Shown: positions 1 to 64,000 of the stretch, piece after piece
Layout of the letters: each line of letters begins with the position of its first letter
Position numbering within the stretch: the first letter of the stretch is position 1
NCBI GenBank assembly: GCA_030524545.1
Contig: JAUNGM010000009.1
Span: forward strand, 1 to 64,000
Reading direction: 5' to 3'
Origin: Eubacteriales bacterium
Lineage (GTDB): Bacteria; Bacillota; Clostridia; Lachnospirales; Lachnospiraceae
DNA: 64,000 nucleotides
Position numbers and translations under genes: made by a program
Notes under the pieces: model-generated
Seen by the model: the letters and a program-made list of their open reading frames with translations, nothing else
The model's database searches: none
What the model was told of the DNA's origin: nothing

Positions 1-55
1 CTAGAGCACACGGTTCATACCCGTGGTGTCGAGGGTTCAAATCCCCCTCTCGCTA
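1..55 (+). tRNA. tRNA-Met (anticodon CAT), 3' part
   Basis: The 3' three quarters of a tRNA. The end of the D stem (GAGC), a five-pair anticodon stem CACGG/CCGTG around the loop TTCATAC with anticodon CAT, the T arm GGGTTCAAATCCC and the 3' acceptor strand TCTCGCT with discriminator A at 55 are all present. The 5' acceptor strand lies outside the window. CCA is not encoded. CAT fits Met; a tRNA-Ile2 with modified C34 cannot be excluded without the missing 5' part. Confidence 0.88.
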
Positions 56-60
56 CTTAA

Positions 61-104
61 AAAGTTCGTGGAATAATATATAATATATTCTACGGACTTT
101 TTTT
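61..104. terminator. Bidirectional Rho-independent terminator
   Basis: A long AT-rich hairpin with arms AAAGTTCGTGGAATA and TATTCTACGGACTTT, flanked by A-rich sequence on the left and a run of T on the right. It can stop both the tRNA transcript and the convergent kinase gene whose stop codon lies at 115. Confidence 0.8.
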
Positions 105-114
105 ATACGAAAAA

Positions 115-1866
115 TCAGGTCAATTTTTTATATTCAATGAGGAAGCTTACGGAAGTACCAATTCCTTTCCGGCTCTCAATCTGCAATTTTGCATATTCTC
201 CGTAAAGAAGCCGAAGTCTGTTATTGACGTTGACAAGTCCGATATGTTCTTTCTGGGATAGATTTCCGTTTAATATGGACTGTAGATACATAAGGGTATT
301 ATGATCCATTCCATGTCCATTGTCAGAGACGCAGATATTCACATGATCGTTTTCGGTTGTAATGGAAACGGAAACAGAGCTTGGCCGGTTTTCTGTCAGG
401 CCTCCATGAAAGATACTGTTTTCTACAATGGGATACAGAATTAAATGGGGAATTCCGCATGACAGAAGACCAGGTTCTATATTCCAAACAATAGGTGCTA
501 CGTTTTCATAGCTGTATTGGAGTATGGAAACATAATTATTTGTATAGGCCATCTCATTTTCAACGGTAGTAAAAGTGTCCGGCATGGTTTTCAGGGTATG
601 CTGAAGCAGAGAAATAAAGACTCTGGTCAGATCAATAATAGTAGATGATTTCTGCTTCCGGGCCAGACAGATAATGCAGTTCAATGTATTATAGATAAAA
701 TGCGGATTGATCTGATACATCAACATCTGCAGGGTCATCTCGAACTCTTTTTTATCCCGGTAGAGCAGTTCATTGGTATAAGTATTAATGTCCTGAATCA
801 TATGGTTGAATACCTGGGCCAATTCTTCAATTTCATCCTTGCTATGGATTTCAACATATACATTTCTTTCCCCTTCAGAGACACGCTTCATGGCATGGAT
901 CAGGCTGTTTAAGGGTTTTGTGAGCTGGTTCGTGGTAATGTATACGGCAAGTATGGACAGCAGGGAGCAAAGGATCATAATAATAAATAATATCCGGATG
1001 ATGTTGAATACGCCCGAACGGGCAATCTGGTCAGGAGTAATACCTATGAGGGACCAGCCGGTATTTCCCGGATCAGCCTCAAAAATATAGGAATCTCTTG
1101 TTCGATGCAGCGTGCCGTTATACTGAAAGGCGGCATCATGATAAAGAATATCATTTCGGGAAATCGTACTGCCTGCAGGGTATAAGGGCTGGCTTTGTTC
1201 ATTATATAAAAAAAGGGAACAGGTATCACCAAATTCCTGCAGCGGCCTGATCAATTCTTTGTATTTTATAAAGATGACCAGTTTTCCCAGATAGGTATCC
1301 GGTACAGAGCTACTGTTGATATTGCAGATATAGGCAACCACATCAAGTTTTTCCTGGTCAAGGTTCATGGATATCTGATTAGGAACCGTAAAACCGCTGG
1401 AAACATCCTGAGACAAATATGGTTTATAGAGTTCCGATTTTAAAATATTCCCATATCTGGAAACAGTTTCCAGAGGAGCGCCGTTTGGATCCAGGAGCAA
1501 TATATTCCAGATCAGATTATCATGCAGTACGACGAACTGATCCAGATAATCTTCAGCATCCATAACCAGCCGGTAGTAGGCGTAAGTATTGTGGGGATGT
1601 GAGGTTGTATAAACATTTTGAATTGTGGGCTGAAAAGAAATGTCTTTGGAATACGTGGAAATTTCATCCAGATAATAGGATATCTGGCTGGCACTGGTTT
1701 TTACTGCAGTTTGTGTGTCTCTTCTGAAGATATCACTTAGAAGAGGTTCCAGATAAATAATAATCGATGCTACACAAATAACCACTGTAATAATCACCGT
1801 AGCTACTGTGGTAGATAAAAATTTCATATGTATAGTATTTTTTTTCGTGAGTTTTTTTAAGCCCAT
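115..1866 (-). CDS. YesM-type sensor histidine kinase
   Basis: Membrane sensor kinase of the YesM/LytS-like group that phosphorylates the adjacent YesN-type regulator. From the chosen start there is a first membrane segment (about residues 16-39), an extracytoplasmic sensor region of about 240 residues, a second membrane segment (about 289-312), a HAMP linker, the His_kinase domain with the phospho-acceptor His near residue 389 in QINPHFIYNTLN, and a C-terminal ATPase domain with N-box ENSIFHGG and G-box DNGHGMD. The start at 1866 sits about 12 nt after AAAGGA; an upstream ATG at 1878 directly abuts that site and looks unusable. The gene lies 26 nt downstream of the regulator gene, so the two form one operon. 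Its divergent neighbours are sugar ABC transporter genes, so the signal is probably a sugar or the binding protein (inference). Confidence 0.9.
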   Translation of the reverse strand: MGLKKLTKKNTIHMKFLSTTVATVIITVVICVASIIIYLEPLLSDIFRRDTQTAVKTSASQISYYLDEISTYSKDISFQPTIQNVYTTSHPHNTYAYYRLVMDAEDYLDQFVVLHDNLIWNILLLDPNGAPLETVSRYGNILKSELYKPYLSQDVSSGFTVPNQISMNLDQEKLDVVAYICNINSSSVPDTYLGKLVIFIKYKELIRPLQEFGDTCSLFLYNEQSQPLYPAGSTISRNDILYHDAAFQYNGTLHRTRDSYIFEADPGNTGWSLIGITPDQIARSGVFNIIRILFIIMILCSLLSILAVYITTNQLTKPLNSLIHAMKRVSEGERNVYVEIHSKDEIEELAQVFNHMIQDINTYTNELLYRDKKEFEMTLQMLMYQINPHFIYNTLNCIICLARKQKSSTIIDLTRVFISLLQHTLKTMPDTFTTVENEMAYTNNYVSILQYSYENVAPIVWNIEPGLLSCGIPHLILYPIVENSIFHGGLTENRPSSVSVSITTENDHVNICVSDNGHGMDHNTLMYLQSILNGNLSQKEHIGLVNVNNRLRLLYGEYAKLQIESRKGIGTSVSFLIEYKKLT

Positions 1867-1892
1867 ATCTGTATGCATTCCTTTCGTTTTTT

Positions 1893-3359
1893 CTAGCAGT
1901 AGTCACTTGGTTTTTTTCCGGTCTCTTTTTTAAAGCTGTTGCTGAAATACTGGACAGTCTGATAGCCTACCATCTCGCTGACTTCATAAATCTTGTATTT
2001 CCCGCTTTTTAGTAATTCTTTAGAAACGGAAATGCGGTATTTGGTGATATAGGTCATGAGGTTGATCCCGACTTCCTTTTTAAATAATTGGCTGACATAA
2101 AGCGGGCTGATTCCCAGCTCCTGAGAAAGCGTCTGCAGTGTAATATCTTCTGCATAATGCTCTTTTATATACTGGATGGCATCTACAATTTTTTTGCTGT
2201 ATTTTGGAATAAGAGTTTCCTGGATAGTATCCAAAATACGGCAGAGGGAGACGGATACAAAAGACACACGCAGTCCGGCAGCGTCCTTTGACAGGGAAGT
2301 CAATTCATAAATCAGGTTGTTAGGCAGCTCGGGATCCTTCATGTGAATGACCGTATTGGTAATGGAAATTGTCGCATTCGCGTAAAAATCAAGATCTTTC
2401 ATTTTGGGAACCGTCTCTTCGTAAAGTTTACGGATGACGGCGGAGGCTGATGAAAACTGTTGTTTTTCTATGAAGGAGATGATTTTTTTCAGCTGGTTTT
2501 CAGCAAGACTTTTTAAAGCCGGAAGAGAGGCACCGGGGATATTGGCATCAAGGATACAGTTTCCGGAAAAAAAGACCTTCAGGGAAAGAAGCTGCCGGGC
2601 TTTTAAATAGGAGTCTCTAAGTGAAGAAGGCGTTTGGACGGGCAGTCCGATAGAGATACTAAAGAGAGAAGAAAATGAGAGCGCAAATTGTTCTAAAAAG
2701 AGCCGTGCGAGTTCTTTTGTGATCATTTCCCTTTTTTCAGGTATTATCTGAAACAGAATCAAATAAAGATGCGTAGAAAGGCAATAATACTCATACGGGT
2801 ATTGCTTTTCAATGTCGGGAAAATGCAGACAGACTTCTTCACTATTATTCTCAATTTCCACTAAAAAAAGGCCGGATAGACCGTTCCATGAAAGATTGAC
2901 ATCAGAGGCCGCAGCAGATGCAGGCGTGGATAAATATTTGCGGATTTTATCCGCAGATGTAAGCTGATGAACCTTCCGGCGGTAAATCAGCGTATCCTTG
3001 ATTTTTTGAAGTTCACCAAGAAGTGACTTTTCATCCAATTCATGTTTTAACAGGTAAGAAGTAATACCAAGTGAGATTGCCTGTTTGGCATAGTCAAATT
3101 CTTCATAAGCAGTCAGAAGAATGAACTGCGTCTCCGGGGCCAGAGATAGGATTTTCTGAATCATTTCAAGACCTCCCATAACCGGCATTCTGATATCAGT
3201 CAGTACAATATCCGGGCGTGTTTCCTGAAAGAGCAAAAGCCCCTGCCTGCCATTACGTGCTTCGCCTACAAGAGTGAAACCATGGGCGTTCCAATCAATC
3301 ATTTCCTGAATATCTTTACGAATTAAATCAATATCTTCCACTATTAATACTCTGCACAT
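1893..3359 (-). CDS. YesN-type response regulator (REC + AraC HTH)
   Basis: Response regulator of 488 residues. The N-terminal receiver domain (about 1-120) has the acidic pocket VEDID and the phospho-acceptor Asp55 in LTDIRMP. A middle region of about 260 residues has no named motif. The C-terminal AraC/XylS double helix-turn-helix (about 390-488) includes LSQELGISPLYVSQLFKK and ends KKPSDYC. The ATG at 3359 was chosen because AAGGAG lies 8 nt upstream; a longer frame opens at 3404 without such a site. It is co-transcribed with the kinase and divergent from the ABC operon, which it probably activates. Such pairs usually control carbohydrate transport genes in Firmicutes (established for the family; the target here is inferred). 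Confidence 0.9.
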   Translation of the reverse strand: MCRVLIVEDIDLIRKDIQEMIDWNAHGFTLVGEARNGRQGLLLFQETRPDIVLTDIRMPVMGGLEMIQKILSLAPETQFILLTAYEEFDYAKQAISLGITSYLLKHELDEKSLLGELQKIKDTLIYRRKVHQLTSADKIRKYLSTPASAAASDVNLSWNGLSGLFLVEIENNSEEVCLHFPDIEKQYPYEYYCLSTHLYLILFQIIPEKREMITKELARLFLEQFALSFSSLFSISIGLPVQTPSSLRDSYLKARQLLSLKVFFSGNCILDANIPGASLPALKSLAENQLKKIISFIEKQQFSSASAVIRKLYEETVPKMKDLDFYANATISITNTVIHMKDPELPNNLIYELTSLSKDAAGLRVSFVSVSLCRILDTIQETLIPKYSKKIVDAIQYIKEHYAEDITLQTLSQELGISPLYVSQLFKKEVGINLMTYITKYRISVSKELLKSGKYKIYEVSEMVGYQTVQYFSNSFKKETGKKPSDYC

Positions 3360-3563
3360 AGGCATTGCTCCTTCCAATGTCTTATCTGAAAAAATATTTG
3401 ACATACTGCTATTTGGTACAGTGAATATTGAATAAAGTCTGATAATAAAAGTATATCACAGAAATAAAAAATCATAATTACAAAATATATGCTTTTTTTA
3501 TAAAAATTATACATCATTTTTATTTGATATAAGAATATTATAAAAAATCCATATTTTGTTATG

Positions 3564-3592
3564 TTGTACAGCATATTGGATTCCACTATAAT
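3564..3592 (+). promoter_or_regulatory. Sigma-A promoter of the ABC transporter operon
   Basis: TTGTAC (-35) and a perfect TATAAT (-10) separated by 17 bp, about 55 bp before the binding-protein start. It lies in the very AT-rich divergent region between the regulator pair and the ABC genes. Confidence 0.7.
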
Positions 3593-3599
3593 CAACTTA

Positions 3600-3611
3600 G
3601 TTCTTAAGAAC
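3600..3611. promoter_or_regulatory. Perfect palindrome just after the ABC promoter
   Basis: GTTCTTAAGAAC is a perfect 12-bp palindrome starting about 8 bp after the -10 box, so it overlaps the expected transcription start. The position suits a repressor operator. The protein that binds it is unknown. Confidence 0.4.
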
Positions 3612-3647
3612 AATGTACATAATTCATAACAAAGGAGGGTTTCGAAA

Positions 3648-4937
3648 ATGAAAGGAAGAAAATTAATTGTTTATATGATGGCTGCGGCCATGCTGATGAG
3701 CAGTACAACGGCAATGAATGTAAATGCAGAGAGCACGGACGGTGACAAAACTCCTATTGAGATCTGGACATGGGATATCGCTACCTGCGGAGAAATCAAT
3801 GCAATTTTCGAAGAAAAATTTCCGCAGTATACGGTTGAAATGGTTCCTGTAGAACAGTCGCAGATTACGCAGAAGCTGCAGACAACACTGGCATCAGGAG
3901 GGCAGGTGCCTGATATCTGCCTGTTGGAATACACTCACAGAGGACAGCTTTTCCAGCTTGATATCTGGGAGGATATCTCAGCGGAACCCTATAATTTTGA
4001 TACAGGCCAGGTACTGGACTGGCTGGTTCCAAATGAAACCGATGATTTCGGGGCATATGTAGGCCCGGAATATGTATCGATCGGCGCATTGGCCTACAAA
4101 CGTGACATGACATTAGAGTATTTCGGAACGGATGACCCGGAAGAACTGCAGAAAATGTTTCCGGATTGGGATTCCTTTATAAAGGCCGGCGAAGAGGTAC
4201 AGGAGAAGTCGGACGGCAAGGTGTTTATGCTTCCGAGCATAGGAAGTGCGGGTGCTATTTTAAAAGGACAGTCCCAGGAAGCTTATTTTGATGATAACCA
4301 GATTACGTTCAATAATTCCATTAAACCAATTCTGGAACGTCTGATCGAAATGAAGCAGAAGGGAGTTGTAGATCAGATTGATTATGGATCTCCGGAAGAG
4401 GCGGCCTCCTGCGGAAAGAATGACCATATTTTCTTTGAATGTCCGGCCTGGGCGCTTTCACAGCTGATTAAACCCAATGATCCTGAAGGATCCGGAAGAT
4501 GGGGACTGATGCTTCCGCCGGGCGGCGGTTATGCAGGAACATCTGCAAGTATGGGAATTCCGAAAGGTGCATTAAATAAAGAAGGAGCAGCAGAGTATAT
4601 TAAGTTCTTCCAGGGAACCATGGAAGGCGGAGAACTGATCCGTGATTATAAGAGCTCCCTGATTCCGTATAAACCGGCATATGAGGATCCGGCCTTCTAC
4701 AGCCAGACAGATCCGTTCTTTGGAGATCAGGATGTATGGAGCGTATTTGCAGGTGTGGCAAATAGTATCAAGGGAGTCCGTCCGCTGAATAACTACGATG
4801 AAGATTTTGAAGACTCCTATACTCTTGCGGTTAAGACCATCAATGCTTCAGATGGCGATATTACAGCAGATGAACTGGTGGATACGATGGTAGATGAGCT
4901 GATCAATAAGCATCCGGATTTAATTCCTGAGACATAA
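3648..4937 (+). CDS. Sugar ABC transporter substrate-binding protein (family 1)
   Basis: Extracellular solute-binding protein of 429 residues, SBP_bac_1 type, expected to capture an oligosaccharide or other sugar for the two following permeases. A signal peptide (about residues 1-27) ends at a likely VNA-ES cleavage site. The mature part shows family features such as the N-terminal IEIWTWD strand and the LASGGQVPDICLLE segment. There is no lipobox cysteine, which is unusual for a Gram-positive binding protein; it may be released, or held by the permease. AAAGGAGGG lies 9 nt before the ATG. The order binding protein, permease, permease is typical; the ATPase is absent, as is common where a shared MsmK-type ATPase is encoded elsewhere. 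Confidence 0.9.
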   Translation: MKGRKLIVYMMAAAMLMSSTTAMNVNAESTDGDKTPIEIWTWDIATCGEINAIFEEKFPQYTVEMVPVEQSQITQKLQTTLASGGQVPDICLLEYTHRGQLFQLDIWEDISAEPYNFDTGQVLDWLVPNETDDFGAYVGPEYVSIGALAYKRDMTLEYFGTDDPEELQKMFPDWDSFIKAGEEVQEKSDGKVFMLPSIGSAGAILKGQSQEAYFDDNQITFNNSIKPILERLIEMKQKGVVDQIDYGSPEEAASCGKNDHIFFECPAWALSQLIKPNDPEGSGRWGLMLPPGGGYAGTSASMGIPKGALNKEGAAEYIKFFQGTMEGGELIRDYKSSLIPYKPAYEDPAFYSQTDPFFGDQDVWSVFAGVANSIKGVRPLNNYDEDFEDSYTLAVKTINASDGDITADELVDTMVDELINKHPDLIPET

Positions 4938-4948
4938 GGAGGAACACT

Positions 4949-5830
4949 ATGAGGCGTAAATCCGTACCGTACCTTATGATACTGCCGTATTTTCTGGCAT
5001 TTCTGGCATTTAATATTTTTCCGGTGGTATTTTCCTTTTTTATCAGCTTTACGAACTGGAATGGGATTTCCGCCACAAAAGAATTTGTTGGAATAGCAAA
5101 TTATATCCGCGCATTGACCAAGGATTCTTTTTTCTTCCTGTCTTTAAAAAATACGATTTTACTGACGATTCTGATCATTCCGGGGCAGATTTTGATGGGA
5201 CTGCTTATGGCCTGTCTTCTGAAGGATTTTTTCAGAAAGACCAGGGGCGCATTTCAGCTGATCAATTTTCTGCCCTATCTGACAACGACCGTAGCGCTTG
5301 CAATTATTTTTCAGTTGATGTTTGACTGGAAGAATGGAATCGTGAACGGACTTTTAAGCCAGATGGGAATAGAATCGATCTACTGGCTTGGAAAAGCCGG
5401 GCCGACAAGAATCGTTGTAACTCTGATGGAAATATGGAGAAATTATGGCTATGCCATGATCATGTTTATGGCAGGGCTTTCTACTATTTCGGATGATCTG
5501 TATGACGCTGCAAAAATCGACGGAGCCAATTGGTTCCAGCAATTTTTCCGGATTACGGTTCCCATGCTCCGTCCGATTTTTGCCTTTACGGTGACCACAG
5601 GAATGATCGGTGTTCTGAATCTGTTTGACGGGCCGCAGCTATTGTTTTCGGGAACGAATCAGCCTATGGGAGGGCCGGGGCGGTCTGTATTTACCATTAT
5701 GATTCGATTTTATGAGGCAAGCTTTTTGAATTTTGAATTTGGTTATGGTTCAGCTATTGCGTATTTATTTTTCATCTTTGTCTCTATCGTATCGGCATTG
5801 CTGGTAAAGGCATTTGGTGAAAGGGAATGA
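4949..5830 (+). CDS. Sugar ABC transporter permease (MalF/UgpA type)
   Basis: Inner-membrane permease of 293 residues with about six hydrophobic segments. The cytoplasmic coupling loop that contacts the ATPase is visible as YDAAKIDGANWFQQFFRITV (about residue 190), matching the EAA-G consensus of binding-protein-dependent permeases. AAGGAGG precedes the ATG. It starts 11 nt after the binding-protein gene, so the two are co-transcribed. It should form a heterodimer with the MalG-type subunit that follows after an unusual repeat-filled gap. Confidence 0.92.
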   Translation: MRRKSVPYLMILPYFLAFLAFNIFPVVFSFFISFTNWNGISATKEFVGIANYIRALTKDSFFFLSLKNTILLTILIIPGQILMGLLMACLLKDFFRKTRGAFQLINFLPYLTTTVALAIIFQLMFDWKNGIVNGLLSQMGIESIYWLGKAGPTRIVVTLMEIWRNYGYAMIMFMAGLSTISDDLYDAAKIDGANWFQQFFRITVPMLRPIFAFTVTTGMIGVLNLFDGPQLLFSGTNQPMGGPGRSVFTIMIRFYEASFLNFEFGYGSAIAYLFFIFVSIVSALLVKAFGERE

Positions 5831-5833
5831 CAA

Positions 5834-5978
5834 GTTACTGTTTATGCCTACAGCATAAACAGTAACGAATTCGGCACATTTAAAGTTCGCCTACGGCGAG
5901 GTGCCGAATTCATGGCAATTCTACGTTACTAGCCCATAGCCTTGCAGCCAGTGCAAGGTTTGGGAGTGAACAGTAACG
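5834..5978. repeat. Cluster of three hairpins with GTTACTG/CAGTAAC ends (REP/MITE-like)
   Basis: Three inverted repeats fill the gap between two permease genes of one operon. The first has perfect 14-bp arms GTTACTGTTTATGC (5834-5847) and GCATAAACAGTAAC (5853-5866). The second has 11-bp arms GAATTCGGCAC (5867-5877) and GTGCCGAATTC (5901-5911) with an inner CGCC/GGCG stem. The third has outer arms CGTTACT (5924) and AGTAACG (5972-5978) with inner arms CCTTGCA/TGCAAGG. The 14-mer GCATAAACAGTAAC recurs at 25951-25964, so this is a dispersed repeat. It may stabilise or attenuate the mRNA between the permease genes. Confidence 0.75.
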
Positions 5979-6024
5979 ATGACGAATCAGAGTAATGAAC
6001 GTGAGAAGAAGGCGGGTGATAAAT

Positions 6025-6855
6025 ATGCAGGCAGGAAAAAAGAGAAAACTGAAAACTATAGTCGTCGTGATAATTGTAATATTTATTTCTATTTTTGCGC
6101 TGCTTCCCTTTTTTGAGATGGTGATCATGGGAACCTACCAGACAGACCAGCTCTATACGGGAGTGAAATTGCTGCCGGGAAATTATCTGAAGCAGAACCT
6201 CCAAAATATTATGCAGCATGAATTTTTCCGGTTTTATGTAAATAGCTTTATTGTGGCGATTACGAATACGTTATGCGGAATGGCGATTTCTACCATGGCA
6301 GGCTATGCTTTTGCAAAATATCAGTTCAAAGGGCAGAATCTTCTTTTTTTGATTGTGATTTCTGCTCTGGCGATTCCGCCCCAACTGGGGCTTGTAGGAT
6401 TTGTAATTGAAATGAGAAGTCTGGGATGGGCAAATTCCCTGCTGCCGCTTATTGTAAACGGAATTGCAAACCCCTTTGGCGTATTCTGGATGAGGCAGTA
6501 CATTACCAGTTCCGTTCCGAATGAGCTTCTGGAAAGCGGAAGGATTGATGGATGCGGGGAATTCCGGATCTTGACAAGGCTGGTTGTGCCGATTATCAAG
6601 CCGGCTCTGATTACCATATTTTTAATTTTCTTCTTGTGGTCCTGGAATGACTATATGGTACCTTTGGTGATCACCACAAATCAGAAGTATTATACCATCC
6701 CTATTTCCATTTCTTTGCTGAGTACGGAGTTCAAGAATGATGATGCGGCCAGGATCCTCTGTCTGACACTGTCAACCATTCCGATCCTTGGAATGTTCAG
6801 TATAGGCTCCAAATATCTGATTCAGGGACTGGTTGCCGGGAGCGTGAAAGGATAA
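6025..6855 (+). CDS. Sugar ABC transporter permease (MalG type)
   Basis: Second permease, 276 residues, a normal size for the MalG family. About six membrane segments are visible, with the coupling motif ESGRIDGCGEFRILTRLVVP near residue 180. The ATG at 6025 follows AGGCGGGTGAT at a good distance; a longer frame from 5995 has no ribosome site and adds only an Arg-rich tail. It is separated from the first permease by about 195 nt of hairpin repeats, yet belongs to the same operon by strand and function. The next gene, apbE, begins 11 nt after its stop, linking transport to flavoprotein maturation. Confidence 0.92.
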   Translation: MQAGKKRKLKTIVVVIIVIFISIFALLPFFEMVIMGTYQTDQLYTGVKLLPGNYLKQNLQNIMQHEFFRFYVNSFIVAITNTLCGMAISTMAGYAFAKYQFKGQNLLFLIVISALAIPPQLGLVGFVIEMRSLGWANSLLPLIVNGIANPFGVFWMRQYITSSVPNELLESGRIDGCGEFRILTRLVVPIIKPALITIFLIFFLWSWNDYMVPLVITTNQKYYTIPISISLLSTEFKNDDAARILCLTLSTIPILGMFSIGSKYLIQGLVAGSVKG

Positions 6856-6866
6856 AGGCAGTACAT

Positions 6867-7877
6867 ATGGGAGAACGATGCATAGGAAGAAGGATGTTCC
6901 TGTATAACACGGTGTGTGAGGTCATTCTTTTTGAGTATCCGGGAGATGGGAAATGGATTCTGGATCAGTGTGAAAAAATTTCTGTTTCTGTTCAGAATAT
7001 GCTGAATATTTTTGATGAAACATCAGAACTCTCTGTTTTAAACCGGGAATATGTACCTGAAAAATGGTTTTCGGTTTCTGAGGAAATGTTTCAGTTTCTG
7101 CAGAAGCTTATGGGGTTTTCAGCTCTGAGTGAAGGTGCCTATGATCCTACTGTGGGAGCGCTGGTAAGGCTGTGGAATTTCCGGGCAGAACATCCGGTGC
7201 TTCCAAGTGAACAGGATATTTTGAGAGTGAAGAAAAATACCGGATACAAAAACATCAGGCTGGATAAGGAGAGGAAAGCAGTCAGCATAGCTGTTCCGGG
7301 GATGGTGCTGGATGCAGGCGGAGCAGGAAAGGGTTATGCGGTGGGTCTGGCAGCGGAATGGCTGAAGCTCTGCGGCGTAACTTCAGCCAGTATTAATTAC
7401 GGAGGGAATCTTTATTTGTTAGGGGAATTCCGGGCAGAAAACGGTGAGAAGAGAAGCTGGCGGGTAGGAGTGCAGAAGCCATGGGCCGAAAGAGGACAAA
7501 GTATAGGAACGCTATTTCTGAAAGATCAGGGTGTTGCTACATCAGCAGGATATGACCGGTATTTTGAACTGGACGGAAAACGATATCAGCATATCATCCA
7601 TCCGTTCAGCGGATGTCCGGTAGAGTCGGAGATTCTGAGTGTCAGCATTGTATCAGAAAGTCCTTTGATTACGGATCTTATGTCAACGGCTTTCTTTGTG
7701 GCTGGTATTTCCGATGGAGAAAAAATTGCAAAGCGGCTTCGGAAACAAGGAATTCAGGTGGAATATGTGGTGATCCTGCAGGACAAAATACATATTTCCG
7801 ATGGTATAAAAGAAAAATTCCTGCCATATGACAATTCGGCATGGAACAGTTCGGTTTTACCACAATCATTGTTGTAA
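6867..7877 (+). CDS. apbE: FAD:protein FMN transferase (ApbE family), cytosolic
   Basis: Enzyme of 336 residues expected to move FMN from FAD to a Thr or Ser side chain of a partner protein, needing Mg2+. Family motifs in order: YDPTVGALVRLWNF (about 92-105), the FAD/metal motif DAGGAGKGYAVG (about 150-161), TSAGYDRYF (about 228) and HIIHPFSGCPV (about 244). No signal peptide or lipobox is visible, unlike the lipoprotein ApbE of extracellular electron transfer, so it should act in the cytoplasm. The start is supported by AAAGG 8 nt upstream. The very next gene resembles an FMN-binding domain protein, its most likely substrate. Confidence 0.9.
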   Translation: MGERCIGRRMFLYNTVCEVILFEYPGDGKWILDQCEKISVSVQNMLNIFDETSELSVLNREYVPEKWFSVSEEMFQFLQKLMGFSALSEGAYDPTVGALVRLWNFRAEHPVLPSEQDILRVKKNTGYKNIRLDKERKAVSIAVPGMVLDAGGAGKGYAVGLAAEWLKLCGVTSASINYGGNLYLLGEFRAENGEKRSWRVGVQKPWAERGQSIGTLFLKDQGVATSAGYDRYFELDGKRYQHIIHPFSGCPVESEILSVSIVSESPLITDLMSTAFFVAGISDGEKIAKRLRKQGIQVEYVVILQDKIHISDGIKEKFLPYDNSAWNSSVLPQSLL

Positions 7878-7957
7878 AGAAAAATTCGAATAGCAAATAT
7901 ACAGAAAGTTCTGTGTAACTATTAACTATAAACTTATTATACGAGGGAGATTGGAAA

Positions 7958-8890
7958 ATGAGAAACATCGTAGAATGGAACCAGAGAGAAGAAGTAGACT
8001 GGCTTAAGTATACCGTTCAGCCGCCGCTGGGTATCATTACAGGTGACTATTACAAGGCAGAGAAAGAGTTCGGCGGCAGCGCGGAGGTGGCAGGACATAA
8101 AGGAAGGCTGGAAGTGGTATGCAGGGAAGGCAGGATCGTATTTGCGGAATTCAATGAGATTGCCATGGAAGCATATTATAATCAATACTTTTCCGGAATA
8201 GACAAAAAGCGCTCGGACTACGGCATCTGGCAGTCATCAAAACCAAGACAGGCAAAGGTGGGAGCAGTTCTGGCAGATGGTATCCAATTTGTAGAGGCGC
8301 AGATTATGGAACGCCAGTCATTGGAGGGAGATTTTGAACTTCTGACAGGGGCTTCCGGGAGTATGAAAAATATGCTTCCTATGGCAGCAGAGCTTGCCGA
8401 GAAAATAAAGGCTCCATCTGCAAAGAAATATTACGGAATTGCAGAGGATTTCGGTTATGGAATTACAGGCTGGCTGCAGATCCTTGTGGAGGAAGGAAAA
8501 ATCATTTCCTGTCATTACGATGAAGTCTTTGCAGACCATCAAAAAGATATTCGTTTTCCGGAATTAAAAAGATATTATAAACAGTCGAAATATTGTTCTC
8601 CCTGTTATCAGGATCCGTTCCCGAGAGGCTGGGACAGACATGTATGGAATATTAGTTTCCGCACTCTGATGGATCTGCTGGAGAAGCGGGTCATGGAAAA
8701 GCAGGATTTGTTCGATCTTGCAGGACTCCCATATATGGATGGGGAGAACCAGGGCGAAATGTGGGATACGGACAAGCCTTTTGAAAATCCCATTACGAAC
8801 TCTGTTCAGGTGCGTTATCCGTCTTATGATAATTATCTGCGTCTGGCAAAGAAACTGGTAAAAGAAATGCCGGAGCATTTTGGCAGATAA
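7958..8890 (+). CDS. FMN-binding-like protein, duplicated domain, probable ApbE substrate
   Basis: Protein of 310 residues that I do not recognise as a named enzyme. It appears to contain two related halves, each with a short beta-rich unit of the form G-x-L-x-V-x-x-x-x-G-x-I followed by an acidic helix (about residues 40-75 and 160-200). The first half has TGAS at residues 130-133, resembling the flavinylation motif S/T-G-A-T/S of FMN_bind domains, with Ser133 as the possible FMN acceptor. The second half has lost it. There is no signal peptide or membrane segment. GGGAGA lies upstream of the ATG. Its position between apbE and a PyrK/PyrD-like pair suggests a soluble covalent-FMN electron carrier or reductase. 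Assignment to FMN_bind is inference. Confidence 0.6.
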   Translation: MRNIVEWNQREEVDWLKYTVQPPLGIITGDYYKAEKEFGGSAEVAGHKGRLEVVCREGRIVFAEFNEIAMEAYYNQYFSGIDKKRSDYGIWQSSKPRQAKVGAVLADGIQFVEAQIMERQSLEGDFELLTGASGSMKNMLPMAAELAEKIKAPSAKKYYGIAEDFGYGITGWLQILVEEGKIISCHYDEVFADHQKDIRFPELKRYYKQSKYCSPCYQDPFPRGWDRHVWNISFRTLMDLLEKRVMEKQDLFDLAGLPYMDGENQGEMWDTDKPFENPITNSVQVRYPSYDNYLRLAKKLVKEMPEHFGR

Positions 8891-8937
8891 ACGAATCGTT
8901 TGAAAAAAGAAATCTGGAAGGAAATCAGGTGGTAAAT

Positions 8938-9720
8938 ATGGGAAAAATAAATGTGAAAGATTCCTGTATACTTTCTAAGTGTGAAGAAATCGGATTGGAT
9001 GGAAAGAAATGGAAACAGTTGGAAATTGCCTGGGATGACGAATCGTTTGAACCGGGACAGTTTCTTATGGCTGCCGGAAAGAAGATGGCAGTAAACTGGC
9101 CGAAGCCTTTTTTACTGCAGGAAAAAACGGAAAGAGGATTTCATATTCTGATTCAGGAGGAGAATCCCTGTTTTGACTGGGATGAGGGAGATCCGCTGAC
9201 CGTTTGGGGAATCTGCGGAAAAGAGATTGCAGAAGGCGTGGAGAAACGGGACAAGACCTTTGCTGCAGTGGCAGATCCCGCCGGAATGCTTCTGCTTTTG
9301 CCTTTCCTGCGGCGTTACGGAGAAATGTGCACGGGAATTTACATAGCAGGTGATAGGAATAAGGAGAACGAATATAAAACATGGATTTCTGGTGCTCTGG
9401 GCAAGCATCTGGAGGAAAGATGCCGATGCATTGAGAATTGTGAAACATTTGGTGAGGCCGCAAAGGCGGATTATTATGTAGCCGCATTGCCGTTGGAGAA
9501 AATCGGACAACTGAAAAAGGGATTACCGCAATGGATGGAAGAAAAGCTCTGGATCTTTACAGGGGTAAAGGTGGGCTGCGGAATTGGTGCATGCCGGGGC
9601 TGTTATATTCATGTGGAAGGAGAAAAACATGGCATTCCCGTATGCCAGGAAGGACCTTTCTTACCGATTGGGAAAATCCGATATAAACAGGATCAGAATT
9701 TCCTGATGCACTTTGTATAA
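8938..9720 (+). CDS. PyrK-like FAD/2Fe-2S electron-transfer subunit
   Basis: Protein of 260 residues resembling the electron-transfer subunit of class 1B dihydroorotate dehydrogenase, which passes electrons from NADH through FAD and a 2Fe-2S cluster to the FMN subunit. The C-terminal cluster motif is intact: Cys-x4-Cys-x2-Cys in GCGIGACRGC (about residues 212-221), a fourth Cys 13 residues on, then the typical EGPFLPIGKI. The N-terminal FAD region is diverged: KPFLLQ stands where RPxS-type sequence is usual. AGGTGG sits 5 nt before the ATG at 8938. The gene overlaps the leader of the next gene, the PyrD-like partner. The odd neighbourhood suggests an electron acceptor or substrate other than orotate. 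Confidence 0.78.
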   Translation: MGKINVKDSCILSKCEEIGLDGKKWKQLEIAWDDESFEPGQFLMAAGKKMAVNWPKPFLLQEKTERGFHILIQEENPCFDWDEGDPLTVWGICGKEIAEGVEKRDKTFAAVADPAGMLLLLPFLRRYGEMCTGIYIAGDRNKENEYKTWISGALGKHLEERCRCIENCETFGEAAKADYYVAALPLEKIGQLKKGLPQWMEEKLWIFTGVKVGCGIGACRGCYIHVEGEKHGIPVCQEGPFLPIGKIRYKQDQNFLMHFV

Positions 9721-9763
9721 AACTGCGGAAAGCGAAAGAAAGGAATTGGAGGTGGATGCACAG

Positions 9764-10690
9764 GTGAATACACAAGTAAGCTGTGAAATCAGAAAAAAGA
9801 AAATAATCCTGAAAAATCCTATAATGTCAGCCCCCGGAGGATTTGGCAATATCATAGAATATAAGGATTTTGTGGATCTGAGCAAGGTTGGTGCGCTAAT
9901 ACCGAATTCTATGCTCAAAGAAGACGGCGGCCCAAATGGTATCAATAAGTTTATGACAACGCCATATGGATACCTGAGCAGTTTTGGACCGAATAATATA
10001 GGACTCGCTACCTTTATTCAGGAGGTTCTCCCAAAGATTCCGGAGGACGCAGCGCCGGTGATCGTAGATATAAAAGCAAAAAGTATGGAGGAAATGGGGG
10101 AATCCGTTGAACTGGCCGCAAAGACAGAAAAAATCATGGCTGTGGAAGTGAATCTTAATTGCCCGTATGCCAGTCCGGAGCCTCTTTATTGGACGGATCC
10201 CAAAAAGCTGGAAGAATTGATGGGGATTGTGCGGCAGGCAGCAGGTGAGAAGCTTGTAATTGCCAAGGCTCCGGGAGGTATCTATCCCATGAAAGAAATG
10301 GCAGAGATCCTGGAAAAAGCGGGAACCGACATGTTTGTACCTTTCAACTGCATTGATGGATGCGCAGTGAATGTACGGACAAGGACTGTTCAGGGTGGAG
10401 GATTCTTTGGACCCGGAATCAAACCTGTAGCTTTGAGCCGATGCAAAGAGGCTGCTTCCGTATTTCATATCCCGGTAATCGGGGCGGGCGGAATTACATG
10501 TGCGGAAGATATCCTGGAATATCTGATGGTTGGGGCTTTTGCGGTGCAGGTGGGCTCTGCTAATTTGACAAGGCCTGATTTCATGCAGAATCTGCCGGAT
10601 GAACTGGAGAAACTTCAGGAAGAACTGGGAATAGAGTCACTGGATGACATCAGAGGGACAGCGAAGATGATACAAATGAATGTATTTTAA
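9764..10690 (+). CDS. Dihydroorotate dehydrogenase-like FMN enzyme (class 1B type)
   Basis: TIM-barrel flavoenzyme of 308 residues, the usual PyrD length. Early NPIMSAPGGFGN, the active-site loop EVNLNCPYASPEP with the Cys that serves as base in class 1 enzymes, FNCIDGCAVN, and the C-terminal FMN phosphate motifs GAGGI and GAFAVQVGS are visible. In orotate-using enzymes the loop reads CPN; here it is CPY, so one orotate-contacting Asn seems lost. A GTG start at 9764 is preceded by GGAGGTGG; the longer frame begins at a TTG inside the previous gene. No other pyrimidine gene is nearby. It may reduce or oxidise a different ring compound, using the PyrK-like partner as electron source. Confidence 0.75.
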   Translation: MNTQVSCEIRKKKIILKNPIMSAPGGFGNIIEYKDFVDLSKVGALIPNSMLKEDGGPNGINKFMTTPYGYLSSFGPNNIGLATFIQEVLPKIPEDAAPVIVDIKAKSMEEMGESVELAAKTEKIMAVEVNLNCPYASPEPLYWTDPKKLEELMGIVRQAAGEKLVIAKAPGGIYPMKEMAEILEKAGTDMFVPFNCIDGCAVNVRTRTVQGGGFFGPGIKPVALSRCKEAASVFHIPVIGAGGITCAEDILEYLMVGAFAVQVGSANLTRPDFMQNLPDELEKLQEELGIESLDDIRGTAKMIQMNVF

Positions 10691-10696
10691 AAAATC

Positions 10697-10732
10697 GGGA
10701 ACAGCGCGGGAAAATAGGCGCTGTTCCCTTTT
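10697..10732 (+). terminator. Rho-independent terminator after the flavin module
   Basis: Perfect 11-bp GC-rich arms GGGAACAGCGC and GCGCTGTTCCC around a 10-nt loop, followed by TTTT. It closes the operon that begins with the sugar-binding protein. Confidence 0.9.
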
Positions 10733-10781
10733 CCGATGTGTGTCGGACATACAGAAATTTGGAAAGTGGAAGGAAGGATAG

Positions 10782-10810
10782 TTGACTTTTCTGCCACTTT
10801 TTTTTATAGT
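10782..10810 (+). promoter_or_regulatory. Sigma-A promoter of the lipid kinase gene
   Basis: TTGACT and TATAGT separated by exactly 17 bp, 80 bp before the TTG start. It probably also drives the glutamine synthetase gene, which follows without a terminator. Confidence 0.75.
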
Positions 10811-10889
10811 ATTAAAGATAAGGAAAAGGGCAGGAACCTATGGCTTCCTGCCATAAGATGAGAATTATGCCTGAAAGGAGGCAGGGTCT

Positions 10890-11822
10890 TTGGAGAAAAA
10901 AATGCTGTTTGTATTTAATCCGAAAGCCGGAAAAGGGAAGATTAAAACAAATCTTCTGGATATTGTGGATGTATTTAACAAAAGTGACTATGAAGTGATC
11001 ATTCATGCGACACAGAAGCCAAAGGATGCTTATGAAAAGGCCAAGGCGTATGCTGATAAAGTAGACCTTATTGTCTGCAGCGGAGGCGACGGCACACTGG
11101 ATGAGGTTGTTACAGGGATCATGGAAAGCGGAAGTTCCGTACCTGTGGGATATATTCCGGCGGGAAGCACCAATGATTTTGCCAACAGCCTGTTTATGCC
11201 TAAGGATATGGTGGAGGCTGCATCCATGATTTTGGAAGAAGAGCTGTATCATTGTGATATCGGCAGATTCGGAAATCAGACATTTACCTATATCGCGGCA
11301 TTCGGACTTTTTACAGATGTATCTTACGAAACAGACCAGGATCTGAAGAATATTCTGGGGCATGTTGCATATCTTCTGGAAGGAATGAAGCGTTTGTTCG
11401 AGATTAAGTCCTATCACATGAAAGTAACATGCGAGGACATTTTAGGGGAAGCCGATACAACGGTGGTGGAGGATGATTTTATTTTTGGAATGGTGACAAA
11501 TTCCCGTTCCGTAGGCGGATTTAAAAACCTGACAGGTAAGAATGTGGATATGAATGACGGCCTGTTTGAGGTTACCCTGATCACCAGGCCGAAGAATCCG
11601 CTTGAGCTTCAGGAAATCCTCGCTGCAATTCTCAAAGAAGAGGATAATTCCGATCTGATCTATTCTTTTAAAACAAAGGAGATCGAATTTGAATCCGAGG
11701 AAGAGGTACCATGGACCCTGGACGGAGAGTTCGGCGGCACACATCGGATAATTGATATCGAAAATAAACACGCCGCTTTGAACCTTTATGTGAAAAGCAC
11801 CAAAAAAACGAAAGAATCATAG
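10890..11822 (+). CDS. Diacylglycerol/lipid kinase (DagK/YegS family)
   Basis: Soluble lipid kinase of 310 residues that phosphorylates diacylglycerol or a related lipid with ATP, feeding phospholipid recycling. Motifs: FNPKAGKG near the N terminus, the catalytic loop GGDGT at residues 65-69, and IPAGSTNDFANSL (about 90-102). The C-terminal half is beta-rich with ending motif PWTLDGEFGG, as in this family. The start is TTG at 10890, chosen because AAAGGAGG lies 8 nt upstream; an inner ATG at 10902 is the alternative. The gene is followed after 24 nt by glutamine synthetase. Confidence 0.88.
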   Translation: MEKKMLFVFNPKAGKGKIKTNLLDIVDVFNKSDYEVIIHATQKPKDAYEKAKAYADKVDLIVCSGGDGTLDEVVTGIMESGSSVPVGYIPAGSTNDFANSLFMPKDMVEAASMILEEELYHCDIGRFGNQTFTYIAAFGLFTDVSYETDQDLKNILGHVAYLLEGMKRLFEIKSYHMKVTCEDILGEADTTVVEDDFIFGMVTNSRSVGGFKNLTGKNVDMNDGLFEVTLITRPKNPLELQEILAAILKEEDNSDLIYSFKTKEIEFESEEEVPWTLDGEFGGTHRIIDIENKHAALNLYVKSTKKTKES

Positions 11823-11846
11823 TGTTTAGGAAAAAGGAGAGAAAGA

Positions 11847-13961
11847 ATGGGAGAATATATCAATGTAGTGGAAACTTTCGGATGCGATGTTTTTAATGAC
11901 TCAGTCATGCAGGCTCGCCTCCCTAAGAAAGTTTACAAAGAATTGAAAAAGACCATTGAAGAAGGAAAAGAGCTTTCCATGGAAATTGCCGATGTGGTCG
12001 CTCATGAAATGAAGGAGTGGGCGATTGAAAAGGGAGCAACGCACTACAGCCACTGGTTCCAGCCGCTGACAGGAGTAACGGCGGAAAAGCATGACGCTTT
12101 TATCACAGCGCCTATGGACAACGGCAAGGTGCTCATGAGCTTTTCGGGCAAGGAGCTGATCAAGGGAGAGCCTGACGCATCCTCTTTCCCGTCCGGCGGA
12201 CTCCGTGCCACTTTTGAGGCACGCGGTTATACTACCTGGGATTGTACCTCACCGGCCTTTGTGCGCCATGATGCTGCCGGCGCAACCCTTTGCATTCCTA
12301 CTGCATTCTGTTCTTATACAGGTGAAGCGCTGGATCAGAAAACACCCCTTCTCCGTTCTATGGAGGCGGTGAACACTCAGGCGCTCAGGCTGATCCGTCT
12401 TTTTGGCAATCATACATCGAAAAAAGTAACCCCGTCTGTTGGCGCGGAGCAGGAGTATTTCCTGATTGATAAAGAAAAATGGCTGCAGCGTAAGGATCTG
12501 ATCTATACCGGAAGGACTCTTTTCGGCGCTATGCCTCCGAAGGGGCAGGAGATGGATGACCATTATCTCGGCACCATCCGTCAGAGAGTCTCCGCATACA
12601 TGAAAGAAGTGAATGAGGAGTGCTGGAAGCTGGGTGTTACTGCCAAAACGCAGCACAATGAGGTTGCACCGGCACAGCATGAGCTGGCTCCGATCTATGC
12701 ACCGGTTAACATTGCTGCAGACCACAATCAGCTTATGATGCGTATCCTGAAGAAGGTAGCAAGCCGCCATGGAATGCGCTGCCTGCTTCATGAAAAGCCT
12801 TTTGCAGGTGTGAATGGTTCCGGTAAGCACAACAACTGGTCCCTGACTACTGATGACGGAATCAACCTCTTAGATCCGGGGAAAACCCCTCATGAAAATG
12901 TTCAGTTTCTGATGGTCCTGACATGTATTCTTAAGGCAGTAGATACCCATGCGGATCTTTTGCGTGAATCTGCCGCGGATGTTGGGAATGACCATCGTCT
13001 TGGTGGTCACGAGGCTCCTCCGGCGGTTATTTCCATTTTTCTCGGAGAACAGCTTGAGGATGTGCTGGAACAGCTGATCAGTACCGGTACAGCCACCCAC
13101 AGCATCAAGGGTAAGAAGCTGGATACCGGTGTGAAGACCCTTCCGGATTTTATGAAGGATGCCACAGACCGTAACAGAACATCCCCCTTTGCATTTACAG
13201 GAAATAAATTTGAGTTCCGTATGGTTGGCTCCAGAGACTCTATTTCCGCATGCAATGTTGTACTGAATACGATTGCCGCAGAAGCATTCAAGGAAGCCTG
13301 CGACCGTCTGGAAGCTGCACCGGATTTTGATCTGGCTGTCCATGATCTGATCAAGGAATATGCTACGGAGCATCAGAGAATCGTCTTTAATGGCAACGGC
13401 TATGCTCCGGAATGGGAAAAAGAGGCGAAACGCCGCGGACTTCCGAATCTGCCGTCCATGGTGGATGCCATTCCCGCTTTGACGACGGAGAAGGCTGTAA
13501 GTCTTTTTGAATCCTTCGGCGTATTCACAAAGGCAGAGCTGGAATCCCGCGCGGAAATCCAGTATGAGATTTATGCGAAAGCAATTAATATAGAAGCGAA
13601 GACCATGATCGATATTGCCACCAAGCAGATTATTCCGGCTGTGATCAAGTATACCACTGTGCTGGCGGATTCTATTAATTCCGTAAAGGCAGTCGGACCG
13701 ATCGACGTGAGTGTACAGATGGATCTTCTGAAAAAGACGTCCGTTCTGCTCAAGAATACCAACAGTGCTATGAGTAAGCTGAAGAAGATTGTGGCACAGG
13801 TTCCAAATGTTCCGGAAGGAAGAGAACGTGCTGTTTTCTGCAGAGAAAAAGTGGTAAAAGCCATGGAAGCACTCCGTGAACCGGTTGATGAGCTGGAAAT
13901 GCTTGTAGATAAGGAAATGTGGCCGATGCCTTCTTACGGAGATTTGATTTTTGAAGTTTAA
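11847..13961 (+). CDS. glnN: Glutamine synthetase type III
   Basis: Large cytoplasmic glutamine synthetase of 704 residues, a length typical of type III (GSIII). It makes glutamine from glutamate, ammonia and ATP. Visible family features include the N-terminal [12 protein letters not shown] region, [28 protein letters not shown], the ATP-site segment [14 protein letters not shown] and [31 protein letters not shown] precedes the ATG. It probably shares the promoter upstream of the lipid kinase. A perfect 20-bp hairpin follows the stop codon. Confidence 0.97.
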
Positions 13962-13963
13962 AA

Positions 13964-14010
13964 ATCAGAATAGGTGATTGCGAATCTGTTTCGCAATCAC
14001 CTATTCTGAT
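13964..14010 (+). terminator. Perfect 20-bp hairpin after glutamine synthetase
   Basis: Arms 13964-13983 and 13991-14010 match over 20 bp around a 7-nt loop. It starts 3 nt after the glnN stop. There is no T run after it, so it could be a terminator of weak type, an mRNA 3' stabiliser or a protein-binding site. Confidence 0.6.
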
Positions 14011-14076
14011 ATAAGGTTGTATATAAGCGAAACGAAAATAGATAAGATATAAACAATGGGAGAAAGGAATGGCAAA

Positions 14077-14997
14077 ATGATAGAAGAATTACGATTTTTG
14101 GAGGAACAGGGGGTTTCTCCGGTGTTGATCAGGCAGGTGGAGGAGTTTCGAAACACCTATGAGGTGCCGGCCGAGGCAGCAGACCGTGTGGTGAAGCCGT
14201 CCATGCCTTTTTACGGCAGGGAAATCCTGGAGATGGCGATTGCCGGGATCCTGCAGGGAGAGAATCTTCTGCTGACAGGGCCCAAGGCAACAGGAAAGAA
14301 TATCCTTGCGGAAAATCTGGCTTATATTTTTCACAGACCTACCTATAATGTGTCATTTCATGTGAATACCAACAGCGGAGATCTGATCGGGACAGATACT
14401 TTTGCGGAGAATGAAGTGCGGCTCCGGAAAGGGACGATTTACCGGTGTGCGGAGTACGGGGGATTCGGAGTTCTGGATGAAATTAATATGGCAAAGAATG
14501 ATGCGGTTTCCGTTCTTCATGCAACACTGGATTACCGAAGATCGATTGATGTGCCCGGGTATGATAAGATAGATCTTCATCCGGCAGCACGCTTTATCGG
14601 CACTATGAACTATGGCTATGCGGGTACCAAGGAACTGAATGAAGCACTGGTATCCAGATTCCTGGTAATCGATATGCCTGCTCAGACGGAGGAAACACTT
14701 CAGTTTATATTTGGAAAAATGTTTCCTCAGGCAAAAGAAGCGGCTGTGGAGCAGTTTATCGGTGTGTTTCTGGATCTTCAGCTTAAAGCACTGAACAGTG
14801 AAATTTCCACTAAGGCTCTGGATCTTCGGGGGCTTCTGGCAGCCATGAAAATCGTGGATACCGGTCTTTCCCCATGGCAGGCTGTGAAGATGGGAGTAGT
14901 GAACAAAACGTTTGACATTTTTGAGAAGGAGATCGTGGAAGACGTGGTGCGTACCAGGATTCCTTCCGAATGGACAAGGGAAGATGTCTATGCATAA
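14077..14997 (+). CDS. MoxR-family AAA+ ATPase
   Basis: AAA+ ATPase of 306 residues of the MoxR/CbbQ type. Such proteins act with VWA-domain partners as chaperones that activate metal- or cofactor-containing complexes. The Walker A region reads TGPKATGKN, with Asn where Ser or Thr normally follows GK. Walker B is FGVLDEINMAKND, and TMNYGYAG is sensor-like. AAAGGA lies 8 nt before the ATG at 14077. It overlaps the VWA gene by 8 nt, a strong sign of a working pair. The target complex is not evident from the neighbours. Confidence 0.85.
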   Translation: MIEELRFLEEQGVSPVLIRQVEEFRNTYEVPAEAADRVVKPSMPFYGREILEMAIAGILQGENLLLTGPKATGKNILAENLAYIFHRPTYNVSFHVNTNSGDLIGTDTFAENEVRLRKGTIYRCAEYGGFGVLDEINMAKNDAVSVLHATLDYRRSIDVPGYDKIDLHPAARFIGTMNYGYAGTKELNEALVSRFLVIDMPAQTEETLQFIFGKMFPQAKEAAVEQFIGVFLDLQLKALNSEISTKALDLRGLLAAMKIVDTGLSPWQAVKMGVVNKTFDIFEKEIVEDVVRTRIPSEWTREDVYA

Positions 14998-16783
14998 AAC
15001 AGAAGAACTGGAAGTGGAAGATTACCGTCTGGATCTGGAAAACCGCATACGGAACCTGCTTTGGACCGTAAGCGGCGATTATACGCTGGAGATGAAACCG
15101 GATGTATCGCTGTTTCTCCGATCCAGGGCAATTGCTTTGTACGACGGCATCAAGCAGGGAGCCATTGCGCGTTTTTACGATAAGGACATGCTGGGTCTGT
15201 ATCTTGTAAAAAAAGTTTTTCTACAGGCATCGGAAGGAGCACTGACGGCAGTTGCCCAGCTCTGTATTGAAGAGGCCATAGGGGAGAAGCTTTGTAAGGA
15301 GCGGCCGGGGGTGCGGGATATGCAGCGTCAGACCTATGAGGATATCCTGGAGCAGGAGTTTGAGAGAATGCCTGCAGCAGATGACTGGATCGGAAGGCTG
15401 AAGATCGCCGTACTTCGTGACCGTTTAAGCGGAGGAAATTTTCCGGTGGAAAAACGTCTCGGCATGTTTCGGGATATGGTGTATGAGTCCGGGGAAGCGG
15501 AGGATACCATGGCGCTGATCAGGATTATTGACCGGCTTTACAATACCATGGTGGATCCCTCTTTTGAAAAACAGCATGGAGATCTGGAAACAGTCCTTTC
15601 CGTTACACTGGAGGATCTGACGGAATTCGGATGGGAGGACTATCTGTCCGAGGAAATGTACGAAGAAGCGCTGGAAAGTTATGTGGAACAGCTCTCCAAC
15701 CGCATGACGGGCCTTGAGGATACGGAAGTCACGAAGGAGATGGAAGAGAAGCGTAAGGTAAAGCATAAGGTCACGGTTTTGCCGCCGGAGGCTCTGGAAA
15801 AGGCTCATACCTACGTGGAACTGAACTATGGCAAAACCTATCTGAATCCCACGGAGGAGAAACGCATCAATTATCTGATGTGCCGGGAGATCCACAGTGA
15901 CTGCAGCCTGTATTTTACAGACGGGATTCTCAAAAATCCCGTAAAACGCAATTATCAGTATGAGTATGCGAAACGCCTGAAAAACAAAAACATCTGGGTC
16001 TTCCATCAGAAGCACCGGATTGTGAAGAGGAATATTTCCGCATTGACAGAGCTTTTGCGGAAATCCCTGGTACTGCGCAGTGAAACATATGAGGTGCTGT
16101 CTGACAGGGGCATTATCGTACCATCCCGTGTGTGGAGGGTGGGGCGGAGCAGCGAGGCCAGTATCTTTAAACGGGAGCTTCGCGGGGATGCATCCGATTT
16201 TGTAGTGGATGTGCTGATCGATGCCAGCGGTTCCCAGATGAGACGCCAGGGTGATGTGGCCCTTCAGGCCTATATCATTAGTGAGGCTTTGAGCAATGTG
16301 AATCTTCCCCACAGGGTCATGAGTTTCTGCACTTTTTGGGATTATACGATCCTTCACCGTTTCCGGGAATATGATGACCCCAGAGAAGCAAATGAAAATA
16401 TTTTTAATTATGTGACTTCTTCCAATAACCGCGACGGGCTTGCCATTAAAACCGTTGGATACGGCCTTCTTCAGAGGGAGGAAGAGAAAAAGATCCTGAT
16501 TGTCCTCAGTGACGGACGTCCCTATGATGTGATCGTAAACCGTCCGAATGCCCGCAATCCCCAGCCGTATCACGGGAAGTATGCGATTACCGATACGGCA
16601 ACAGAGGTGCGGCGGCTGCGAAATCTGGGAGTGAGTGTCTTGGGGGTCTTTGCGGGAGAAGAAAAAGATCTGGCAACAGAAAAGAAAATTTTTGGAAAAG
16701 ATTTTGCATATATCCGTGATATTTCCAATTTCTCCAAAATAGTAGGCCGTTATCTGACAAAACAGCTTGAATTGGATGGATGA
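14990..16783 (+). CDS. VWA-domain protein, MoxR partner (CoxE/NorD-like)
   Basis: Protein of 597 residues with a C-terminal von Willebrand factor A domain (about 400-590). The metal-ion-dependent adhesion site shows as DVLIDASGSQM (about residue 406) with later ILIVLSDGRPYD. The N-terminal 380 residues are helix-rich and charged with no motif that I recognise. No signal peptide or membrane segment. The ATG at 14990 follows AAGGGAAG and overlaps the end of the MoxR gene, so translation is coupled. MoxR/VWA pairs insert metals or remodel enzyme complexes in known cases (cobaltochelatase, NorQD, CoxDE). The client here is unknown. Confidence 0.82.
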   Translation: MHKTEELEVEDYRLDLENRIRNLLWTVSGDYTLEMKPDVSLFLRSRAIALYDGIKQGAIARFYDKDMLGLYLVKKVFLQASEGALTAVAQLCIEEAIGEKLCKERPGVRDMQRQTYEDILEQEFERMPAADDWIGRLKIAVLRDRLSGGNFPVEKRLGMFRDMVYESGEAEDTMALIRIIDRLYNTMVDPSFEKQHGDLETVLSVTLEDLTEFGWEDYLSEEMYEEALESYVEQLSNRMTGLEDTEVTKEMEEKRKVKHKVTVLPPEALEKAHTYVELNYGKTYLNPTEEKRINYLMCREIHSDCSLYFTDGILKNPVKRNYQYEYAKRLKNKNIWVFHQKHRIVKRNISALTELLRKSLVLRSETYEVLSDRGIIVPSRVWRVGRSSEASIFKRELRGDASDFVVDVLIDASGSQMRRQGDVALQAYIISEALSNVNLPHRVMSFCTFWDYTILHRFREYDDPREANENIFNYVTSSNNRDGLAIKTVGYGLLQREEEKKILIVLSDGRPYDVIVNRPNARNPQPYHGKYAITDTATEVRRLRNLGVSVLGVFAGEEKDLATEKKIFGKDFAYIRDISNFSKIVGRYLTKQLELDG

Positions 16784-16862
16784 GCTGCGTAAATATGTGC
16801 ATTTTATCCAGAAATGGGGCGCTTTATACAGTGCTCTGTATAAATATTCCATAAAGGACGGC

Positions 16863-16891
16863 TTGCAAAATATATCCGTTTTCGTTATAAT
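16863..16891 (+). promoter_or_regulatory. Sigma-A promoter of the OPT transporter gene
   Basis: TTGCAA and a perfect TATAAT with a 17-bp spacer, about 125 bp before the ATG, giving a long 5' leader. Confidence 0.75.
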
Positions 16892-16945
16892 GTTATGAGG
16901 TTTAAAACCAATGGATGAGGAGGAAGGCGAAGAAACATTTCGAAA

Positions 16946-16990
16946 ATGCTTTCCGACGATAAGCCGCCGGACGTTAAGCGAGGCGGTATC
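16946..16990 (+). promoter_or_regulatory. Structured 5' leader of the OPT gene
   Basis: The leader contains two near-identical segments, CCGACGATAAGC and CCGGACGTTAAGC, in tandem. Each can close a small stem (GCTT/AAGC, and CCGCC/GGCGG). No known riboswitch class was recognised. It could be a regulatory leader, or remnant sequence. Confidence 0.3.
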
Positions 16991-17017
16991 ACATATTATG
17001 AAAGGGAGAGGAAATCT

Positions 17018-18916
17018 ATGAACGAGAACAAAGAGTTCAAACCGTACATTCCGGCTGATAAGATCACTCCGGAATTTACCGTAACATCCATTATTATGGG
17101 TATTATCCTTGCGGTGGTATTCGGTGCGGCCAATGCATATCTTGGTCTTCGTGTCGGTATGACCGTATCTGCTTCCATTCCGGCAGCAGTTATTTCCATG
17201 GGCGTGATCCGCGTCATCATGAAGAAAAACTCCATTCTGGAGAGCAACATGGTACAGACGATTGGCTCTGCAGGGGAATCTCTGGCAGCAGGTGCTATTT
17301 TCACCATGCCTGCTTTATTTCTGTGGGCAGAGGAAGGCCTGTGTGACATGCCGAGTCTGGTGGAAATCACCCTGATCGCCCTCTGCGGCGGTATTTTGGG
17401 CGTACTTTTTATGGTACCCCTTCGTAATGCCCTGATCGTGAAAGAACACGCCACCCTGCTGTATCCGGAAGGAACCGCATGTGCAGAGGTTCTTCTGGCA
17501 GGAGAAGAGGGCGGTTCCAATGCGGCTACCGTATTTTCCGGTATGGGACTTGCTGCTGTCTTCAAATTCCTGGTTGACGGCATCAAAGTTATCCCGGCGG
17601 ATGTTGCTGCAGCATTTAAGTCCTTCAAAGGCGAGATCGGTATGGAAGTTTATCCGGCGCTTCTGGGAGTCGGATATATTGTCGGGCCGCAGATTGCTTC
17701 TTATATGTTTGTCGGTTCCCTGGTAGGCTGGATGGTGATCATTCCCCTGATCTGCCTGTTCGGGCCGGACATCTGGATGTATCCGGCAGAAGAGGGCGTG
17801 ACCATAGCACAGCTTTATGCGCGCGGCGGCGCGGCTTCGATCTGGTCGACATATGTGAAATATATCGGCGCTGGTGCGATCGCAACCGGCGGTATCATTT
17901 CCCTGATCAAGTCCCTGCCTCTGATCGTTACGACCTTCCGTGATTCCATGAAGAGCATGAAGGGCGGAAAGAGCACCGGCAGTGCAAGAACCGACCAGGA
18001 TCTGCCAATGGGTATCATCCTGATCGGAATTGTAGCTATGATCTTTATTATCTGGATCGTTCCGGCAATTCCGGTAAATCTTCTGGGAGCAGCGATCATT
18101 GTAGTGTTCGGTTTCTTCTTTGCAACCGTATCCTCCCGTATGGTAGGCCTGATCGGAAGCTCCAACAACCCGGTTTCCGGTATGGCGATCGCTACCCTTC
18201 TGATCGCTACCTTTGCTATTAAGGCAACCGGTGATACAGGAATTACCGGTATGACAGGAGCCATTGCTATCGGTTCTGTGATCTGTATCGTTGCTGCTAT
18301 CGCAGGCGATACTTCTCAGGACTTAAAGACAGGATACCTTCTTGGGGCAACTCCTAAGAAACAGCAGATCGGTGAATTGATCGGTGTTATTGCATCCGGG
18401 CTTGCTATCGGCGGCGTTCTTTATCTTCTGAATGCGGCATGGGGCTACGGCGGAGCAGAGGTTCCGGCTCCTCAGGCAGGTCTGATGAAGATGATCGTAG
18501 AAGGTATCATGGGCGGAAATCTTCCCTGGACACTGGTATTTGTGGGCGTATTCCTGGCAATCGGTCTGGAAATCTTAAGAATTCCGGTAATGCCTTTTGC
18601 AATCGGTCTGTATCTTCCGATTTACCTGAATGCGACCATTATGATCGGCGGAGTTGTCCGCATGCTGATGGACCGCAGGAAAAATGTGGATGCGAAGACT
18701 AAGGAAGAACAGGCAACAGACGGTACACTGTATTGTGCAGGTATGATCGCAGGCGAAGGCCTTGTGGGTATTCTGCTGGCGCTTCTGGCAGTCGGCGGTT
18801 TAGACTTAAGCCTTGCGGATAAATTGAACCTTGGCAATATCGGCGGAGTGATCCTTATGGTTGTTATGATTCTCTGCCTGCTGAAATTCTCCTTATGGAA
18901 GAAGAAAAAAGCCTGA
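17018..18916 (+). CDS. OPT-family oligopeptide transporter
   Basis: Integral membrane protein of 632 residues with about 14-16 hydrophobic segments, of the OPT family that imports oligopeptides or metal-chelate peptides by proton symport. Visible family segments are FGAANAYLGLRVGMTVSASI, the GSAGESLAAGAIF loop, SSNNPVSGM and AGDTSQDLKTGYLLGATPKK. The ATG at 17018 follows GGAGAGG; the longer frame from 16946 only covers leader hairpins. Its last codons overlap the start of a PqqD-like gene. Confidence 0.93.
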   Translation: MNENKEFKPYIPADKITPEFTVTSIIMGIILAVVFGAANAYLGLRVGMTVSASIPAAVISMGVIRVIMKKNSILESNMVQTIGSAGESLAAGAIFTMPALFLWAEEGLCDMPSLVEITLIALCGGILGVLFMVPLRNALIVKEHATLLYPEGTACAEVLLAGEEGGSNAATVFSGMGLAAVFKFLVDGIKVIPADVAAAFKSFKGEIGMEVYPALLGVGYIVGPQIASYMFVGSLVGWMVIIPLICLFGPDIWMYPAEEGVTIAQLYARGGAASIWSTYVKYIGAGAIATGGIISLIKSLPLIVTTFRDSMKSMKGGKSTGSARTDQDLPMGIILIGIVAMIFIIWIVPAIPVNLLGAAIIVVFGFFFATVSSRMVGLIGSSNNPVSGMAIATLLIATFAIKATGDTGITGMTGAIAIGSVICIVAAIAGDTSQDLKTGYLLGATPKKQQIGELIGVIASGLAIGGVLYLLNAAWGYGGAEVPAPQAGLMKMIVEGIMGGNLPWTLVFVGVFLAIGLEILRIPVMPFAIGLYLPIYLNATIMIGGVVRMLMDRRKNVDAKTKEEQATDGTLYCAGMIAGEGLVGILLALLAVGGLDLSLADKLNLGNIGGVILMVVMILCLLKFSLWKKKKA

Positions 18917-19287
18917 TGAGTAAGAACAAAAAGAAAGATGACCCGCAGATCAATTATCTGGATCTGATTCCTGAGCGAACTTCGGAGCTTCGCTGGCACA
19001 GGGACTTTAAAGAACGTGTAATCCTTGAGGTGGAGAATACGGGATTATTTAATACGATTGCCCAGAAGGTTTTTCATAAACCCCGGTTTACAAAGGTGCA
19101 TCTCGACGGGAACGGCAGCTTTATCTGGCCCCTCATTGACGGGGAGAAGACAGTGGAAGAGATAGCCGGGCTTGTGAAAACAGAGTTTGGAGAAGCTGCT
19201 GAGCCGCTTTATCCCAGAATTGTAAAGTATTTCCAGATCATGGAGAGCTATCATTTTATTAAATTTACTAATATGCCAAGTAAATAA
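18916..19287 (+). CDS. PqqD-like small protein
   Basis: Small soluble protein of 123 residues. Its second half resembles PqqD/RiPP-recognition proteins: a strand pair with VHLDGNGSFIWPLIDG, then TVEEIAGLV and a helical tail. In known systems PqqD domains hold a precursor peptide for a radical SAM enzyme. No such enzyme or peptide is seen nearby. The ATG at 18916 overlaps the OPT stop codon (TGATG), so translation is coupled to the transporter. A functional link with peptide transport is possible but inferred. Confidence 0.7.
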   Translation: MSKNKKKDDPQINYLDLIPERTSELRWHRDFKERVILEVENTGLFNTIAQKVFHKPRFTKVHLDGNGSFIWPLIDGEKTVEEIAGLVKTEFGEAAEPLYPRIVKYFQIMESYHFIKFTNMPSK

Positions 19288-19299
19288 AGGCAACACTAG

Positions 19300-19334
19300 G
19301 AACGGGAGCAGCCGCGGCTGCATCCCGTTCTTTT
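19300..19334 (+). terminator. Rho-independent terminator
   Basis: GAACGGGA and TCCCGTTC arms enclose a further GC-rich palindrome GCAGCCGCGGCTGC, then TTTT. It ends the OPT operon. Confidence 0.88.
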
Positions 19335-19434
19335 GGACTTAGGGGAACTTTACCACAGTAGAGTGCCGCAACCCCGGGATTGTGATGCCGGGGAATCTGC
19401 GGGACAAACGATAGAATTTAACGAGGTGAAAATT

Positions 19435-20304
19435 ATGCAGTTGACCAGAAAGAAAGCATGGTATATCGATGATTTGCTGATCATCCTGGGAACAGGGCTG
19501 ATGGCGCTGGCTATCAATTCCTGCTTTGATGCAGCAGGCCTTGTAACCGGAGGATTTTCGGGCATTGCGATTCTTGTGAAGGAATGGAGTAATGAAATAC
19601 TTGGCAGAGGAATTCCGCTGTGGATAACCAATATTACCCTGAATATTCCGCTGTTTCTGCTGGGAATCCGGCTGAAGGGCTTCGGATTTGTAAAAAAGGC
19701 GGTCATCGGGGACGGTTCGCTGACTTTATGGCTGGCATTTCTTCCTGCGCTGAATTTATCCGGAGACGATCTGCTTCTGGCTGCTGTTTACGGCGGTGTG
19801 ATCATGGGTGCAGGAATCGGGCTTGTTTTTCTGGGGCAGGGAACGACCGGAGGAACAGATATGATGGCTGCGATCATCCAGAAATATCTGAGGCATTATT
19901 CCATAGCGCAGATCATGCAGTTTATTGACGGAATCATTGTTTTGGTAGGAATGTATGTGTTCGGTGTTCAGCGGGCACTGTATGCGATCATTGCCGTTTT
20001 CCTTGTCACAAAAGTCTCAGACGGCCTGATCGAGGGCCTGAAGTTTTCAAAAGCTGCGTACATCATCACATCGAAGCCTGGTGAAATCGCGGAAATGGTC
20101 ATGAAGGATCTGGACCGTGGAATTACCGGCATTTCTGCAAAAGGCATGTATTCCGGCAATGAAAAGCTGATGCTCTTCTGTGTTGTAAATAAAAAAGAAA
20201 TCGTTGCCCTGAAAGAAAAAGTGGATGCCATTGATCCGGATGCCTTTGTGATCGTCACAGATGCCCGGGAAGTCCATGGAGAGGGCTTCATAGAAAATAT
20301 ATAG
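19435..20304 (+). CDS. YitT-family membrane protein (DUF161 + DUF2179)
   Basis: Membrane protein of 289 residues. The N-terminal half has five to six hydrophobic segments with the family signatures GLVTGGFSGIAIL and GQGTTGGTDMMA. The C-terminal cytoplasmic domain of about 80 residues (DUF2179) includes RGITGISAKGMYSG and ends VIVTDAREVHGEGF. Function is unknown in the family. The ATG at 19435 follows GAGGTG; the longer frame upstream has no ribosome site. It stands alone between a terminator and the PucR-type gene. Confidence 0.9.
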   Translation: MQLTRKKAWYIDDLLIILGTGLMALAINSCFDAAGLVTGGFSGIAILVKEWSNEILGRGIPLWITNITLNIPLFLLGIRLKGFGFVKKAVIGDGSLTLWLAFLPALNLSGDDLLLAAVYGGVIMGAGIGLVFLGQGTTGGTDMMAAIIQKYLRHYSIAQIMQFIDGIIVLVGMYVFGVQRALYAIIAVFLVTKVSDGLIEGLKFSKAAYIITSKPGEIAEMVMKDLDRGITGISAKGMYSGNEKLMLFCVVNKKEIVALKEKVDAIDPDAFVIVTDAREVHGEGFIENI

Positions 20305-20448
20305 AAAAAATACACAAATTTTTGTAAAAAAGTTCATGTTTCCTCTTTCATTTTTGGTGATTTTGTATTAAAATAACCCTAAACGAGAAATAATTATGGG
20401 AAAAACAGAGGATAATCACACACAGTATGTGGGAAGGGATGGAAGCAG

Positions 20449-21537
20449 ATGATATCAAATCAGGTACTTCAGAATACACTGGAAGGTTTAAAAGAAATAT
20501 CCAGAACAGAGTTCTGTATTGTAGATACAGAAGGTAAGGTTCTCGCATCTACATTTGCGGATTTTTCGATTCAGCAGGGGGATGTACAGGCATTTGTGGA
20601 ATCTCAGGCGGACAGTCAGCTTGTGAAAGGATTCCAGTATTTTAAGGTATGTGACGACTATCAGTTGGAATATATCCTGGTTGCCCATGGGGATGACGAA
20701 GATACTTATATGGTAGGAAAACTGGCCGCATTCCAGGTACAGAACCTGATCGTGGCTTATAAGGAACGTTTTGACAAGGACAGCTTCATCAAGAATCTGC
20801 TTCTGGATAACCTGCTCCTTGTGGATATTTATAACCGTGCCAAGAAGCTTCATATTGAAGCAGATGTGCGCCGTGTTGTTATGATCCTGGAAATGCAGCA
20901 GGAGAAGGATCACAGTTCGATTGAGACAGTGAAGAGCCTTTTCAGCGGCAAGAGCAAGGATTTCATTACGGCTGTGGATGAGAAGAGCATCATTATTGTC
21001 AAAGAACTGGACGAGGGCGAGGGTTATACGGAGATGGATAAGCTTGCCCATACCATTCTGGATACACTGGGATTGAATAAGGAAGGGGATACCCATATCG
21101 CCTATGGTACGATCGTCAATGAACTGAAAGAGGTTTCCCGTTCTTATAAGGAAGCACGTATGGCATTAGATGTAGGCAAGATTTTCTTCGGCGAAAAGGA
21201 TGTGATCGCATACAGTTCCCTCGGAATCGGCCGTCTGATCTACCAGCTTCCGATTCCGCTGTGCAAGATGTTCATCAAGGAGATTTTCGGAAACAAATCT
21301 CCGGACGATTTTGACGAGGAAACACTGGTGACCATTGACAAGTTCTTTGAGAACAGCCTGAATGTTTCCGAGACCTCCAGACAGCTTTATATCCACCGAA
21401 ACACTCTGGTATACCGTCTGGACAAGCTTCAGAAGAGCACAGGCCTTGATCTGAGGGTATTTGAGGATGCGATTACGTTCAAGATCGCACTGATGGTTGT
21501 GCGCTATATGAAGTATATGGAAACGCTTGAGTACTAA
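20449..21537 (+). CDS. PucR/CdaR-type transcriptional regulator
   Basis: Regulator of 362 residues. The N-terminal region (about 1-120) resembles a small-molecule sensing domain (FCIVDTEGKVLAS). The C-terminal part has the PucR-type helix-turn-helix with NVSETSRQLYIHRNTLVYRL and DLRVFEDAITFKIAL (about 300-355), as in CdaR/sugar-diacid and purine-catabolism regulators. GGGAAGGG lies about 10 nt before the ATG. No clear target is adjacent; the following ftsE and ftsX genes are unlikely targets. Confidence 0.87.
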   Translation: MISNQVLQNTLEGLKEISRTEFCIVDTEGKVLASTFADFSIQQGDVQAFVESQADSQLVKGFQYFKVCDDYQLEYILVAHGDDEDTYMVGKLAAFQVQNLIVAYKERFDKDSFIKNLLLDNLLLVDIYNRAKKLHIEADVRRVVMILEMQQEKDHSSIETVKSLFSGKSKDFITAVDEKSIIIVKELDEGEGYTEMDKLAHTILDTLGLNKEGDTHIAYGTIVNELKEVSRSYKEARMALDVGKIFFGEKDVIAYSSLGIGRLIYQLPIPLCKMFIKEIFGNKSPDDFDEETLVTIDKFFENSLNVSETSRQLYIHRNTLVYRLDKLQKSTGLDLRVFEDAITFKIALMVVRYMKYMETLEY

Positions 21538-21751
21538 TTCCCTGAAGGGCATCATATCATACACGCTCCTTCGGAGCAGGCGTTATGTATGAATTTTATG
21601 TGAAAACATAAAAAAGGGTTGCAATCCGTTAGAAAATATGTTACAACAATGTTACAAAAAGATTAACATTTATTCTGCCGGATCGTGTGCAAAGGTGCTG
21701 CCGGATTTTCTGGCAGCATTTTGTATGCAGAATTTGACTGAGGAGGATATT

Positions 21752-22435
21752 ATGATAGATTTGGTTGATGTTAGCAAATCCTATGGAAAAGGCCTTCCGG
21801 CTGTAAACCATGCGAATTTGCATGTAGATAAAGGTGAATTTGTGTTTGTGGTAGGAAGCAGCGGTTCAGGGAAATCTACCCTGATCAAGCTTTTGATGAA
21901 GGAACTGGATTCCACTTCCGGAAGAATTACCGTAAGCGGTGAGCGTCTGGAAGGAATGAAGCACAGACGCGTGGCAAAATACCGCAGGAAGCTTGGCGTG
22001 GTATTTCAGGATTTCCGTCTTTTGCGAGACAGAAACGTATATGAAAACGTGGCATTTGCCCAGCGGGTCATTAATCGTCCGACTCGTGTCATTAAGAAAC
22101 GTGTGCCGGAGATCCTGCAGGAGGTAGGTCTGGCCGGCAAATATAAATCTTTCCCGGATGAGCTGTCCGGCGGAGAGCAGCAGAGAGTGGCTCTGGCCCG
22201 TGCGCTGGTAAACCGCCCGGATATCCTGCTTGCTGATGAGCCTACCGGAAATCTGGATCCAAAGACCTCGGAAGAAATCATGGCCCTTCTCGAAGAAATC
22301 AATGAACGGGGAACGACCGTGCTGGTGGTAACTCATAACAAAGACATTGTAAACACCATGAAGAAGCGTGTCGTGACCATGCATGACGGTGTCATTATCA
22401 GCGACGAAAAAGAGGGGGAATATCATGAGGCCTAG
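21752..22435 (+). CDS. ftsE: Cell-division ABC ATPase FtsE
   Basis: ATPase of 227 residues that pairs with FtsX and drives activation of peptidoglycan hydrolases at the division site or side wall. Walker A GSSGSGKST (residues 35-43), signature LSGGEQQRVALARAL and Walker B ILLADEPTGNLD are intact. The ATG at 21752 follows AGGAGG by 5 nt; a long upstream extension in frame lacks this site. It overlaps ftsX by 11 nt. Confidence 0.96.
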   Translation: MIDLVDVSKSYGKGLPAVNHANLHVDKGEFVFVVGSSGSGKSTLIKLLMKELDSTSGRITVSGERLEGMKHRRVAKYRRKLGVVFQDFRLLRDRNVYENVAFAQRVINRPTRVIKKRVPEILQEVGLAGKYKSFPDELSGGEQQRVALARALVNRPDILLADEPTGNLDPKTSEEIMALLEEINERGTTVLVVTHNKDIVNTMKKRVVTMHDGVIISDEKEGEYHEA

Positions 22436-23330
22436 TACGATCTGGTTTACCCTGAAACAGGGCATTAAAAATATTAAAAGAAATCTGATGTTTTCGATTG
22501 CTTCCATTCTTACCATGGCAGCATGTATTTTTCTGGTAGGTATTTTTTATTCCATTGTAAATAATGTGAATAATATAGCCAGAAAGGTGGAACAGGAAGT
22601 TCCGATTACCGTGTTCTTTGAAGAGGGAACCACGGAAAAGGAAATGAAAGCGGTGGGTAAGCTCATTAAAGCCCGTCCGGAAGTGGCGAAGGTTGAATTC
22701 GAGTCTGCAGACGAAGCATGGGAAAAATTTAAGGAACAGTACTTCCAGGGTTCTGATGCTGCAGAGGGATTTAAAGATGATAATCCGCTTGTGAATTCTG
22801 CCAACTACCAGGTATATTTAAAAGAGATTGAGAGACAGAAGGAGTTGGTAGCCTACATTCAGGGGCTTGATCATGTAAGAGAAATCAATCAGTCAGAACA
22901 GGCAGCTCAAACGCTTGGCTCCTTTAACCGTCTTGTTTCTTATGCATCTATTGCCATCATTGCTGTACTCCTGCTGATTTCCATTTTCCTTATCAGCAAT
23001 ACGGTTTCGGTTGGTATTTCTGTGCGTAAAGAGGAAATCGGTATTATGAAGCTGATAGGAGCAACGGATAATTTTGTTCGCTCTCCGTTTGTTCTGGAGG
23101 GAATTGTACTTGGCGTGATCGGTGCAGCGATTCCTCTGGTTGCGTTATACTTTGTCTATAACAGTGTAGTTCAATATATTTTGACAAAATTCAATGTTCT
23201 TACCGGAATTGTTGCATTCATCCCGGTAGAAGAGATCTACCTGACCCTGGTTCCGATCGGACTGGCTCTTGGTATCGGTATCGGCCTTGTGGGCAGCTTC
23301 TGGACAACAAGAAAGCATTTAAAGGTATAA
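22425..23330 (+). CDS. ftsX: Cell-division ABC permease FtsX
   Basis: Membrane protein of 301 residues. One N-terminal membrane segment (about 22-42), a large extracytoplasmic loop (about 45-165) and three more segments (about 175-200, 225-250, 270-293) give the standard FtsX topology. The IGIMKLIGAT motif before the third segment is typical. GAGGGGG precedes the ATG, inside the end of ftsE. FtsX transmits ATP use by FtsE to cell-wall hydrolases. Confidence 0.95.
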   Translation: MRPSTIWFTLKQGIKNIKRNLMFSIASILTMAACIFLVGIFYSIVNNVNNIARKVEQEVPITVFFEEGTTEKEMKAVGKLIKARPEVAKVEFESADEAWEKFKEQYFQGSDAAEGFKDDNPLVNSANYQVYLKEIERQKELVAYIQGLDHVREINQSEQAAQTLGSFNRLVSYASIAIIAVLLLISIFLISNTVSVGISVRKEEIGIMKLIGATDNFVRSPFVLEGIVLGVIGAAIPLVALYFVYNSVVQYILTKFNVLTGIVAFIPVEEIYLTLVPIGLALGIGIGLVGSFWTTRKHLKV

Positions 23331-23368
23331 GTGCGTAATTTCTATATACAAATATAACGAGGAAAAAC

Positions 23369-23398
23369 GGCTGTCGGGGTTCCGGCAGCCCTTTCTTT
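23369..23398 (+). terminator. Terminator between ftsX and ctpA
   Basis: Arms GGCTGTCGG and CCGGCAGCC with a 4-nt loop, followed by CTTTCTTT. It is interrupted by C in the T run, so read-through to ctpA is likely. Confidence 0.65.
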
Positions 23399-23416
23399 CG
23401 TGGAGGGGGAATCTTC

Positions 23417-24601
23417 ATGAAAAACAGCGAATATTGGAAAGGCGTTCTGACTGGGATTTTAGGAACTGCTGTGGTCGTGGCAGGAGGATGGCTTGGGTAT
23501 GTCCGTGCTATTCCCGAAAATACGGGAGTGCTTTCGGACAGGGCACATGTACAGAAGCTTGAATACATGGAAAGTCTGATTGACGAATATTATCTGGAGG
23601 AGAAGGATGAGGAAAAACTGGCAGAGGGAGTATATACAGGACTGATCTATGGTCTTGGCGATCCTTATTCCAGATACTATACGGCAGAAGAATATGAAGA
23701 AGAGAATTCTTCCACAGAGGGAGCCTATGTGGGAATCGGTATTTTGATGCAGAAAAATCCGGAGGGTGGTGTCGTTATTGTCCAATGCTATGAAGGCGGT
23801 CCCGGAGAGGCCGCAGGACTTCTGGTCGGTGATATCATCAGCGCAGTGGATGGAGAGGATATTACGGAATTACCTGTTTCGGATGTTGCGGATAAGGTGA
23901 AAAACAGCGGCAATGACAGTGTAACACTTACGATTCATCGGGAGGATGAACTGGAACCGGTTGAAATTACGGTACCGATTACGGATGTGGAGCTGCCGAG
24001 TGTATTTCATGAAATGCTGGATAACCATGTGGGATATATCCGGATCTCTGAATTTAAGGGCGTGACATATGACCAGTATATGACAGCTTTTACGGATTTG
24101 TGCGGGCAGGGTATGGAAAAGCTGGTTGTGGATCTTAGAAGCAATCCCGGAGGCCTGCTCACTTCTGTTTGCGATATTCTGAATGAAATCCTTCCGGAAG
24201 GCCTGATCGTTTATACGGAAGATAAATACGGAAACAGGGAGGAAGAGCGTTCTTCAGGGGAAAATACCCTGGAAATGCCGTTAGCTGTTCTGGTAAATGA
24301 GTCCAGTGCAAGTGCATCGGAGATTTTTGCCGGAGCAGTGCAGGATTATGGTATCGGAACGATAGTGGGAACAACTACCTATGGAAAAGGTGTTGTGCAG
24401 TCCATTCGTAAATTAAGCGACGGCAGTGCCGTGAAGCTGACGGTGTCCAACTATTATACACCAAATGGAAATAATATTAACAAAGTGGGAATTACTCCGG
24501 ATGTAGAAGAGAAACTGGATACGGATCTGCTGAACAAGGAAGAGATTTCTCATGAGGAGGACAACCAGCTTCAGGCTGCACTCAAGGCGTTGGGAGAGTA
24601 G
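23417..24601 (+). CDS. C-terminal processing peptidase, S41 family (CtpA-like)
   Basis: Serine protease of 394 residues. An N-terminal membrane anchor (about 8-28) is followed by a PDZ domain (about 95-180; GEAAGLLVGDIISAVDG) and the S41 catalytic domain. The catalytic Ser lies in NESSASASE and the Lys in TTYGKGVVQ. It acts outside the membrane, trimming C termini of cell-wall or secreted proteins. A ribosome site GGAGGGG precedes the ATG. FtsEX followed by a CtpA protease is a common Firmicutes arrangement and fits control of wall hydrolases. Confidence 0.93.
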   Translation: MKNSEYWKGVLTGILGTAVVVAGGWLGYVRAIPENTGVLSDRAHVQKLEYMESLIDEYYLEEKDEEKLAEGVYTGLIYGLGDPYSRYYTAEEYEEENSSTEGAYVGIGILMQKNPEGGVVIVQCYEGGPGEAAGLLVGDIISAVDGEDITELPVSDVADKVKNSGNDSVTLTIHREDELEPVEITVPITDVELPSVFHEMLDNHVGYIRISEFKGVTYDQYMTAFTDLCGQGMEKLVVDLRSNPGGLLTSVCDILNEILPEGLIVYTEDKYGNREEERSSGENTLEMPLAVLVNESSASASEIFAGAVQDYGIGTIVGTTTYGKGVVQSIRKLSDGSAVKLTVSNYYTPNGNNINKVGITPDVEEKLDTDLLNKEEISHEEDNQLQAALKALGE

Positions 24602-24669
24602 AACCGGCTGGTTTCCCGGTGGGTGAACTGTAATGGCTGTTTGGGGAGATACGAGTTTTTATCTTTCGG

Positions 24670-24698
24670 TTGCGGATAAATGACAAAAATGATATGAT
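24670..24698 (+). promoter_or_regulatory. Probable promoter of the DegV gene
   Basis: TTGCGG and TATGAT with a 17-bp spacer, about 50 bp before the ATG at 24750. Confidence 0.5.
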
Positions 24699-24749
24699 AA
24701 GGGCGGAATCGTATCGTTGAACAGTCATAATTTGCAGAAAGGTAAAGAA

Positions 24750-25619
24750 ATGAGAGATTACGTGATCACAACAGACAACAACTCCGATCTCCCGGAGTCC
24801 TACTATAAAAAACATGGGATTGGCTGTACGTATTTAACCTATTCCATGAATGGAGTGAACTACACCCACGACAATTTTCTTCCGGAACATGAGTTTTATG
24901 AGAGTATGAGAAATGGCTCTCTTCCTACAACAGCCCAGGTCAATCCGGAAAGTGCGCGCAGCCTGATGGAGCCGTACCTGAAAGAAGGAAGAGATATTCT
25001 TCACATTGCTTTTTCTTCGGGATTAAGCGGCAGTTATAACAGTACGAGGATTGCTGCTGAGGAGCTTTCGGAGGAATATCCGGAGAGAAAAATCATAGTG
25101 ATTGATTCCCTGGCTGCATCTCTTGGACAGGGACTGCTGGTTCATCTTGCACAGCAGAAGAAAGAAGCCGGAGAAGATATGGAAGCAGTGGCATCCTGGG
25201 TGGAAGCAGAAAAGAAGCATATCGTCCACATGTTTACTGTAGATGATTTGGATCATCTATACAGGGGCGGACGTGTTTCAAAGACAACGGCTGTTCTTGG
25301 CGGAATGCTGAACATTAAGCCGGTTATGCATGTAGATGATGAAGGCAAGCTGGTTGCCATCGGCAAAGTCCGCGGACGTAAAAAAGCCATCCTTGAGCTG
25401 GTGAAAGGCATGGATGAGAAAATCGGCAGCTATAAAGAGAGCTGCAATACGATTTTTATCAGTCACGGTGACTGTGAAGAGGAAGCCCGCTTTCTGGAAG
25501 CTAAAGTAAAAGAGAAATATTCTATAGATACGGTGATCATCAACTATGTAGGAGCTACCATTGGTGCCCATTCCGGCCCCGGTACTCTGGCACTGTTCTT
25601 TGTCGGAGATATCAGATAA
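24750..25619 (+). CDS. DegV-family fatty-acid-binding protein (FakB-like)
   Basis: Cytoplasmic protein of 289 residues. DegV/FakB proteins hold a fatty acid for phosphorylation by FakA. Family features: ITTDNNSDLP at the N terminus, the TTAQVNPES segment, the central SSGLSGSYNSTRIAA motif, LYRGGRVSK and the C-terminal GATIGAHSGPGTLALFF. The ATG at 24750 follows AGAAAGG. No FakA gene is in the window. A DUF3343 gene starts 8 nt after the stop. Confidence 0.92.
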   Translation: MRDYVITTDNNSDLPESYYKKHGIGCTYLTYSMNGVNYTHDNFLPEHEFYESMRNGSLPTTAQVNPESARSLMEPYLKEGRDILHIAFSSGLSGSYNSTRIAAEELSEEYPERKIIVIDSLAASLGQGLLVHLAQQKKEAGEDMEAVASWVEAEKKHIVHMFTVDDLDHLYRGGRVSKTTAVLGGMLNIKPVMHVDDEGKLVAIGKVRGRKKAILELVKGMDEKIGSYKESCNTIFISHGDCEEEARFLEAKVKEKYSIDTVIINYVGATIGAHSGPGTLALFFVGDIR

Positions 25620-25627
25620 CGCAGAAT

Positions 25628-25864
25628 ATGAGAGAAAAAAAGAATTACAGGATTTTTACATTTCGGACAACGACCGATGCAATGGCCATGGAGAAGCAGT
25701 GTATCCGGCATGGAATCCCGGGCCGTATGATTCCTGTACCAAGGGAGATTTCAGCGGCCTGCGGTCTTGCATGGAGGATGGAGGCAGAAGAATATCCCCT
25801 ATATAAGGAGAAAATTCAAAGCCTGCAGATGGAATTTCAGGAATCTGTGGAAATAATGTTATAG
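25628..25864 (+). CDS. DUF3343 small protein
   Basis: Protein of 78 residues with the DUF3343 pattern: TFRTTTDAMAMEK, then GIPGRMIPVPREISAACGL, with one conserved Cys. Family members have been proposed as Se/S carrier-like proteins; function here is unproven. There is no clear ribosome site before the ATG, which sits 8 nt after the DegV stop, so translational coupling is likely. Confidence 0.75.
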   Translation: MREKKNYRIFTFRTTTDAMAMEKQCIRHGIPGRMIPVPREISAACGLAWRMEAEEYPLYKEKIQSLQMEFQESVEIML

Positions 25865-25892
25865 GATGGTGGCTCAGCCCGCCATCCTTTTT
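25863..25892 (+). terminator. Rho-independent terminator
   Basis: Arms GGATGGTGGC and GCCCGCCATCC followed by TTTTT. The first arm overlaps the last base of the DUF3343 stop region. Confidence 0.85.
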
Positions 25893-25910
25893 CGTGGTAT
25901 GACGGGCATG

Positions 25911-25982
25911 CGAAAGGAACCTCCCCGGAGCGTTACTGATCACGCCTTCGGCATAAACAGTAACCCCGGAGCTTCCTTTTCG
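25911..25982. repeat. Second copy of the GTTACTG/CAGTAAC repeat
   Basis: Imperfect long hairpin. Outer arms CGAAAGGAA and TTCCTTTTCG, middle arms rich in CCGG, and a core GTTACTG (25932-25938) to CAGTAAC (25958-25964). The 14-mer GCATAAACAGTAAC at 25951-25964 is identical to the first copy near 5853. Confidence 0.7.
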
Positions 25983-26004
25983 TGTTGCGGTAATATTTGA
26001 TTTG

Positions 26005-26033
26005 TTGTAAGAATTCTTTATTTATAGTAAAAT
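26005..26033 (+). promoter_or_regulatory. Promoter of the rRNA methyltransferase genes
   Basis: TTGTAA and TAAAAT separated by 17 bp, ahead of the RsmH-type gene. Confidence 0.6.
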
Positions 26034-26198
26034 GAGAGACAGAAAGATAAGAGTATATATATGGGGACAGAGCGACAGGACGCTGCGGGTGTCTGCCTAT
26101 AAGAAGATGAAAGATTGTATATACAAGTGTACTGCCCTTGGGAAGAAGACCGATGGCAGGAGTATCTCGAAAATTGTGAAATCAGGAGGAAAGTGCAA

Positions 26199-27248
26199 AT
26201 GGAAAATCAGGAAAAACCTCACAAACGGCGTGTTCGTTATTCAGGAACCCATCCGAGAAATTATAAGGAGAAATACAAAGAGCTTCAGCCGGAGAAATAT
26301 GCAGATACCATTGAGAAAGTAATCCGCAAGGGCGGTACTCCGGCAGGAATGCACATCTCCATTATGGTGAAGGAAATTCTGGATTTTCTGGAAATTCAGC
26401 CGGGACAGACCGGACTGGATGCAACGCTGGGATATGGCGGACATACACAGGAGATGCTGAAATGCCTGAAATCTCAGGGACACATTTATGCTTTGGATGT
26501 GGATCCCATCGAGTCTGCCAAGACCAGGGAACGATTAGAAAAGCTTGGTTTTGGGGAGGATATCCTGACAGTCAGGCTGCTGAACTTTGCAAATATTGAC
26601 CAGGTAGCCAAAGAGGCCGGGAAATTTGACTTTGTGCTTGCGGATCTGGGAGTGTCTTCCATGCAGATTGATAATCCTGACCGGGGATTCTCCTATAAGG
26701 TGGATGGTCCGCTGGATCTGCGCATGAATCCGGAAAAGGGCATCAGTGCTGCGGAGCGTCTGAAGGATATTGACAGGGAAGAACTGGTGGGAATGCTGAT
26801 AGAAAATTCTGATGAACCATATGCGGAAGAAATCGCAGATGAAGTACGGGTATGTCAAAGAAGCGGCAGGGAAATCGTGACCACGACGGATCTGAAACAG
26901 GTTATCGAAAAAGCTTTGGAATTTCTTCCGGCGTCAGAACGCAGAGAAGCTGTGAAGAAATCCTGCCAGAGGACGTTTCAGGCACTTCGCATTGATGTAA
27001 ACAGTGAATTTGAGGTATTGTACGAATTTTTGGAGAAGCTTCCGGATGTCCTGACACCGGGCGGACGTGCAGCAATTCTCACCTTTCATTCCGGCGAAGA
27101 CCGCCTTGTGAAAAAGTCCTTTAAGCAGTTGTACAAAGAAGGCGTATACAGTGACATTTCCAAAGATGTTATTCGCCCTTCCAGGGAAGAGTGCATACGC
27201 AACAGCCGTGCCCGATCGACAAAATTGCGCTGGGTGATTCGGTCATAA
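26199..27248 (+). CDS. RsmH-type 16S rRNA (cytosine-N4) methyltransferase paralogue
   Basis: SAM-dependent methyltransferase of 349 residues. The SAM site LDATLGYGGHTQEML, DFVLADLGVSSMQID, NPDRGFSYKVDGPLDLRMNP, RTFQALRIDVN and the closing SRARSTKLRWV all match RsmH, which methylates C1402 of 16S rRNA. The N terminus has a basic extension of about 50 residues before the usual start, and the gene is outside the division-wall cluster where rsmH normally sits, so this may be a second copy. AGGAGGA lies 8 nt before the ATG at 26199. Confidence 0.87.
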   Translation: MENQEKPHKRRVRYSGTHPRNYKEKYKELQPEKYADTIEKVIRKGGTPAGMHISIMVKEILDFLEIQPGQTGLDATLGYGGHTQEMLKCLKSQGHIYALDVDPIESAKTRERLEKLGFGEDILTVRLLNFANIDQVAKEAGKFDFVLADLGVSSMQIDNPDRGFSYKVDGPLDLRMNPEKGISAAERLKDIDREELVGMLIENSDEPYAEEIADEVRVCQRSGREIVTTTDLKQVIEKALEFLPASERREAVKKSCQRTFQALRIDVNSEFEVLYEFLEKLPDVLTPGGRAAILTFHSGEDRLVKKSFKQLYKEGVYSDISKDVIRPSREECIRNSRARSTKLRWVIRS

Positions 27249-27286
27249 ACCTTGTCCGTATGACCAAAACAGGGAGATACGAAAAA

Positions 27287-28567
27287 ATGAAAAATACAAA
27301 TACGAAAGCCAAAGATATGCAGATAAATAATATTGGGGGAAGTAAGCAGACAGAAACAATCTGCAAAGCTGCAAAGAAATGCGGCGGATGCCAATTCCAG
27401 GGAATTCCTTATAAAGAACAGGTAAAAAAGAAACAGAAGCTGGAGGAAAAACTGCTGGGAAAATTTTGCAAGGTGAATCCAATCATTGGAATGGAAAATC
27501 CGTATCATTATCGGAATAAAGTACACAGTGCCTTTGGACGTGACCGGAAAGGAAATATTATTTCCGGTACTTATCAGGCCGGTACCCATAATATTATTCC
27601 CGTGGAAGACTGCCTGATCGAGGACGAAAAAAGCCAGGAGATCATACGTACGATCCGCGGAATGCTGAAATCTTTTAAAATCAAGACTTACGATGAGGAT
27701 ACCGGTTACGGACTGCTTCGTCATGTTATGGTGAGACGGGGATTTCAGACAGGAGAGATTATGGTTGTACTGGTACTTGGCTCTCCCATTCTGCCGTCAA
27801 AGAATAATTTTGTAAAAGCCCTTCGCCGGGTGCATCCGGAGATTACAACTGTTGTTTTGAACATCAATGACAAAAGAACCAGCATGGTTCTCGGGGAGCG
27901 GGAAAACATCATCTACGGCCCGGGTTTCATCAAAGACCGCCTTTGCGGCTGTACATTCCGTATTTCCCCGAAATCCTTCTATCAGGTAAATCCGGTACAG
28001 ACGGAGATTTTGTACAGTACAGCTATCCGATTGGCAAAACTTACAGGCAGAGAAACGGTGATTGATGCTTACTGCGGAATCGGAACTATCAGCTTGGTTG
28101 CTGCTGCTCATGCAGGCAAAGTGATCGGAGTGGAGCTGAACAAGGATGCAGTCCGTGATGCCAGGATCAACGCAAAGGAAAATAAGAGTACCAATGTGGA
28201 ATTTCATCAGGGAGATGCTGGAGCGTTCATGGCTTCTATGGCGGACAATGGCCAGCATGCGGATGTAGTCTTCATGGATCCGCCGCGTTCCGGCAGTGAT
28301 GAGAAATTTCTGGCTGCAGTAACAAAACTTGCGCCGGACAGAATTATTTACATCTCCTGCGGCCCCGAATCCCTGGCCAGGGATTTGAAGTATCTTACCA
28401 GGCATCATTATATGGTAAGGACGATTCAGCCGGTAGAGATGTTCCCATTTACGGAGCATATTGAAAGTATCGTGTTACTTCAGAAGAGCAACCGAAAACC
28501 AGATACCTATGTAAAATTGAATCTGGATATGGAGGATTATTATAGAATTAAAGATCAGGAAAAATAA
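27287..28567 (+). CDS. rlmD: 23S rRNA (uracil-C5) methyltransferase, RlmD/RumA type
   Basis: TrmA/RumA-family RNA methyltransferase of 426 residues, forming 5-methyluridine in 23S rRNA. The 4Fe-4S site begins with CKAAKKCGGCQ (residues about 26-36). The SAM motif is DAYCGIGTISL, then FMDPPRSG, and the catalytic Cys lies in YISCGPESLARDL. GGGAGA lies upstream of the ATG at 27287. The N-terminal TRAM domain usual in RumA seems to be missing or very short. It follows the RsmH-type gene by about 40 nt in one operon. Confidence 0.87.
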   Translation: MKNTNTKAKDMQINNIGGSKQTETICKAAKKCGGCQFQGIPYKEQVKKKQKLEEKLLGKFCKVNPIIGMENPYHYRNKVHSAFGRDRKGNIISGTYQAGTHNIIPVEDCLIEDEKSQEIIRTIRGMLKSFKIKTYDEDTGYGLLRHVMVRRGFQTGEIMVVLVLGSPILPSKNNFVKALRRVHPEITTVVLNINDKRTSMVLGERENIIYGPGFIKDRLCGCTFRISPKSFYQVNPVQTEILYSTAIRLAKLTGRETVIDAYCGIGTISLVAAAHAGKVIGVELNKDAVRDARINAKENKSTNVEFHQGDAGAFMASMADNGQHADVVFMDPPRSGSDEKFLAAVTKLAPDRIIYISCGPESLARDLKYLTRHHYMVRTIQPVEMFPFTEHIESIVLLQKSNRKPDTYVKLNLDMEDYYRIKDQEK

Positions 28568-28568
28568 A

Positions 28569-28618
28569 TTTATCACTCACTTTATCACCCACCTTCCCTA
28601 TAATAAGTGGGTGATAAA
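28569..28618. repeat. TTTATCACYCAC repeats, left copy (upstream of the RhuM gene)
   Basis: Two tandem 12-mers, TTTATCACTCAC (28569-28580) and TTTATCACCCAC (28581-28592), then TATAATAAGT (28599-28608), overlapped by the inverted copy GTGGGTGATAAA (28607-28618). The first 40 bp match 29939-29978 at 32 of 40 positions. TATAAT here may be the -10 box of the RhuM gene, with the repeats as operator. Confidence 0.7.
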
Positions 28619-28699
28619 CTCATAAAGGAAGAAGCCAGTTGGTTTGAAGCATCGAATAATTCTACAACTCACAGGCAGATTAACAAGGAGGGCACTTAT

Positions 28700-29746
28700 T
28701 TGAAAAAGAAAATAGCAGAAATAACAATCCGTTCCAGCGCAGCGGAATATCTGACCTACGTTGCTTCCATCGGTGACCAGCAAGACAGCATTGAAATGCG
28801 CTATGAGGATGAAGATATATGGCTGACACAGAAGATGATGGCAGCATTATATAATGTGGGAATTCCAACAATCAACGAGCATATTAAAAAAATATATACG
28901 GATAGTGAATTGGAGGAGGCGTTAACTATTCGGAAATTCCGAATAGTTCAAACCGAAGGTTCCCGTCAAGTGAGCCGTGAGGTGACTCATTATAATCTTC
29001 AAATGATTATTGCAGTAGGATTCAAAGTGAACAACGAGCAAGCTGTACAGTTTCGTAAATGGGCAAATGGTATCGTAAAGGATTACACCATCAAAGGCTG
29101 GGTAATGGATGACGAGCGTCTGAAGAATGGTGGTTCCGTGCTTACGACAGAGTATTTTGACCGATTGCTTGAGCAGATTCGTGAAATTCGTTTGTCTGAG
29201 CGTAGATTTTATCAGAAGATAACGGATATCTATGCGACAGCACTTGACTACGATCGCACTGCAAAAACGACAAAGCAGTTCTTTGCTAAAGTACAAAACA
29301 AGATGCATTATGCAGTTCATGGACATACGGCAGCAGAACTGATTTATGAGCGTGCTGATGCCGACAAACCACATATGGGACTTACCACATGGGAAGCAGC
29401 ACCGGAAGGTAAAATTGTAAAAAGTGATGTTAGTATCGCTAAAAATTATCTTACCGAACAGGAAATGCGCTCGTTAGAACGTATTGTATCTGCATATCTT
29501 GATTTGGCGGAAGACCGCGCGGAGCGTCATATTCCAATGACTATGGAGGACTGGTCAAGGCGCCTGGATTTATTTCTGATGGCCGATGACAGGGAAATTC
29601 TTCAGGATTCCGGGAAAATCACTGCTGAGATTGCTAAGGCAAAAGCAGAGACAGAATTCGAAAAGTATCGAATTGTGCAGGACAGATTATTCATGTCTGA
29701 TTTTGATAAGTATTTGCTTGAATTAGAGGAAAACACAAAGAAATAG
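28700..29746 (+). CDS. RhuM-family protein
   Basis: Protein of 348 residues of the RhuM (virulence protein) family, whose molecular role is unknown and which is scattered on mobile and accessory islands. Visible family parts are EDIWLTQKMMAALYNV (helix-turn-helix-like), INEHIKKIYTDSEL, VTHYNLQMIIAVGFKVNN, QFRKWANGIVKDYTIKGW and the C-terminal GLTTWEAAPEGKI. The start is TTG at 28700, supported by AAGGAGG 8 nt upstream; an in-frame ATG at 28607 has none. Codon use is more AT-rich than in its neighbours. The flanking repeats suggest an acquired cassette. Confidence 0.75.
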   Translation: MKKKIAEITIRSSAAEYLTYVASIGDQQDSIEMRYEDEDIWLTQKMMAALYNVGIPTINEHIKKIYTDSELEEALTIRKFRIVQTEGSRQVSREVTHYNLQMIIAVGFKVNNEQAVQFRKWANGIVKDYTIKGWVMDDERLKNGGSVLTTEYFDRLLEQIREIRLSERRFYQKITDIYATALDYDRTAKTTKQFFAKVQNKMHYAVHGHTAAELIYERADADKPHMGLTTWEAAPEGKIVKSDVSIAKNYLTEQEMRSLERIVSAYLDLAEDRAERHIPMTMEDWSRRLDLFLMADDREILQDSGKITAEIAKAKAETEFEKYRIVQDRLFMSDFDKYLLELEENTKK

Positions 29747-29844
29747 GTTATTTTTGAGGGAGACGATACAAAGTTTATAAAGACAATTGGGAAAATTTGG
29801 AGCGTGTGGAAGAAAAAGCATATTTTAGGTGTGGCTTATTATGA

Positions 29845-29973
29845 AAAATTAAGGTCTGGCGTTCAAGTGAAAATGAGAAAAGTTTTAGAATCCGGTTGCT
29901 CAACGAAAAGACAGTTGAGATTATCGTGTTACTTCGGATTTATCCCCCACCTTATCACCCACCCATGTTATAA
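29845..29973 (+). pseudogene. Possible RelE-type toxin fragment
   Basis: Open frame of about 42 codons preceded in frame by a stop and lacking a start codon with ribosome site. The sequence WRSSENEKSFRIRLLNEKTV followed by EIIVLLRIY resembles the C-terminal strands of RelE/HigB toxins. The match is by eye only and could be chance. Confidence 0.2.
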
Positions 29974-29978
29974 TAAGT
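29939..29978. repeat. TTTATC repeat, right copy (downstream of the RhuM gene)
   Basis: TTTATCCCCCAC then CTTATCACCCAC, and TATAATAAGT at the same 30-bp offset as in the left copy at 28569. The two copies are exactly 1370 bp apart and in the same direction. The inverted arm present on the left is missing here. Confidence 0.7.
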
Positions 29979-30132
29979 ACTTTGCAGGATTACTATGAAC
30001 GCCATATGGCAGACGGAACAGTTGTATTCTGGATTGTTTAAGTGCCTTTATTTCCGAGATGAAGAATGGCATTGATTTTACTGACAGAAAAAGATATAAT
30101 TTGAAAAGACATATAATCAATGAATCAATGAA

Positions 30133-31761
30133 GTGAATACTTGTGCAGAACGGGAGGTTATTGATATAAATAAGCATTGCAAGATAATTGTTGTTATTTT
30201 ATTGCTGTCAGTTGTTGTGGCTGCTCTGCTCAGGGGATTTGCGGTACCGTCTGTAAATTCAGAATGGTCATCGGACGAGGTGATCATGCTTAAGGGAAAA
30301 TGGAATCAGAAGAGCTGTTCAGACGACAGTGTTTGGGAAGGTGATTACAGGATACCGGAAGGCTGCGGAAATAATCTTGTGCTGAGTCTGGAAAGTTTTT
30401 GGTGCAGCTTTCAGGTGCTTTTGGATGGAGAAGAACTGTATTCCTACGAGGATGCTCATGAAGTAAAGGGAACAAACAGGCAGTGGATACAGCTTCCGGA
30501 TAAAGCGGCAGGGGAGACCTTGACATTACGGCTTTGGGGCAGGAAAGAGCTGGCCGAGCAGACAATGAAGGGAAATACGTATCTTGGAGAAAAAGGGGCG
30601 GTGTTTTATCAGTTTTTCAAAGATAATCTGTATGCCCTCATTTTGGGTGTGGAAGCATTGCTGCTGAGTTGTGTGCTGCTTTTGTACAGTATTTATCTGC
30701 GGCATCATTCAACAGGCAGTATTTATCGGGGAACAGAGTATCTGACAGGATTTGTCCTGCTTACCGGAATTTGGATCGTTACCGATTCTCAGTTCGTGCA
30801 GATCCTTGCCGGAAAAACCGGGCTGATTTCTTTGATCTCCTTTGTTTCCTTTATGGTTATGCCGCTTTTTTTGCTGCTTTTTGTACAGGAAGTGATGATT
30901 CGCAGACGGCGGAGCCTGGATATTCTTTGTATCCTTTTTCTGGCAAATCTGGCAGTTTGCCTGCTGGTGTATCTGCTGAGAATTTTGCCGCTGTTCCGAT
31001 GTCTGCTGGGGACACATTTTCTGATCATTCTGTCTGTAGGAGTTGTGCTGAAATGCGGAATAGAAGAAATTACAAGATACCATAATACGGAAATCCGCTT
31101 GATCATAGCAGGTTTTGGAATATTATCCCTGTTTGGATGTGCGGCGTTGGGGGTATTTTATTATAATCCATCTTATGGATATTCTTACCTGTTCAGCGCA
31201 GGAATGATTTTCTTTGTTGCTTTCCTGGCTGTAGCTGCTATAAAAAAAATATACTATCATCTGGAGCAAAGTGCCTGTATGGAAGTTTACCGAAACCTGG
31301 CTTATGTAGATGCCATGACCTGCCTGGCAAACCGTAATGCCTTTACTGAGGATCAGCAAAAAGAAAAGCCTGCAGTAAACATTGCCTATCTTGTGTTTGA
31401 TATCAATAACCTGAAAATGGTTAATGATCAGTACGGGCATCAGGAGGGGGATAAATTGATTCAAAATGCGGCGGACAGTATCCGGAATGCATTTGACCGG
31501 CTTGGAAAGTGCTACCGGATCGGCGGTGATGAATTTGTTGTTGTGATTCAGGAAATTTCCGAAAAAGAAATTGAACGGGAAATCAGAAGATGGGAAATTT
31601 GTGTACAGAAGATCAACCGTACCAGACTTCTGCCCATGGAAATTGCCTGGGGATTTGCGCTGCGGGAGAGTGCGGATATCCCGGAAAAAGAAGTCTTTGC
31701 GGAAGCGGATGCAAATATGTACCACAGGAAGCAGGCAATGAAGAATCGGATGAGGAACTGA
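30133..31761 (+). CDS. Membrane diguanylate cyclase (7TM-like + GGDEF)
   Basis: Protein of up to 542 residues. A first membrane segment (about 17-36), an extracytoplasmic beta-rich domain (about 40-160), seven hydrophobic segments (about 168-375) and a C-terminal GGDEF domain (about 395-540). The active-site motif is intact: YRIGGDEFVVVIQ, with FDINNLKMVNDQYGHQEGD before it, so c-di-GMP synthesis is likely. The layout resembles 7TMR-DISM sensors. The GTG at 30133 has no ribosome site; a GGGAGG site lies at about 30150 but no standard start follows it at good distance, so the true start is uncertain. It is 41 nt ahead of the next c-di-GMP gene. Confidence 0.85.
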   Translation: MNTCAEREVIDINKHCKIIVVILLLSVVVAALLRGFAVPSVNSEWSSDEVIMLKGKWNQKSCSDDSVWEGDYRIPEGCGNNLVLSLESFWCSFQVLLDGEELYSYEDAHEVKGTNRQWIQLPDKAAGETLTLRLWGRKELAEQTMKGNTYLGEKGAVFYQFFKDNLYALILGVEALLLSCVLLLYSIYLRHHSTGSIYRGTEYLTGFVLLTGIWIVTDSQFVQILAGKTGLISLISFVSFMVMPLFLLLFVQEVMIRRRRSLDILCILFLANLAVCLLVYLLRILPLFRCLLGTHFLIILSVGVVLKCGIEEITRYHNTEIRLIIAGFGILSLFGCAALGVFYYNPSYGYSYLFSAGMIFFVAFLAVAAIKKIYYHLEQSACMEVYRNLAYVDAMTCLANRNAFTEDQQKEKPAVNIAYLVFDINNLKMVNDQYGHQEGDKLIQNAADSIRNAFDRLGKCYRIGGDEFVVVIQEISEKEIEREIRRWEICVQKINRTRLLPMEIAWGFALRESADIPEKEVFAEADANMYHRKQAMKNRMRN

Positions 31762-31802
31762 AAGTGCAGTGCATTTTCAGAAAAGATACAGGAGAAAAGA
31801 AT

Positions 31803-34800
31803 ATGAGTCTTGACTGGAGAATATTTGAAACGATTAAAGAATTTGTATACGTATCTGATATGGAGACATATGAGATCGTCTATATGAATAAATCCCTCAG
31901 GGATGCGCTTGGCGATGTCTGCGGAGATGACTATAAGGGAAATAAGTGCTACTCCGTGTTTCAGGGAAAGAGTGAACCATGTGAATTCTGCAGCAACGTG
32001 CATCTTAGGGAGAATGAGATATACAGATGGTCTTTCTGCAATCCTATTCTGAAAAAAACAATGCTTCTTCAGGATATTCAGGTTCAAAGAGACGGCCGGA
32101 ATTACCGGCTGGAAATAGCCGGCGAAGATGAAAAAAACGTGTCCGGCCAGAATCCTATTACAATTTATACACCAAATGAAATCATTGTAAATGAATGCCT
32201 GCAGTATGCCTTGAATGCAGAGGATTATGAGACGACGTTTAACAACCTGCTTTCTTTTATCGGAAAACAATTTCAGTGTGCGCGTGTCTATATTTTTGAA
32301 ATCAATAAGAATGAGACATTCAGTAATACTTATGAATGGTGTGCTGAGGGAGTAACACCGCAGATCGATCTTCTTCAGAATGAGCCGTTGGATACGATAG
32401 AGTACTGGATGGAAATGTTCAGGGACAATCAATTGGTGATCATTGAAGATATTGAACATATCAGAAAGACTTATCCATCCGTCTATGCCGCCCTGAAACC
32501 GCAGGATATTGATTCACTGGCTGTCTGCCCGTTAAGATCCCATAATGAGATCATAGGGTTTTTGGGGATTGACAATCCCATGGAAGAACAGATCAACATG
32601 ATCGAGTCATTCTTCCGCGTTATGGAATACTTTGTTGTTTCTTTCCTGAAGCGCCGGGATCTTTCTGCCAGACTGGAATATATCAGCTATCATGACCAGC
32701 TTACGGGAGCCCTGAACAGGACCGCTTATAAAGAAAAGGAAAAAAGTTTCCGGGTTTTTGATTCAGCAGGAGTCGTTTACGGAGATATTACGGGACTGAA
32801 GCGTGTGAATGATCAATTCGGCCATCTTGCCGGAGACAATCTGATTTGCCGCTGTTACGGAATGTTTTGTCAGGTCTTTGGTGAGGAGCTGATCTACCGC
32901 ACGGGCGGAGATGAGTTTCTGGTACTCTGTACGGACATTTCCAAAGAGGAATTTTTTAATAAATGCAGAAAGCTGCGGGAGATTATCGACAAGGCTGACT
33001 GCAATATGGCGATAGGCTTTGCGTGGGGACGTTTCGGGGAGACGAATCTGCAGACAATGATCAATCAGGCTGAAGAACAGATGTATGAAGAAAAGAAGAA
33101 CTTTTATGCGGGATGGAATTTGATGGCAGGAAGCAATCATGGCGGCAGGAGGGTGGAGAGAGAAATCCGCAGTATTTATGCCGAACATACAGGCCTGGTT
33201 CAAAATATTCACCAGTTTCTCAGAAAGAATCCTGACAGCATAGAGTTACTGATACAGGCCGTTTCCAGCCAAAGCTCCAGCGTCTGCCTGTATATCGGAG
33301 ATATGCGGACGAATACGTTTTATATATCTGACAACATGCGGGAATTATTTGGTTTTGAAAGCAATGTTGTGGAAGACCTGCCGACCAAATGGGAAAGAAG
33401 GATCTGCTATCCTGAAGACCTGGAACTTTACAGGGAGGATATCCGGAATCTTCTTAAAAGGAAACGTGAGGAACATGACTTTAAATACCGTGTCTATGAT
33501 AAAGACGGAAAACTTCTTTGGATTCATTGCAGAGGTTCTTTATATTGGGATGAAGAAAAGGGCTTTCCGCGATATTTTACCGGATGTATTTCCAGACAGG
33601 AATTCCTCATTGACCCCGTTACCAGTTTTCCGCGGGAAAATGATGCGGTTGCGAAACTGAAGGAGATACAAAAGAAAAATCAGAATACGGTAATCCTTGG
33701 AATTGGCTTAAATCATTTTGCGGAGATCAATGAAACCAAGGGGCGCGGAGTAACGGATAATCTTCTGCGGGATATCACGCAATACTGGGAGAACAAACTG
33801 TCTCATAAGATCTGGTTTTACCGTTTGGATGGTGTTCGCTTTATGGGAATCGTTCATCCGGACTATGCAGGGAAAGCAGAGGACTTTATTGGAGAAATCA
33901 GGGAAAGTGTCAGAAACCTCTGCCATAAATATCACGTTTTGGTAAAATATCCGTGCAGTATCTGTGTTTTTCGGTATCCCTGTGATATAGAAGAACCGGA
34001 TGTTGTTGTGGAAAAAGTAGTGACATTTATCGAAGTATCAAAAAGCAATATTGACAGAGAGTACATTGCCTATTCTGCCCATGAAGAAGATACGTTCAGA
34101 TCTCAGGCGGAGTTTATTTTACACCTGAATGAGGATGTGCTGAATGATTTTCAGAACTTCCGGATTGTGATCCAGCCAATTGTATCAGCAGGGATGGGGA
34201 GTGTGACAGGCGGTGAAGTCCTGCTGCGGTGGAAATGCCTTGGCCAGGATATTTCCCCGGCAGTCTTTGTTCCCCTTCTGGAGAAAAAAGGCCTGATCTG
34301 TCAGGTGGGCAGATGGGTGTTTGAGCAGGCTGTCCGGCATTGCCGCAGGATTGCTGCCGATTATCCGGAGTTTCATTTGTCTTTTAATGTCAGCTATCTG
34401 CAGATATCCGATGAAGGATTTATCGACTTTATGGAGCGTACGCTTACGAAATACGGAGTCGATGGTACCAATCTGATCATGGAGCTTACAGAGAGTCACT
34501 TTGATGATGAGCCGGAGAAGTTAATGAAATTTGTGGAAGACTGTAAGAATTTAGGCATGTCTATTGCTCTGGATGATTTTGGGCAGGGATATTCCTCCCT
34601 GGGCCTGCTGCTGAAATACCCGGCTAATCTTGTGAAGCTGGATCGTTCGCTTTTGACGGAACTGACGGATTCCAAGGATAAACAGAAGTTTCTTAAGACT
34701 CTGGTATATGCATGTCATGAGTTTGGGAAGAAAGTATGCGTAGAAGGGGTAGAAACAAAAGCAGCAGCGGAGATCATCAAAGAAACAGAAGGGGATATGA

Positions 34801-34868
34801 TACAGGGATTCTACTTCTATCATCCGCTGGAATTGGGAGATTTTTACGAAACTCTGCATAAGGAATAA
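31803..34868 (+). CDS. PAS-GAF-GGDEF-PAS-GGDEF-EAL c-di-GMP protein
   Basis: Cytoplasmic multi-domain protein of 1021 residues. Order: a Cys-containing PAS-like domain (about 10-110), a GAF domain (about 125-285), an intact GGDEF domain (YRTGGDEFLVL near residue 367), a PAS domain (about 490-600), a second degenerate GGDEF domain (RLDGVRFMGIV near 673, lacking the GGDEF motif) and an EAL domain (about 770-1020). EAL residues are present: QPIVS, EVLLRW (fits ExLxR), NLIMELTES, LDDFGQGYSSL, KLDRSLL and EGVET, so phosphodiesterase activity is likely. ATG at 31803 follows AGGAG. A long in-frame extension back to 31590 overlaps the previous gene and was rejected. Confidence 0.9.
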   Translation: MSLDWRIFETIKEFVYVSDMETYEIVYMNKSLRDALGDVCGDDYKGNKCYSVFQGKSEPCEFCSNVHLRENEIYRWSFCNPILKKTMLLQDIQVQRDGRNYRLEIAGEDEKNVSGQNPITIYTPNEIIVNECLQYALNAEDYETTFNNLLSFIGKQFQCARVYIFEINKNETFSNTYEWCAEGVTPQIDLLQNEPLDTIEYWMEMFRDNQLVIIEDIEHIRKTYPSVYAALKPQDIDSLAVCPLRSHNEIIGFLGIDNPMEEQINMIESFFRVMEYFVVSFLKRRDLSARLEYISYHDQLTGALNRTAYKEKEKSFRVFDSAGVVYGDITGLKRVNDQFGHLAGDNLICRCYGMFCQVFGEELIYRTGGDEFLVLCTDISKEEFFNKCRKLREIIDKADCNMAIGFAWGRFGETNLQTMINQAEEQMYEEKKNFYAGWNLMAGSNHGGRRVEREIRSIYAEHTGLVQNIHQFLRKNPDSIELLIQAVSSQSSSVCLYIGDMRTNTFYISDNMRELFGFESNVVEDLPTKWERRICYPEDLELYREDIRNLLKRKREEHDFKYRVYDKDGKLLWIHCRGSLYWDEEKGFPRYFTGCISRQEFLIDPVTSFPRENDAVAKLKEIQKKNQNTVILGIGLNHFAEINETKGRGVTDNLLRDITQYWENKLSHKIWFYRLDGVRFMGIVHPDYAGKAEDFIGEIRESVRNLCHKYHVLVKYPCSICVFRYPCDIEEPDVVVEKVVTFIEVSKSNIDREYIAYSAHEEDTFRSQAEFILHLNEDVLNDFQNFRIVIQPIVSAGMGSVTGGEVLLRWKCLGQDISPAVFVPLLEKKGLICQVGRWVFEQAVRHCRRIAADYPEFHLSFNVSYLQISDEGFIDFMERTLTKYGVDGTNLIMELTESHFDDEPEKLMKFVEDCKNLGMSIALDDFGQGYSSLGLLLKYPANLVKLDRSLLTELTDSKDKQKFLKTLVYACHEFGKKVCVEGVETKAAAEIIKETEGDMIQGFYFYHPLELGDFYETLHKE

Positions 34869-34898
34869 GAGATATCCTAAGTGAGAGAGGAAACAATC

Positions 34899-34944
34899 AA
34901 AGCAGATGTATCTTATCGAAAGAGAGAAGATACATCTGCTTTTT
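34899..34944. terminator. Bidirectional terminator
   Basis: Perfect 16-bp arms, AAAGCAGATGTATCTT and its complement, with a 12-nt loop and T or A tracts on both sides. It separates the c-di-GMP genes from the convergent binding-protein gene. Confidence 0.88.
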
Positions 34945-34986
34945 CGACCCATTTCTGACCCGGGGTAGAAATGGAGGATGCAGCTG

Positions 34987-35943
34987 TTACAGTGCAGTAT
35001 AATCTTCCGGTATGTCGATACCAAGCTGGGTACAGATATCTGCGTTGTAGCGTTTGACAAAATGATCGGAATATTCCACAGGCATTTCTGAGATATCCTC
35101 TCCGTTTGCCAGGATACGTACAGCCATTTCTCCGGTGGTATAGCCGATATCATAGTAATCAAGGGAGAAGGTGGCAACTCCGCAGAGTCTGCAGGTGCTT
35201 TCATCTCCGGCAATGACAGGGACTTTTTCCGGGATGCAGATGTTGGCGATCAGTTCTGCGTTGGAAGCAGCCGTATTATCTGTAGGGACATAAATGATAT
35301 CACATTTGGAAGCGGCAGCCATTGTGACGGAGGAAATGTCATTGGAATCGGAAAAAGTATAATCACTGCAGGTATATCCAAGGGCTTCCAGCTCTTCCCG
35401 TACCACCTCTGCCTGATACTGGGAATTGGGCTCTGCGGAGCAGTAGAGAAGACCGACGTTCTGAGCTTCGGGAAACAGTTCCTGGACCATGGCGGCCTGT
35501 TCTTTAAGGGGAGCCAGGTCGGAAGTACCTGAAATATTTCCGCCTGCGGTTCCGTCAAAGTCATCCAACTGGAGTGCTGCACCGTACTCCGTGACAGAGG
35601 TTCCGAGAATGGGGATATCCGTGGTGGCTGTGGCAGCGGCCTGCAGGGAAGCAGTAGAGTTTGCCAGAATCAGATCCACATCTTTTGCCAGGAAATCCGT
35701 GACGATCGAGGAGCAGGTGGCATGGTCTCCCTGGGCGTTTTGCTCCAGAAACGTGACGCTGTCACCCAGGCTTTCCGTGATTGCGTCCTTAAATCCCCGT
35801 GTTGCGGATACCAGGGCATTATGCTGTTCAAACTGGCAGATTCCGATAGTGAATGTGGGATTCGCTCGGGCACTTACCGCTGTTGCGGTGCCGGCTGTTA
35901 TACATGCAGCGGCAGTTATGACTGCTAAAATCTGTTTTTTCAT
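34987..35943 (-). CDS. ABC transporter substrate-binding protein (ABC_sub_bind/TrpX type)
   Basis: Secreted or membrane-bound protein of 318 residues with an N-terminal signal peptide. It has the TrpX-like fold pattern: TIGICQFEQHNALVSATRGF, VDLILANSTASLQAA, IPILGTSVTEYGAAL, CDIIYVPTDNTAASN and VPVIAGDEST. Such proteins bind amino acids such as tryptophan or other small ligands and normally sit with permease and ATPase genes; here neither is adjacent. The signal region has a Cys at 14 (TAAAC), a poor and early lipobox. GGAGGG precedes the ATG. Confidence 0.82.
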   Translation of the reverse strand: MKKQILAVITAAACITAGTATAVSARANPTFTIGICQFEQHNALVSATRGFKDAITESLGDSVTFLEQNAQGDHATCSSIVTDFLAKDVDLILANSTASLQAAATATTDIPILGTSVTEYGAALQLDDFDGTAGGNISGTSDLAPLKEQAAMVQELFPEAQNVGLLYCSAEPNSQYQAEVVREELEALGYTCSDYTFSDSNDISSVTMAAASKCDIIYVPTDNTAASNAELIANICIPEKVPVIAGDESTCRLCGVATFSLDYYDIGYTTGEMAVRILANGEDISEMPVEYSDHFVKRYNADICTQLGIDIPEDYTAL

Positions 35944-36012
35944 GGTCTTTTCCCTCCTTTTGTTTGATTTTTTTACCGTTTTACGTGGAGTTTTCTCCCG
36001 TGTGTTATCTTT

Positions 36013-36041
36013 ATTATATATGGAAATTTATCATCTGTAAA
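36013..36041 (-). promoter_or_regulatory. Promoter of the TrpX-type gene
   Basis: On the minus strand TTTACA and TATAAT are separated by 17 bp, about 70 bp before the ATG at 35943. Confidence 0.7.
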
Positions 36042-36186
36042 ACAGATTATCATGATACATGCCATCGAATATTTTGATTTCAAGTGGCAAATCAGCCAAT
36101 GTTCATTCCACAGCCTAGCACCGGCTGCAGGGTTATGGTCTGGTAACGCAAATCGCAAAAGGGATATTTTTCAGCGTCAACAGTAT

Positions 36187-36215
36187 TTGACTCCGGAATG
36201 TGTGTATAGTAAAAT
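36187..36215 (+). promoter_or_regulatory. Promoter of the GH78-like gene
   Basis: TTGACT and TAAAAT with a 17-bp spacer, about 48 bp before the ATG at 36263. Confidence 0.65.
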
Positions 36216-36262
36216 GAGCGCAAATGAACTTGAAAAGTGTTGAAATTGGGAGGTAACTGGTT

Positions 36263-37846
36263 ATGGCATCGATTTGTATCCTTGACGAATTTGACGTACA
36301 TAAAAATGAAGAATTTCTGCGGATCGCAGAAGAACTGAAGCCGGAGCTTCACGAAACGGAGATTGCACCGGTGAGCCTTTTGACTCTGGAGCATAACGGA
36401 CATCCGGAGCCTGTAGTAGTATCCAGGGAAGATCCGGATACCCTGAAGGACAGGAAGCTGAAAAAGGATGATACGGTGATCCTGGATTTCGGGACACACC
36501 ATGTGGGATATGTGACGCTGGAGCTTACATCCGCAGGAAGCCATCAGGATGCACCTGCATATCTTTATCTGAAATTTGCAGAGCGTCTTGACGAGCTTAC
36601 GGTCAACACATCCGAATATAACGGATGGATCAGCAAGGGCTGGATCCAGGAGGAGCACATTCATGTGGATGTTCTCCCTGCCAGACTGGAACTTCCCAGA
36701 AGATATGCTTTCCGCTATCTGGAAATCAAAGTACTGGATGTTTCCCTGAAATTTTCCGTAGTGATCAAAAATGTTTCCGGCAAGGCAGTTTCCGCTGTCG
36801 ATGACAGGGATGTGCAGTTCATTGAGACGGAAGATGAGCTTTTAAAGCAGATTGACCAGGTCAGCGCCCGTACGCTGAAGAACTGCATGCAGCTTGTGTT
36901 TGAGGACGGCCCGAAGCGTGACAGGAGAATGTGGCTCGGAGATTTCCGCCTTCAGGCAAGAGCCGATTATAAGACCTTCCGGAATGTCAGCCTTGTAAAG
37001 CGCTGCCTGTACCTGTTCGGCGGCCTGACCTTCAATGAAGGAAAGATCCCGGCATGTCTGTTCCTGGAACCGGAGGTGGAGCCGGACGATACGTATCTTT
37101 TTGACTATGCCCTTTTATATGGTTCAGTACTTCTGGATTATTACAGAGTGACCGGGGATAAAAAGACCCTGGAGGATCTGTATCCCGTTGCCATTCGCCA
37201 GATTGAGATCGGCCTGACCTATTTGAACGAAGACGGCATCATTCCGGACAGAAGCGGAGAATTCTGGTGCTTTGTAGACTGGGGAGAAGGACTGAATACT
37301 CAGGCGGCTTCCCTTGCGATCCTGATCTATTCCATGCGTTACGGAATCCGTCTGGCAGAATACATGAATGATGAAAAAACAATCCGGTGGCTCAGCAATA
37401 AAATGGAAGAGCTGAAGCGCACGGCTGTAGAGCACTTCTGGGATGAAAAGCAGCAGTTATTTGTCAGCGGCAAAGAGCGTCAGGTATCCTGGGCAACCCA
37501 GGTGTGGATGATCCTTGCCAGAGTCTTTTCCAAAGAAAAAAACAGGGAGCTGATTCTCCATACCATAGAAGTAAACCCGAGAATCCGTATGGTGACTCCT
37601 TATATGTACCATCACTATATTGATGCCTTGATCCGTTCGGATGAAAAGGAACGGGCCCTGGATGAGATGAAGCGCTATTGGGGAGAAATGATTCATGACG
37701 GCGCGGATACCTTCTGGGAAGTGTACAATCCGTATAATAAATATGAATCACCCTATGGCTCTGTGGCAGTCAACAGCTTCTGCCATGCATGGAGCTGTAC
37801 ACCGACATACTTTTTGAGGAAGTTCTATATTCCGGGAAACAGGTAA
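36263..37846 (+). CDS. GH78-like alpha-L-rhamnosidase family protein
   Basis: Protein of 527 residues with no signal peptide, so cytoplasmic. The C-terminal two thirds match the six-hairpin (alpha/alpha)6 domain of GH78: FEDGPKRDRRMWLGDFRLQA (about 209-228), DWGEGLNTQ, and GADTFWEVYNPYN through NSFCHAWSCTPTYFL at the end. It is shorter than full GH78 enzymes and lacks most N-terminal beta domains. The usual RDER motif, whose Glu is the general acid in characterised rhamnosidases, reads RDRR here. It may therefore belong to a different subgroup or cleave a different linkage. GGGAGGT precedes the ATG. Confidence 0.75.
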   Translation: MASICILDEFDVHKNEEFLRIAEELKPELHETEIAPVSLLTLEHNGHPEPVVVSREDPDTLKDRKLKKDDTVILDFGTHHVGYVTLELTSAGSHQDAPAYLYLKFAERLDELTVNTSEYNGWISKGWIQEEHIHVDVLPARLELPRRYAFRYLEIKVLDVSLKFSVVIKNVSGKAVSAVDDRDVQFIETEDELLKQIDQVSARTLKNCMQLVFEDGPKRDRRMWLGDFRLQARADYKTFRNVSLVKRCLYLFGGLTFNEGKIPACLFLEPEVEPDDTYLFDYALLYGSVLLDYYRVTGDKKTLEDLYPVAIRQIEIGLTYLNEDGIIPDRSGEFWCFVDWGEGLNTQAASLAILIYSMRYGIRLAEYMNDEKTIRWLSNKMEELKRTAVEHFWDEKQQLFVSGKERQVSWATQVWMILARVFSKEKNRELILHTIEVNPRIRMVTPYMYHHYIDALIRSDEKERALDEMKRYWGEMIHDGADTFWEVYNPYNKYESPYGSVAVNSFCHAWSCTPTYFLRKFYIPGNR

Positions 37847-37877
37847 GGGAAAACCGGAAAAGCAGAAAGAAATCCAA

Positions 37878-37930
37878 AGGGGGCTGCTGTACTAAGCGAT
37901 CACATTCAGCTTGTGCACAGCCCCTTAAAA
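37878..37930 (+). terminator. Terminator after the GH78-like gene
   Basis: AAGGGGGCTG and CAGCCCCTT arms around a long, partly self-pairing loop, followed by an A-rich tract rather than T. Moderate support on the plus strand. Confidence 0.5.
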
Positions 37931-38046
37931 ATATCCGACAGAATGCACAAGAAAAGATAAGTAACTTTGCACAAAATTGAACATATTATTTTGTGCAATT
38001 CTCCTGATTCCCGATTTTATTGTTGCTTTTTGCAGAAAAAAAGTTT

Positions 38047-38112
38047 CCGTTTACGGCATAAAATGTACAGTTTGCGTGAAAAAAAGGGAAAAAGAAAAAA
38101 ATATGCTATGAT
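38047..38112 (+). promoter_or_regulatory. Paired half-sites and extended -10 promoter of the GH3 operon
   Basis: CCGTTTACGG (38047-38056) and CAGTTTGCGT (38068-38077) are similar and start 21 bp apart, two helical turns. An extended -10 box TGC-TATGAT lies at 38104-38112, with a poor -35 box. The same arrangement occurs at 47773-47839. The spacing is typical of LytTR-regulator sites, and a LytTR regulator is encoded at 51980. Confidence 0.55.
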
Positions 38113-38175
38113 TTTCCACATAGAGAACATGTAAAACGCAAACGGACATGTTTGGGGAAAGAAAGGAGAAAAAGG

Positions 38176-41100
38176 ATGAGTAAGGCAAGAAATAATCTCT
38201 GGCGCGGTCTGTGTACCTGTACTGCTTCATTGCTTACCGTTTCCCTGGCAGCAGGGCCTCTGGTAAACAGCTACCGCACCGACATTGACAAATTTCTTGG
38301 AACCAAGAGCAGCGCTATGGTGACGGAGAATACGGATGGAGAGGATTTGTATACGTTTAAATCCGATTATTCCAGCACAACGGAGCTTTTGGATGCAATT
38401 GAGGATCTTGGGGAACGTATGAGTGAGGAAGGAACTGTTCTGCTGAAAAACGAAAACAATGCCCTTCCGCTTTCCAGGGAGGAAACACAGAAGCTTTCCC
38501 TTCTTGGCTTTTCCAGCTATTATCCGGTGCAGGGCGGCGATATGGGCAGCTCCCTGACTGTAAATGAAGGAACCGATGCAGATACAGTGGATTTTGTGGA
38601 GGCATTAAGTGCCAAAGGTTTTGCAATCAATGAAACGCTTCAGTCTATGTATAAAAGCCTGGAAGCAGAGTTCAAGACGGAAATCGACATGTGGGGAAAT
38701 ACCATTGAGTATTATCATATTACGGCGCCTGCAACGGATGGGGTATTTTCCAGCAAAGAACCTTCCCAGGAGCTTTTGGACAGCACAGACAGCACCTGGA
38801 AAGACAGTATGAATGATTATAATGTGATGCTCGTTACCATTGCCCGCTCCTCTACAGAGAACGGAACCTATATGCCGGGAGTGGACGGCGTGGATTCCTC
38901 ACAGAACCTGAACCAGACAGATCCTCTGGGATTGAGTGATGATGAGCGTGAACTGATTAATGCGGCAGTAGAAGCAAAAGAAGAGAACGGCGGCAAAGTC
39001 ATTGTAATGCTCAACAACGCCAATGCAATGGAAATTGACGAGATCAAAAACAATGACGGTGTAGATGCGATCCTTGAGGTCGGACTTCCCGGCGGCTACG
39101 GATTCTACGGTGTGGCAGATGTCCTTTCCGGCGAGGCAAACCCATCCGGACATTTAAGCGATACCTATGCAGTTGCAAACGCAAATTCCCCTGCTGCGCA
39201 GAATTTCGGCAACTATGCATGGACAAACGGGGATGCTGCCTTGAATATTAACTCCGAGGAAGTAGAAGCTGAAGGAATCTATACAGGTTACAAGTATTAC
39301 GAAACAAGATATGCAGATGTAGTTCTTGGTCAGGGAAATGCAGATTCTTCCGTAGGAAGTACCACAGGAACTGCATGGGATTATGACAGCGAGGTAAGTT
39401 ATCCGTTTGGTTACGGTCTGTCCTACACCACCTTTGAGCAGGAACTGAAGAGCCTGGAGGTGGATCTGGAATCCAGAACGGTCACTGCCCAGGTGGAAGT
39501 TACAAACACCGGTGATGTGGCAGGAAAAGATGTGGTTCAGCTTTATGTTTCTTTACCTTACACAGAGTATGATGTAATGCATAGGGTAGAGAAATCTGCC
39601 ATCCAGCTTCTGGACTATGAAAAAACAGAGATGATCGAGCCGGGTGCAGCCGAAACCGTGACCATCACGGCAGATGCACAGGATATGGCAAGCTGGGATT
39701 CTACCTGCAGCAATGAAGCAGGAACAAACGGCAACTGGATCCTGGATGACGGAACCTATTATTTTACCGTAGGCAACGGCGCCCATGAAGCAGTGAACAA
39801 TGTCCTTGCAGCACAGGATCAGGATGTAGACGGAAACGAAGAAAATGTTCAGACCTGGGATCTGGCAGAGTTTGATTCCACTTCCTTTGCAGTTACCTTA
39901 AACGGTACTCCGGTAGAAAACCAGTTAGAAGATGCAGATCTGAATTACTGGATGGAGGATACAGTCACTTATCTTACCAGAAATGACTGGGAAGGAACCT
40001 GGCCGGAAACCTACAAAGATCTTACTGCAACCGACGAAATGCTGGGCGCTATGGGAGATGACTACAGCACGATTGAAGCAAACGGCGATCCGTCTTCCGT
40101 AACCTTCGGAGCAGATAACGGCATGACACTTGCAAATCTGAAGGGCGTGGATGATATTGAGGATGAGCGCTGGGGACAGCTCATGGATCAAATTACACTG
40201 GAAGAATGCCTGATCCGTACCGCATTTGGCGGAACCAGCACCAAGGTGATCGAGTCCATTACTTCGCCGGAAGCAATCCAGAATGACGGACCGAACGGAT
40301 TTAACTCCTATCCGTTAGGTCAGTACGCAAATGCAGATGATTCCAATGGAGATCCGTGTGTAATTGCAGAGGATGATCCAAACAGAAATTACAAGATGGG
40401 TGTTATGGCAAACGAAACTGTGATCGGCCAGACCTTCAGCAAACAGCTTGCTGCAGAATGGGGCCGGGTGATCGGAAACTACTCTCTGTGGGCCAATACG
40501 ACGATCTGGTGGGGCGTAGGAACCAACCTTCACCGCGTTCCGTACAATGCACGTAATCATGAATACTATTCTGAGGATGCGGTTCTTACTGCAGGCCAGG
40601 GCTCCGCAACCATTGCAGCAGGCCAGGAATACGGAACCATTATTGCACCGAAGCATCTGGCATTTAACGATACGGAGGTCAACCGTACCGGTATTGCAGA
40701 GTTTATGACAGAGCAGGCAGCAAGGGAAAACGAACTCCGCGGTACCCAGGACTGCATTGAGGAAGCAGGCGCGCTTGGCGTGATGACGACCTACAATCGT
40801 GTAGGCTGTGTACAGAGTAATGCCCATACCGGACTTCTTCTGAACATTCTTCATAAAGAATGGGGATTCAAGGGCCTGATGTCTGAAGACTTTATTCAGG
40901 ATCCGACGTATACAAAGATCAGAATGGCTGTGCATAACGGCGTCACCATGACCTGTAATACCGGTGACAACGCAATCGCAGCAGTCACGGAAAAATGGCC
41001 GTACTGGAATGTGGAAAATGCAGGCCAGAGTGAAGAACTGTTAAGAGACCTGAAGCAGGCAATGCTGTACCAGAACTATGCACTGGCAAATTCCAATGCA

Positions 41101-41256
41101 ATGGACGGATTATCCACATCCACGCATATTGAGAAACTGAACACCTGGTATGACAACCTTGTGACAGGATTAAGGATCGGATTTGCCGTACTGACCGTTT
41201 TATGTGCCGCAATGTATCTGCTTGGACTGAAAAAAAGCAGCAAGGAGGGAAAATGA
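38176..41256 (+). CDS. Circularly permuted GH3 beta-glycosidase, membrane-anchored
   Basis: Protein of 1026 residues with reversed GH3 domain order, as in some ruminal Clostridia beta-glucosidases. After an N-terminal membrane segment (about 14-33) comes the GH3 C-terminal domain (GTVLLKNENNALPL near 80; FGYGLSYT near 412), a fibronectin-III-like domain (about 420-520), then the TIM-barrel domain (about 640-960) with QNDGPNGFN, IAPKHLAFND, GVMTTYNRVG and FKGLMSEDF, where the nucleophile Asp is expected. A second membrane segment (about 992-1014) ends the protein. Both ends are anchored, so the catalytic part faces outside. AAAGGAG precedes the ATG. It overlaps the next gene by 4 nt. Confidence 0.88.
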   Translation: MSKARNNLWRGLCTCTASLLTVSLAAGPLVNSYRTDIDKFLGTKSSAMVTENTDGEDLYTFKSDYSSTTELLDAIEDLGERMSEEGTVLLKNENNALPLSREETQKLSLLGFSSYYPVQGGDMGSSLTVNEGTDADTVDFVEALSAKGFAINETLQSMYKSLEAEFKTEIDMWGNTIEYYHITAPATDGVFSSKEPSQELLDSTDSTWKDSMNDYNVMLVTIARSSTENGTYMPGVDGVDSSQNLNQTDPLGLSDDERELINAAVEAKEENGGKVIVMLNNANAMEIDEIKNNDGVDAILEVGLPGGYGFYGVADVLSGEANPSGHLSDTYAVANANSPAAQNFGNYAWTNGDAALNINSEEVEAEGIYTGYKYYETRYADVVLGQGNADSSVGSTTGTAWDYDSEVSYPFGYGLSYTTFEQELKSLEVDLESRTVTAQVEVTNTGDVAGKDVVQLYVSLPYTEYDVMHRVEKSAIQLLDYEKTEMIEPGAAETVTITADAQDMASWDSTCSNEAGTNGNWILDDGTYYFTVGNGAHEAVNNVLAAQDQDVDGNEENVQTWDLAEFDSTSFAVTLNGTPVENQLEDADLNYWMEDTVTYLTRNDWEGTWPETYKDLTATDEMLGAMGDDYSTIEANGDPSSVTFGADNGMTLANLKGVDDIEDERWGQLMDQITLEECLIRTAFGGTSTKVIESITSPEAIQNDGPNGFNSYPLGQYANADDSNGDPCVIAEDDPNRNYKMGVMANETVIGQTFSKQLAAEWGRVIGNYSLWANTTIWWGVGTNLHRVPYNARNHEYYSEDAVLTAGQGSATIAAGQEYGTIIAPKHLAFNDTEVNRTGIAEFMTEQAARENELRGTQDCIEEAGALGVMTTYNRVGCVQSNAHTGLLLNILHKEWGFKGLMSEDFIQDPTYTKIRMAVHNGVTMTCNTGDNAIAAVTEKWPYWNVENAGQSEELLRDLKQAMLYQNYALANSNAMDGLSTSTHIEKLNTWYDNLVTGLRIGFAVLTVLCAAMYLLGLKKSSKEGK

Positions 41257-41687
41257 TGACTGATAAGAAAAAGATGGGCGCAGGGATGATCTTACATGTG
41301 ATTACCGTGATCGTCACTGCAGTAGGACTGTTCCTTTATTTGCAGAACTGCAAAACCAGTTACTTTTCCAATATGGGAGTGAATACTACGGTTGTGGCCT
41401 GCCTTGCAGCCTCCGCCGTACTGGAAATTCTTATGATCGTACTGTCGCTGAAAATGGGTGCAAAGCCGTTTTTGGATATCATTCCGGTAGCATGCGGCGT
41501 TATGACAGCCCTGGCAGCCATCCAGTTTATCGGAAGCAGGATTGCGGGAGCAGCATCGATTATGACCTTTGAAAACAATGCCGAAAATATGGCGGACTTA
41601 AACGGCGCGATCACTGCAATGGCAGTGTGCGTGATCGCCCTGGTGTGCGTATGGATTACGTCTTTTTTCAAAGTGGTAAAGGAATAA
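41253..41687 (+). CDS. Small four-segment membrane protein
   Basis: Protein of 144 residues with four hydrophobic segments (about 9-30, 42-64, 74-96, 116-138) and a Lys-rich N terminus. I do not recognise a family. AAGGAGG lies just ahead and the ATG overlaps the GH3 stop codon, so it is translated with that anchored enzyme. It is followed 4 nt later by the GPH symporter. A helper for membrane placement of the enzyme, or a transport accessory, is possible but unproven. Confidence 0.8.
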   Translation: MMTDKKKMGAGMILHVITVIVTAVGLFLYLQNCKTSYFSNMGVNTTVVACLAASAVLEILMIVLSLKMGAKPFLDIIPVACGVMTALAAIQFIGSRIAGAASIMTFENNAENMADLNGAITAMAVCVIALVCVWITSFFKVVKE

Positions 41688-41691
41688 CAGT

Positions 41692-43161
41692 ATGAGTAAA
41701 AAGAAAAATGATTTCTGGAGCGGTCCTCTGACCGGCTCCAGGATCAAAACAGATGATGTAAAAATGCCGGAAATGCTGATCGGATATTTTATCGGACCTT
41801 TCGGGGCATTGCTGGCATCCGGAATTTTTACCAGTATTCTTCAAAATTACTTCACAGATGTACTGAAGCTGAACCTGACTTTTCTGACTACTCTTCAGCT
41901 TTTCTCAACAATTCTCATTGTGGCTGCCAACCTGATCGTAGGGCAGCTCATTGAGAGAACCAGAACAATGGCAGGCAAAGCGAGGCCGTGGATTTTATTA
42001 TCCGCCCTGACCCTGTCTGTGGCCAGTGTACTGATGTTTATCGTTCCATTTGAGGGAACGGCAAAAATGGTATGGATCGCCATTGCCTACAATCTGTTTT
42101 ATGCGGTGGCTTATCCGATTTACAACACAGCAAACTCTACGCTGATCCCTGTTTCCACGAGAAACAGCAAGCAGCGCGGGGCCCTGGCTTCCTTTACGAA
42201 TGTGGCAGGGCTTGGCGTTATGGGGGCTGGCTCCATGGTATTTCCCATCCTGGTTTCCTTTGCCTTAAAGGAGAATCAGCATCTGTGGTTTGTTGCCATG
42301 CTTGCTATCGCCATTTTTTCCGCACTGACGATCTTCCTGCAGTTCCAGTTTACCCGTGAGCGTGTCACAGAAGAGCTGATGTCGGGAAGCAGTGCTGCGG
42401 AGGAAAAAGCAAAAGCCGCTTCTTTAAAGGAACAGCTAAAGGCTGTGACAAGCGAGAAAACCTGGTGGATCGTCATGTTCTTTTATATCGGCTTCCAGTG
42501 GAGCGGCGCCATGAAAAACGGCTCCATGACGTATTTTTGCAAATGGGTGCTGGATAACACCTTTTTCGGAAACGCGGATGCCTGGGGCGCATCCCAGTCG
42601 CTTTTGAGCATCATGGGTGCTGTGCCGATGGCAGTGGCAGCAGTATTTATCGTTCCCCTGTGCAATAAGTTCGGTAAACGTCTTGTATGTATGGTGGGCA
42701 TGATCGTGGGTGCCCTCGGCGGTGTGATCGCCATTCTCGGAAACGGACAGATTATTCCTGTTGCAGTGGGCGTGGCCATGAAGTGCCTTGGCTCTTCCCC
42801 TGCATGCTATATGATCCTGGCCATGCTGGCAGATGTAATCGACCATATTGAGTATAAGAGCCGGATTCGTACGGATGGTCTGACCATGTCCATTTACAGC
42901 TCCATTATGGTAGCGGGAACACCGGTCTGCAACTCCATTTTCAGTGCAATCTTAAATGCAAGCGGATACGACCAGGCAGCAGACATTGCTCTTGGAACGG
43001 CTGCGCAGACGGCCGGTGTGCAGGCAGCGATTTCGGCAGGCTATATCTGGGTGGAAACCATTGCTTATGCGATCTGTGCAATTTTGGTATTCTTTTTCAC
43101 CATTGAAAAGAATCTTCCAAAGGAACAGGAAGCAATTGCAGCACGGAAAAAAGAAAGTTGA
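41692..43161 (+). CDS. GPH-family sugar:cation symporter
   Basis: Membrane transporter of 489 residues with about 12 segments, in the glycoside-pentoside-hexuronide:cation family (MelB/XynB-like). Family signs are IGPFGALLASGIFTSI near the N terminus, the TRTMAGKARPWIL loop, NTANSTLIPVSTRN, and DVIDHIEYKSRIRTDGLTMS. It starts 4 nt after the small membrane protein. It probably imports the sugar or disaccharide released by the GH3 enzyme. Confidence 0.9.
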   Translation: MSKKKNDFWSGPLTGSRIKTDDVKMPEMLIGYFIGPFGALLASGIFTSILQNYFTDVLKLNLTFLTTLQLFSTILIVAANLIVGQLIERTRTMAGKARPWILLSALTLSVASVLMFIVPFEGTAKMVWIAIAYNLFYAVAYPIYNTANSTLIPVSTRNSKQRGALASFTNVAGLGVMGAGSMVFPILVSFALKENQHLWFVAMLAIAIFSALTIFLQFQFTRERVTEELMSGSSAAEEKAKAASLKEQLKAVTSEKTWWIVMFFYIGFQWSGAMKNGSMTYFCKWVLDNTFFGNADAWGASQSLLSIMGAVPMAVAAVFIVPLCNKFGKRLVCMVGMIVGALGGVIAILGNGQIIPVAVGVAMKCLGSSPACYMILAMLADVIDHIEYKSRIRTDGLTMSIYSSIMVAGTPVCNSIFSAILNASGYDQAADIALGTAAQTAGVQAAISAGYIWVETIAYAICAILVFFFTIEKNLPKEQEAIAARKKES

Positions 43162-43174
43162 GATGATACGATTC

Positions 43175-43213
43175 AAAATGCAGCAGAAAGGCCCATCCTC
43201 CTGCTGCATTTTT
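43175..43213 (+). terminator. Terminator after the GPH symporter
   Basis: Perfect 12-bp arms AAAATGCAGCAG and CTGCTGCATTTT with a 14-nt loop and a following T run. Confidence 0.85.
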
Positions 43214-43240
43214 CCTATCTGACAATACCCGGAGGGAAGA

Positions 43241-45043
43241 ATGAAACGCATAAGATTTGTGGGGGCTGTGCTGCTCCTTCCCTTACTTTTGGGAGTGGGC
43301 GGATGCAGCCGGAAGACAGAATCCGAAAAGAAAGCCTGCCATATTGTATTAGAAGAAGGGGAAGGCTATAGAGCCGCGGAGGCTGCCAGGATGGTAGAAT
43401 CCGGCAGTGATGTGACGTATGAGATCCAACTGCAGGAAGGTTATCAGTTTCTTGGAACAGACTATGGCGGGAATTATGATTTCGTCCGTGGAAGAAGCGG
43501 AAATTCCATAAGCCTGACACTATATGAGGTGAAATACTCCGAAACCATCTGCCCGCAGGTGCAGAAAGGAAAATACGTCATCTCCTATGACGCAAACGGA
43601 GGAATAGCCCTGGACGGAAGCGAAGAACGGGTAAGCATCCATTACTCCGGAAAGCATCTTCGGATCAATACATCCATAGGAACGGATCTGTTTGCCCGTG
43701 AGGGATATACGCTCCTTGGCTGGAACACAAGGGCGGACGGAAGCGGGGAAGCAGTGGGACTTGGAAGCCGTGTGAACCGGGAAGAGGGACTGACCCTGTT
43801 TGCCCAGTGGGTTCCCTGGACAGAAGCTTCCGAATTTTCGTACAAAAAAGAGGCAGGGTTTGCAGTGATCACCGGATACACCGGAAAAGAGGAGCAGATC
43901 TGTGTTCCGGCCAGCCTGGATGGGCTTCCTGTGCGTACCATTGCAGAGACGGCCTTTGCAGATTCCGTATGCAGCAGGGTGATCCTGCCGCCTGGCATTT
44001 ATGAGATTGAAAAATGGGCTTTCCGGGACAGCCTTCTTACGGAACTGTACTTTTTTGATGACCTTCAGAAGGTCAGCGACTATGCGTTTGAGGGATGCGG
44101 GGAATTACGGACGCTCCATATCAATGCCATAGAGGCGCCTGCCTACAGCGGAAATTACTTTGATACGTTTCAGGACAAATATGACCGTCTTCTGGAACTG
44201 AAAAATAAAAAGAAAATCGTGCTGTTTTCCGGCTCTTCCACGAGATTCGGGTATGACAGCAGCATGATCTCACGGGCTTTTCAGGAATATGAAGTGGTAA
44301 ATATGGGGGTATTTGCGTACTCGCCTGCCCTTCCCCAGCTTATGCTGATCCTTGACTGTATGAAGGAGGGAGATATTTTGATCGACTCCCCGGAATTTGA
44401 TGCGGCTGACAGACAGTTCTGCAGCCAAAAGGAACTGGATTATGCGGTTTTTGCCATGATGGAATCCTGTTATGATGCCTTTGCAAAGCTGGATCTCCGG
44501 GAATTTACCCAGGTATTTACTGCCTTTACGGCGTATCAGTCCGCAAGAGCAGACATGGAACGAAAAAGCTATGAGGTAAGTGCGTCAGACTATGATGAGG
44601 ATGGAAATCCGGTAAAAGAGGCTAGTTATAATGTATACGGCGACTATATTCTGTACCGCTCTAATGCGTCGGATGAACAGCCGGTTTACGGGCTTCCGCT
44701 GGATTATACGGCAGAGGCATTTCCAAAGGCGAAGTACATTGATTCCATCAATGAGGTATACCAGAGATTTCTGGATAAAGGAGCAAAGGTCTATTTTACA
44801 TATGCACCCAGGAATCAATATGCCTTATCGGAGGAAAGCACCCTTGAGGAGAGGGAAAAGCTCCACGAATATTTCAAAGAGCATCTGATCGTTCCTGTGA
44901 TATCCGGGCTGGAGGATTCCCTGTATTCCGGCATTTACCTTTACGGAACAGACAACCACCTGTCCACAGAGGGGGCAGAGATCCGTACAAAACGGGTGAT
45001 CCGTGACCTGCAGGAACAGTTGAAAAAGGAGGCTGCGGAATGA
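43241..45043 (+). CDS. Lipoprotein with InlB-type repeat, BspA-like LRR and SGNH domain
   Basis: Surface lipoprotein of 600 residues; lipobox GVGGC with Cys22. After a signal peptide there are InlB/Flg_new-type segments (YEIQLQEGYQFLG and GYTLLGWNTRADGSG, about 60-190), then a BspA-type leucine-rich section (about 225-305; VSDYAFEGCGELRTLHI). The C-terminal half (about 325-600) resembles SGNH/AlgX-DltD proteins: IVLFSGSSTRFGYDS with the block-I Ser, and DNHLSTEGAE near the end with the His. Its stop overlaps the MBOAT start (ATGA). It probably works with that enzyme to transfer acyl groups to a surface glycan. Confidence 0.8.
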   Translation: MKRIRFVGAVLLLPLLLGVGGCSRKTESEKKACHIVLEEGEGYRAAEAARMVESGSDVTYEIQLQEGYQFLGTDYGGNYDFVRGRSGNSISLTLYEVKYSETICPQVQKGKYVISYDANGGIALDGSEERVSIHYSGKHLRINTSIGTDLFAREGYTLLGWNTRADGSGEAVGLGSRVNREEGLTLFAQWVPWTEASEFSYKKEAGFAVITGYTGKEEQICVPASLDGLPVRTIAETAFADSVCSRVILPPGIYEIEKWAFRDSLLTELYFFDDLQKVSDYAFEGCGELRTLHINAIEAPAYSGNYFDTFQDKYDRLLELKNKKKIVLFSGSSTRFGYDSSMISRAFQEYEVVNMGVFAYSPALPQLMLILDCMKEGDILIDSPEFDAADRQFCSQKELDYAVFAMMESCYDAFAKLDLREFTQVFTAFTAYQSARADMERKSYEVSASDYDEDGNPVKEASYNVYGDYILYRSNASDEQPVYGLPLDYTAEAFPKAKYIDSINEVYQRFLDKGAKVYFTYAPRNQYALSEESTLEEREKLHEYFKEHLIVPVISGLEDSLYSGIYLYGTDNHLSTEGAEIRTKRVIRDLQEQLKKEAAE

Positions 45044-46473
45044 ATTTTATATCGTTGGAATTTTTGTGTTTTTTTCCGATTGTGCTGCTTGGGTATTGGA
45101 TTCTGCCGGGTAGATTCCGGTGGATCCTTCTGCTTGCGGCCAGCTTTTTCTTTTATATGAGTACCAATCCGGGGACAGGGATTTTACTGCTTCTGACTAT
45201 TGCCGTGACCTATTATGCAGCAAGAGAAATAGAGATGGGAATAGCTCCGAAAAGGTGGCTTGTGATTTCCGTTGCTTTCTGCCTGGGGCTTCTGGCAGTT
45301 TTTAAATATGCAGGATTTCTTGTGGAAACAGTGCTGGGGGCAGTTTCTTTCTTTGGGGGAAGAACGTTTGATGTGACTTTGGATGTCATCCTTCCGGCAG
45401 GAATCTCTTTTTACACGTTTCAGAGCCTTTCGTATGTCCTGGATGTGTACAGGGGAAAGGCTTCCTGTGAAAAGCATTTTGGCTATTATGCACTCTTTGT
45501 TTCCTTTTTTCCGCAGCTTGTAGCGGGTCCTGTGGAGCGGATGGGAAACCTGCTTCCACAACTGAAAAGGACGCAGAAGTTCAGCAGGGAGAATATGGTG
45601 GACGGGTTCTGGCTGATGCTGCGGGGATTCTTTAAGAAGGTGGCTGCGGCGGATTATTTTGCCCTGTTTGCAGACCGTGTTTATGGGGCGCCGGGAGGGG
45701 CAGGAGGACTTGCAGTGGTACTGGGAACGGTGTTTTTTGCCTTGCAGATCTACTGTGATTTTTCCGGATATACCGATATTGCCAGAGGGGCTGCAAAGAT
45801 GCTGGGCATTCATTTGATGGAAAATTTCCGGCATCCCTACAGGGCGGAAAACATACAGGATTTCTGGCGCAGATGGCATATCAGCCTGACCGGATGGTTC
45901 ACGGACTACGTCTATATTCCCCTTGGCGGGAGCAGATGCGGGACTTTCCGGCAATGCAGGAATATTCTGCTCGTATTTGCGTTAAGCGGGCTGTGGCACG
46001 GAGCCGCCTGGCATTATGTGGTGTGGGGTGTCTGGCACGGAATCTTTCTTGCAGGATATGTGTTATATCAGAGATACCGCCCCGAAAGACATACAGGAGG
46101 GAGAAAAACAGGGGGACATATGGCAGCCCTGGCGCTGGTCTGTTTTGCCTGGGTGTTTTTCCGCGCACAGTCTCTGGAGGATGCCTGGATCCTGTTAAAA
46201 CAGCTTGTATGCAATCCGACAGGGGGAGGTTTGAAAGCGGCCTGTTCCTTCCTGGCCCTTTCCAAGACAGCGGTGCTCCGGTTGAGCCTGCTTCTGGCTT
46301 CCCTGGCTGTTCTGGAGCGGTTCCCGGAAAAAGTATACGAAAAAATCCGGGATACACGGACGCTGATCCTGGCGGCAGTCATCTGTATCTGTATGATGAC
46401 TGCGGTGGAGTTTTCCTGGCTTTCCCAATTGGCAGCAGGTGCAGAAAATACGTTTATTTATTTCAGGTTTTAA
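45040..46473 (+). CDS. MBOAT O-acyltransferase (AlgI/DltB-like)
   Basis: Polytopic membrane protein of 477 residues of the MBOAT family, which moves acetyl or other acyl groups across the membrane for polymer modification. Typical features: the N-terminal FISLEFLCFFPIVLLGYW, LPAGISFYTFQSLSYVLDVYRG, FPQLVAGPVERMGNLLPQL, QIYCDFSGYTDIARG, NFRHPYRAENIQDFWRRWH and the catalytic-His region LSGLWHGAAWHYVVWG. It overlaps the upstream SGNH lipoprotein and is followed by a second SGNH protein. The acceptor polymer is unknown. Confidence 0.93.
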   Translation: MNFISLEFLCFFPIVLLGYWILPGRFRWILLLAASFFFYMSTNPGTGILLLLTIAVTYYAAREIEMGIAPKRWLVISVAFCLGLLAVFKYAGFLVETVLGAVSFFGGRTFDVTLDVILPAGISFYTFQSLSYVLDVYRGKASCEKHFGYYALFVSFFPQLVAGPVERMGNLLPQLKRTQKFSRENMVDGFWLMLRGFFKKVAAADYFALFADRVYGAPGGAGGLAVVLGTVFFALQIYCDFSGYTDIARGAAKMLGIHLMENFRHPYRAENIQDFWRRWHISLTGWFTDYVYIPLGGSRCGTFRQCRNILLVFALSGLWHGAAWHYVVWGVWHGIFLAGYVLYQRYRPERHTGGRKTGGHMAALALVCFAWVFFRAQSLEDAWILLKQLVCNPTGGGLKAACSFLALSKTAVLRLSLLLASLAVLERFPEKVYEKIRDTRTLILAAVICICMMTAVEFSWLSQLAAGAENTFIYFRF

Positions 46474-46477
46474 GGAT

Positions 46478-47779
46478 ATGAAAAGAAAAACAACAATTTT
46501 TATTATTCTGGCAGCATGTTTCGTCTTTCTGGCAGAACAGGCTTTTTTTCTCATCTGCGGCTTTTGCCTGCCCCAGCAGTACGGAGATACCTTCCTGGGA
46601 GAGCTGAAAAGTAAATGTGCCCTCCTGAAAGAAACCGAAGGGCGGAAAATCGTTCTTCTTGGAGGGAGCGGCGTGGCTTTTGGGTATGACAGCCGCCTGA
46701 TCGAGCAGACGCTGAAAGACTATAAAGCGGTAAATTTCGGGATGTATGCCGGGCTTGGTACCAAGGTGATGCTGGATCTGTCGGAGGATGGAATCAGGGA
46801 AGGGGATCTTGTGATCATCTCCCCGGAACAGGATCCCCAGACACTTTCGGATTATTTTCATGGGGAATATATGTGGCAGGCAGCAGACGGGGCATTTGGT
46901 CTTCTTTCGGATCTCAAAAGAGAGAATCTGGAACAGATGCTGGGAGAATTTCCTCATTTTGCCCTGCAGAAACTGAAGTATGTGCTGGAAGGAAAACGGC
47001 CGGAGACAGACGGTGTTTACCGGAAAAGTTCGTTTAATGAATACGGAGATATGGAGACAGACGGATGTGAAACAAACAGGATGGCTTTGGGCTATGATTC
47101 CAATCAGACGGTGAGATTTGACGAGGAAATCCTGCAGGAAAAGTTCGTGTCTTACTTAAATGCGTACGCCACGAAGATGGAACAAAAGGGCGCAGAGGTG
47201 TGGTATCGTTTCGCTCCGGTAAACAGGCTTAGCGTGGAAAATCCGGAAGCTTTGGCTGCCTATTATGAGATGCTTCAGGACAAGCTGGATTTTCCCATAA
47301 TAGGAAATCCGGAGAACAGTATCATGGATGCGGAATGGTTTTTTGATACGAATTTTCATTTGAATTCCGGTGGGAAGACGGTCAATACGGTACAGTTGAT
47401 CCGGGATGTAAAAGCCATGCTGGGAGATTCCTCTGCTGTGGAAGTTTCCCTTCCGGAAAAACCGGAGAAAACCTGGGACGACGCAGAAAGCGGCGAAAAT
47501 GTATGGAAAACGGAGTCCTGTGCCGGAAATAAAGATATTGTAGAAGTTATGATTCCGAAGAATATTACTTTGATAGAAGACGGTTCTTTTGACGGATGTA
47601 CAAAACTGAAAAGAATTGTACTGGAACAGGACGATCCGTCAGCCTGTCTTGTGGGGCAGCATCTGCTGGATGGAACTGATGCGGATATTTATGTTCCCCG
47701 GGAGGCGTTGAGCAGATATAAACTGAATTATTCCTGGTCTGTTTATGCTGACAGGCTGTTCGGGGCTTCCGACAAATGA
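46478..47779 (+). CDS. Membrane-anchored SGNH protein with C-terminal LRR-like domain
   Basis: Protein of 433 residues. One N-terminal membrane segment (about 7-29) and an SGNH/DltD-like domain (about 48-320) with IVLLGGSGVAFGYDSRLI, LVIISPEQDP and NFHLNSGGK. The C-terminal part (about 345-430) is a short BspA-type repeat: VMIPKNITLIEDGSFDGC and VPREALSRYKLNYSW. It is clearly related to the lipoprotein before MBOAT (GSSTRFGYDS versus GSGVAFGYDS), but the two domains are in the opposite order. It starts 4 nt after the MBOAT gene. A TAAGGAT site is close to the ATG. Confidence 0.8.
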   Translation: MKRKTTIFIILAACFVFLAEQAFFLICGFCLPQQYGDTFLGELKSKCALLKETEGRKIVLLGGSGVAFGYDSRLIEQTLKDYKAVNFGMYAGLGTKVMLDLSEDGIREGDLVIISPEQDPQTLSDYFHGEYMWQAADGAFGLLSDLKRENLEQMLGEFPHFALQKLKYVLEGKRPETDGVYRKSSFNEYGDMETDGCETNRMALGYDSNQTVRFDEEILQEKFVSYLNAYATKMEQKGAEVWYRFAPVNRLSVENPEALAAYYEMLQDKLDFPIIGNPENSIMDAEWFFDTNFHLNSGGKTVNTVQLIRDVKAMLGDSSAVEVSLPEKPEKTWDDAESGENVWKTESCAGNKDIVEVMIPKNITLIEDGSFDGCTKLKRIVLEQDDPSACLVGQHLLDGTDADIYVPREALSRYKLNYSWSVYADRLFGASDK

Positions 47780-47839
47780 CGCTGAAAAATGAGCATTTTG
47801 CGTAAAAAAAGCGTGGAATCGAAAAGAAAATGCTACAAT
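47773..47839 (+). promoter_or_regulatory. Paired half-sites and extended -10 promoter of the GH43-GH2 operon
   Basis: CAAATGACGC (47773-47782) and CATTTTGCGT (47794-47803) start 21 bp apart; an extended -10 TGC-TACAAT lies at 47831-47839. Layout and spacing match the GH3 promoter at 38047-38112. The first half-site overlaps the stop codon of the SGNH gene. Confidence 0.5.
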
Positions 47840-47927
47840 ACCATACAGAGAGGTAAGCAAAACGTAGCTGTAAAGGGCGAAGGACAGTTACGAAAAAAAC
47901 TATAAAATGATCACGGAGGAAAGAGCA

Positions 47928-49379
47928 ATGAAAACAAAACAGGCATTGAACCCGTATATGCCAAGCTGGGAATATGTTCCGGATGCAGAACCGCATGTGG
48001 TGGGAGACCGTGTATATGTGTATGGTTCCCATGATTTATTTAATGGATTGAATTTCTGTCTGGGGGATTATGTGTGCTGGTCGGCACCTGTGGATGATCT
48101 GGGCAACTGGAGATATGAAGGATGCATTTTCAAAAGAGAACAGGATCCGGCAGCTCCGCGCATCCGCCTGACTAACGGACTTGCAGCCCCGGATATGGTA
48201 CAGGGGCCGGACGGAAGATTTTATCTGTATTATTTTATGGGCGGTACGAAGATGATTTCCGTGGCTGTCTGTGACAAACCTGCAGGCAAATATGAATTTT
48301 ACGGATATGTAAAATACAGTGACGGTACGCCAATCGGCAAGAAGAACGAACCGTTCCAGTTCGATCCGGGGATTTTTATGGATGACGATGGAAAACTGTA
48401 TCTGTATACCGGCTTTGCCCTTGCGGGAAATCCCATCCTTCTGGATGGCTCCAAGCCTACGGAACACGGGGCAATGTGTTTTGAACTGGATCCGTCTGAT
48501 ATGCTGACTGTCCTTACAGGGCCGGGCTATATTGGAATTGCCGGAGATAAAGAGGCTCCCGGCACTCCGTATGAAGGACATGCCTTCCTGGAAGCAAGCT
48601 CTATGAGGAAGTTCGGAGATACCTATTATTTTATCTACAGCTCTAAAAACAGCCATGAGTTATGTTATGCCACAAGCGACAATCCCACCAGCGGATTTCA
48701 GTACGGAGGGATTCTGGTAAGCAACGGGGACATTGGCCTGCCGGGAGTCACTGATGTAAAACATGCAAAAAATTACACCGGAAATACCCATGGCAGCCTG
48801 ATTGAAATAAACGGAAAATATTACATTTTTTATCATAGACACAGCAACCGCAAGCAGTCATCCAGACAGGCTGTGGCAGAAGAAATCCGTTTTGAGAACG
48901 GAAAATTCTACCAGGCGGAGATGACCTCCTGCGGATTAAACGCAGGGCCTCTTGAAGGAAAAGGAACCTATTCCACGTGTATTGCCTGCAACTTATATGG
49001 AAAGAACGGAACACGTTTCCTGAGTATGATCAAGCACCCGAAAGGAGGCTATCCGTATCTGACACAGGACGGCGGGGATCGTGAAGAAGGACCGGATCAG
49101 TACATTGCGAACATGTGTGACGGTGCAGTCGCCGGATTCAAGTATTTTGACCTGACAGGAACTAAGGGAATCTGCGTAAATGTGAAAGGCAGGGCATCCG
49201 GAACCCTGTATATCCGTACAGAGGAGAAGGGAGCACCGGCCGCAAAGATCGAAATCAGGCCGTCAAAGGCGGTAACCGGATTTAAAGCATCGATAAAAGC
49301 ACTGGGCAGGAAGCAGGCTTTATTCTTTACGTTTGAAGGAAAAGGAAGCTTTGATTTTATTTCCTTTCAGCTTAGCTGA
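47928..49379 (+). CDS. Family 43-type glycoside hydrolase
   Basis: Cytoplasmic protein of 483 residues (no signal peptide). The N-terminal five-bladed propeller typical of GH43 is suggested by NPYMPSWEYVPDAEPHVV, RVYVYGSHD, LAAPDMVQGPDGRFYLYY, FDPGIFMDDDGKLYLYTG and YEGHAFLEASSM, giving likely Asp/Asp/Glu catalytic positions. The C-terminal about 110 residues resemble a beta-sandwich. Likely an arabinosidase or xylosidase acting on imported oligosaccharides. GGAGG lies 8 nt before the ATG at 47928. The GH2 gene follows after 20 nt. Confidence 0.85.
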   Translation: MKTKQALNPYMPSWEYVPDAEPHVVGDRVYVYGSHDLFNGLNFCLGDYVCWSAPVDDLGNWRYEGCIFKREQDPAAPRIRLTNGLAAPDMVQGPDGRFYLYYFMGGTKMISVAVCDKPAGKYEFYGYVKYSDGTPIGKKNEPFQFDPGIFMDDDGKLYLYTGFALAGNPILLDGSKPTEHGAMCFELDPSDMLTVLTGPGYIGIAGDKEAPGTPYEGHAFLEASSMRKFGDTYYFIYSSKNSHELCYATSDNPTSGFQYGGILVSNGDIGLPGVTDVKHAKNYTGNTHGSLIEINGKYYIFYHRHSNRKQSSRQAVAEEIRFENGKFYQAEMTSCGLNAGPLEGKGTYSTCIACNLYGKNGTRFLSMIKHPKGGYPYLTQDGGDREEGPDQYIANMCDGAVAGFKYFDLTGTKGICVNVKGRASGTLYIRTEEKGAPAAKIEIRPSKAVTGFKASIKALGRKQALFFTFEGKGSFDFISFQLS

Positions 49380-49399
49380 TAAAGGAGAAGGAACAGAAT

Positions 49400-51832
49400 A
49401 TGCGGAAAATTGATTTTAACAGAGACTGGGTCTGCAAATGTCTGACACGGGAGGATACGGAGCATCCGGTAACGCTTCCGCATGATGCCATGCTTGGCGA
49501 GCCCCGTGTGGAAGAGAGCCTTGGCGAGGGGAATCTCGGCTGGTATCTTGGCGGAGATTATGAATATAAAAAGCGCTTTTTTGTGCCGCAGCATTATGAA
49601 AATAAGAAAGTGCTTCTGGAATTTGAGAGCGTTTACCACAATGCCGAAGTGTTTATTAACGGAGAAAAAGCAGCGTTCCGGCCCTATGGCTACACGAATT
49701 TCTATGTGGATACCAAGGGCTTTCTGAAATACGGAGCCGAGAACGAAATTCGGGTCATTGCACACAATGCGGATCAGCCAAACAGCCGCTGGTATTCGGG
49801 CACAGGAATCTACCGTCCGGTATTTCTTTATGTGGGAGACGAACAGCATATTCCGGTCAATGGTGTGAAAATCCGTACAATAAGCTGCCGTCCGGCAGTG
49901 ATCGAAGTAACGGTAAAAACCTCCGTACCGGGTGAAATAGCCGTAGAAATCTGCCGGGAGAATGAGGCGATTCTTTCTGTAATCGCAAAAACAGAAGCGT
50001 CCTCCCGTACACCGGAAGCAGCCCTGCGGCTGGAAATCCCGGATGCGAAGCTCTGGGACTGCGAAACGCCGAACCTTTATATCTGCAGAGTTGTTTTTGG
50101 AGAGGATACGGTAACGGAAACCTTCGGCATCCGCGAACTGAAATGGGATGCTGCCCATGGAATGACCATCAACGGCAGGCGGGTCATCCTGCGGGGAGCC
50201 TGTATCCATCATGACAACGGTATCCTGGGAGCCTGTACCTTTCCGGAGGCAGAAGAGCGCAAAGTCCGCATCCTGAAGGAAAACGGCTATAATGCCCTCC
50301 GCTCTTCCCATTACCCATGCTCCAGGGCAATCCTGGAGGAGTGTGACCGCCAGGGAATGCTAATGATGGATGAATATGTGGATATCTGGTACATCCATAA
50401 AACAGAGCATGACTATGCGGACTACCTGATGGACTGGTGGCAGGAAGACCTGAAGGATATGGTGGAAAAGGACTACAATCACCCCTGCGTGATCATGTAT
50501 TCCACAGGAAATGAGGTTGCAGAAACCGCTCAGGAAAAAGGAATCAGGCTGACCAGAGAAATGACAGAATACCTTCACAGCCTGGATCCGACCCGTCCGG
50601 TAACCTGCGGAATTAATATTTTTTTCAACTTTCTAAGCTCTGCCGGTTTTGGTGTTTACAGTGATGAAAAAGCTAAAAAGAATGCCGAATCAGCAGCGAA
50701 AAATGCAAAAGCAGCAGAAAAAAAGGCAGGGGAGAAAAAGAAACCCGAAAAGAAAAAGAAATCGGTAGGAAGCGAGTTCTATAATACCCTGGCCTGTATG
50801 CTGGGCGACTATACCATGAAGGTAGGGGCTACCCTTCCTCCCTGTGACTGGAAGACCAGGGATGCCTATGCCGGCATGGATATTGCCGGCTACAATTACG
50901 GCCTGTTCCGTTATAAGCATGATTTGAAAAAATACCCGCAGCGACTGATCCTGGGAAGCGAGACATTCTGTAAAGATGCTTACCGCTTTTGGGAAATTGC
51001 GAAAAAGAATCCGAGGATCATCGGGGATTTCGTCTGGGCAGGCTGGGATTATATCGGAGAAACAGGGGATGGTGCGGCAGAATATGCGGACTATAAGGAA
51101 AGCTGCCCGGCGGCCCGCATGACAGGCGGCAACGGACGGATCGATCTTCTTGGTAAGCCGAGGGCAGAAGCAGCCTATACACGTGTAGCCTTTGAACAGG
51201 AAAAGGGCCCCTTTCTTGCAGTCAATCCCGTATATCAGAAGGAAAAACTCCGTCTGACAGGCTGGCAGCTTACCAAAGCCCTGGAAAGCTGGTCCTGGCG
51301 CGGCTGTGCCGGAGAACCTGCAGTGGTAGAAGTATATGCAAGAGCCGCAGAAGCGGAGCTTTTGATCAACGGAAAAAGTGCGGGACGCAGAAAACTGAAA
51401 AATACCTGCAGAGCAGTATTTAAGACAACCTATGAGGACGGTGAGATTACCGCTGTTTCCTATGACAGAAACGGACGGGAAATAGGACGCCGAAGCCTGA
51501 AAACGGCGGGAAATGACACGGTTCTCCGGATAAGACCGGAAAAAAAGACCGTGAAACCGGACGAACTGGCCTATATCTGGTTTCAGTATACAGACCGGAA
51601 CGGAATCTGGAAGCCAATGGAAAAGCACATGCTTCAGGTTACAGTGGAAAACGGGACTCTTGCAGGGCTTGGAAGTGCCTGCCCGTACAAAGAGGGAAAT
51701 TACACACAACACACGGTAAAAACCTATTACGGCGAGGCGCTTGGAGCGGTAAGGGCAAACGGCAGAGGGCCTGTTCGGATCACAGTCTGTGATGAGAAGC
51801 ATACCTGCACAGCAGAGATTCCGTGTGAATAA
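49400..51832 (+). CDS. Glycoside hydrolase family 2 protein
   Basis: Cytoplasmic enzyme of 810 residues with the GH2 sandwich domain, Ig-like domain, TIM barrel and C-terminal sandwich domains. Motifs: PNSRWYSGTGIYRPVFL, GACIHHDNGILG, LRSSHYPCSRAILEECDRQG and MMDEYVD. The acid/base Glu is in YSTGNEV (about 371) and the nucleophile Glu in LILGSETF (about 521). Between them lies a Lys/Ala/Glu-rich low-complexity insert (about 424-457), unusual inside a GH2 barrel. Activity is probably beta-galactosidase- or beta-glucuronidase-like; the exact substrate is not clear. Confidence 0.9.
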   Translation: MRKIDFNRDWVCKCLTREDTEHPVTLPHDAMLGEPRVEESLGEGNLGWYLGGDYEYKKRFFVPQHYENKKVLLEFESVYHNAEVFINGEKAAFRPYGYTNFYVDTKGFLKYGAENEIRVIAHNADQPNSRWYSGTGIYRPVFLYVGDEQHIPVNGVKIRTISCRPAVIEVTVKTSVPGEIAVEICRENEAILSVIAKTEASSRTPEAALRLEIPDAKLWDCETPNLYICRVVFGEDTVTETFGIRELKWDAAHGMTINGRRVILRGACIHHDNGILGACTFPEAEERKVRILKENGYNALRSSHYPCSRAILEECDRQGMLMMDEYVDIWYIHKTEHDYADYLMDWWQEDLKDMVEKDYNHPCVIMYSTGNEVAETAQEKGIRLTREMTEYLHSLDPTRPVTCGINIFFNFLSSAGFGVYSDEKAKKNAESAAKNAKAAEKKAGEKKKPEKKKKSVGSEFYNTLACMLGDYTMKVGATLPPCDWKTRDAYAGMDIAGYNYGLFRYKHDLKKYPQRLILGSETFCKDAYRFWEIAKKNPRIIGDFVWAGWDYIGETGDGAAEYADYKESCPAARMTGGNGRIDLLGKPRAEAAYTRVAFEQEKGPFLAVNPVYQKEKLRLTGWQLTKALESWSWRGCAGEPAVVEVYARAAEAELLINGKSAGRRKLKNTCRAVFKTTYEDGEITAVSYDRNGREIGRRSLKTAGNDTVLRIRPEKKTVKPDELAYIWFQYTDRNGIWKPMEKHMLQVTVENGTLAGLGSACPYKEGNYTQHTVKTYYGEALGAVRANGRGPVRITVCDEKHTCTAEIPCE

Positions 51833-51861
51833 AGAACGTGGCGGAAAATGCCGGGGAATAC

Positions 51862-51890
51862 TTGTATCGCCCGGTTTTTCTTGCTATACT
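51862..51890 (+). promoter_or_regulatory. Promoter of the LytTR regulator operon
   Basis: TTGTAT and TATACT with a 17-bp spacer, about 90 bp before the regulator ATG. Confidence 0.65.
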
Positions 51891-51979
51891 GAATCTACAA
51901 AAGAAAAGAGATAAGCGTTGCTGTCCTGCAGAGATCCGTCTGCAGACAGCAGCGCTTAAAGCGGTTAAGGGGGAGAACA

Positions 51980-52690
51980 ATGATTCGTATTGCAGTGGTG
52001 GAAGATCATGAACATGACCGGAAAGAACTGAAGAAATGCCTGAACCGATATGAGGAAGAAACCAGGCAGAAATTCCAGATTACGGAGTTTACGGACGGGG
52101 AAGATATTGTTACGGATTATACGGCAGAATATGACCTGATCCTGATGGATATTGAAATGACCTTCTTAAATGGAATGAAAGCTGCACAGAAGATTCGGGA
52201 ACTGGATCCGGATGTGATCATCATTTTTATTACCAATGCACCTCAATATGCAATTCAAGGATATAAGGTGAATGCACTGGACTATATTCTGAAGCCGTTC
52301 TCTTATTTTTCTTTTTCAGAGAGCATGGGGCGTGCTCTCCGCAATGTAAAAACAACAGAAAAAGAGTATATCACCCTTGCCTTAAAGGGCGGAAAAATGA
52401 AGCTGGATGTTTCACGGATCTGCTATGTGGAGGTACAGGATCATCTTCTGATCTATCATACAACAGACGGGGAATTTATCACCAAAGGTGCTATCCGGGA
52501 TGCGGAAAGCCAGCTTGACCCTAAGAAATTTTTTCGCTGCAACCGCTGTTATCTGGTAAATCTGGAGTATGTGGAGAACTATCAGGGAAGTGATGTCACT
52601 GTTTATTCCGACACGATCCAGGTAAGCAGAAGCAGGAGAAAACCCTTCCTGGATGCCCTGAATGAGTATATGAATGAGGTGGCGAAATGA
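51980..52690 (+). CDS. LytTR-family response regulator
   Basis: Regulator of 236 residues. The receiver domain (about 1-120) has VVEDHEHD and phospho-acceptor Asp57 in LILMDIEM, and NALDYILKPF carries the conserved Lys. The LytTR DNA-binding domain (about 135-236) includes KMKLDVSRICYVEVQDHLL, FFRCNRCYLVNLEYV and VSRSRRKPFLDAL. AAGGGGGAG precedes the ATG. It overlaps the kinase gene (ATGA). LytTR proteins bind paired 9-10-bp sites spaced by two turns of DNA; such pairs are seen before the GH3 and GH43 operons. Confidence 0.93.
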   Translation: MIRIAVVEDHEHDRKELKKCLNRYEEETRQKFQITEFTDGEDIVTDYTAEYDLILMDIEMTFLNGMKAAQKIRELDPDVIIIFITNAPQYAIQGYKVNALDYILKPFSYFSFSESMGRALRNVKTTEKEYITLALKGGKMKLDVSRICYVEVQDHLLIYHTTDGEFITKGAIRDAESQLDPKKFFRCNRCYLVNLEYVENYQGSDVTVYSDTIQVSRSRRKPFLDALNEYMNEVAK

Positions 52691-54006
52691 ATACGGCAGA
52701 TGTGCTGAATACCCCCGGTTATTACTATGCGATCGCATATTGGTTTTCCATTTTTGTCACGGTCAGTACCAATAAAAAGCGGATGACAGGATGGAAGCTG
52801 ACGGCTGCAAATGGTGTCTGCAACCTTCTCCTTCTGGCCTTTATGACCCTGACAGACGGGATCCGGCAGCTTCTGTTCATTCCGTCCATGGCAGTGATCA
52901 TCGGGTTGATCGTATTGTCCATCTATATCTGCTGTGATTTCACACTGAGAGAAGCAAGCTATTACTGCGTGAAGGCGTTTATTAACGGTGAATTTGCGGC
53001 CTCCCTCTGCTGGCAGGTATATTACCATTTTGCCAGAAATCTGTTTACGGAACATGTACAGATCTGGAGATGGACGGAAATGATTCTGGTCTATGTTCTG
53101 ATTTTTGGCTGCCTGTATTTTTTTGAAAAATATCTGCACAAGGATGTGGAAGAGCTTCATATCACCGAAAGAGAGCTTTTGGTGGTGATCGTCATTGCTG
53201 CAGCGGTGTTCGGAGTCAGCAATATGAGTTATCTTGATCAGAACGGATTATTCAGCGGCAGGATGGCGATGGATATTTATATCATCCGCACCCTTGTGGA
53301 TATGAGCGGAATGGCTGTGCTGTATGCGTACCACATCCAGGTAAAAGAAGTCCAGATGCGCTTTGAAAAGGACACGCTCCAGAATATCATGGAAATGCAG
53401 TACAAAACATACCAGCTTTCCCAGGAGAGTATTGATATTGTCAACCAGAAATATCACGACCTGAAGCACCAGATCGCGATTCTGAAAGCAGAAACGGACA
53501 CGGAGAAATCCACCGGTTATTTGGAACAGATGGAGCGGGAGATCAAAATCTACGAAACTCAGAACAAAACAGGAAATAAAGTGCTGGATGCCGTTCTCAC
53601 CAGCAAAAGCCTGTACTGCCAGAATCATGGAATCGAGCTGAAATTCATGGTGGATGGGAAACTTTTATTCTTTATGGAAGATATGGATATCAGTGCCCTG
53701 TTCGGCAATATGCTGGACAATGCCATTGAAAGCGCCCAGAAGCAGAAGGATGAAAACAAGCGTCTGGTAGGGCTTTACATTTCCAAAGAAAAACAGTTTC
53801 TCCGCATCCGTACGGAGAACTACTGTGATGAAAAGATCAAGTTCAAAAACGGAATGCCTATTACCACAAAGAAGGACAAGCATTTACACGGCTACGGCAT
53901 GAAGAGTATGCAGAAAACCGTGGAAAAGTACGGCGGCTCCGTGGTTGCGGGCCAGAAAAACAACTGGTTCGAACTGAAAATACTGATTCCTTTGGAAGGA
54001 AAATAA
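52687..54006 (+). CDS. GHKL-type sensor histidine kinase (AgrC-like)
   Basis: Membrane kinase of 439 residues. Five to six hydrophobic segments (about 10-200) are followed by a helical linker and the phospho-acceptor region KYHDLKHQIAIL (about 255-266), then the GHKL ATPase domain with NMLDNAIESAQK and GYGMKSMQKTVEKYGG. It is translated with the LytTR regulator, its likely partner. The sensor half resembles peptide- or glycan-sensing kinases; the signal is unknown. Confidence 0.9.
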   Translation: MNTADVLNTPGYYYAIAYWFSIFVTVSTNKKRMTGWKLTAANGVCNLLLLAFMTLTDGIRQLLFIPSMAVIIGLIVLSIYICCDFTLREASYYCVKAFINGEFAASLCWQVYYHFARNLFTEHVQIWRWTEMILVYVLIFGCLYFFEKYLHKDVEELHITERELLVVIVIAAAVFGVSNMSYLDQNGLFSGRMAMDIYIIRTLVDMSGMAVLYAYHIQVKEVQMRFEKDTLQNIMEMQYKTYQLSQESIDIVNQKYHDLKHQIAILKAETDTEKSTGYLEQMEREIKIYETQNKTGNKVLDAVLTSKSLYCQNHGIELKFMVDGKLLFFMEDMDISALFGNMLDNAIESAQKQKDENKRLVGLYISKEKQFLRIRTENYCDEKIKFKNGMPITTKKDKHLHGYGMKSMQKTVEKYGGSVVAGQKNNWFELKILIPLEGK

Positions 54007-54036
54007 ACAAAAACAGGTGGCTCTGTGCAGGTAAAT

Positions 54037-54049
54037 ATGATATTATCAT
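54037..54049. promoter_or_regulatory. 13-bp palindrome before the xylosidase gene
   Basis: ATGATATTATCAT is a perfect palindrome with a central T, about 52 bp before the ATG, overlapping a possible -10 region. Possible operator; its binder is unknown. Confidence 0.3.
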
Positions 54050-54100
54050 GTATATTTAATCTGAAGCTTTCGGAGCTGATGCTGCAAGGAGGAAGAAACG

Positions 54101-55747
54101 ATGATTCAAAACCCGATTTTTCCGGGATTTAACCCGGATCCGTGTATTTGCAGAAAAGGAGACGATTATTATGTAGCCGTATCAACCTTTGAATGGCTGC
54201 CGGGGATTCCTGTTTATCATTCCAGAGATCTGAAGAACTGGGAGCTGTATACCCATGTTCTGACAGATGATGAGGAAGTGGATTTAAAGAAGCTGCCTAG
54301 TGCAAAGGGAATCTGGGCACCATGTCTTACCTATTGTGAGAAAGAGGATCTGTTTTATGTGGTATATGGAATCATGAATTCCATGAATGCACGGTACTTT
54401 GATGTGGATAATTATGTGATTACTGCGAAGGACATCCGGGGACCGTGGAGCAAGCCGGTCTATATTCATTCTTCCGGATTTGATGCCTCGATCTTTCATG
54501 ATGATGACGGCAAAAAATATGTGGTTTCCCTGGAATGGGAGACAAGAGAAGGATATGAGAAGCCAGGTGCCATCTGTATGGTAGAATATTCTCCGGAGAA
54601 AAAAGAGATTGTCGGTTATCCGAAGAGGATGTGGCGGGGAGGTACGGACAGAGGCTGTATTGAAGCGCCTCACCTTACGAAAAGAGGAGAATACTATTAT
54701 ATCATGTGCGCAGAGGGCGGCACGGGATATAATCACTGCGTGACTATGGGACGTTCGAAAAACGTGTGGGGGCCTTATGAAAAGGATCCGGAAAATCCCA
54801 TTGTGACAAGTGTTCCGGGAGAATCCTACGAACGCCAGGATCCGGATCATCTCAAACCGAGATATTATAATCCCGATTCCGTTCTTCAAAAATCCGGACA
54901 TGGAAGCTATGTGGAGCTTCCCACAGGAGAAGTGTATCTGGTCCATCTCTGTGCGAGGCCGTTCGTGCCGGAACTACGCTGCACTCTTGGGAGGGAGACG
55001 GCAATCCAGAAGATGATGTGGACAGAGGACGGCTGGCTTCGTATGGCAGACGGAAGCAATCTGGCCAAATCCGAAGTACCGGAAAGCTCCCTTCCGGAAG
55101 TACCTGTGCCGGGAATCCCCGCATTTGATGATTTTGACGGAGAGGAACTGGGGAATTATTACTACGCGCCCCGCATCATGCCGCAGCGCTTTGCAGATGT
55201 GAAAGCAAGGCCTGGATATGTGCGGATCCGCGGCCAGGAATCCAGGACCTCCCTGAACAGAGTGAGCATCCTAGCCCGGAAGCTGACCAGCGTTTATGCA
55301 AGGATCACAACGAAGATGGAGTTTCAGCCGGAGGTTCACCAGCACAGCGCGGGGCTGATCCTGTACTATGACAATATGAACTATATCAATCTTCGGAAAT
55401 ACTACAGTGAGACTTTGGGACAGAGCGCGCTTTCAATCATTCATCTGGAAAACGGTGAAAAAACGGAATTTCTGAATACAAGAATCCCTGTGGAGGACAG
55501 GCCTGTTTATCTGCGGCTTTACATTGAGGGAAGGAAATCCTGGTTCGAATGGAGCTATGACAATGAGCATTATCAAAAGATCGGCCGGATGTTTGATACG
55601 ACGAAATTCTCTGACGAATACTGCAAGTATGGGGAATTTACAGGAACCATGGTGGGAATCACCTGTGCTGACAGGGTGAAGCACCGGCATTATGCGGACT
55701 TTGACTTTTTTGAGTATCTTGCAGATGAAACAAGAGGGATAGACTGA
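54101..55747 (+). CDS. GH43 beta-xylosidase-type enzyme
   Basis: Cytoplasmic enzyme of 548 residues resembling GH43 beta-xylosidases (XynB type). The base Asp lies in FNPDPCI (about 13), the pKa-modulating Asp in FDASIFHDDDG (about 127) and the acid Glu in CIEAPHL (about 188), spacing that fits the characterised enzymes. The C-terminal about 190 residues form the usual beta-sandwich that closes the active site (HSAGLILYYDNMNYINL). GGAGG precedes the ATG. A terminator follows. It is likely to release xylose from xylo-oligosaccharides taken up by a GPH symporter. Confidence 0.92.
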   Translation: MIQNPIFPGFNPDPCICRKGDDYYVAVSTFEWLPGIPVYHSRDLKNWELYTHVLTDDEEVDLKKLPSAKGIWAPCLTYCEKEDLFYVVYGIMNSMNARYFDVDNYVITAKDIRGPWSKPVYIHSSGFDASIFHDDDGKKYVVSLEWETREGYEKPGAICMVEYSPEKKEIVGYPKRMWRGGTDRGCIEAPHLTKRGEYYYIMCAEGGTGYNHCVTMGRSKNVWGPYEKDPENPIVTSVPGESYERQDPDHLKPRYYNPDSVLQKSGHGSYVELPTGEVYLVHLCARPFVPELRCTLGRETAIQKMMWTEDGWLRMADGSNLAKSEVPESSLPEVPVPGIPAFDDFDGEELGNYYYAPRIMPQRFADVKARPGYVRIRGQESRTSLNRVSILARKLTSVYARITTKMEFQPEVHQHSAGLILYYDNMNYINLRKYYSETLGQSALSIIHLENGEKTEFLNTRIPVEDRPVYLRLYIEGRKSWFEWSYDNEHYQKIGRMFDTTKFSDEYCKYGEFTGTMVGITCADRVKHRHYADFDFFEYLADETRGID

Positions 55748-55770
55748 TCGAAGAGTAAAGCGCCGGAAGG

Positions 55771-55808
55771 CTGCATGATCACAGAAGTGTGACATGCAGT
55801 CTTTTTTT
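55771..55808 (+). terminator. Terminator after the xylosidase gene
   Basis: GGCTGCATG and CATGCAGTC arms with inner CAC/GTG pairs, followed by seven T. Confidence 0.88.
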
Positions 55809-55837
55809 GCGTTAATGGAAGAATAAAAAAGAAAAAC

Positions 55838-55922
55838 TTTTATAAAATAATTAATAAAAGATATTGACAAATGGAAGAAAGGGATTATAATATAAGTAGT
55901 TTCATAAAAGAATTTCATAAAG
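55838..55922 (+). promoter_or_regulatory. Promoter and tandem TTTNATAAAA elements of the dehydrogenase gene
   Basis: A consensus promoter TTGACA (55864) - 16 bp - TATAAT (55886) is bracketed by paired elements: TTTTATAAAA and ATTAATAAAA (55838-55859, 12-bp period) upstream, and TTTCATAAAA and TTTCATAAAG (55900-55922, 13-bp period) downstream. The same kind of pair lies at 58482-58503 before the second GPH gene. The downstream pair overlaps the early transcript, suiting repression by the ROK protein encoded at 57223. Confidence 0.6.
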
Positions 55923-55959
55923 ATTATAAAGATTAAAAAATGCATGGAGGATGAGCAAG

Positions 55960-57006
55960 ATGGGGAAAAAAATGATTCAGCAGGTAATGATCGCACCGAA
56001 GAGTATCGTATTTCAGGAAACAGAAATTCCAAAGCCGGAAGCGGACCAGGTTTTGGTGAAGATCATGAAGATCGGGGTATGCGGCAGTGATATTCATGTT
56101 TATCACGGCACACATCCTTTTACTTCCTATCCGGTTACCCAGGGACATGAGGTATCGGCGAAGATCGTGGAGCTTGGAAAGGATGTTACAGGATTTACCG
56201 TGGGTCAGAAGGTTACGATTGAGCCGCAGGTTTACTGCGGGAAATGTTATCCCTGTACACACGGAAAATACAACCTTTGCGAAAGCCTGAAGGTAATGGG
56301 ATTCCAGACAACGGGAACAGCCAGCGAATATTTTGCAGTAGATGCCTCCAAGGTGACTCCGCTTCCGGAAAATCTGACTTATAATGAAGGCGCTATGATC
56401 GAACCGCTGGCAGTAACGGTTCATGCAGCTAAACGTTTCACGGAAATCGAGGGCGCCAGGGTAGCGATTTTAGGCTGCGGCCCCATCGGAATCCTGCTTG
56501 CACAGTCCTGTAAGGCCCTGGGAGCGGAGTCTGTCATGATCACAGATGTATCGGACTACCGCCTGGATCTGGCAAAGCGTGTCGGAGTGGATCATACGGT
56601 AAACACGAAGGAGCGTGACTTTGGGGATGCTATGGTGGAAGCGTTCGGACCGGACAAGGCAGATGTAATCTATGACTGTGCAGGCAATGACATTACCATG
56701 AATCAGGCAATCCGGTGCGCCCGCAAGGGAAGTACCATTGTTCTGGTAGCTGTTTTCGGCAAAATGGCAACCGTGGATCTGGCAGTGCTGAATGATCATG
56801 AGCTGGATCTGAATACCAGTATGATGTACCGCCATGAGGATTACGTAGAGGCAATCCGCCTTGTGAGCGAAGGAAAGATCCGGTTAAAACCTCTGATGAG
56901 CAGCCACTTTGCTTTTCGTGATTACCAGTCCGCATATGAATACATTGACAACAATCGTGAAACAACGATGAAGGTGCTGATCGATGTAGATCCTTCCGAG
57001 GAATAA
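55960..57006 (+). CDS. Zinc-dependent alcohol/polyol dehydrogenase
   Basis: Medium-chain dehydrogenase of 348 residues. Catalytic zinc ligands lie in GVCGSDIH and QGHEV; the structural zinc site is CGKCYPCTHGKYNLC; the NAD(P) site is AILGCGPIGILLA. The type fits sorbitol, xylitol, threonine or butanediol dehydrogenases. The ATG at 55960 is 9 nt after GGAGG, whereas an ATG at 55951 abuts it. Its neighbours (xylosidase, ROK repressor, sugar symporter) favour a role in pentose or polyol oxidation, which is inference. Confidence 0.9.
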   Translation: MGKKMIQQVMIAPKSIVFQETEIPKPEADQVLVKIMKIGVCGSDIHVYHGTHPFTSYPVTQGHEVSAKIVELGKDVTGFTVGQKVTIEPQVYCGKCYPCTHGKYNLCESLKVMGFQTTGTASEYFAVDASKVTPLPENLTYNEGAMIEPLAVTVHAAKRFTEIEGARVAILGCGPIGILLAQSCKALGAESVMITDVSDYRLDLAKRVGVDHTVNTKERDFGDAMVEAFGPDKADVIYDCAGNDITMNQAIRCARKGSTIVLVAVFGKMATVDLAVLNDHELDLNTSMMYRHEDYVEAIRLVSEGKIRLKPLMSSHFAFRDYQSAYEYIDNNRETTMKVLIDVDPSEE

Positions 57007-57040
57007 TATTGTGATAGAGGCAAGCCAGTAATTGGCAGCG

Positions 57041-57084
57041 AAGCCAGTCCATTTCCGCCGTCTGCGGCAAAGGGCTGGCTTTGT
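57041..57084 (+). terminator. Terminator after the dehydrogenase gene
   Basis: AAGCCAGTCC and GGGCTGGCTT arms enclose an inner CCGC/GCGG stem, followed by TTTGT. Confidence 0.75.
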
Positions 57085-57138
57085 CTGCGTCTGGTTTGGC
57101 GGAATAGAAGAAGCAGGAAAGGTGTTTATATATAAGTC

Positions 57139-57180
57139 TTGCCTTAAATCTGCAGATAAACTATAATAACTTTTAGAAAA
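57139..57180 (+). promoter_or_regulatory. Promoter of the ROK regulator gene with a candidate operator
   Basis: TTGCCT and TATAAT with a 17-bp spacer (57139-57167), then TTTTAGAAAA (57171-57180), one mismatch from the TTTNATAAAA element of the neighbouring promoters. This suits autoregulation. Confidence 0.55.
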
Positions 57181-57222
57181 GAATTGCTGTTAGCATAATA
57201 AACAGGAATGCAGGTGGGCAGA

Positions 57223-58326
57223 GTGAAAGAAACGAAACGAAATAATAAAGTAAAAATTGCAAAATTTATCTCAAGGAAAGGCGTTACCTCAAAGGCAGAG
57301 ATTGCTGCGGAGCTTGGCTTAAGTATGCCGACCACACTCCAGAATGTCAGGGAGCTGGTGGAGGCCGGAGTTGTGGAGGAAAGCGGTGCCTATGAATCTA
57401 CCGGAGGACGGAAGGCCAGGGCACTGTCCATTTCTTCAGAGATCGGATATGCGGCGGGGCTTGATATTACGGCCAATCATATGACCTTTGTGCTGGTAAA
57501 TATGAAGTGTGAGATCGTCAGCACGAAGCGGATCCGGATACCCTATGAGAATACCTTTTCGTATTATGAAGAATTGGGACGTCGTCTGCAGGAATTTCTT
57601 GCAGAAGCGGGGAACACGGGGGAAAAAATTCTGGGAGTGGGGATTTCCCTTCCGGGGATTGTGGATAAGGAAAACCAGATCCTTCTGCGCTCCCATGCCC
57701 TGAATGTCAGCAATGTGAGCTTCCGGAATATGGAAAAGCTGATCGGTTTTCCCTATGCTCTGGAGAACGATGCGAATAGTGCGGCCTTTGCCGAGCTTAC
57801 GGGGAATCCGGAAAATGCCGTTTATCTTTCTCTGAGCGGTACGGTAGGCGGTGCGATCTATCTTTATGACCGGCTGTATACAGGGGAGAATTTCAGGAGC
57901 GGTGAATTCGGGCATATGGTGATCGAGAAGGGCGGCCGTCCATGCTACTGCGGCAAAAGAGGCTGTGCGGATGCCTATTGTTCCGCAAAGGTACTGCAGA
58001 ACCTGACAGAGGATAATCTGGAAGAGTTTTTCAGACGTCTCAGGGCCGGTGATCCTGTGTGTGTACAAGCCTGGGAAGAGTATCTGGAGTATCTGGCAAT
58101 CGTAGTTTCCAATCTGCGGATGGCCTTTGACTGCGATGTTGTTCTGGGAGGATATGTAGGAGGATATATGGAAGAATTTCTTCCGGAGCTTGGCCGGAAG
58201 ATCATGGAGTATAACAAATTTGACCTGGATACCTCTTATCTGCGGACAGGAAAGCATAAGCTGGTGGCCTCGGCTTATGGTGTTACGCTGAAATTTGTAG
58301 AGCAGTTTTTTCATACCCTGCAGTGA
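57223..58326 (+). CDS. ROK-family transcriptional repressor (XylR/NagC-like)
   Basis: Regulator of 367 residues. An N-terminal winged helix (VTSKAEIAAELGLSMPTTLQ, about 19-38) is joined to a ROK domain with ENDANSAAFAEL, GEFGH and the zinc motif CYCGKRGCADAYC. The N-terminal phosphate loop reads GLDITANHM rather than DxGxT, so it is a sensor and not a sugar kinase. A GTG at 57223 follows AGGTGG; an ATG at 57208 has only a site touching it. It lies between two genes whose promoters carry similar paired repeats, which it probably controls. Confidence 0.88.
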   Translation: MKETKRNNKVKIAKFISRKGVTSKAEIAAELGLSMPTTLQNVRELVEAGVVEESGAYESTGGRKARALSISSEIGYAAGLDITANHMTFVLVNMKCEIVSTKRIRIPYENTFSYYEELGRRLQEFLAEAGNTGEKILGVGISLPGIVDKENQILLRSHALNVSNVSFRNMEKLIGFPYALENDANSAAFAELTGNPENAVYLSLSGTVGGAIYLYDRLYTGENFRSGEFGHMVIEKGGRPCYCGKRGCADAYCSAKVLQNLTEDNLEEFFRRLRAGDPVCVQAWEEYLEYLAIVVSNLRMAFDCDVVLGGYVGGYMEEFLPELGRKIMEYNKFDLDTSYLRTGKHKLVASAYGVTLKFVEQFFHTLQ

Positions 58327-58444
58327 GTGCAGGCATAAAAAAGAAGCAGTATTTCCGTTATCGGAGTGCGGCTTCTTTTTTTGTGCAGATTTACCGAAAA
58401 TGAATGACAGAAAATGTGGAAAAGAGAGAGTGTGAGAAAACCTA

Positions 58445-58503
58445 TTGACAGTTAGTAGGGCTTGTGTAATAATATAATTACTTTAATAAAACATTTAATA
58501 AAA
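58445..58503 (+). promoter_or_regulatory. Promoter and tandem TTTAATAAAA operator of the second GPH gene
   Basis: TTGACA (58445-58450) with an AT-rich -10 region about 16-19 bp on, exact hexamer unclear. Two identical 10-mers TTTAATAAAA at 58482-58491 and 58494-58503 (12-bp period) lie just downstream, as at the dehydrogenase promoter. Confidence 0.55.
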
Positions 58504-58588
58504 GATAAAAACGAAGAGGAGAGCAGGGAATGGAAAGTGAAAAACAGAATCGAAGAAATGGAATCAGAACAGTAGGAGGATGGAAAAA

Positions 58589-59968
58589 ATGAACAAAGAT
58601 ACAAACATAAAGGTACCTCTCATCAGCAAGATCGCTTACGGAATGGGAGATGTAGGATGTAATTTCAGCTGGATGTTCGTAGGGAATTTTCTTATGATCT
58701 TCTATACGGATGTATTTGGAATCGGAATGAGTGCGGTTGCCGGATTGATGCTGTTTTCCAGGTTCTGGGATGCGATCAATGACCCGATTATCGGAAGCCT
58801 GAGTGACAAAACCCATACCAGATGGGGAAGATACAGGCCGTGGCTGTTGATTGCAGCACCACTGACGGCACTTGTATTAATGATGACGTTCTGGGCGCAT
58901 CCGGACTGGCCATCTACTGCCAAGATTGTTTATATGGCAGTGACGTATTGTATCCTGGTTCTGGGGTATACCTGCGTTAATATTCCTTATGGGACACTGT
59001 GCGGCGCCATGACACAGAACATTGAGGAACGGGCAAAAATCAACACCTCTCGTTCTGTCAGCGCCATGATTGCCATCGGAGTGATCAATATTATCACAGT
59101 TCCGCTGATTGCTGCTGTGGGCAAAGGAAATGACCGGAAGGGATACCTGCTTGTTGCGGTGATCTACGGACTGATCTTTGCAGCCTGCCACATCTTCTGT
59201 TTTGCAAAAACAAAGGAAGTGGTAGATATTCCGGAAAAACAGAAGATTTCCATGAAAGAACAGATGAAAGCAGTTGGTAAGAACCGCCCTTATCTTCTTG
59301 CAGTAGCAGGGCAGTTCCTCTTTGGAATTACCCTGTATGGGAGAAATGCGGATGCTTTATACTACTTTACCTATGTAGAAGGGGATAAAGCGCTGTTTTC
59401 TACTTATTCTCTGTGTATTATCGTTCCTTCTATTATCGGTGCGGCCTGCTTTCCCCTGCTGTTCCGTATTACGAATAATAAAGGAAGAACAGCTTCGATC
59501 TTTTCCCTGCTGACCGGAATCAGTATGATCTGCATGTACTTTTTCAGTGTAAAGACATCTCCGGTTCCATTTTATGTATTTTCCTGCCTTGCCCAGTTCT
59601 TCTTTTCCGGATTCAATACGGCGATTTATGCGATCATTCCGGATTGTGTAGAGTATGGAGAATGGAAGACAGGGCTTCGCAATGACGGCTTCCAGTATGC
59701 CTTCATCTCTCTGGGAAACAAAGCCGGAATGGCAATCGGAACCTCCTTATTGGCGGCAGCACTGGGAGCCTGCGGCTATGCGGCAAACCAGCAGCAGAAC
59801 GAAACTGTACTTGCAATTATGAAACATTGTTTTACCACCATTCCGGGAGGACTGTGGATCGTGACTGCAATTGTGCTTTATTTTTACCGTCTGAATAAAA
59901 AGTCTTATAATCAGATTGTAGAAGAAATCAAACTCAGAAAAGAGACAGTCCAGGAAAAAAAGATATAA
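58589..59968 (+). CDS. GPH-family sugar:cation symporter (second)
   Basis: Membrane transporter of 459 residues, about 12 segments. Family parts: KIAYGMGDVGCNFSW at the start, RFWDAINDPIIGSLSDKTHT, the RWGRYRPWLL loop, and PDCVEYGEWKTGLRNDGFQY. Xyloside and pentoside symporters (XynB/XylP) share this form. AGGAGG is 9 nt before the ATG at 58589. It is probably regulated by the ROK protein and imports xylosides or pentoses for the GH43 enzyme. Confidence 0.92.
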   Translation: MNKDTNIKVPLISKIAYGMGDVGCNFSWMFVGNFLMIFYTDVFGIGMSAVAGLMLFSRFWDAINDPIIGSLSDKTHTRWGRYRPWLLIAAPLTALVLMMTFWAHPDWPSTAKIVYMAVTYCILVLGYTCVNIPYGTLCGAMTQNIEERAKINTSRSVSAMIAIGVINIITVPLIAAVGKGNDRKGYLLVAVIYGLIFAACHIFCFAKTKEVVDIPEKQKISMKEQMKAVGKNRPYLLAVAGQFLFGITLYGRNADALYYFTYVEGDKALFSTYSLCIIVPSIIGAACFPLLFRITNNKGRTASIFSLLTGISMICMYFFSVKTSPVPFYVFSCLAQFFFSGFNTAIYAIIPDCVEYGEWKTGLRNDGFQYAFISLGNKAGMAIGTSLLAAALGACGYAANQQQNETVLAIMKHCFTTIPGGLWIVTAIVLYFYRLNKKSYNQIVEEIKLRKETVQEKKI

Positions 59969-60003
59969 AAGATAATTCTGGACGGGGTATACGAGGGACT
60001 CGG

Positions 60004-60873
60004 TTACGGCAATTCATCAATACGGTCTTTCAGGCATTGGATAAAGCGCCTGCTTGCCATTGGAAGGCTGTTTTTGTCGCGGCAGCCAATGGCAACTGTC
60101 CGGGAAACGGGCGGATCTGTCGGGCGGAGAGCAATCCGGTAATTGGTGCGGTGAAGGATCAACTCAGCAAGGATGCTGACCCCAAGTCCGGCCTCCACCA
60201 TGGTCATAATCGCATAATCATCGTGGATGGTATATTTGATATTGGGGGAAGCGCCGATGGATTTAAAAGCTTCCAGAGGTTCATAATAATGGCCTTCTTC
60301 AAGGAGAATAAACGGCTCTTTTGCAAGAGCAGCCAAAGGAACCCTCTCTTTTTCTGCCAGAGGATGATGATCCGGCAGAACGGCAAGCATTGGCCCTTCC
60401 TTTAATACGGTCGTATCCATACCGCTGACTGCTTTGGGATTTACAAACCCGAAATCAATGGCTCCGGTTTTGATCCATTCCTGAATGGAAGTGTAATCTC
60501 CCTGATGGATGACAAATTCCACGCCCGGATATCTGGTCTGGAAATCTTTTAAAAGTCCCGGCATCCAATGTGCGGAGATGCTGGCAAGGGTTCCCATGCG
60601 GATCACACCTGTCTCCAGCCCACGTATCTCCCGGGCCTTTTCCTGTGCCGCAAGATACTGATAAATGGTCTTTTCCAGATAGGGATACAGCTCCTGGCCT
60701 TCCAGGGTAAGCTTTGCACCTGTGCGGTAACGGTTCAGCAACTTAATGGACAATTCATTTTCCAGTGAGGCGATCATCTGGCTCATGGCGGACTGGGTAT
60801 ATCCCAAAGCCTCCGCAGCCTTTGAAAAACTGCCAAGTTCCACGATTTTCTGTAATGCAAGATAGCGGTTCAT
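60004..60873 (-). CDS. LysR-family transcriptional regulator
   Basis: Regulator of 289 residues. The N-terminal winged helix has LQKIVELGSFSKAAEALGYTQSAMSQMIASLE (written here only to show position 6-37 in two parts: SFSKAAEALGYTQSAMSQ is the HTH). The effector domain (about 90-285) includes GVIRMGTLASISAHWMPGLL. It is divergent from the acetyltransferase gene at 61030, about 155 nt away; LysR proteins often control the divergent neighbour. The effector is unknown. Confidence 0.92.
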   Translation of the reverse strand: MNRYLALQKIVELGSFSKAAEALGYTQSAMSQMIASLENELSIKLLNRYRTGAKLTLEGQELYPYLEKTIYQYLAAQEKAREIRGLETGVIRMGTLASISAHWMPGLLKDFQTRYPGVEFVIHQGDYTSIQEWIKTGAIDFGFVNPKAVSGMDTTVLKEGPMLAVLPDHHPLAEKERVPLAALAKEPFILLEEGHYYEPLEAFKSIGASPNIKYTIHDDYAIMTMVEAGLGVSILAELILHRTNYRIALRPTDPPVSRTVAIGCRDKNSLPMASRRFIQCLKDRIDELP

Positions 60874-61029
60874 GATTGTTAATTCACTTTCTCTAATATT
60901 TGAATAAGAAATTCTCGTTTTACTTATATCATGTCTTAGTATATACTGAAGTCAGAAAGAATTCAAGGAAAACAAGAAGGCCTTCATGAGAACCTGGAAT
61001 TCCTAAAAAAATGAAAGGCAGGTTCCGAT

Positions 61030-61491
61030 ATGGAGATTGTGGAATATCAGGAAAAATATAAAAAGGATTTTATTGAATTGAATACCCAGTGGGTGGAGCG
61101 GTATTTTGTTATGGAGCAGGCGGACAGAGAGGTGCTGGAGCATGTGGAAGAACTGTTGAAAACAGGCGCCATGATCTATTTTGCAGTGGAAAACGGAAAA
61201 GTTTTGGCAACCTGTATGGCAATGCCGCTTGGAGCTGACGTATGGGAAATCTGTAAATTGGCTGCAAGCGGACAGTATACCGGAACAGGTGCGGGAAGTG
61301 CCGTATTTAAAGCAAGCATGGATTATGCAGTCGCACAGGGAGCTAAAAAGCTGACCCTGATCTCTAACCGCCGCCTGAAACCGGCACTTCATATTTATGA
61401 AAAGTTTGGTTTCAGGGAGGTTCCGCTGAATAAAGCTTACTGGGGATTTGACCGGGCTGACATTGAATTTGAGTATATTGTAGCGGAATGA
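61030..61491 (+). CDS. GNAT-family N-acetyltransferase
   Basis: Small cytoplasmic enzyme of 153 residues using acetyl-CoA. The acetyl-CoA loop resembles YTGTGAGSAVFKASMDYA (about 78-95), followed by LTLISNRRLKPALHIYEKFGF, a standard GNAT C-terminal pattern. The substrate cannot be told. AAAGGCAGG lies before the ATG. It is divergent from the LysR gene. Confidence 0.88.
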   Translation: MEIVEYQEKYKKDFIELNTQWVERYFVMEQADREVLEHVEELLKTGAMIYFAVENGKVLATCMAMPLGADVWEICKLAASGQYTGTGAGSAVFKASMDYAVAQGAKKLTLISNRRLKPALHIYEKFGFREVPLNKAYWGFDRADIEFEYIVAE

Positions 61492-61521
61492 TACGCCGGC
61501 TGAGGAGAAATCAGATTGCTC

Positions 61522-62067
61522 TTAGAGCGAGGAAGCATAACGGACCAGTGGCAGGATGGTTTCACGATCGGTAAAATCGACGGCTTTGCCATAGGTATCC
61601 AGTATTCCCTGATCTTCCTTGCGGATAGAACTTTCCGGTTTTTTTAAAAGCATCCTTCGGAGCATGGCCATCATAGCCTTGTGGACAGGGGTGAGCCTGG
61701 AGTAGTCAATGCCGCCGCGAAGGTGGAAAACCCGGATCTTATCCTGCATTTCAGGGGAAAACACCTTTGTTAAGGCGGTTTGGATCTGTTTTGTATTAAA
61801 AGGGTCGCCGGGATCGGCCAGTCCGCAGGTAAATATGAGAATGTTTTTGGAGCGGATCTGAGGATAGTGTCTGGTCAGAAATTTGATGCCGCTTACGCCT
61901 CCTGCATAAAGTCCTCCTCCATAAATAATCGTATCATAAGCATCCAGTTCTTCGGGACGGATGCTTTTTCTTTCAAAAAGCGGGCAGGAAAGGGATTCAG
62001 AGATCCATTCTGCGTAACGCTTTGTATAACCGTATTTTGATTCATATATCACAACTGTCTTCTTCAT
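61522..62067 (-). CDS. Flavodoxin-domain protein
   Basis: Protein of 181 residues with the N-terminal FMN phosphate loop YESKYGYTKRYAEWI (about 8-22) and DTIIYGGGLYAGGVSG (about 45-60), as in Flavodoxin_5/HemG-like proteins. It is longer than plain flavodoxin with a basic C-terminal part. It should bind FMN non-covalently and act in electron transfer. AGGAGG precedes the ATG at 62067. It is divergent from a TetR gene 177 nt away, which probably controls it. Confidence 0.85.
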   Translation of the reverse strand: MKKTVVIYESKYGYTKRYAEWISESLSCPLFERKSIRPEELDAYDTIIYGGGLYAGGVSGIKFLTRHYPQIRSKNILIFTCGLADPGDPFNTKQIQTALTKVFSPEMQDKIRVFHLRGGIDYSRLTPVHKAMMAMLRRMLLKKPESSIRKEDQGILDTYGKAVDFTDRETILPLVRYASSL

Positions 62068-62244
62068 GGGAAACCTCCTTGCTTATGATTGGGTGAAGGA
62101 CAAGCCTAAGTAACAAATACTTAACTGGCACACTTGTAACATTTCTTTGCTTATCGTATACTTATCATTGAAAAAAATCAAGACTTTGCAGGAAAGTGCT
62201 GCAATAACGGTTATTTGTGCCAGAAAATGCGGGAGGAAGCAGGA

Positions 62245-62817
62245 ATGAACGGTCATCAGAAACAGAAAGAACAGTCAAGGCAGATGATGGAAGAGGCGCT
62301 GTTTGCGCTGATGAAGGAAAAAAATTATGGGCAGATCACAATTTCCGAGCTTGTAAAAAGGGCGGATGTGTCAAGGCGTACCTTTTACCGGCTGTACGAG
62401 AGAAAAGAAGACATTATTTATTTCTATTTTGAGAAATTATGCAGGGATTACAGCAGCAGGTATGAAACCCTGAACAGTTATGATGTAGAAAAGGTTGCGG
62501 CGGAATATTTTTTATTCTGGTATCAGCACAGAACGTTCCTGTTGCTTCTGCATAAAAACAATCTGGATGATATGCTGTATTACGGAATCATCCGGGGCTC
62601 CATGGAGGTTATGAAAAAGCGGATCGGGGATGAGAAACTCAGGAAAATGCCGGAACTGGAATACTTTGCGGACTATTCCGCAGGTGGTTTTATCAATCTT
62701 CTTTATCGTTGGATCCTATTCGGGATGAAGGAAAATCCGGAAGAGTATGCAGCGTCTGTCAGCCATGCAATTTTACAATTTGTCAGGCCTGTACGGAATT
62801 CGTATGCGCAGTCCTGA
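62245..62817 (+). CDS. TetR-family transcriptional regulator
   Basis: Regulator of 190 residues. The N-terminal helix-turn-helix is ITISELVKRADVSRRTFYRL (about 32-51), followed by YERKEDIIYFYFEKL. The C-terminal ligand domain is helical and of TetR_C type. GGGAGGAAG lies 9 nt before the ATG at 62245; a longer frame from 62215 lacks a site. It is divergent from the flavodoxin gene, its most likely target. Confidence 0.9.
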   Translation: MNGHQKQKEQSRQMMEEALFALMKEKNYGQITISELVKRADVSRRTFYRLYERKEDIIYFYFEKLCRDYSSRYETLNSYDVEKVAAEYFLFWYQHRTFLLLLHKNNLDDMLYYGIIRGSMEVMKKRIGDEKLRKMPELEYFADYSAGGFINLLYRWILFGMKENPEEYAASVSHAILQFVRPVRNSYAQS

Positions 62818-62820
62818 AAA

Positions 62821-62855
62821 ACAGGCGCATTGGAAAAACCTTCCAATGCGCCTGT
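62821..62855. terminator. Terminator between the TetR and symporter genes
   Basis: Perfect 15-bp arms ACAGGCGCATTGGAA and TTCCAATGCGCCTGT with a 5-nt loop. The A run on the left gives a T run for the minus-strand symporter gene; it may also stop the TetR transcript. Confidence 0.85.
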
Positions 62856-62888
62856 ACCTATATAACAAAACCTATTTCACTTCATGAG

Positions 62889-64000
62889 TCAGATATGAGC
62901 AGAAGGATTCTGCTTTCTCTTTGCTTCATAGTCCTTCAGGGATTCAATGGCCTGTGTTGATAAAGGAATCAGTGCGATCATGTTAAAAACAGTCATCAGT
63001 CCGACACCGATATCTCCCAGATCCCACACAAAGGTATAGGCAGCCAGCCCGCCGATAAAGAGCATGATGAGTGCCAGAATCTTATACAAAGTCTGTGACA
63101 GCCAGTTATCCCCGAAAAGATACGCGACATTCGGCCTTGCATAAAACAGGATGCCGATAAAGGTGGAGAAGCTGAACAGCCACAAAATGACGGCAATAAA
63201 AATCACGCCGAATTCTCCGAGATGATACTTCATGGCAGTCTGGAGCAGATCCATACCTGCCAGTCCGGCGGTAAGTTCCGCGGGAGCCAAAAGCATGATC
63301 ATAGCGGAACAACTGCAGATGACGATGGTATCAATGAAGACGCCAAAAGCCTGCAGAAGTCCTTCCTTGGCAGGATGGCTGATATCTGCGGCAGCAGCGG
63401 CACATGGAGCGGAACCGGAGCCTGCCTCATTGGAAAAGAGGCCTCGTTTGGCACCGTTCATCAGAACAGCGCCGAATCCGCCGGCAACTGCCTGACGCAG
63501 TCCGAAGGCTTCTTCAAAAATCCTTTGGAAGACTGAAGGAAGCTGTCCGGCATTTTTTACGATAATAAAGATGGTGAACAGGAAGTAAAGGCTGGCCATG
63601 ATCGGGACGATCACATCCAGGACTTTTACAGTCGCATTTTTGCGCAGCACGATCACCGCAGCAACAAGTACAAGAATGATCGTTGTAAAAAGCGGCGGAA
63701 TATGAAACGCATTGTCAAAAGCAGAGGAAACGGAGTTGCCGATAACCTGGCTGATACCGCACCAGCATATCAGGCCGGAGACGGCAAACAATGCTGCAAT
63801 GACGGAACGGCGGCTTTTACTGTCTTTTTTTATAAAAAGATGATGGATGTAGTAAGCCGGACCGCCCCGGAAACCTCCGTAAAGGGGATCTTTTTCCTTA
63901 TAAAGCTGTGCCAAGGTAGCTTCAGCAAAAGCAGTGGAAGAGCCGAGCAATGCCGTTACCCACATCCAGAATACCGCACCTGCGCCCCCGGCGGAAATGG
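62889..64000 (-). CDS. Alanine/glycine:cation symporter (AGCS family), partial
   Basis: C-terminal 370 or so residues of an AGCS sodium:alanine symporter; the 5' end lies beyond the window and the frame stays open to base 64000. Visible family parts: GAGAVFWMWVTALLGSSTAF, YGGFRGGPAYYI, RGLFSNEAGSGSAPCAAAAA and IVICSCSAMIMLL. About nine hydrophobic segments remain. It ends 34 nt before a terminator. Confidence 0.93.
   Translation of the reverse strand, partial: ISAGGAGAVFWMWVTALLGSSTAFAEATLAQLYKEKDPLYGGFRGGPAYYIHHLFIKKDSKSRRSVIAALFAVSGLICWCGISQVIGNSVSSAFDNAFHIPPLFTTIILVLVAAVIVLRKNATVKVLDVIVPIMASLYFLFTIFIIVKNAGQLPSVFQRIFEEAFGLRQAVAGGFGAVLMNGAKRGLFSNEAGSGSAPCAAAAADISHPAKEGLLQAFGVFIDTIVICSCSAMIMLLAPAELTAGLAGMDLLQTAMKYHLGEFGVIFIAVILWLFSFSTFIGILFYARPNVAYLFGDNWLSQTLYKILALIMLFIGGLAAYTFVWDLGDIGVGLMTVFNMIALIPLSTQAIESLKDYEAKRKQNPSAHI

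Follow-up and report, generated by a model that had tools for sequence, protein, structure and literature searches.

What does a gene for an FAD:protein FMN transferase (apbE) do in one run with relatives of both subunits of dihydroorotate dehydrogenase B, directly downstream of a sugar-type ABC importer? We examined this locus in a 64,000-nucleotide stretch of a Lachnospiraceae contig (the window). No report connecting a gene pair of the PyrK/PyrD type to ApbE or to flavinylation was found in the titles, abstract starts, term counts and passages searched, a set without subscription journals and bioRxiv. The initial annotation described a soluble four-gene module downstream of sugar ABC genes and divergent from a YesM/YesN pair, and the open reading frames, Pfam matches and hydropathy agree with this description. 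The features are as follows:

115..1878, − strand: YesM-like sensor kinase, divergent (open reading frame, named by eye)
1893..3404, − strand: YesN-like response regulator (open reading frame, named by eye)
3648..4937, + strand: solute-binding protein of a sugar-type ABC importer (SBP_bac_8, 52.8 bits)
4949..5830, + strand: ABC permease 1 (BPD_transp_1, 62 bits)
5995..6855, + strand: ABC permease 2 (BPD_transp_1, 52 bits)
6867..7877, + strand: ApbE, FAD:protein FMN transferase, cytosolic (PF02424, 230 bits)
7958..8890, + strand: gene 2, PplA/cAD1-like protein of two repeats without a signal sequence, predicted to be the substrate of ApbE
8345..8356, + strand: TGAS codons, residues 130–133, with predicted flavinylation site Ser133 (family motif)
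8929..9720, + strand: PyrK-like putative [2Fe-2S] adaptor, no complete FAD/NAD motifs (PF10418, 32 bits)
9577..9645, + strand: [2Fe-2S] cysteines C217, C222, C225 and C239 (in 8/8 PyrK-like and 21/21 canonical PyrK sequences)
9713..10690, + strand: PyrD-like FMN barrel (PF01180, 111 bits)
9905..9907, + strand: codon of Asn65, at the position of LysD48 in L. lactis (phmmer alignment to 1ep1_A)
10160..10162, + strand: Cys150 codon, catalytic cysteine position, NxxCP (alignment)
10697..10732, + strand: terminator-like hairpin, 11-bp perfect stem followed by TTTT (sequence and fold)

Layout and recurrence of the locus

The four frames, as given by the open reading frame list, run from the end of the sugar-ABC block to the terminator-like hairpin, with intergenic distances of 80, 38 and −8 nt. 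The hairpin has a loop of 10 and so falls outside our hairpin scan, which was restricted to loops of 3–8. Judged from relatives, the PyrD-like protein probably starts at the GTG at 9764 (308 aa), and the PyrK-like protein may start at the ATG at 8938. None of the four proteins has a membrane-like segment, the highest 19-residue Kyte–Doolittle means being 0.98–1.38 against 2.5 and 3.3 for the two permeases; solubility was called from these hydropathy means and not from a signal-peptide program. The solute-binding protein has two PDB matches, one to a solute-binding protein of family 1 and one to a protein annotated as putatively cellobiose-binding, and the binding proteins give no finer clue to the ligand than sugar-type. 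The YesM-like sensor kinase is likely to regulate the locus; frames with BLAST similarity to the YesM-like and YesN-like proteins also adjoin the module in L011, L012 and L031–L035.

We compared 11 loci containing gene 2 (the window, L010, L011, L012, L031–L035, L075 and L077). The expectation that the four genes are conserved together was borne out in eight of these, six with the same gene order and two (L034 and L035) with gene 2 fused to the PyrK-like gene and apbE on the opposite strand, 7.0 kb away from the fusion. L011 breaks off inside gene 2 and hence cannot be judged for downstream genes, and in L075 and L077, which come from other families, a pyrKD-like pair was not found. Gene 2 and the PyrKD-like pair thus also occur apart in other families: in G1442 (L075), ApbE and an ABC importer of the peptide type accompany three tandem copies of gene 2, no PyrK-like or PyrD-like frame was found at the locus, and the top PyrD score of the whole genome is 187 bits, which falls within the canonical range; in G1459 (L077), gene 2 has the lipoprotein form and stands alone, and the top PyrD score is 166 bits. 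Plasmids of Roseateles and Ensifer carry PyrK-like and PyrD-like genes next to an AbgT transporter; the frames of the middle 12 kb, which were the ones compared, include neither gene 2 nor ApbE. This separability counts against the electron path proposed below.

Among 397 genomes of the same family, in most of which at most 5 candidates were scored, seven PyrD-like places reached 528–574 bits, with the next best at 215, and all seven coincide with or adjoin gene-2 places. The cluster itself is rare (1/392 genomes of the order and 6/397 of the family, plus one uncounted weak match), as might be expected of a decaying or chance association with no joint function. However, the frames are intact and the linkage recurs where the PyrD-like proteins are only 42–72% identical to that of the window and the surroundings vary, which makes such an association very improbable. 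In viral contigs 208 stretches fitted a pattern, of which none was a relative. A PDB match to NEDD8 enzymes (E 0.0095) was taken as chance.

ApbE and its predicted substrate

PF02424 matches ApbE far above the Pfam cut-off of 25.6 bits, and the protein starts directly at this domain with no hydrophobic stretch at its N-terminus, in contrast to the second ApbE of the genome, whose N-terminus, judged by eye, resembles a lipobox. According to passages of PMC12052999, a signal-less ApbE of Klebsiella pneumoniae modifies a soluble cytosolic flavoprotein, fumarate reductase. The locus shares with that system the signal-less ApbE and, as predicted, a soluble cytosolic target, but here the putative target and partners are PplA-like and PyrKD-like.

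Gene 2 of the window has no match in Pfam (up to E 1), NCBIfam or PHROGs. Its identity to a lipoprotein of E. faecalis is 32% across 234 columns, and it consists of two repeats: the profile of the N-half scored 39.6 against that of the C-half, where 100 column shuffles gave at most 18.6. The NCBIfam model for PplA/cAD1 lipoproteins (NF041941), which the window protein does not match, is matched by 1/13 members of gene-2 set A6 (28.6 of 325 bits), and the gene-2 relative in G1459 matches the PplA model over residues 12–245. By hydropathy the window protein has no hydrophobic segment, so no lipoprotein signal was assigned. The label "FMN-binding-like" in the initial annotation was correct but general, the closest named relatives being PplA/cAD1-type lipoproteins. 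In extracellular electron transfer (EET) loci, PplA is accompanied by membrane NADH dehydrogenase and quinone genes, and such lipoproteins normally lie outside the cell. Gene 2 shares the two-repeat layout and the ApbE-type site with PplA and the cAD1 precursor (Cad), but it lacks the signal sequence, has PyrKD-like partners and has one site, where PplA is described as flavinylated at two (passages of PMC9973259) and cAD1 as having two (passages of PMC7074142).

The core motif of the gene-2 family is [ST]GAS in 11/16 members and AGAS in 3/16, while [ST]GA[ST] is expected by composition only 0.013 times per protein. In the parts of PMC8238504 and PMC12052999 consulted, the ApbE substrate core is [S/T]-G-A-[S/T]. 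The pairing of a cytosolic ApbE with a flavinylation-motif protein is thus upheld, and Ser133 of the TGAS motif is the predicted acceptor. At position −3 to the core we found Glu in the window, L010, L011 and L012 and Asp in the other [STA]GAS members; the published motif has Asp at −3, and passages of PMC12052999 report only a minor effect of changing it to Ala and a preference of ApbE for Thr over Ser. Two of the three gene-2 copies in G1442 deviate from [STA]GAS (HGAS and SAS). These departures, the Glu at −3 and the Ser acceptor count against the electron path proposed below.

PF04205 (FMN_bind) matched none of the 11 gene-2 members scanned in Pfam. Searched against the PDB up to E 10, the gene-2 profile found only 2KZX (E 0.013) and 3O6U (E 0.06), both weak and both aligned at the GA[ST] site; 3O6U is named as an FMN-bind protein in a passage of PMC11334425. 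Against the FMN_bind profile the N-half scored 22.2 (≤ 17.5 in 100 column shuffles) at a probability of only 8.9% and the C-half 14.9 (≤ 15.9), which is no signal; these half-profiles (23/26 domains) included one wrong row, L093. Without L093, 6/16 gene-2 members scored higher than any of 91 window decoys (maximum 0.6 bits); the lipoprotein relative in L077 reached the top value, 8.5 bits, and the window's own gene 2 had −1.5 bits. Because of these shuffle and decoy scores, descent of gene 2 from FMN_bind is likely but weakly shown by sequence. For gene 2, AlphaFold with an alignment of three rows gave a model with a pLDDT of only 32, which was set aside.

The PyrK-like and PyrD-like pair

In Pfam, only the DHODB [2Fe-2S] tail of the PyrK-like protein was above cut-off, and in NCBIfam the protein lies far below (best 27.7 of 224 bits), while the best Foldseek match of its structure model was 1ep1_B, which places PyrK first. 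In PyrK, the RPxS motif and GT loop bind FAD, and GGGxG and CGPxPM bind the nucleotide. No complete copy of any of these motifs was found in the eight PyrK-like sequences, whose alignment is weak outside the cluster region (the window and L010 proteins share 28% identity). In RPxS, Arg is present in 0/8 PyrK-like against 21/21 canonical sequences and Ser in 0/8 against 20/21; the Gly-Thr of the GT loop in 0/8 against 21/21; the first and second Gly of GGGxG in 0/8 against 20/21 and 21/21, with isolated glycines left at the third (1/8) and last (3/8) positions; and the Cys and Gly of CGP in 0/8 against 21/21. The initial annotation had named an FAD/2Fe-2S subunit and suggested NAD(P)H-driven chemistry; the cluster cysteines are kept, but the FAD and NAD(P)H parts find no support in these motif counts, although absent known motifs are not in themselves proof of FAD loss.

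The PyrD-like protein matches DHO_dh in Pfam, with small barrel-type extras (His_biosynth and Dus) barely above their cut-offs, and falls under both NCBIfam DHODB (class 1B) cut-offs (191 bits against 269, and 159 against 270). The PyrD-like sequences form their own group against canonical PyrD with support of 100/100. At the LysD48 position, the importance of which we take from the title of a reference cited within PMC8097209, Asn is found in 8/8 PyrD-like and Lys in 24/24 canonical sequences. Lys45, Asn69, Asn131 and Thr192 of canonical PyrD are replaced in 8/8, while Lys164 is retained. The catalytic cysteine position holds Cys in 8/8 PyrD-like and 24/24 canonical sequences, and Phe in 3/3 plasmid relatives.

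Compared with dihydroorotate dehydrogenase B of L. lactis (1EP1–1EP3), the module has the same barrel family, catalytic Cys, [2Fe-2S] cysteines and PyrK–PyrD order, but it lacks a complete FAD/NAD motif in PyrK and the LysD48 equivalent and other orotate-site residues in PyrD, and adds ApbE and gene 2. Class 1B barrels are the nearest to the PyrD-like protein in the libraries searched, which would suit an extra dihydroorotate dehydrogenase serving pyrimidine synthesis under other conditions. This is scarcely credible: the same genome has a canonical pyrF-pyrK-pyrD-pyrE run elsewhere (C55), in keeping with the distinction from pyrimidine synthesis originally drawn, and no pyrimidine gene was present among the subset of neighbours scanned with Pfam. 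A pyrimidine paralogue was rejected on the separate pyrFKDE genes and the residue replacements.

A possible electron path and its substrate

We give about an even chance to a soluble cytosolic oxidoreductase derived from a rewired dihydroorotate dehydrogenase B, in which covalent FMN, [2Fe-2S] cluster and barrel FMN would exchange electrons. Gene order, co-occurrence, the gene-2 fusion and the pattern of lost and kept motifs, all read from the sequences, speak for it, as do the PyrK match of the PyrK-like structure model, the separate pyrFKDE genes and the contrast with the second ApbE. The dedicated ApbE would link FMN to the PplA-like protein by a phosphoester at Ser133, and the PyrK-like protein would no longer hold FAD or NAD(H) and would serve as a [2Fe-2S] adaptor. 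In the predicted complex, electrons would pass via the cluster, in either direction, between the covalent flavin and the FMN of the barrel. Gene 2 would therefore take over the role of FAD and NAD in canonical PyrK. NADH could serve directly as the final electron partner, as could ferredoxin, flavodoxin or a second substrate.

The gene-2 protein might instead be the enzyme, turning over its substrate at the covalent FMN while the PyrD/PyrK pair only supplies or drains electrons. Gene 2 is the most conserved of the four, both between the window and L010 (64%; the other three 54, 49 and 28%) and between the window and L012 (80%; 72, 51 and 43%), it occurs in two copies in L031–L033, and at the G1442 locus described above it lies with ApbE where no PyrKD-like pair was found. 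We consider this rather unlikely, since the PyrD-like protein retains its catalytic Cys and Lys164, and PplA-type proteins are known as electron carriers and not as catalysts with a substrate pocket.

Under the rewired-dehydrogenase reading, the PyrD-like barrel would act not on dihydroorotate but most likely on a compound imported by the linked ABC transporter, or a derivative of it. A link between the module and the transporter's substrate is plausible, and the imported substrate is probably sugar-derived. A nucleobase-like or other N-heterocyclic substrate, with the sugar-type ABC genes as loose neighbours, is suggested by genes near the plasmid pairs: in Roseateles (L110) for a cytosine/purine-type permease, in Ensifer (L112) for an Asp/Glu/hydantoin racemase and an amidohydrolase. 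However, the plasmid barrels have Phe for the catalytic Cys and therefore their substrate may differ, ABC importer genes adjoin the module loci except L010, and in L012 GDSL, GH130 and GH28 genes follow downstream on the same strand, so that we regard an N-heterocycle as quite unlikely.

A more far-reaching version of the favoured reading is possible, if doubtful: protein-bound FMN, placed in the cytosol by the dedicated ApbE on a PplA-type carrier that would have shed its export signal, would replace the FAD/NAD half of dihydroorotate dehydrogenase B, and an imported plant-glycan fragment would be reduced or oxidised without direct NAD(H) use by PyrK, which would make this a new class of soluble enzyme. 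A bold candidate reaction is the double-bond reduction of a 4,5-unsaturated uronide, proposed only from likeness to orotate (a ring C=C beside a carboxylate and a ring heteroatom) and the GH28 gene in the L012 contig. If the module works in the way proposed, it would show how a two-flavin, one-cluster enzyme can trade its NAD module for a protein with covalent flavin, and its four genes would form a system open to experiment, with the transporter as a lead to the substrate.

The putative flavin module and its separation from pyrimidine synthesis

We found the four consecutive frames described in the initial annotation all present on the forward strand:

6867..7877, forward strand: ApbE
7958..8890, forward strand: gene 2, an unnamed signal-less PplA/cAD1-like protein
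8929..9720, forward strand: PyrK-like protein
9713..10690, forward strand: PyrD-like protein

As had been proposed, these follow sugar ABC transporter genes (a solute-binding protein and two permeases) and a YesM/YesN-type pair lies upstream in the opposite orientation. A membrane-like segment was absent from all four proteins, consistent with the claim that they are soluble. The intergenic gaps from the binding protein through the PyrD-like gene were 11, 164, 11, 80, 38 and −8 nt, and a perfect 11-bp hairpin with TTTT was found directly 3′ of the PyrD-like gene. The genes at 10890-13961, a DAGK-type lipid kinase and a 704-aa glutamine-synthetase-like frame (the latter named by eye), are located beyond this terminator-like hairpin and were left out of the module. 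In the Pfam scan of the window proteins ApbE matched at 230 bits (above cut-off), gene 2 had no family above cut-off, the sole match above cut-off in the PyrK-like protein was the [2Fe-2S] tail of dihydroorotate dehydrogenase B (DHODB), and the PyrD-like protein matched DHO_dh above cut-off, plus two small barrel-type extras.

The whole source assembly (4.34 Mb, 76 contigs) was then searched for related genes. Elsewhere it contained one DHO_dh match above cut-off (298 bits), preceded by a canonical PyrK with a 66-bit [2Fe-2S] domain, and two weak matches below cut-off. Adjacent frames on contig C55 are ordered pyrF, pyrK, pyrD and pyrE (pyrF and pyrE named by eye); this separate set rules out the window PyrK-like and PyrD-like proteins as the pyrimidine enzymes, and the module stands as distinct from them, as first suggested. 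A third DHODB [2Fe-2S] match was found on contig C76 (locus L014, 5485-6336, 31.6 bits), near a 694-aa frame which is molybdopterin oxidoreductase-like by eye. The one further ApbE in the assembly has a lipobox-like start (by eye), which leaves the window ApbE as the one lacking a signal. The single FMN_bind match was an RnfG-like protein amid Rnf-like frames (Rnf named by eye).

Occurrence of the four genes in other genomes

Scanning the contigs of 84,980 species genomes (genome_contigs) with gene 2, a search reaching close relatives only, confirmed 3 of 25 candidate stretches: L010 (Oscillospiraceae MAG) and L012 (Candidatus Hungatella pullicola), which have the same four-gene order, and L011, which breaks off inside gene 2. 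In L011 (2985-8639) a single frame spans YesN and YesM, apbE is absent, and permease 2 continues straight into gene 2; this may reflect either a deletion or an assembly error. We also searched overlapping whole-genome draws with gene-2 alignments, finding matches in 1 of 392 genomes for the order (solely the source genome), 7 of 397 for the family (one, with E 0.0099 and stops, was not counted), 5 of 391 for the class (four weak, E above 0.001) and 3 of 398 for the phylum. L036 and L037, the two of these four weak class matches that were scanned with Pfam, were FMN_bind. Judged by its length, the contig of L012 is also that of genome G498.

Of the family matches, L031, L032 and L033 keep the module order with an additional gene-2 copy ahead of apbE. 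L034 and L035 carry a fusion of gene 2 with the PyrK-like gene; the PyrD-like gene comes next, and apbE lies 7.0 kb off on the other strand. The additional copy is a shorter paralogue with its own GAS site (L031 8767-9615, L032 8675-9667, L033 8541-9416), suggesting a possible pair of flavinylated proteins.

The four genes are mostly kept together: all four were found in 8 of the 11 gene-2 loci counted (the window, L010, L011, L012, L031-L035, L075 and L077), while one was cut off and two were without the PyrKD-like pair. ABC importer genes adjoin 7 of the 8 full modules, the exception being L010, where the contig is 10.3 kb. A PyrD-like profile (E up to 1e-60, only five candidates scored in most genomes) found 30 places in the 397 family genomes. 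Of these, 7 scored 528-574 bits and the other 23 no more than 215 bits; the seven high-scoring places adjoin gene-2 places of the family draw (six genomes, G680 twice). These results argue strongly for a conserved association of the genes within clostridial loci.

There are also loci where the halves of the module are apart. In genome G1442 (L075 8166-12090) a peptide-type ABC importer, so named by eye, is followed by three gene-2 copies in tandem, all signal-less, and by an ApbE that is also signal-less by eye; this stretch yielded neither a PyrK-like nor a PyrD-like frame, and the best PyrD scores genome-wide were 187 and 70 bits. Genome G1459 (L077) carries a lone lipoprotein form of gene 2. 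The PyrD-like protein matched 87 plasmid records and, among the ten matches listed, three from Sinorhizobium, Roseateles and Ensifer stood out with 40.5-41.2% identity. Two of these loci were arranged as follows:

L110 9743-12957, Roseateles plasmid: AbgT transporter, degenerate PyrK-like, then PyrD-like
L112 9632-12951, Ensifer plasmid: AbgT transporter, degenerate PyrK-like, then PyrD-like

Neither gene 2 nor ApbE was present at these two loci in the frames that were compared, which covered the middle 12 kb, and no intact PyrK-like frame was seen at the Sinorhizobium locus. The catalytic Cys is replaced by Phe in all three plasmid proteins. A tree built from 36 PyrD rows grouped the 8 PyrD-like sequences of the module with the 3 from plasmids, apart from the 25 others (support 100/100). 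The plasmid rows are nested within the module rows at lower support (91/81, 86/85), and the program warned of long branches. The G1442, G1459 and plasmid loci cut against a fixed complex.

Divergence of the PyrK-like and PyrD-like proteins from DHODB

We compared eight PyrK-like and eight PyrD-like sequences, which represent fewer independent cases because L034/L035 and L031-L033 are closely related, with a canonical reference set of 21 PyrK and 24 PyrD. The set was taken from the 23 profile loci of lower score (PyrK obtained from 20) and from the source genome, whose canonical PyrD gives the numbering. The four [2Fe-2S] cysteines of DHODB are kept in all eight PyrK-like sequences. However, compared with the 21 canonical PyrK, none of the eight has the RPxS Arg or Ser, the GT of the loop, either of the first two Gly of GGGxG or the CG of CGPxPM, with later single Gly residues persisting in 1 and 3 sequences. 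The PyrD-like sequences share with DHODB Cys129, the catalytic Cys, along with Asn126 and Lys164 (all 8/8) and Asn191 (6/8), but have lost Lys45, Asn69, Asn131 and Thr192. Lys45 aligns with LysD48 of L. lactis, which is needed for rapid flavin reduction according to a title in the reference list of PMC8097209. The best Foldseek match of the predicted PyrK-like model (pLDDT 70.6) was L. lactis PyrK (E 5.4e-08, TM 0.37), suggesting that the fold is loosely kept and the cofactor motifs are not. Overall, divergence from DHODB is strongly supported, as is retention of the cluster and catalytic Cys.

The gene 2 family and candidate substrates

The flavin site reads [ST]GAS in 11 of 16 gene-2 members and AGAS in three, the remaining two, both in G1442, having HGAS and SAS. 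The published ApbE-substrate motif (PMC12052999) is D-x-x-[S/T]-G-A-[S/T], and window gene 2 has Glu at the Asp position. These motifs argue strongly for a predicted ApbE site in gene 2. The sole match to gene 2 in the plasmid collection was an Enterococcus faecalis lipoprotein (32% identity, 234 columns); since this protein (L109 5662-6732) has KGQS aligned with TGAS and SGAT in the linker, its flavin site may have moved.

The N- and C-terminal halves of gene 2 are alike (score 39.6 vs at most 18.6 in 100 shuffles), resembling cAD1, for which two homologous domains are reported (PMC7074142). The G1459 relative (L077 10028-10981, lipobox by eye), alone among the 13 members of the gene-2 alignment, matched the PplA model NF041941 (7.7e-07, 28.6 of 325 bits), which ties the family to PplA; its gene lies after a histidine kinase and a response regulator. 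There is moderate support for a relationship between gene 2 and PplA-type proteins.

We infer flavinylation of gene 2, complex formation, the electron path and the substrate. A plant-glycan-derived compound is favoured, whereas the genes around the plasmid relatives suggest N-heterocycles. The first reading rests on the sugar-type solute-binding protein of the window and on the genes neighbouring related loci: GDSL, FAD_oxidored, GH130, a 1053-aa protein without a Pfam match and GH28 continuing the same-strand run in L012, enolase-superfamily and NAD-epimerase genes on the other strand in L010, and mannitol-dehydrogenase-type and FAA_hydrolase genes in L011.
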